Position numbers and translations under genes: made by a program
Assembly: GCA_002773545.1 (NCBI GenBank)
Contig: PFAV01000003.1
Span: 10,017 to 23,543 of the forward strand
Source: a bacterium (Candidatus Gribaldobacteria) CG10_big_fil_rev_8_21_14_0_10_41_12
GTDB taxonomy: Bacteria > Patescibacteriota > Minisyncoccia > Minisyncoccales > CG1-02-41-26
DNA: 13,527 bases
Direction: 5' to 3'
Shown here: piece by piece, positions 1 to 13,527 of the stretch
Numbering within the stretch: position 1 is the first letter of the stretch
Layout: each line of letters begins with the position of its first letter
The notes under the pieces: generated by a model
Told to the model about the DNA's origin: nothing
Databases searched by the model: none
The model's input: the letters and a program-made list of their open reading frames with translations, nothing else

Positions 1-358
1 TAAAAACGCGCAGGCTGTTTTGCATCCGGTGGCTGATGTGCCTTGCTCAAACTTAAAATTGAGAATCGCCGAGATTTTGAAAAGAGAGGGGTTTATCGCT
101 GATTTTAAGAAGCGAGGCAAAAAGGATATGAAGATATTGAGGATAGACCTGAAATACAACCAAGACAAGACGCCGGCTATTTCTAATTTTAAGAAAGTTT
201 CTAAGCCCGGCCAGCGGATTTACAAAAAGTCGCAAGAGATTAGACGGGTTAAAAACGGCTATGGCTTGGCTATTGTTTCCACTAACAAGGGCTTACTTAC
301 TGATAAAGAGGCCAGAAGGCAAAAGGTTGGCGGAGAAGTAATGTTAGAAATTTGGTAA
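1..358 (+). CDS. rpsH: 30S ribosomal protein uS8 (S8), 5' truncated
   Basis: This is the small-subunit protein uS8, which binds the central domain of 16S rRNA early in 30S assembly. The gene is cut by the window edge. Frame 2 is open from base 2 and reads KNAQAVLHPVADVPCSNLK, matching the family's early RNAxAV...VPxSKLK segment, so only about the first dozen residues are missing. The TTG at position 20 is internal and is not the start. The C-terminus has the signature STNKGLLTDKEARRQKVGGE and ends LEIW, close to the usual STSKGxMTDREAR...GGEVLxYVW. It sits directly before rplF with a 4-base gap, the normal spc order, so the two are co-transcribed. Identity is certain; only the start is unseen. 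Confidence 0.97.
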   Translation, partial: KNAQAVLHPVADVPCSNLKLRIAEILKREGFIADFKKRGKKDMKILRIDLKYNQDKTPAISNFKKVSKPGQRIYKKSQEIRRVKNGYGLAIVSTNKGLLTDKEARRQKVGGEVMLEIW

Positions 359-362
359 AAAT

Positions 363-908
363 ATGAGCAGAATAGGCAAACAACCAATAATAATTCCCAC
401 GGGAGTTGAGGTAAAAATTGAGGGCCAAATAATTACTGTCAAAGGCCCGAAAGGAGAAATTAAGCAATCAGTGATAGCGGGTATTTTGGTTGCCAAGAAA
501 GAAAATGAGCTAATTGTTGCGCCCGTAAAAGAGAGCAAGCAATGGAGCAAGTTTTGGGGTTTGACCAGAGCTTTATTGCATAATAATATTGTGGGTGTGA
601 ATGAGGGCTTTGTTAAGAAATTAGAAATGGTGGGTGTTGGCTATAAAGCCGCTATGTCTGATTCCAGAACATTGAAAATTGAAGCTGGCTTTTCTCATTC
701 GGTGATGATGATTGTGCCTGATGGTTTAACAGCTACCGCGGAAAAAAACAATATAACTATCAGCGGTTTTGATAAGCAAAAAGTTGGCCAGTTTGCCGCT
801 AAAATTCGCGCCATTAGACCACCCGAGCCCTATAAAGGCAAGGGCATCAGGTATCAAGGAGAAAAAGTGCGTAGAAAGGAGGGTAAAAAGGCGGCAGCGG
901 TAAAGTAA
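363..908 (+). CDS. rplF: 50S ribosomal protein uL6 (L6)
   Basis: uL6 is a two-domain protein of the large subunit near the factor-binding region and the sarcin-ricin loop. The 181 residues start MSRIGKQPIIIPTGVEV, the hallmark N-terminus, and the first domain includes ITVKGPKGE. The second domain carries the conserved C-terminal RNA-binding segment, RPPEPYKGKGIRYQGE followed by VRRKEGKK, at about residues 152-175. Length is normal for bacteria. The ATG lies 4 bases after the rpsH stop and has no recognisable Shine-Dalgarno at normal spacing, so translational coupling or leader-independent initiation is likely. Downstream it is separated from rplR by an unusual 137-base gap filled with an inverted-repeat element, whereas rplF and rplR are normally almost adjacent. 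Confidence 0.98.
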   Translation: MSRIGKQPIIIPTGVEVKIEGQIITVKGPKGEIKQSVIAGILVAKKENELIVAPVKESKQWSKFWGLTRALLHNNIVGVNEGFVKKLEMVGVGYKAAMSDSRTLKIEAGFSHSVMMIVPDGLTATAEKNNITISGFDKQKVGQFAAKIRAIRPPEPYKGKGIRYQGEKVRRKEGKKAAAVK

Positions 909-1045
909 TTTTCAATTTTCAAATCGACACTTCAGTGTCGCCCTGAGCGGAGCGAAGGGTCTCACTCCGAGATTCTTCGCCTGCTGGCTCAGAATGACAA
1001 CTAAAATTCATTGAAAATTGATAATTAAAAATTGTAAATTCAGAT
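909..1045. repeat. REP-like cruciform element between rplF and rplR
   Basis: This 137-base gap is highly structured. It contains a perfect 7-bp hairpin CGACACT-TC-AGTGTCG at 925-940. Next is a larger imperfect inverted repeat, CTGAGC...CGAAG at 943-957 against CTTCGC...GCTCAG, enclosing a smaller TCTC/GAGA stem. Outer AT-rich flanks (TTTTCAATTTTCAAAT at 909-924; TTGAAAATTG at 1011-1020) are partly inverse to each other. The reverse strand read as protein gives CHSEPAGEESRSETLRSAQG, a peptide I recognise from memory as the spurious translation of a dispersed repeat found in many CPR and some other bacterial genomes. The boundaries are approximate. It is non-coding as far as I can see, and mobility is inferred. 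Confidence 0.75.
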
Positions 1046-1387
1046 ATGTTAAAAAAACAAGAGCAAAGAATTAAGAGACATAAAAGAATTAGAGCAAAAG
1101 TGAAGGGGGCAAGTTCTGTTCCACGGCTTTGTGTTTTTCGCAGTAACCAGCACATCTATGCCCAACTAATTAACGACCAAAAGGGAATCATTCTGGAGTC
1201 TTCTGGCGATTTTGCTTTGAAGATTGATGGCAAGGTGAAGAAAGCGTTTGAAGTTGGGCAAGCTATTGCTCAAAAGGCCTTATCTAAAAAAATTGACAAG
1301 GTGGTTTTTGACCGAGGCGGTTATAAATATCATGGCCGCGTCAAGGCGGTGGCTGACGGAGCCAGGGCGGCTGGGTTGAAGTTTTAA
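1046..1387 (+). CDS. rplR: 50S ribosomal protein uL18 (L18)
   Basis: uL18 binds 5S rRNA and helps dock it in the central protuberance of the large subunit. The 113-residue product has the basic N-terminal tail ([17 protein letters not shown]), then the core with [21 protein letters not shown] near residues 30-50. It ends with [20 protein letters not shown] near residues 90-109, matching the family's FDRgGyxYHGRVkAlAdaAREaGL. Length is normal. The ATG is preceded by AATTGTAAATTCAGAT and lacks a Shine-Dalgarno; the word AAATTGTAAATT also occurs just upstream of secY. rpsE follows after 9 bases. Confidence 0.97.
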
Positions 1388-1396
1388 TTTTTTATT

Positions 1397-1933
1397 ATGT
1401 ATAACAATAATAATAACAACAATAATAATACAGCTGCCAGAGGAAACCAAGGAGGCAGGCCATCAAGATATAGTCGGCCCGAAAGATCCGGGCCCAAATC
1501 AGAATATGATTCCAAGGTTTTAGATTTAGCTCGGGTTACCAAAGTAACTGGCGGGGGCAAACGGATGCGCTTTAGAGCGGTGGTAGCGGTTGGTAACAAA
1601 AAAGGTAAAATTGGCATAGGCGTAGCCAAGGGTAAAGATGTGCAACAAGCTGTGGAAAAAGCCACTCGGTTGGCTCAACGACATATTATTATTATTCCAG
1701 TGGTGCAAGACACTATTCCTCATGAGACCTGGGCAAAATTTGGACCAGCCCAGGTTTTATTAAAACCGCAAGGCAAGGGCTTGGGCTTGGTGGCTGGGGG
1801 CGTGGTGCGAGTGATTTGCAGCTTAAGCGGCATTAAGGATATTTCGTCTAAATTACTTTCCCGTTCGCGCAATAAATTGAATATTGCCCAAGCAACTATT
1901 GAGGCGTTAAAAAAGTTAAAAGTTAAAAGTTAA
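1397..1933 (+). CDS. rpsE: 30S ribosomal protein uS5 (S5) with poly-asparagine N-terminus
   Basis: uS5 sits at the mRNA entry site of the small subunit and takes part in decoding fidelity and helicase action. The 178 residues begin MYNNNNNNNNNTAARGNQGG, an Asn homopolymer of nine residues encoded by AAT/AAC repeats, followed by a disordered-looking Arg/Gly/Pro stretch to about residue 35. The conserved double-stranded-RNA-binding fold follows: RVTKVTGGGKRMRFRAVVAV (about 47-66), GKIGIGVAKGKD, then IPHETWAKFGPAQVLLKPQG. The C-terminal domain has GLVAGGVVRV, GIKDI and NIAQATIEALK. The last codons (VKS then stop) lie in tandem AGTTAAA repeats. No Shine-Dalgarno is visible before the ATG. The next gene should be rpmD in most bacteria but is rplO here. 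Confidence 0.97.
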   Translation: MYNNNNNNNNNTAARGNQGGRPSRYSRPERSGPKSEYDSKVLDLARVTKVTGGGKRMRFRAVVAVGNKKGKIGIGVAKGKDVQQAVEKATRLAQRHIIIIPVVQDTIPHETWAKFGPAQVLLKPQGKGLGLVAGGVVRVICSLSGIKDISSKLLSRSRNKLNIAQATIEALKKLKVKS

Positions 1934-2035
1934 ACTTTTTGGAATGACTAATAACAAATGTCTAATGTCTAATAAAATGCCCAATGTCAAATGACTAAAA
2001 TTAGTCATTAGTCATTAGGATTTAGATATTTTTAT
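1934..2035. repeat. AT-rich hairpin repeat between rpsE and rplO
   Basis: The gap is made of repeated short words: AATGACTAATAAC, AATGTCTAATGTCTAAT, AATGTCAAATGACTAA and TTAGTCATTAGTCATTAGG. A perfect 9-bp inverted repeat AATGACTAA/TTAGTCATT with a 2-base centre lies at 1990-2009. A second TAGTCATT copy can pair alternatively with the AATGACTA at about 1943. This is the position where rpmD would normally lie, but none of the short frames resembles uL30. Whether it regulates rplO or is a parasitic repeat cannot be told from sequence alone. Confidence 0.65.
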
Positions 2036-2467
2036 ATGCAGCTTCATAATTTACAACCGAATACAAAGAATAAGAAAAGAAAACGCATTGGTCGTGGCGG
2101 CAAAAAAGGCACTTATTCTGGGCATGGCATTAAGGGTCAAAGCTCAAGAGCCGGCAGAAAAATGCAACCCTCTATCAGAGAGCTGATTAAACGCTATCCT
2201 AAATTAAGAGGGTATCGCTATATTCGCTTTGGAACAGGGGTGGCTGAAGTTAACATAGGTATGCTGGACAAAAACTTTCAGAATAACGATCTGGTCGCGC
2301 CTAAAATTTTAATTGAAAAAGGGCTGGTTAATCTTTTTAAGGGCAAAGCGCCTATTGTTAAAATTTTAGGCCAAGGAGAGATAACGAAAAAGCTAAACAT
2401 CAGCGGATGCGAGATTTCTAAGATAGCTAAAGAAAAAATAGAGAAAGCCCGCGGAACAATCAAATAA
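2036..2467 (+). CDS. rplO: 50S ribosomal protein uL15 (L15)
   Basis: uL15 is a late-assembling large-subunit protein with a long extension that threads into 23S rRNA. The 143 residues show the classic N-terminus MQLHNLQPNTKNKKRKRIGR, followed by the glycine-rich, basic GGKKGTYSGHGIKGQSSRAG (about 22-41). The C-terminal globular part has VNLFKGKAPIVKILGQGEIT at about 98-117, then LNISGCEISKIAKEKIEKAR, equivalent to the family's vKa...S..A...I. Length is normal. The start is the first ATG after the repeat-filled gap, with no clear Shine-Dalgarno at normal distance. secY follows after 72 bases of another AT-rich hairpin element. Confidence 0.97.
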   Translation: MQLHNLQPNTKNKKRKRIGRGGKKGTYSGHGIKGQSSRAGRKMQPSIRELIKRYPKLRGYRYIRFGTGVAEVNIGMLDKNFQNNDLVAPKILIEKGLVNLFKGKAPIVKILGQGEITKKLNISGCEISKIAKEKIEKARGTIK

Positions 2468-2539
2468 TTTTCAATTTACGAATTTTCAACGGACTGAACC
2501 CGTTTGAAAATTGAAAATTGAAAATTGTAAATTTTTGCA
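2468..2539. repeat. AT-rich hairpin repeat between rplO and secY
   Basis: This 72-base gap contains AATTTTCAACGG and CCGTTTGAAAATT, which pair as a stem with one bulged base around a short ACTGAAC-type loop. Three tandem TTGAAAA units and AAATTGTAAATT follow, ending 10 bases before the secY ATG. The TTTTCAATTT / TTGAAAATTG vocabulary matches the outer flanks of the element before rplR. It may hold -35-like TTGAAA boxes, but no convincing -10 at proper spacing is seen, so I do not call a promoter. Confidence 0.6.
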
Positions 2540-3823
2540 ATGTCTTGGTTCCAAAAACTTATAGCAGTATTTAAAAATAAACAACTAAGGAATAAGATCC
2601 TGTTTGTTTTGGGTATTATGGTGGTTTTTCGTTTGGCGGCGGCTATTCCTATTCCGGGCATTGACTTGGAAAACCTGAAGCGGTTTTTCAGCCAGAACCA
2701 ATTTTTCGGCTTAATGAATGTTTTTGTGGGCGGCACTTTAGATAATTTGTCAATTGTCATGCTTGGCTTGGGGCCATATATTACTGGCGTGATTATTATT
2801 CAGCTTTTAACTATGGTTTTTCCGCAGTTGGAAAAAATGTTTAAGGAAGAAGGCGCGGCTGGCCGCCAAAAAGTGAACCAATACGGCCGTTTGCTCACTG
2901 TGCCCTTAGCCGCTTTGCAGGCCTATAGTATGATTGTGTTGTTTCAAAGGCAGGGCGCCTTGGGGCATTTTACCAGCTGGCAGATGGTTATTACTTTAAT
3001 TACGGTGGCTGGGGGAGCGGTGTTTTTAATGTGGCTGGGCGAGCTGATTAGCGAGAAAGGCATTGGTAATGGTGTTTCGCTCTTGATTTTTGCTGGTATT
3101 GTTTCTAGCGTGCCCGCTGATATTCGCCAGGTTATTTTATCCTGGGACCCAGCCAATTTGCCGTCTTATCTTTTATTTCTTGTTGCTTCTCTGGTTATTA
3201 TCTTTGGGGTGGTTTTAATTACCGAGGCTCGGCGCAACATTTTGGTTTCTTACGCTAAACGGATTAGGGGTAATCGCATCTATGGGGGATCGTCTACTTA
3301 TTTGCCCATTAACTTAAATCCGGCTGGCGTTATTCCGATTATTTTCGCGATGAGCATCTTGCTTTTCCCGGGGATGATTGCCAGTTTTTTGGCGGCCGGG
3401 GGCAATAACTGGCTAACTGGCGCGGCTAAAGCTACGGCGGATTTTTTGCAAAATGTTTGGGTGCATGGCTCTTTGTATTTTATTTTGGTTTTCTTGTTCA
3501 CCTTTTTTTACACCGCGGTTACCTTTGACCCTAAATCAATCGCCAGCAATTTGCAAAAAATGGGCGGCTTTGTGCCGGGCATTCGGCCGGGCGAGAAAAC
3601 CGCGCAATTCTTGCACAAAATTTTATACCGCATTTTGTTTTTGGGCGCTGGATCTTTGGGCTTAATAGCTGTAATGCCTTCTATTGTGCAAGGCATCACT
3701 AATGTGCAAACATTTCGATTTTTAGTGGGCGGCACTTCTTTGTTGATTTTAGTGAGCGTGGTCTTGGAAACTTGGCGGCAAATTAAAGCGCAAATTGAAA
3801 TGCGCGAATACGAAAATTATTAA
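2540..3823 (+). CDS. secY: Protein translocase subunit SecY
   Basis: SecY is the channel of the Sec translocon in the cytoplasmic membrane, partnering SecE, SecG and SecA. The 427-residue product is normal length and has about ten hydrophobic segments. The N-terminus (QLRNKILFVLGIMVVFRLAA, residues 15-34) leads into TM1. Residues 76-90 hold the signature LGPYITGVIIIQLL, residues 171-184 SEKGIGNGVSLLIF, residues 229-241 the cytoplasmic loop EARRNILVSYAKR, and 249-277 the GGSSTYLPINLNPAGVIP region before TM7. FVPGIRPGEKT (344-354) is the conserved C5 loop that interacts with SecA and the ribosome. The position after rplO and before adk is canonical. No Shine-Dalgarno is visible. secE and secG are not in the window. 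Confidence 0.98.
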   Translation: MSWFQKLIAVFKNKQLRNKILFVLGIMVVFRLAAAIPIPGIDLENLKRFFSQNQFFGLMNVFVGGTLDNLSIVMLGLGPYITGVIIIQLLTMVFPQLEKMFKEEGAAGRQKVNQYGRLLTVPLAALQAYSMIVLFQRQGALGHFTSWQMVITLITVAGGAVFLMWLGELISEKGIGNGVSLLIFAGIVSSVPADIRQVILSWDPANLPSYLLFLVASLVIIFGVVLITEARRNILVSYAKRIRGNRIYGGSSTYLPINLNPAGVIPIIFAMSILLFPGMIASFLAAGGNNWLTGAAKATADFLQNVWVHGSLYFILVFLFTFFYTAVTFDPKSIASNLQKMGGFVPGIRPGEKTAQFLHKILYRILFLGAGSLGLIAVMPSIVQGITNVQTFRFLVGGTSLLILVSVVLETWRQIKAQIEMREYENY

Positions 3824-3836
3824 ATATTTATACAGT

Positions 3837-4508
3837 ATGGCGCAAGAAAAATTAGTGGTTATTTTAATAGGCCCGCCGGGAGCGGGCAAGGGCACGCAAT
3901 TGGAACTATTGCAGAATAAGCTTGGCTTGGAAGTAATAGGCAGTGGCGAGCTATTAAGAGAGCGTAAAAAGAAAAAGGATTTTACCGGCCGCAAAATTGG
4001 CCAGTGTATTGACGCTGGCAACCGAGTGCCCACGCCGGTTATTTTTAAGCTTTGGGTTGACCGCATGGAAAAGTTAAAAAAATTAGGCAATTTGAAGGGC
4101 TTTATTATTGACGGCAGCCCCCGAACCATTTTTGAAGCCGAGATGATTGATTTGTCTTTGGGCTGGTATGAATGGTCTAACAACACTAAAGTGGTTTATA
4201 TCAAAATTTCTAAGGAAGAGAGCATTAGCCGTTTGACTAATCGGCGAATTTGCAAGAATTGCGGCCATAATATTCCCTATATTGGCAATTATAAAGAATT
4301 AACCCAGTGCGACAAATGCGGGGGAGAGCTTTACAGGCGGCCCGATGATACCAAGAAAGGCATTAGGGCTCGCTGGAAGTGGTTTAGAACCGATGTCATG
4401 CCGGCTCTTAATTATTATCGCCGAGCTAATAAATTATTAGAGGTTAATGGCGAACAATCCATTGAAAATGTTTCCAGAGATATTTTTAAAGTAATTAAAC
4501 AAAAATGA
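3837..4508 (+). CDS. adk: Adenylate kinase with zinc-type LID
   Basis: Adenylate kinase interconverts ATP + AMP and 2 ADP in the cytoplasm. I choose the ATG at 3837 (MAQEKLVVILIGPPGAGKGT), which puts the P-loop GPPGAGKGT at residues 12-20 as usual. The in-frame TTG at 3795 would lie inside the secY end and give an unlikely leader. The NMP-binding part reads IGSGELLRER (about 34-43). The LID (138-172) has four cysteines in C-X2-C...C-X2-C spacing (139, 142, 158, 161), implying a structural zinc, followed by RRPDDTKKGIRARW. The protein is 223 residues. An oddity is DGSPR at 92-96, where the family normally has DGFPR. It overlaps map by ATGA, so the two are translationally coupled. Confidence 0.93.
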   Translation: MAQEKLVVILIGPPGAGKGTQLELLQNKLGLEVIGSGELLRERKKKKDFTGRKIGQCIDAGNRVPTPVIFKLWVDRMEKLKKLGNLKGFIIDGSPRTIFEAEMIDLSLGWYEWSNNTKVVYIKISKEESISRLTNRRICKNCGHNIPYIGNYKELTQCDKCGGELYRRPDDTKKGIRARWKWFRTDVMPALNYYRRANKLLEVNGEQSIENVSRDIFKVIKQK

Positions 4509-5260
4509 TTTCCATTAAGACCGACAAAGAAATCGCTATAATGAAACAGGGCGGAGCCATCTTGGCTCGGGTGATGAAGCAATTACTAAAGATGGCTAAG
4601 CCCGGAGCGAGCGGCGAGCAATTAAACAGGGCGGCCTTGGCTTTGTTTTTTGATTATGGCGTGGAGCCGGCTTTTTTGGGCCACCAGAATTTTCCGGCCG
4701 CTTTGTGCGTTTCCAAGAATAAGGTGGTGGTGCATGGCTTGCCCGACAGCCAGCCATTAAAATCAGGCGATATTTTGTCGTTGGATTTGGGCTTAAAATA
4801 CCAGGGCTATTATTTGGATATGGCTTTTAGCGTAATTGTGGGTAAAAAATCAGAGGCTCATCCTTTGGCAATAAAATTTTTGCAAGCTGGCGAAGAATCA
4901 TTAAAGCAAGCCATTAAAATGGCCAAACCGGGCAACACTTTGGGCGATTTGGGTCAAGCAACGCAAGAAGTGATTGAGCGAGCTGGATTTAGCGTGGTGC
5001 GTAATTTATGCGGCCATGGCATTGGGCAAGAATTGCATGAAGACCCACAGATTTTGAATTATGGCTTATCAGGCGAAGGCGAAGTTTTGAAAGAGGGGAT
5101 GGTGATTTGTTTGGAGCCAATGTTGACCATGGGTGGCTGGAAAATAAAAAAATCGGCTGACGGCTTTGGTTATGAAACAGCGGACGGCTCTTTGGCCTGC
5201 CATTTTGAACACACCATAGCTGTCGCCAAAAAAGGGCCACAGGTATTGACTAAGTTCTAA
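4505..5260 (+). CDS. map: Type I methionine aminopeptidase
   Basis: This enzyme removes the initiator methionine from nascent proteins and has a dinuclear metal centre. The 251-residue sequence carries all five metal ligands in family spacing: D94 and D105 (SLDLG...YYLDMAFS), H171 (CGHGIGQELHEDP), E204 (CLEPMLT) and E235 (HFEHT). The substrate-binding histidines H77 (VVHGLP) and H178 are also present. There is no N-terminal SH3-binding or zinc-finger extension, so it is the short class Ia form. The ATG overlaps the adk TGA by four bases. The 3' end of the gene contains the -35 and the approach to the -10 of the promoter for the next gene, so the canonical map-to-infA continuity is broken here. 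Gly codons are dominated by GGC. Confidence 0.97.
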   Translation: MISIKTDKEIAIMKQGGAILARVMKQLLKMAKPGASGEQLNRAALALFFDYGVEPAFLGHQNFPAALCVSKNKVVVHGLPDSQPLKSGDILSLDLGLKYQGYYLDMAFSVIVGKKSEAHPLAIKFLQAGEESLKQAIKMAKPGNTLGDLGQATQEVIERAGFSVVRNLCGHGIGQELHEDPQILNYGLSGEGEVLKEGMVICLEPMLTMGGWKIKKSADGFGYETADGSLACHFEHTIAVAKKGPQVLTKF

Positions 5261-5274
5261 AATAGTGGTATTAT
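5246..5274 (+). promoter_or_regulatory. Sigma-70-type promoter for the small membrane protein
   Basis: TTGACT at 5246-5251 and TATTAT at 5269-5274 are separated by exactly 17 bases. Each hexamer matches the consensus at five of six positions. The -35 lies inside the end of map. Transcription would start near 5281, giving a leader of about 57 bases to the ATG at 5338. The leader contains a small hairpin CCGTC-GTA-GACGG at 5311-5323 just before the Shine-Dalgarno. Activity is inferred from sequence only. Confidence 0.7.
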
Positions 5275-5324
5275 AAATCAGCGTTAAAATTAATAACCCT
5301 GTATTTTATTCCGTCGTAGACGGG

Positions 5325-5331
5325 AAAGGAG
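5325..5331 (+). promoter_or_regulatory. Strong Shine-Dalgarno AAAGGAG
   Basis: AAAGGAG lies 6 bases before the ATG at 5338, which is ideal spacing. It fixes the start of the small membrane protein. It stands out because I could find no comparable motif before most other genes in this window. Confidence 0.8.
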
Positions 5332-5337
5332 TATAAA

Positions 5338-5685
5338 ATGTTTAGGGTTTTTTTATTTTTATTTTTTGTTTTTTATTTGTTGTCAGGGTTAGCAATATCC
5401 TCAGTCCTCTTCAACCATTGGGCTAGGTTGAAAGGATTCAAAAAAGATTTTGCAGCCCGATTGGTTGGAATATTTTTCTGGCCCTGGGTTTTGAGGGTGG
5501 TCCAGAGGCCTCAAATTTCTGGAAAGGAATTTTTAAAGGATAAGGCTTCTACGATAGTTAGCGACGATCGCGACAAGAAAGGAAAATTTCTTCGCGATTG
5601 GACTGCTAATTATAGTGGAGCCAATCCAAAAATCGACAAAGAAGCGGTGTATCAGTTGAGGATATATCCGCCGGGGCGTCGATAA
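5338..5685 (+). CDS. Hypothetical small membrane protein, stand-alone unit
   Basis: I do not recognise this 115-residue protein. Residues 3-25 are very hydrophobic (FRVFLFLFFVFYLLSGLAIS...) and form a membrane anchor or uncleaved signal. Residues 40-55 (RLVGIFFWPWVLRVV) could be a second, hairpin-like segment. The remaining 60 residues are charged and probably cytoplasmic or disordered, ending YPPGRR. The start is secured by AAAGGAG six bases upstream. The gene has its own promoter (5246-5274) and a terminator-like hairpin right after it (5693-5729), so it looks like an independent monocistronic unit inside the ribosomal cluster. Codon use differs from its neighbours: by my count five of seven Gly codons are GGA and none is GGC, whereas map uses mostly GGC. 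This suggests later acquisition. No function is proposed. Confidence 0.8.
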   Translation: MFRVFLFLFFVFYLLSGLAISSVLFNHWARLKGFKKDFAARLVGIFFWPWVLRVVQRPQISGKEFLKDKASTIVSDDRDKKGKFLRDWTANYSGANPKIDKEAVYQLRIYPPGRR

Positions 5686-5692
5686 GGAATGG

Positions 5693-5729
5693 AAGGGTGG
5701 TTTATCTATTTATGGATAGCTACCCTTTT
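5693..5729 (+). terminator. Probable rho-independent terminator after the small membrane protein
   Basis: AAGGGT at 5693-5698 pairs with ACCCTT at 5722-5727. The stem is extended by G-U/G-C pairs and an inner TATC/GATA helix around an 8-base AT-rich loop. TTTT (5726-5729) closes the element. The U-tract is short and the stem has wobble pairs, so strength is uncertain. It would insulate the galT promoter that follows. Confidence 0.6.
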
Positions 5730-5755
5730 GTAATACAACAAGGATTTGTTATAAT
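5728..5755 (+). promoter_or_regulatory. Extended -10 promoter for galT-tpiA
   Basis: A perfect TATAAT at 5750-5755 is preceded by TG and one base (TGTTATAAT), an extended -10 element. A weak -35 candidate, TTGTAA, is at 5728-5733 with a 16-base spacer. Predicted +1 is near 5762, only about 11 bases before the galT ATG at 5773, and no Shine-Dalgarno fits. The transcript would be nearly leaderless. Confidence 0.65.
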
Positions 5756-5772
5756 ACAAGAATCATAAAACT

Positions 5773-6720
5773 ATGTCTCAAAAAATAAACAATGAGCTTC
5801 GTTTGGACCCGGTCTCGGGCGACTGGGTGGTAGTGGCTAGCGGCCGAGCCAAGCGACCCGAGGTCAGACCTCGGGGCGGCGGCGCTTGCCCATTTTGCGT
5901 TTATTTCACTAATAAAGAAGCGGCCTTGGGCCAGATTGTAGTTATCCCCAACAAATTTCCCGCTTTTTCGCTAGTTAGACGAGGTCTGCCCTCGTCTGGA
6001 CTTTTTCAAAAAATGCCGGCTAATGGGTTCCATGAAGTGGTTATCACCAAAAGCCATACTAAATCCATAGCTGATTTTTCGCTTGATGAAACTATTGAAC
6101 TGTTAAGCGTTTATCAAAGCCGCTATCTGGCTTTAGCTAAAGAAAAAGCAGTCAATTATATTTTTATTTTTCACAATCACGGCGCCTCGGCCGGCGCTTC
6201 CATAGCGCACCCTCATTCGCAAATTATTGCCACTTCCTTGGTGGACGGCGGGTTTTTGCAGCCGCTTAAGGCCGCGGAAAAGTTTTACCAGCAAAATAAA
6301 GAATGTCTTTATTGTTCAATCAATCAAGCCGAGCTAAAAGGCCAAGAAAGAATTGTCGCTGAAAATAGCAATTTTGTAGCCTTGTGTCCCTTTGCTTCTA
6401 AAATGTCTTTTGAAATAATGATTGCTCCTAAAAAACATTCACCCCGCTTTGAAAGAATCACTGAAGAGGAAAAGGACAACCTGGCTGATATTTTACGCCT
6501 AACTTTGGCCAAAATTAAAAAAGGCTTGAACAACCCGGATTATAACTTTTACATTAGAACGGCTCCCTGCGATAATAAAGAGCATAACTCATTTCATTGG
6601 CATTTAACCATTCTGCCCAAAACGCAAACCTGGGCTGGTTTTGAGCTAGGGGCTGGTATGGAAATTATCACCACCCCGCCCGAACAAGCCGCCCAGTATT
6701 TAAGAAAAGTTAAGGTATGA
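5773..6720 (+). CDS. galT: Galactose-1-phosphate uridylyltransferase family protein
   Basis: GalT-family enzymes transfer a nucleotidyl group between sugar phosphates; in the Leloir pathway the pair is UDP-glucose and galactose-1-phosphate. The 315 residues show NELRLDPVSGDWVVVASGRA (7-26), a zinc-type CPFC (39-42), NKFPA (60-64) and GFHEVVI (85-91). The nucleophile motif is HPHSQ (146-150) with H148 the likely uridylylated residue. A second pair is CLYC (178-181), and FHWHLTILPK is near 274-283. The GalT match is good, but related ADP-sugar phosphorylases share these motifs, so the exact substrate is open. Two perfect 8-bp-arm palindromes sit in frame in linker regions (residues 29-35 and 69-75). 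It overlaps tpiA by ATGA. It is not normally part of this operon. Confidence 0.82.
   Translation: MSQKINNELRLDPVSGDWVVVASGRAKRPEVRPRGGGACPFCVYFTNKEAALGQIVVIPNKFPAFSLVRRGLPSSGLFQKMPANGFHEVVITKSHTKSIADFSLDETIELLSVYQSRYLALAKEKAVNYIFIFHNHGASAGASIAHPHSQIIATSLVDGGFLQPLKAAEKFYQQNKECLYCSINQAELKGQERIVAENSNFVALCPFASKMSFEIMIAPKKHSPRFERITEEEKDNLADILRLTLAKIKKGLNNPDYNFYIRTAPCDNKEHNSFHWHLTILPKTQTWAGFELGAGMEIITTPPEQAAQYLRKVKV
5857..5875. repeat. In-frame palindrome 1 in galT
   Basis: This is a perfect inverted repeat, CCCGAGGT-CAG-ACCTCGGG. Its core GAGGTCAGACCTC differs by one base from GAGGGCAGACCTC, found in the 24-bp inverted repeat after rpmJ. It encodes PEVRPRG (residues 29-35), just before the zinc CPFC motif, in a segment that looks like a linker. 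Confidence 0.75.
5977..5997. repeat. In-frame palindrome 2 in galT
   Basis: This is a perfect inverted repeat, AGACGAGG-TCTGC-CCTCGTCT. The 13 bases GAGGTCTGCCCTC at 5981-5993 recur exactly at 9329-9341 in the rpmJ-rpsM hairpin. It encodes RRGLPSS (residues 69-75), between NKFPA and the GFHEVVI strand, a place where family members tend to vary in length. Confidence 0.75.
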
Positions 6721-7466
6721 AAAAAATAATTGTGGCCAATTGGAAGTGTAACCCTCAAACATTAAGAGAAGCGCAGAAGATGTTTTTGGAGTTGAAGCAG
6801 GGGATTGGCAGGGGCGAAAAAGCCGAAGCAGTGGTTTGCCCGCCGTTTGTTTATTTAGCTCGCGCCGCGGAAATTTTTAAGGGTAGTAAAATAAAATTAG
6901 GCGGCCAGAATTGCGCCCTGACTGAAGGTGGCCCGTATACGGGTGAAATTTCGGCGGTTATGCTGAAAAATTTGGGGGCTAAATATGTTATTTTGGGTCA
7001 TTCGGAAAGGCGGGCCATAGGCGAGGATAATGTTTTGATTAACCAGAAAATAAAAAATGTTTTGAAAGGCGGACTCACGCCCATTGTTTGCTTGGGCGAA
7101 ACAGCTCAACAAAAACAAAACAACGAGACATTTTTAATTTTAGAACAACAAGTTAGAGAAGTTTTACAAAAAATTACATCTACGCAGGTTGGCAAAATTA
7201 TTTTGGCCTATGAGCCAATTTGGGCTATTGGCGGGGGACAGAGCTGTCCGGCTGACTTCGCTTTAACTGTTGCTCTTTTTATCAGAAAAATTATTTCTCA
7301 AATAGCCAATCCAACGATTGCCCGACGGGTTAGTTTGCTTTATGGGGGCAGTGTGGATTCTGCTAACGCGGAGGATTATCTTAAAACGGAAATTTTTAGC
7401 GGGCTTTTAGTAGGGGGCGCTTCTTTGAAAATTAAAGAATTCTTAAAAATTGCATCATTGACCTAA
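6717..7466 (+). CDS. tpiA: Triosephosphate isomerase
   Basis: This enzyme interconverts dihydroxyacetone phosphate and glyceraldehyde 3-phosphate in glycolysis, in the cytoplasm. The 249 residues contain every catalytic element. NWK is at 8-10 (substrate Asn and Lys), LGHSERR at 93-99 has H95 as electrophile, and AYEPIWAIG at 164-172 has E166 as the base at the start of loop 6. YGGSV at 209-213 and LVGGASL at 231-237 form the phosphate-binding region. Loop 6 reads WAIGGGQ instead of the common WAIGTGK, a modest change. The ATG overlaps the galT TGA by four bases, indicating coupling. Its position between map and infA is unusual; the gene more often sits with other glycolytic genes. Confidence 0.97.
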   Translation: MKKIIVANWKCNPQTLREAQKMFLELKQGIGRGEKAEAVVCPPFVYLARAAEIFKGSKIKLGGQNCALTEGGPYTGEISAVMLKNLGAKYVILGHSERRAIGEDNVLINQKIKNVLKGGLTPIVCLGETAQQKQNNETFLILEQQVREVLQKITSTQVGKIILAYEPIWAIGGGQSCPADFALTVALFIRKIISQIANPTIARRVSLLYGGSVDSANAEDYLKTEIFSGLLVGGASLKIKEFLKIASLT

Positions 7467-7473
7467 TTTAGTG

Positions 7474-7479
7474 TATAAT
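7474..7479 (+). promoter_or_regulatory. Possible -10 box before the membrane protein gene
   Basis: A perfect TATAAT lies 8 bases after the tpiA stop and 26 bases before the ATG at 7506. There is no good -35 at 16-18 bases (TGCATC would be the 17-base candidate). TTGACC at 7458-7463 is too close, with a 10-base spacer. The surrounding gap is almost pure A/T, so a chance match is possible. Confidence 0.4.
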
Positions 7480-7505
7480 TATAAAATTATTGAAATTATT
7501 TTTTC

Positions 7506-8828
7506 ATGAAAAAAGTTATTGATATTATCTCTGATGAAAATGACACTCAAGGGCCGGTTTGGTTGAGAAAAAACCAAGGCGAAAAAAAACACCGCGAACG
7601 CAAGCCAGCGGCAAAAATAGCTCAAAAGCCGAAAAAAAAGCTCCCCAAGAAGATGTCTTTCGCCCTGCCTCAAATCATTTTGTTGGCTGGGGCGGTGATA
7701 GTGGCTGGTTTAACTTTTTTAGCGGTTTGGTTCACCTTAAACCCAAAACTGAACTTATCGTTGCTTCAAAAACAAACACCCATAGAGGTTAGCGCCGAAC
7801 TTGAATTAAATGTTTCACAGGCCGCCACCACTGCCAAGATCATTCCAGCCCAGTTTTTGCCCGCCATTGTTGAAAAAACTTCAACTTTTCAAGCAACCGG
7901 CGTGGCTTTTGAAGATACTAAGGCCGAGGGTGTTATTAAAGTTTATAACAACAGCAACCCGCCGGTAGATCTAACCTTGGTGGCGAGCACAAGGTTTTTG
8001 TCTTCGGGCGGGAGTAAGATTTTTCGGGCTGTGGAGAAAGTTATTTTACCTGCTCCAACTATGAGCAATGGTAAGGTTGTGGGCTCTACAGCTAATGTGA
8101 AAGTGGTGGCCCAAGATGTGGGCGAGGAATATAATATCGGGCCTTCTAAATTTGTTGTGCCTGGTTTGGCTGGCGGGAAGCTTTATTTTACAATCAGAGG
8201 AGAATCAACCAGCGCCATGGCTGGCGGGGCGAGAAAAGAGGTAGGCCGGGTAAGTATAGCGGACAGGGACAAAGCCCAAGAGGGCCTTTACAAACTTTTG
8301 CGTAATTTGCTTTTGGCTGAAATGAAAGAAAAAACACCAGCCGGTTTCACTGTGGATGAGAGAGCTATTTTGGAAGATGATTTTGTTTTTTCTTGCTCTG
8401 GATTGGCTACTACCAGTCAGGAAAAAGCCGATGATTTATCGTTTAGCTGTACTGGCAAATTGATTGGCCGAGCGCTTGTTTTCAAGATGGCCGACATCAA
8501 GGCCGCGGCCATAAATTTATTAAATGAGAAAAAAGAGGCCTGGCAGGACTTGCGCTCCGACAGTTTGCAGATTTCTTTTGTGCCCAAAGGCGTGATTACT
8601 CAATCGGGGCGCTTGAATTTGTCTTTGTTGGCCGGGGTCAAAGCGTTCCAAAAAACCGAACTAGACGAATTACAAAAGCAGGTTGCTGGCAAAAATCAAG
8701 CTGAAATTGAGCAGATTTTAAGCAGTCAATTTCCCCAGATAGAAAAGCCGCAATTTAAGTTTTGGCCTTTTTGGGCCAAGCGAGCTCCCTCGACCCTTAA
8801 TGATATAAAAATTTACTTGACTTTTTAG
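7506..8828 (+). CDS. Single-pass membrane protein with baseplate-J-like region
   Basis: The function of this 440-residue protein is unknown. Residues 1-53 are highly charged and Lys-rich (cytoplasmic by the positive-inside rule), followed by one strong membrane segment at about 54-77. The rest would be outside the membrane. Residues about 128-241 resemble the baseplate-J/gp47-like beta-rich domain that I recall from many CPR membrane proteins. In order: FQATG, AEGVIKVYNNS, STRFLSSGGSKIFRAVEKV, LPAP, then ANVKVVAQDVGEEYNIGPSK and VPGLAGG. The middle (about 250-340) contains DFVFSCSG and DLSFSCTG, with one cysteine each (roughly 40 residues apart) that could form a disulfide. The C-terminus has LNLSLLAGV and repeated coil-like helices. 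It sits between tpiA and infA. A role in cell envelope, pilus or attachment is only inference. There is no Shine-Dalgarno. Confidence 0.72.
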   Translation: MKKVIDIISDENDTQGPVWLRKNQGEKKHRERKPAAKIAQKPKKKLPKKMSFALPQIILLAGAVIVAGLTFLAVWFTLNPKLNLSLLQKQTPIEVSAELELNVSQAATTAKIIPAQFLPAIVEKTSTFQATGVAFEDTKAEGVIKVYNNSNPPVDLTLVASTRFLSSGGSKIFRAVEKVILPAPTMSNGKVVGSTANVKVVAQDVGEEYNIGPSKFVVPGLAGGKLYFTIRGESTSAMAGGARKEVGRVSIADRDKAQEGLYKLLRNLLLAEMKEKTPAGFTVDERAILEDDFVFSCSGLATTSQEKADDLSFSCTGKLIGRALVFKMADIKAAAINLLNEKKEAWQDLRSDSLQISFVPKGVITQSGRLNLSLLAGVKAFQKTELDELQKQVAGKNQAEIEQILSSQFPQIEKPQFKFWPFWAKRAPSTLNDIKIYLTF

Positions 8829-8871
8829 GTTTATTCTGTTAGTTTTAGACATTGCAACCATCTCATTCCAC

Positions 8872-9087
8872 ATGGCTAAAAGCAACATTCAGGAAAAAGG
8901 ACAAGTTATGGAAACGCTTCCCAGCTTGTTTTTTAGAGTGCGATTAGAAAGCGGAGGAGAAGTGTTGGCGCATTTGGCTGGCAAAATGAAATTGAATCAT
9001 ATTAAAATTTTGCCGGGCGATAAAGTGATTATAGAAATGACGCCCTATGACAGCCGAAGAGGCAGAATTGTTTATAGACTTAAATAA
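8872..9087 (+). CDS. infA: Translation initiation factor IF-1
   Basis: IF-1 is a small OB-fold protein that binds the ribosomal A site and promotes initiation with IF-2 and IF-3. The 71 residues match the family end to end: MAKSNIQEKGQVMETLPSLF, then FRVRLESGGEVLAHLAGKM, NHIKILPGDKV and SPYD-like TPYDSRRGRIVYRLK. Length is standard. It begins the alpha cluster after the galT-tpiA-membrane-protein insertion, 43 bases after the preceding stop. That gap has no clear Shine-Dalgarno or complete promoter: TTGACT at 8817-8822 has only a poor TAGTTT at the right spacing. The gap does hold TTGCAACCATCTCA, repeated in inverse orientation near the window's right end. Confidence 0.97.
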   Translation: MAKSNIQEKGQVMETLPSLFFRVRLESGGEVLAHLAGKMKLNHIKILPGDKVIIEMTPYDSRRGRIVYRLK

Positions 9088-9165
9088 CAAATAGCAAAAA
9101 ACGAATAACAAATAACGAAGGGCAATTCTGTTATTAGTTATTAGTTTTATGTTATTAGTACTGTT
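9088..9165. repeat. AT-rich hairpin repeat between infA and rpmJ
   Basis: The gap is built from AATAAC/TTATTAG words: CAAATAGC, GAATAACAAATAACG, then GTTATTAGTTATTAG and GTTATTAG. AATAACAAATAAC (9104-9116) pairs with GTTATTAGTTATT (9130-9142) with one mismatch, around a 13-base loop. It lies immediately before the TTG start of rpmJ and could affect its initiation. Confidence 0.6.
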
Positions 9166-9282
9166 TTGAAGATTAGACCGTCAGTCAAAAAAAGATGTTT
9201 GAAATGCAAAGTGGTCCGTCGCAAGGGCCGCGTTTATATTATTTGCGAAAATCCTAAACACAAACAGCGACAAGGATCATGA
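9166..9282 (+). CDS. rpmJ: 50S ribosomal protein bL36 (L36), TTG start
   Basis: bL36 is a tiny zinc-ribbon protein of the large subunit. Reading from TTG at 9166 gives 38 residues: [20 protein letters not shown] followed by [18 protein letters not shown]. This matches the family along its full length. The zinc ligands C11, C14, C27 and H32 are present, so it is the zinc-binding form. No ATG exists in frame: the only ATG nearby (9149) is in another frame and soon hits a stop, and the reading frame is closed by TAG further upstream. A TTG start is therefore the only sensible choice apart from rarer non-standard codons. The gene is between infA and rpsM as usual. The last base of its TGA is the first base of a 24-bp inverted repeat. 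Confidence 0.93.
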
Positions 9283-9351
9283 AAATTAGCGGAGGGCAGA
9301 CCTCCTGAAAACTTGCATGCAGTCTGGGGAGGTCTGCCCTCCGCTAATTTT
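9282..9351. repeat. Perfect 24-bp inverted repeat between rpmJ and rpsM
   Basis: The left arm (9282-9305, beginning AAAATTAGCGGAGGGCAGAC) and right arm (9328-9351) are exact reverse complements over 24 bases, with a 22-base loop containing the palindrome TGCATGCA. The right arm ends in TTTT, followed by TTAATT, so it could act as a terminator or attenuator between rpmJ and rpsM. However, GAGGGCAGACCTC and its complement also occur as palindromes inside galT, which favours a dispersed repeat. The inner GC-rich part of the stem would be very stable in RNA. Confidence 0.85.
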
Positions 9352-9372
9352 TTAATTATCAATTATCAAACT

Positions 9373-9762
9373 ATGCCGCGAATTGCTGGAGTTATTATTC
9401 CTGAAAACAAACAAATAAGAATTGCTTTAACCTACATTTATGGAGTGGGCCGGCCTTTGGCTGAAAAAATTTTGCAAGAAAGCGGGGTTGAGGCCGCCAG
9501 ACGAGCCAAGGACTTAACTGATCAAGAAATAGCCGCTATTAAAGGAGTGATAGAAGGAAAACATAAAATTGAGGGCGATTTAAGGCGCGAAATAATGGGC
9601 AGTATTAAGCGATTAAAAGAAATAAGATGTTGGCGAGGAACGCGCCACAGCCGAGGCCTGCCCGCCCGAGGCCAGAAAACTAAAAAAAATTCCAGAACAG
9701 TTAGGGGCAATGTTAAGAAAACTGTCGGGTCGGGCAGGAAAACTGCCCCCGCGCCCAAATAA
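9373..9762 (+). CDS. rpsM: 30S ribosomal protein uS13 (S13)
   Basis: uS13 lies in the head of the small subunit and contacts the P-site tRNA and the large subunit. I start it at the ATG at 9373 (MPRIAGVIIPENKQIRIALT), the normal family N-terminus. An in-frame ATG at 9313 would fall in the loop of the inverted repeat and add 20 unrelated residues. The product is 129 residues. Conserved segments include YIYGVGRPLAEKIL (about 22-35), IEGDLRREIMGSIKRLKEI (66-84), RGTRHSRGLPARGQKTKKNS and RTVRG, with a basic tail ending KTAPAPK. No Shine-Dalgarno is visible. rpsK starts 6 bases later. Confidence 0.97.
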   Translation: MPRIAGVIIPENKQIRIALTYIYGVGRPLAEKILQESGVEAARRAKDLTDQEIAAIKGVIEGKHKIEGDLRREIMGSIKRLKEIRCWRGTRHSRGLPARGQKTKKNSRTVRGNVKKTVGSGRKTAPAPK

Positions 9763-9768
9763 TTTATT

Positions 9769-10224
9769 ATGGGAAAAAAAAGAGTAGTTCAAAAAACTCA
9801 AGAAGAGTTGATTCAAGAACGAGATAAAATAGAGCAAAAATTGAAGAAAGAAGTGGCCTTAAAAACAGCAACCACCAGATTTTATCGGGCTAGAATTTAT
9901 ATTACTTCAACCTACAACAACACGATTATCAGCTTAACCAACGAAAATGGCGATGTTTTAATTAACCGTTCCGCGGGCGCGGTCGGTTTTAAGGGCACCA
10001 AAAAAGGCACTTCGTTTGCCGGCTCCAAGGTGGCTGAAGCGGTGGTAGGGATTTGCGAGAAAATGGGTTTGCGGAAAGTGGATGTTTCCATCAAAGGCAT
10101 TGGGGGCGGGCGCGCTTCTGCCTTAAAAACTTTAGTCAATCGCGGCTTGGAAGTGCAATCTGTAAGGGATATTACGCCAATTCCTCATAATGGTTGTCGG
10201 CCTAAAAAACCACGCCGAGTATAG
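9769..10224 (+). CDS. rpsK: 30S ribosomal protein uS11 (S11)
   Basis: uS11 is in the platform of the small subunit near the E site and the anti-Shine-Dalgarno region. The 151 residues carry a Lys/Glu/Gln-rich N-terminal helix (about 8-30, QEELIQERDKIEQKLKKEV) that makes it longer than the roughly 130-residue norm. The core follows with ARIYITSTYNNTIISLTNEN, then SAGAVGFKGTKKGTSFAG, and the C-terminus DITPIPHNGCRPKKPRRV is close to the near-universal ending. The usual KGPGxGR loop reads KGIGGGR here. The gene sits 6 bases after rpsM with an AT-only leader and no Shine-Dalgarno. Confidence 0.97.
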   Translation: MGKKRVVQKTQEELIQERDKIEQKLKKEVALKTATTRFYRARIYITSTYNNTIISLTNENGDVLINRSAGAVGFKGTKKGTSFAGSKVAEAVVGICEKMGLRKVDVSIKGIGGGRASALKTLVNRGLEVQSVRDITPIPHNGCRPKKPRRV

Positions 10225-10235
10225 TTAATTATTTT

Positions 10236-10862
10236 ATGAAAAATTTTTGTAAAACTTGCCGCCGTTTGCAGCAAAAAATATTTTTGAAAGGGGAGAAATG
10301 TTTATCCCCGAAATGCCCTATGGTGCGTCGTCCCTATCCTCCCGGGGCCAAGAAAAAACGCGGCCCGGGCAAGGTTTCAGAATATGGCAAAGAATTGGCC
10401 GAGAAACAGAAGCTGAAAAAATATTATGGTCTGAACGAAATCCAATTTCGCCGCTATGTTAAAAATGTTTTGCAAGGGCGAGGCGGCGATACAGACGCGG
10501 CCTTAGTGTTAATTTCCGCTTTGGAAAGCCGTTTAGATAATGTGATTTTTCGTTTGGGCTTGGCTCGTTCCAGGCGCGAAGCCAGGATTATGGCGGGGCG
10601 CGGACATTTTTTAATAAATAATAAATTAGTCAACATCCCGTCCTTTGTGGTCAAAAAACAAGATAAAATAACCATCAAAGACAACAAGAAAGCCAAGGGA
10701 AATTTCAAGGATTTGCCGCACTCGTTGAAAAATTATCAAGCGCCATCTTGGTTAAAATTAAACAAAGACGAGCTGTCGGGCGAAGTGATTGGCGCGCCGG
10801 TCTTGGCTAATATAGAAGCAACCGTTGATATTTCCGCTATTTTTGAATTTTATTCGCGTTAG
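10236..10862 (+). CDS. rpsD: 30S ribosomal protein uS4 (S4), zinc-binding form
   Basis: uS4 nucleates 30S assembly on the 5' domain of 16S rRNA and lines the mRNA entry channel. In many bacteria it also represses the alpha operon. The 208-residue protein begins MKNFCKTCRRLQQKIFLKGE and has cysteines at 5, 8, 22 and 27, a C+ zinc-finger N-terminus. YPPGAKKKRGPGKVSEYGKE (about 34-53) is the standard basic segment. The S4 RNA-binding domain includes LESRLDNVIFRLGLARSRRE (91-110) and ARIMAGRGHFLINNK, and the C-terminus is ISAIFEFYSR. Gene order rpsK-rpsD-rpoA is canonical. No S4-binding pseudoknot could be identified by eye in the leader regions. Confidence 0.97.
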   Translation: MKNFCKTCRRLQQKIFLKGEKCLSPKCPMVRRPYPPGAKKKRGPGKVSEYGKELAEKQKLKKYYGLNEIQFRRYVKNVLQGRGGDTDAALVLISALESRLDNVIFRLGLARSRREARIMAGRGHFLINNKLVNIPSFVVKKQDKITIKDNKKAKGNFKDLPHSLKNYQAPSWLKLNKDELSGEVIGAPVLANIEATVDISAIFEFYSR

Positions 10863-11031
10863 TGAGCGCCCAAGAGCGCGAGCCACCAGGCGAAGCGCGA
10901 TTGGTTGCGCGAATTAACCCCGTGAAGTAGCCCGCCAAGGGCGGGCGCCTACTTCACGGGATATAAGAATTTTTAATCTCGCGAATATTCATAATAAAAT
11001 TATAGGTATTCGCTCGCTAAAAACTTCTAAT
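10863..11031. repeat. Hairpin-rich gap before rpoA
   Basis: This is the longest gene-free stretch and contains two clear structures. First, CCCGTGAAGTAG (10919-10930) pairs perfectly with CTACTTCACGGG (10949-10960). Inside, CCCGCC (10931-10936) pairs with GGCGGG (10940-10945), leaving an AAG loop and a 3-base bulge. No U-tract follows directly, so it is a poor terminator. Second, GCGAATA (10981-10987) pairs with TATTCGC (11007-11013) around an inner ATAAT-AAA-ATTAT stem. The first 50 bases are rich in GCGC/CGCG words. TATAAT-like words occur inside the second hairpin, but no complete promoter can be defended. Confidence 0.7.
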
Positions 11032-11973
11032 ATGATCCCTTTACCTCTTAAACCTGTGCTTGTTAAAAAAGAAGGCCACAAAGCTGTTTTTGAAATAGCC
11101 GGGCTTTACCCTGGTTATGGCTTAACTGTAGGTAATTCTTTGAGAAGAGTGTTGTTGTCTTCGCTAAAAGGAGCAGCTATAACTCAAGTGAAAATTGAAG
11201 GTGTTTCTCATGAATTTTCAGTTATGCCGGGCGTTTTTGAGGACATAGTGATGTTGATTTTGAACTTGAAAAAGCTCACTTTCAAAACGCACTCTGACGA
11301 GCCCCAAACTATTTCGTTGTCGGTTAAGGGCGAGAAAGAAGTAAAGGGCAAAGATTTCAAGCTTACCTCTGAATTAGAATTAGCCAACCCGGAAGAGCGC
11401 ATTGCCACCCTAACTAAGCCATCAGCCGAATTAAAAATTGAGGCCTTGGTTGAAGCGGGCATTGGCTATGAGTTGGCCAAGGGACGGGAAATAAAAAAAA
11501 TGGAAATTGGCGCTATGCCTATTGACGCTGTTTTTACGCCTATGCAGAAAGTAAGCTATAAGGTGGAAAGTATGCGGGTGGGCAAGCGCACTGATTTTGA
11601 TTTGCTGCGGCTTGAAATTGAAACCGATGGCACTATTTCGCCCGAAGACGCTCTTAAAAAAGCCGCTGACATTTTGCTTGAACATTTTTCAGTGGTAGCT
11701 AAAATTGGCGAAGAAGCTAAAAGCAATGTGGAAGATATTTTGGCTAAAAAAGTTACCAAAGTAAAGGAAGAGGATGCAGGTAAAATCAAAATTGAAGATG
11801 CTAAACTTTCCGAAAGAATTAAAAATGTTCTTTTGTCTAATAATATAAAAACCTTGGGGGGCTTGGCGCGAAAATCAGAAAGCGACCTTTCGGGCATGGA
11901 GGGGTTGGGCGATAAAGCAGTGGCTGAAATAAAGAAAGCGCTTAAGAAAGTTGGTTTAGAACTAAAGTCTTAG
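11032..11973 (+). CDS. rpoA: DNA-directed RNA polymerase subunit alpha
   Basis: The alpha subunit dimerises to nucleate RNA polymerase assembly and contacts promoters and activators. The 313 residues have both domains. In the N-terminal domain (1-about 228) GLYPGYGLTVGNSLRRVLLS (24-43) is the dimerisation and beta-contact signature, and VGKRTDFDLLRLEIETDGTI is at 183-202. A charged linker (about 229-253) leads to the C-terminal helix-hairpin-helix domain (254-313), LSERIKNVLLSNNIKTLGGL...EGLGDKAVAEIKKAL. R262 and N265 align with the UP-element-contacting Arg265 and Asn268 of E. coli, so DNA binding is probably retained. Translation ends with tandem TAG-TAA. There is no Shine-Dalgarno. The gene follows a 169-base hairpin-rich gap, which may carry its own regulation. 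Confidence 0.98.
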   Translation: MIPLPLKPVLVKKEGHKAVFEIAGLYPGYGLTVGNSLRRVLLSSLKGAAITQVKIEGVSHEFSVMPGVFEDIVMLILNLKKLTFKTHSDEPQTISLSVKGEKEVKGKDFKLTSELELANPEERIATLTKPSAELKIEALVEAGIGYELAKGREIKKMEIGAMPIDAVFTPMQKVSYKVESMRVGKRTDFDLLRLEIETDGTISPEDALKKAADILLEHFSVVAKIGEEAKSNVEDILAKKVTKVKEEDAGKIKIEDAKLSERIKNVLLSNNIKTLGGLARKSESDLSGMEGLGDKAVAEIKKALKKVGLELKS

Positions 11974-11992
11974 TAATTTTTTTCCTTGGTTT

Positions 11993-12346
11993 ATGCAACA
12001 TCAAAAACAAAACAGAAAATTTTCCCGCACCCGCGATCAACGAGCGGCTTTATTGGCTGGCTTGGCTCATAATTTTTTCTTAAGGGGTAAAATGAAAACT
12101 ACTCAAGCTAAAGCCAAAGAAACAAGACGGCTGGTTGAGCGATTGATCACTAAGGCCAAAAAGGGTGATTTAGCGTCTCGCCGAATTTTATTGCGCTATC
12201 TGCCGCCCGCTTTAGTTAAAAAAGTTGTGGAAGAAATCGCTCCACTTTATCAAACCAGGCCAGGGGGCTATACCAGAATTATTCATTTGGGCGGCCGCAA
12301 AAGCGACGGAGCTTTAATGGCCATCTTAGAATTAGTTAAAAGTTAA
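11993..12346 (+). CDS. rplQ: 50S ribosomal protein bL17 (L17)
   Basis: bL17 is a bacterial-specific large-subunit protein near the exit tunnel. The 117 residues match the family: MQHQKQNRKFSRTRDQRAAL (usual MRHrkxgrKLgRtssHR.AL), then LLAGLAHNFFLRGKMKTTQA, AKETRRLVERLITKAKKGD, and the C-terminal GGYTRIIHLGGRKSDGALMA in place of the common GGYTRIlklg.R.GDaApma. The position directly after rpoA is canonical. The gap from rpoA is short and pyrimidine-rich with no Shine-Dalgarno. Its last codons, VKS and stop, lie within AGTTAAAAGTTA, which also occurs at the end of rpsE and just before rplM. Confidence 0.97.
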   Translation: MQHQKQNRKFSRTRDQRAALLAGLAHNFFLRGKMKTTQAKAKETRRLVERLITKAKKGDLASRRILLRYLPPALVKKVVEEIAPLYQTRPGGYTRIIHLGGRKSDGALMAILELVKS

Positions 12347-12402
12347 ACCTGCCCGCAATGCTTCGCATAGCGATGCGGGCGGGACTGCAAAGTTAAAAGT
12401 TA
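12334..12402. repeat. GC hairpin flanked by 12-bp direct repeats, rplQ-rplM gap
   Basis: CCTGCCCGCA (12348-12357) pairs with TGCGGGCGGG (12374-12383), ten pairs with one wobble. The loop itself folds as ATGC-TTC-GCAT. The hairpin is flanked by exact copies of AGTTAAAAGTTA at 12334-12345 and 12391-12402, the first overlapping the rplQ stop. No U-tract follows. The arrangement resembles a small palindromic insertion with duplicated flanks, although the flanking word is simple and also occurs at the rpsE end. Confidence 0.65.
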
Positions 12403-12403
12403 T

Positions 12404-12766
12404 ATGACAGAAAAAAAACAACATATTATTGACGCTGAAGGAAAATCATTGGGCCGTTTGGCCTGCGAGATTGCTGAAATTCTACGAGGCAAGCATAGGC
12501 CAGATTTTGCGCCCAATAAAACTGGGGGTGATTCCGTATTATTAAAAAACGCCGATAAAGTAAAAATCACTGGCAATAAGCTGGAAACCAAAATTTATCA
12601 TCATTACACCGGCTATATTGGCGAGCTTAAGTCGGTTCCTATGGGCAAAATGATTGAGAAAAAAGGCATTGAAGAGGTTATTAAAAAAACTGTTTGGGGA
12701 ATGTTGCCCATAAATAAGTTAAGAGCTCAAATGATTAAAGAACTAAAGATAGAAAAGTCAAAATAA
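12404..12766 (+). CDS. rplM: 50S ribosomal protein uL13 (L13), short form
   Basis: uL13 is an early-assembling large-subunit protein. The 120 residues show HIIDAEGKSLGRLACEIAEI (about 7-26), LRGKHRPDFAPNKTGGDSVL (27-46), NADKVKITGNKLETKIYHHY and the signature WGMLPINKLRAQMIKELKI near the C-terminus. It is about 20 residues shorter than typical bacterial uL13. The N-terminal lead before the IDAEG motif is brief, and the usual C-terminal part with a HPHxAQ-type segment is missing. The frame is intact with a normal stop, so this is a compact version, not a pseudogene. rpsI starts 1 base after its stop, the standard rplM-rpsI pair. No Shine-Dalgarno is visible. Confidence 0.96.
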   Translation: MTEKKQHIIDAEGKSLGRLACEIAEILRGKHRPDFAPNKTGGDSVLLKNADKVKITGNKLETKIYHHYTGYIGELKSVPMGKMIEKKGIEEVIKKTVWGMLPINKLRAQMIKELKIEKSK

Positions 12767-12767
12767 T

Positions 12768-13394
12768 ATGCCTATTAAAAAAATTACAACCGAAGCTGAT
12801 AAACCAGCCAAAAAGCTAATTAAAAAAGACAAGCCAGTAATTTCAGCTGTTAAAAAAATAGTTGTTAAGCCAGTTAAAATCGGCAAGATTGAGAAAAAAC
12901 CTGTAGAGGATGTGTTTATTCCAGAGCCGGTTATTCAAGCAGCTTCAGAAATAGAAATTATAGACGGCGAAGATTTTATTATGCCAGCAATTATGAAGGG
13001 CGGCCCGACTCGTTATATTGAGACCGTTGGCCGCAGAAAAACTTCCACAGCCCAAGTGCGCTTATACACCCAAGGCGTTAAAAGCATTACGGTTAACGGC
13101 CAGCCATACAGCGAGTATTTTCCTAAATTTTTGCATAAAACCATTGAAGATTCTTTAGAAAAGCTAAAATGTTTGGGCAAGTTTGGCGTTTCCTCGGTGG
13201 TCAGCGGAGGCGGCTTGGTAGGCCAGGCCGAAGCCATCAGGCATGGCATAGCCAGGGCCTTGGTGGCGCTTAACCCCTATTTCAAAAAACGCTTAAAAAA
13301 ATCCGGTTATTTAACTCGCGACCCCAGAATGCGCGAGCGCAAAAAATTCGGCCTCAAACGCGCCCGAAGAGCCTCCCAGTGGAGCAAACGCTAA
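12768..13394 (+). CDS. rpsI: 30S ribosomal protein uS9 (S9) with long N-terminal extension
   Basis: uS9 lies in the 30S head, and its C-terminal arginine reaches the P-site tRNA. The 208 residues are about 80 longer than typical. Residues 1-50 are a Lys/Val/Ile-rich, low-complexity basic stretch (KKLIKKDKPVISAVKKIVVK...), and 51-75 are acidic. The conserved core begins near 82 with YIETVGRRKTSTAQVRLYTQ. It continues with ITVNGQPYSEYFP, then SGGGLVGQAEAIRHGIARAL and DPRMRERKKFGLKRARRASQ, ending in WSKR, the invariant SKR tail. The extension is in frame with no internal stop, and the ATG at 12768 is one base after the rplM stop, so it appears genuine. An in-frame ATG at about residue 72 would give a normal-length protein as an alternative. 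Confidence 0.95.
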   Translation: MPIKKITTEADKPAKKLIKKDKPVISAVKKIVVKPVKIGKIEKKPVEDVFIPEPVIQAASEIEIIDGEDFIMPAIMKGGPTRYIETVGRRKTSTAQVRLYTQGVKSITVNGQPYSEYFPKFLHKTIEDSLEKLKCLGKFGVSSVVSGGGLVGQAEAIRHGIARALVALNPYFKKRLKKSGYLTRDPRMRERKKFGLKRARRASQWSKR

Positions 13395-13417
13395 TACAAA
13401 CTTGTATTAGGTTTGCC
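13385..13417 (+). repeat. Hairpin overlapping the rpsI stop codon
   Basis: CTAATACA (13391-13398), which includes the TAA stop, pairs perfectly with TGTATTAG (13403-13410). GCAAAC before it pairs with GTTTGC after it, with one bulged G. It precedes the true terminator by about 20 bases and could protect the 3' end or assist termination. Confidence 0.55.
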
Positions 13418-13437
13418 CTAATATATTGTTGTTAGCG

Positions 13438-13467
13438 CCGCCCCGAACCATCGGGCGGTTTTGTTTT
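13438..13467 (+). terminator. Rho-independent terminator of the ribosomal operon
   Basis: CCGCCCCGA pairs with TCGGGCGG (one bulged C) around an ACCA loop, followed at once by TTTTGTTTT. This is the clearest intrinsic terminator in the window and marks the 3' end of the superoperon after rpsI. On the opposite strand no U-tract follows, so it works only for the + strand. Confidence 0.9.
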
Positions 13468-13487
13468 CAATTGAGATGGTTGCAAAA

Positions 13488-13527
13488 CTATTCCTGCTGC
13501 AATTTTATCTTTTCGGCTGCGTCATCG
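13488..13527 (-). CDS. Possible 3' end of a convergent gene, truncated
   Basis: On the minus strand one frame is open from the window edge and ends with TAG (complement of 13488-13490), reading DDAAEKIKLQQE. The composition is plausible for a protein C-terminus, and the place behind a terminator suits a convergent gene. Twelve codons are too few to prove coding, so this is only a suggestion. Confidence 0.22.
   Translation of the reverse strand, partial: DDAAEKIKLQQE

Follow-up and report, generated by a model that had tools for sequence, protein, structure and literature searches.

The window, i.e. the whole stretch of 13,527 nucleotides analysed here, corresponds to G000:C52:10017-23543 of the source genome (G000), which belongs to an uncultured Patescibacterium near Ca. 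Gribaldobacteria and comprises 713,950 bases in 75 contigs. It harbors a galT gene that is host to two short palindromes and, further along, an inverted pair of the same core sequence in a gap which, judging by translated ORFs and gene order, we take to be that between rpmJ and rpsM. The features are as follows:

5773..6720, + strand: galT, an ORF for a galactose-1-phosphate uridylyltransferase-like protein (Pfam GalP_UDP_transf and GalP_UDP_tr_C; solved relatives e.g. 1z84), host of two copies
5857..5875: solitary palindrome copy 1, CCCGAGG-TCAGA-CCTCGGG, i.e. CCCGAGGTCAGACCTCGGG, in frame in galT, encoding PEVRPRG in the linker preceding CPFC
5977..5997: solitary palindrome copy 2, AGACGAGG-TCTGC-CCTCGTCT (as a whole AGACGAGGTCTGCCCTCGTCT), in frame in galT, encoding RRGLPSS in the linker past NKFPAF
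9282..9351: inverted pair of cores with perfect 24-bp arms (9282-9305 and 9328-9351), not present in the orthologous region of genome G002

An earlier note on this DNA had described both galT palindromes as perfect, with arms of 8 bp. Both are real, but 8 bp applies to copy 2 only, while copy 1 features 9-bp arms flanking one base. ORF translation corroborated that the two copies are in frame and encode the peptides given above, and the intergenic repeat indeed possesses perfect 24-bp arms. All these palindromes are members of a genome-wide family, which is wider than first noted.

The same note had proposed to check whether GalT residues 29-35 and 69-75 are extra, which they are not. In an alignment of 21 GalT proteins, linker 1 comprises 10 residues here compared to 11-22 in the 20 homologues, and linker 2 comprises 20 residues compared to 21-34. 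Since both linkers are the shortest of all aligned proteins, a net addition of residues is ruled out, and the comparison, proposed beforehand as a refutation test, speaks against a simple recent insertion into galT. The shortness of the linkers rather suggests that the copies mark sites, either old or occupied anew, in linkers that tolerate them, or that they replaced linker sequence. According to the GalT alignment, the first site is also filled in G002, a member of the same genus, where it reads CCCCGGGGTCAGACCTCGGGG. The second site is occupied in G002 by a different, fully paired stem and in G011, from another genus, by a slightly broken, degenerate palindrome resembling the long form beside Y1 transposase genes; G001 lacks the core. 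A GalT structure predicted by AlphaFold2 from six sequences reached a mean pLDDT of 55.3, with values below 50 around both copies, and was discarded as unusable.

Anatomy and location of the palindrome family

The over-representation of the core throughout the genome, which the earlier note had proposed to check, was borne out: GAGGKCAGACCTC has 32 exact matches (15 forward, 17 reverse) in the 713,950 bases and, at up to one mismatch, 33 + 36 = 69 matches, the reversed control yielding 0 in both cases. The family follows the core consensus RGGKCAGACCY, and its many dispersed copies comprise both single and inverted-pair forms, namely 42 solitary cores and 39 inverted pairs. Beyond the 11-base core the arms vary among copies yet pair inside each copy. 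For the 42 solitary copies, the mean contiguous flank stem is 2.83, as opposed to 1.36 with shuffled partners (top of 2000 shuffles, 2.21), and for the 38 pairs with full flanks it is 7.21, as opposed to 1.45 (highest 3.08). Solitary units span about 19-27 bp and are read in several frames; grouped by eye, they feature recurring arm types such as CCCCG..CGGGG, found in genes, and TGTACG..CGTACA, the latter being present, again by eye, in G008 of another genus.

The distribution of the family is patchy. Among 40 relatives scanned, core copies number 36 in G002, 20 in G008, 17 in G014 and 6 in G010, and there are 0 matches in G001 of the same genus. Across the phylum, RGGKCAGACCTC is present in 40 of 379 sampled genomes and absent from most; apart from the source genome, only G082 (13) exceeds four copies.

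The location of the copies was counted in stretches of G000 and G002 picked around core matches, which hold 78 clusters (48 and 30, respectively). Within these stretches, 54 clusters are intergenic or lie in short or otherwise doubtful ORFs, 21 are in frame within genes (10 in G000, 11 in G002) and 3 reside in RNA genes, which supports the earlier note in its view of one dispersed family of palindromes occupying intergenic DNA as well as reading frames. The ten in-frame copies of G000 are found in galT (two), an ADP-forming acyl-CoA synthetase-like gene, an Elp3-like gene (two), tsaD, a radical-SAM gene, ileS, an IorA-like gene and a Y1 transposase gene. Those of G002 reside in mnmA (three), the IorA-like gene, galT (two), a MacB-like permease (residues 18-25), a methyltransferase, enolase and a membrane protein (two), whose Pfam match lies under the family cut-off. 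Hence, unrelated genes, galT, ileS, mnmA, enolase, elp3-like and tsaD among them, carry in-frame copies.

Regarding structured RNAs, the 16S rRNA of G000 contains one copy about 110 nt from its 5' end, which from its position would correspond to helix 6/V1, and the RNase P RNA bears a copy in both G000 and G002. In the RNase P RNA of G001, a short hairpin occupies the place where the element sits elsewhere. When L101 9906 (G002) is compared with G000:C59:655, the element is common to both RNase P RNAs and the surrounding paired arms differ over about 20 nt on each side, as if palindromes were nested.

Other palindromes occur alongside this family. Among 216 ORFs, 16 palindromes with arms of at least 10 bp lack the core, compared to 2.2 in codon-shuffled controls. 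In G002, other palindrome families lie in reading frames at L106 (enolase), L104 3630-4329, L093 4211-5375 and L110 (ileS); among such palindromes without the core are GGAAGGAG..CTCCTTCC, AAGGAAC..GTTCCTT and AGTTCCGAGCTCGGAACT, some of them matching those beside Y1 genes. Hairpins centred on GCGATCGC (AATTCGTGCGATCGCACGAATT type), another dispersed palindrome, were observed at G000:C17, G000:C71 and in tsaD of L077. Furthermore, at L001, L002, L013 and L160 a longer repeat, which reads as a GCAACCATCTCATTAT- or MVAKLFRSEILDF-like peptide, was seen repeatedly close to elements and within the G008 locus for RNase P RNA.

Orthologous sites and their occupants

Comparison of orthologous regions revealed both filled and empty sites. 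The intergenic pair of the window and the 16S copy are absent from G002, and conversely a pair at G002:C16 is absent from G000. At site 3 of mnmA, G002 encodes KGRSALP (7 additional residues, 21 nt), and 9 of the 11 remaining rows of the alignment are empty at this position. Of the 21 genomes with a match, 12 were aligned; among them, G013 does not contribute an ortholog, G003 bears an insertion of its own at this site and the gene of G000 is ended by the contig end past it. At its copy, the enolase of G002 exceeds that of G000 by 8 residues, and the G002 IleS has 8 residues more where a doublet of another palindrome lies. At the site orthologous to G000:C17:4117, G002 has the outer hairpin but not the element, a state that may reflect either a loss or an empty site. 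Such filled and empty sites show gain or loss of copies and support mobility of the family. Overall, the interpretation of the earlier note is supported in part, with GalT itself showing no net addition.

In addition, gene sites shared between genomes are not always filled by the same palindrome family, as in linkers of galT, mnmA and ileS. Site 2 of mnmA holds the present core family in G002 and, in degenerate form, in G011, and G018 bears CGGCAACCGGGTTGCCG there, a palindrome found in and beside a Y1 gene of G012 from the same genus as G018. Likewise, the ileS copy of G000 lies opposite an unrelated palindrome in G002, and the G002 site orthologous to G000:C17:3236 holds the palindrome that flanks the Y1 gene of G002:C58.

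Y1 transposase genes and their own palindromes

Matches to PF01797, the domain of Y1 (IS200-type) transposases, number 30 in 12 of the 24 genomes of the family. Of these, 23 loci were examined, three other G009 matches were left out, and L131, L132, L133 and L135 were scanned besides, the core being absent from all four. As judged by eye, 15 of the 23 loci have one palindrome at least twice, counting the Y1 domain and the 900 nt to either side of it, and at 12 of the 23 it lies on both sides of the domain. The core of the galT palindromes was found at two of the 23 loci: at G000:C12 it is located upstream, inside and at the 3' end of the Y1 gene, and at G014:C56 it is confined to the gene itself and its upstream side. 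A tree built from 22 Y1 proteins (L180 gave no ORF) places these two in one supported, internally unresolved clade of seven, which also has other palindromes; where the tree is resolved, palindrome types track its clades.

Half of the Y1 ORFs (11 of 22, namely L113, L114, L128, L161, L167, L171, L172, L173, L176, L177 and L179) contain in frame a palindrome with at least 17 nt in common with their own flank. These in-ORF palindromes differ between genes but occupy two homologous places, mostly ahead of what we name the HuH strand or behind what we name the PWSSY motif. As a control, 210 ORFs of at least 200 aa in G000 and G002 were assessed, of which 7 share at least 11 nt: 2 Y1 genes, 4 AT-rich cases (11-12 nt) and 1 element overlapping an ORF end. 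The latter accounts, as an artefact, for the single match of at least 17 nt among the 208 other ORFs.

A core-bearing Y1 gene was not found in each copy-rich genome: in G002 (36 cores) none of the three Y1 loci has the core, and G008 (20 cores) and G082 (13 cores) have no PF01797 match. In the source genome, the arms of the AGGKC copies differ from the TTGGC arms next to its Y1 gene.

Origin of the copies and relation to known systems

In our view, each galT palindrome is probably a solitary copy of a mobile palindrome of REP type, which is non-autonomous and belongs to RAYT-like (Y1, IS200-type) transposases. Copies would most likely have spread in the form of single-stranded hairpins on which an IS200-like Y1 (RAYT-type) transposase acts. 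They would persist where a hairpin does little harm, i.e. in intergenic gaps, where inverted pairs predominate, in helices at the periphery of structured RNAs, and in linkers of proteins, for which the core brings few stop codons and selection would preserve the frame. Because the GTAG tag is lacking and G002, G008 and G082 are devoid of a core-bearing Y1 gene, the mobilising enzyme is one that we infer: a Y1 protein would move the copies, would presumably do so on single strands, and a particular one would serve the AGGKC subfamily of the source genome.

An unlikely rival is a MITE of another, unseen transposase, in which the inverted pairs (about 60 bp) would be the mobile form, the core the end of their inverted repeats, and the solitary genic copies remnants of internal deletion. 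The pairs do recur with similar spacing and middles, according to which they were sorted by eye into classes, the G002 copy at C6 looks internally deleted relative to G000, and the copies of G008 and G082 occur without a PF01797 match. However, solitary copies feature recurring arm types of their own and match the form of the palindromes beside Y1 genes. Moreover, ortholog alignments exhibit by eye no target duplication of constant length, apart from one possible TAAA at G002:C16. It is improbable that the hairpins are selected RNA devices (terminators or elements of mRNA stability and control) duplicated and kept for their function. Many pairs do lie between genes, some followed by T runs, and stems remain paired though their sequence differs in orthologous copies (galT copy 2; G000:C71 versus G002:C59), yet this hardly accounts for copies within essential genes, 16S rRNA and RNase P RNA, and the family is lacking in G001 and most sampled genomes of the phylum. 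Local origin by hairpin-templated repair of imperfect palindromes, which would suit arms that vary between copies and pair within each, is scarcely credible, since dozens of loci unrelated to one another carry an identical core of 11-13 bases, which such repair cannot put there; it may nevertheless have shaped the arms after copies were placed.

The closest known systems include those of REP/RAYT type. In REP/REPIN systems with a RAYT (TnpA-REP), termed 'REPtrons', short palindromes occur singly or as inverted pairs and the Y1 HuH gene is flanked by its own palindrome; REPs inside ORFs have been reported as well, with different REPs near the same recB site in two Xanthomonas species (PMC3116915, PMC3733652, PMC8266576). 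The present family shares the many short palindromes in single or paired form and, at part of the Y1 loci (for the present core, at G000:C12 only), a Y1 gene with its own palindrome on both sides. It differs in that a GTAG or CGTC tag is not enriched: within 30 nt, GTAG is near 10 and CGTC near 7 of the 78 clusters (median tetranucleotide, 19), and GTAG was seen next to one divergent Y1 gene only (L170). The importance of the GTAG motif varies among the REPtrons described (PMC8266576). Further differences are the copies in 16S rRNA and RNase P RNA, the transposase genes with their own palindrome in frame, and the copy-rich genomes without a matching Y1 gene. The system is therefore best read as one of REP/RAYT type that dispenses with the usual tag and is tolerated in genes and structured RNAs, its link between enzyme and element being presumptive.

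Two other groups of repeats invite comparison. Rickettsia palindromic elements (RPEs) measure about 150 bp (PMC10969869) and encode a conserved peptide; they are palindromic repeats of a reduced genome that lie in frame within genes unrelated to one another (PMC10969869, PMC3733652). The likeness to RPEs drawn by the earlier note is apt for behavior, i.e. palindromic repeats in frame within unrelated genes of a reduced genome. The solitary units here are about 19-27 bp and read in several frames, and REP/RAYT systems are the closer relative. By description, the family also resembles the very small mobile repeats of cyanobacteria that Elhai reportedly presented in 2008, which are said to measure a few tens of bp and to occur within ORFs as well as the gene for RNase P RNA; we know of no transposase linked to them. 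Among open-licence papers, a literature search for RAYT with Patescibacteria, or Gribaldobacteria with palindromic, returned no match, and within this scope the statement that no coding-invading family had been described for this group is not contradicted.

Tentatively, and with low confidence, the sites could be regarded as inherited landing pads at which the palindrome is exchanged upon change of the resident transposase, and, through the copy inside a Y1 gene, the transposase might bind the gene or mRNA that encodes it, thereby keeping enzyme and element matched and controlled. REP elements are usually regarded as extragenic. Here, a reduced genome tolerates REP-like copies in frame in essential enzymes as well as in 16S rRNA and RNase P RNA, and the copies constitute a natural catalogue of places where proteins and RNAs accept short insertions. 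Moreover, with Y1 genes that carry their own palindrome in frame, the question of how RAYTs and REPs are matched becomes directly testable.
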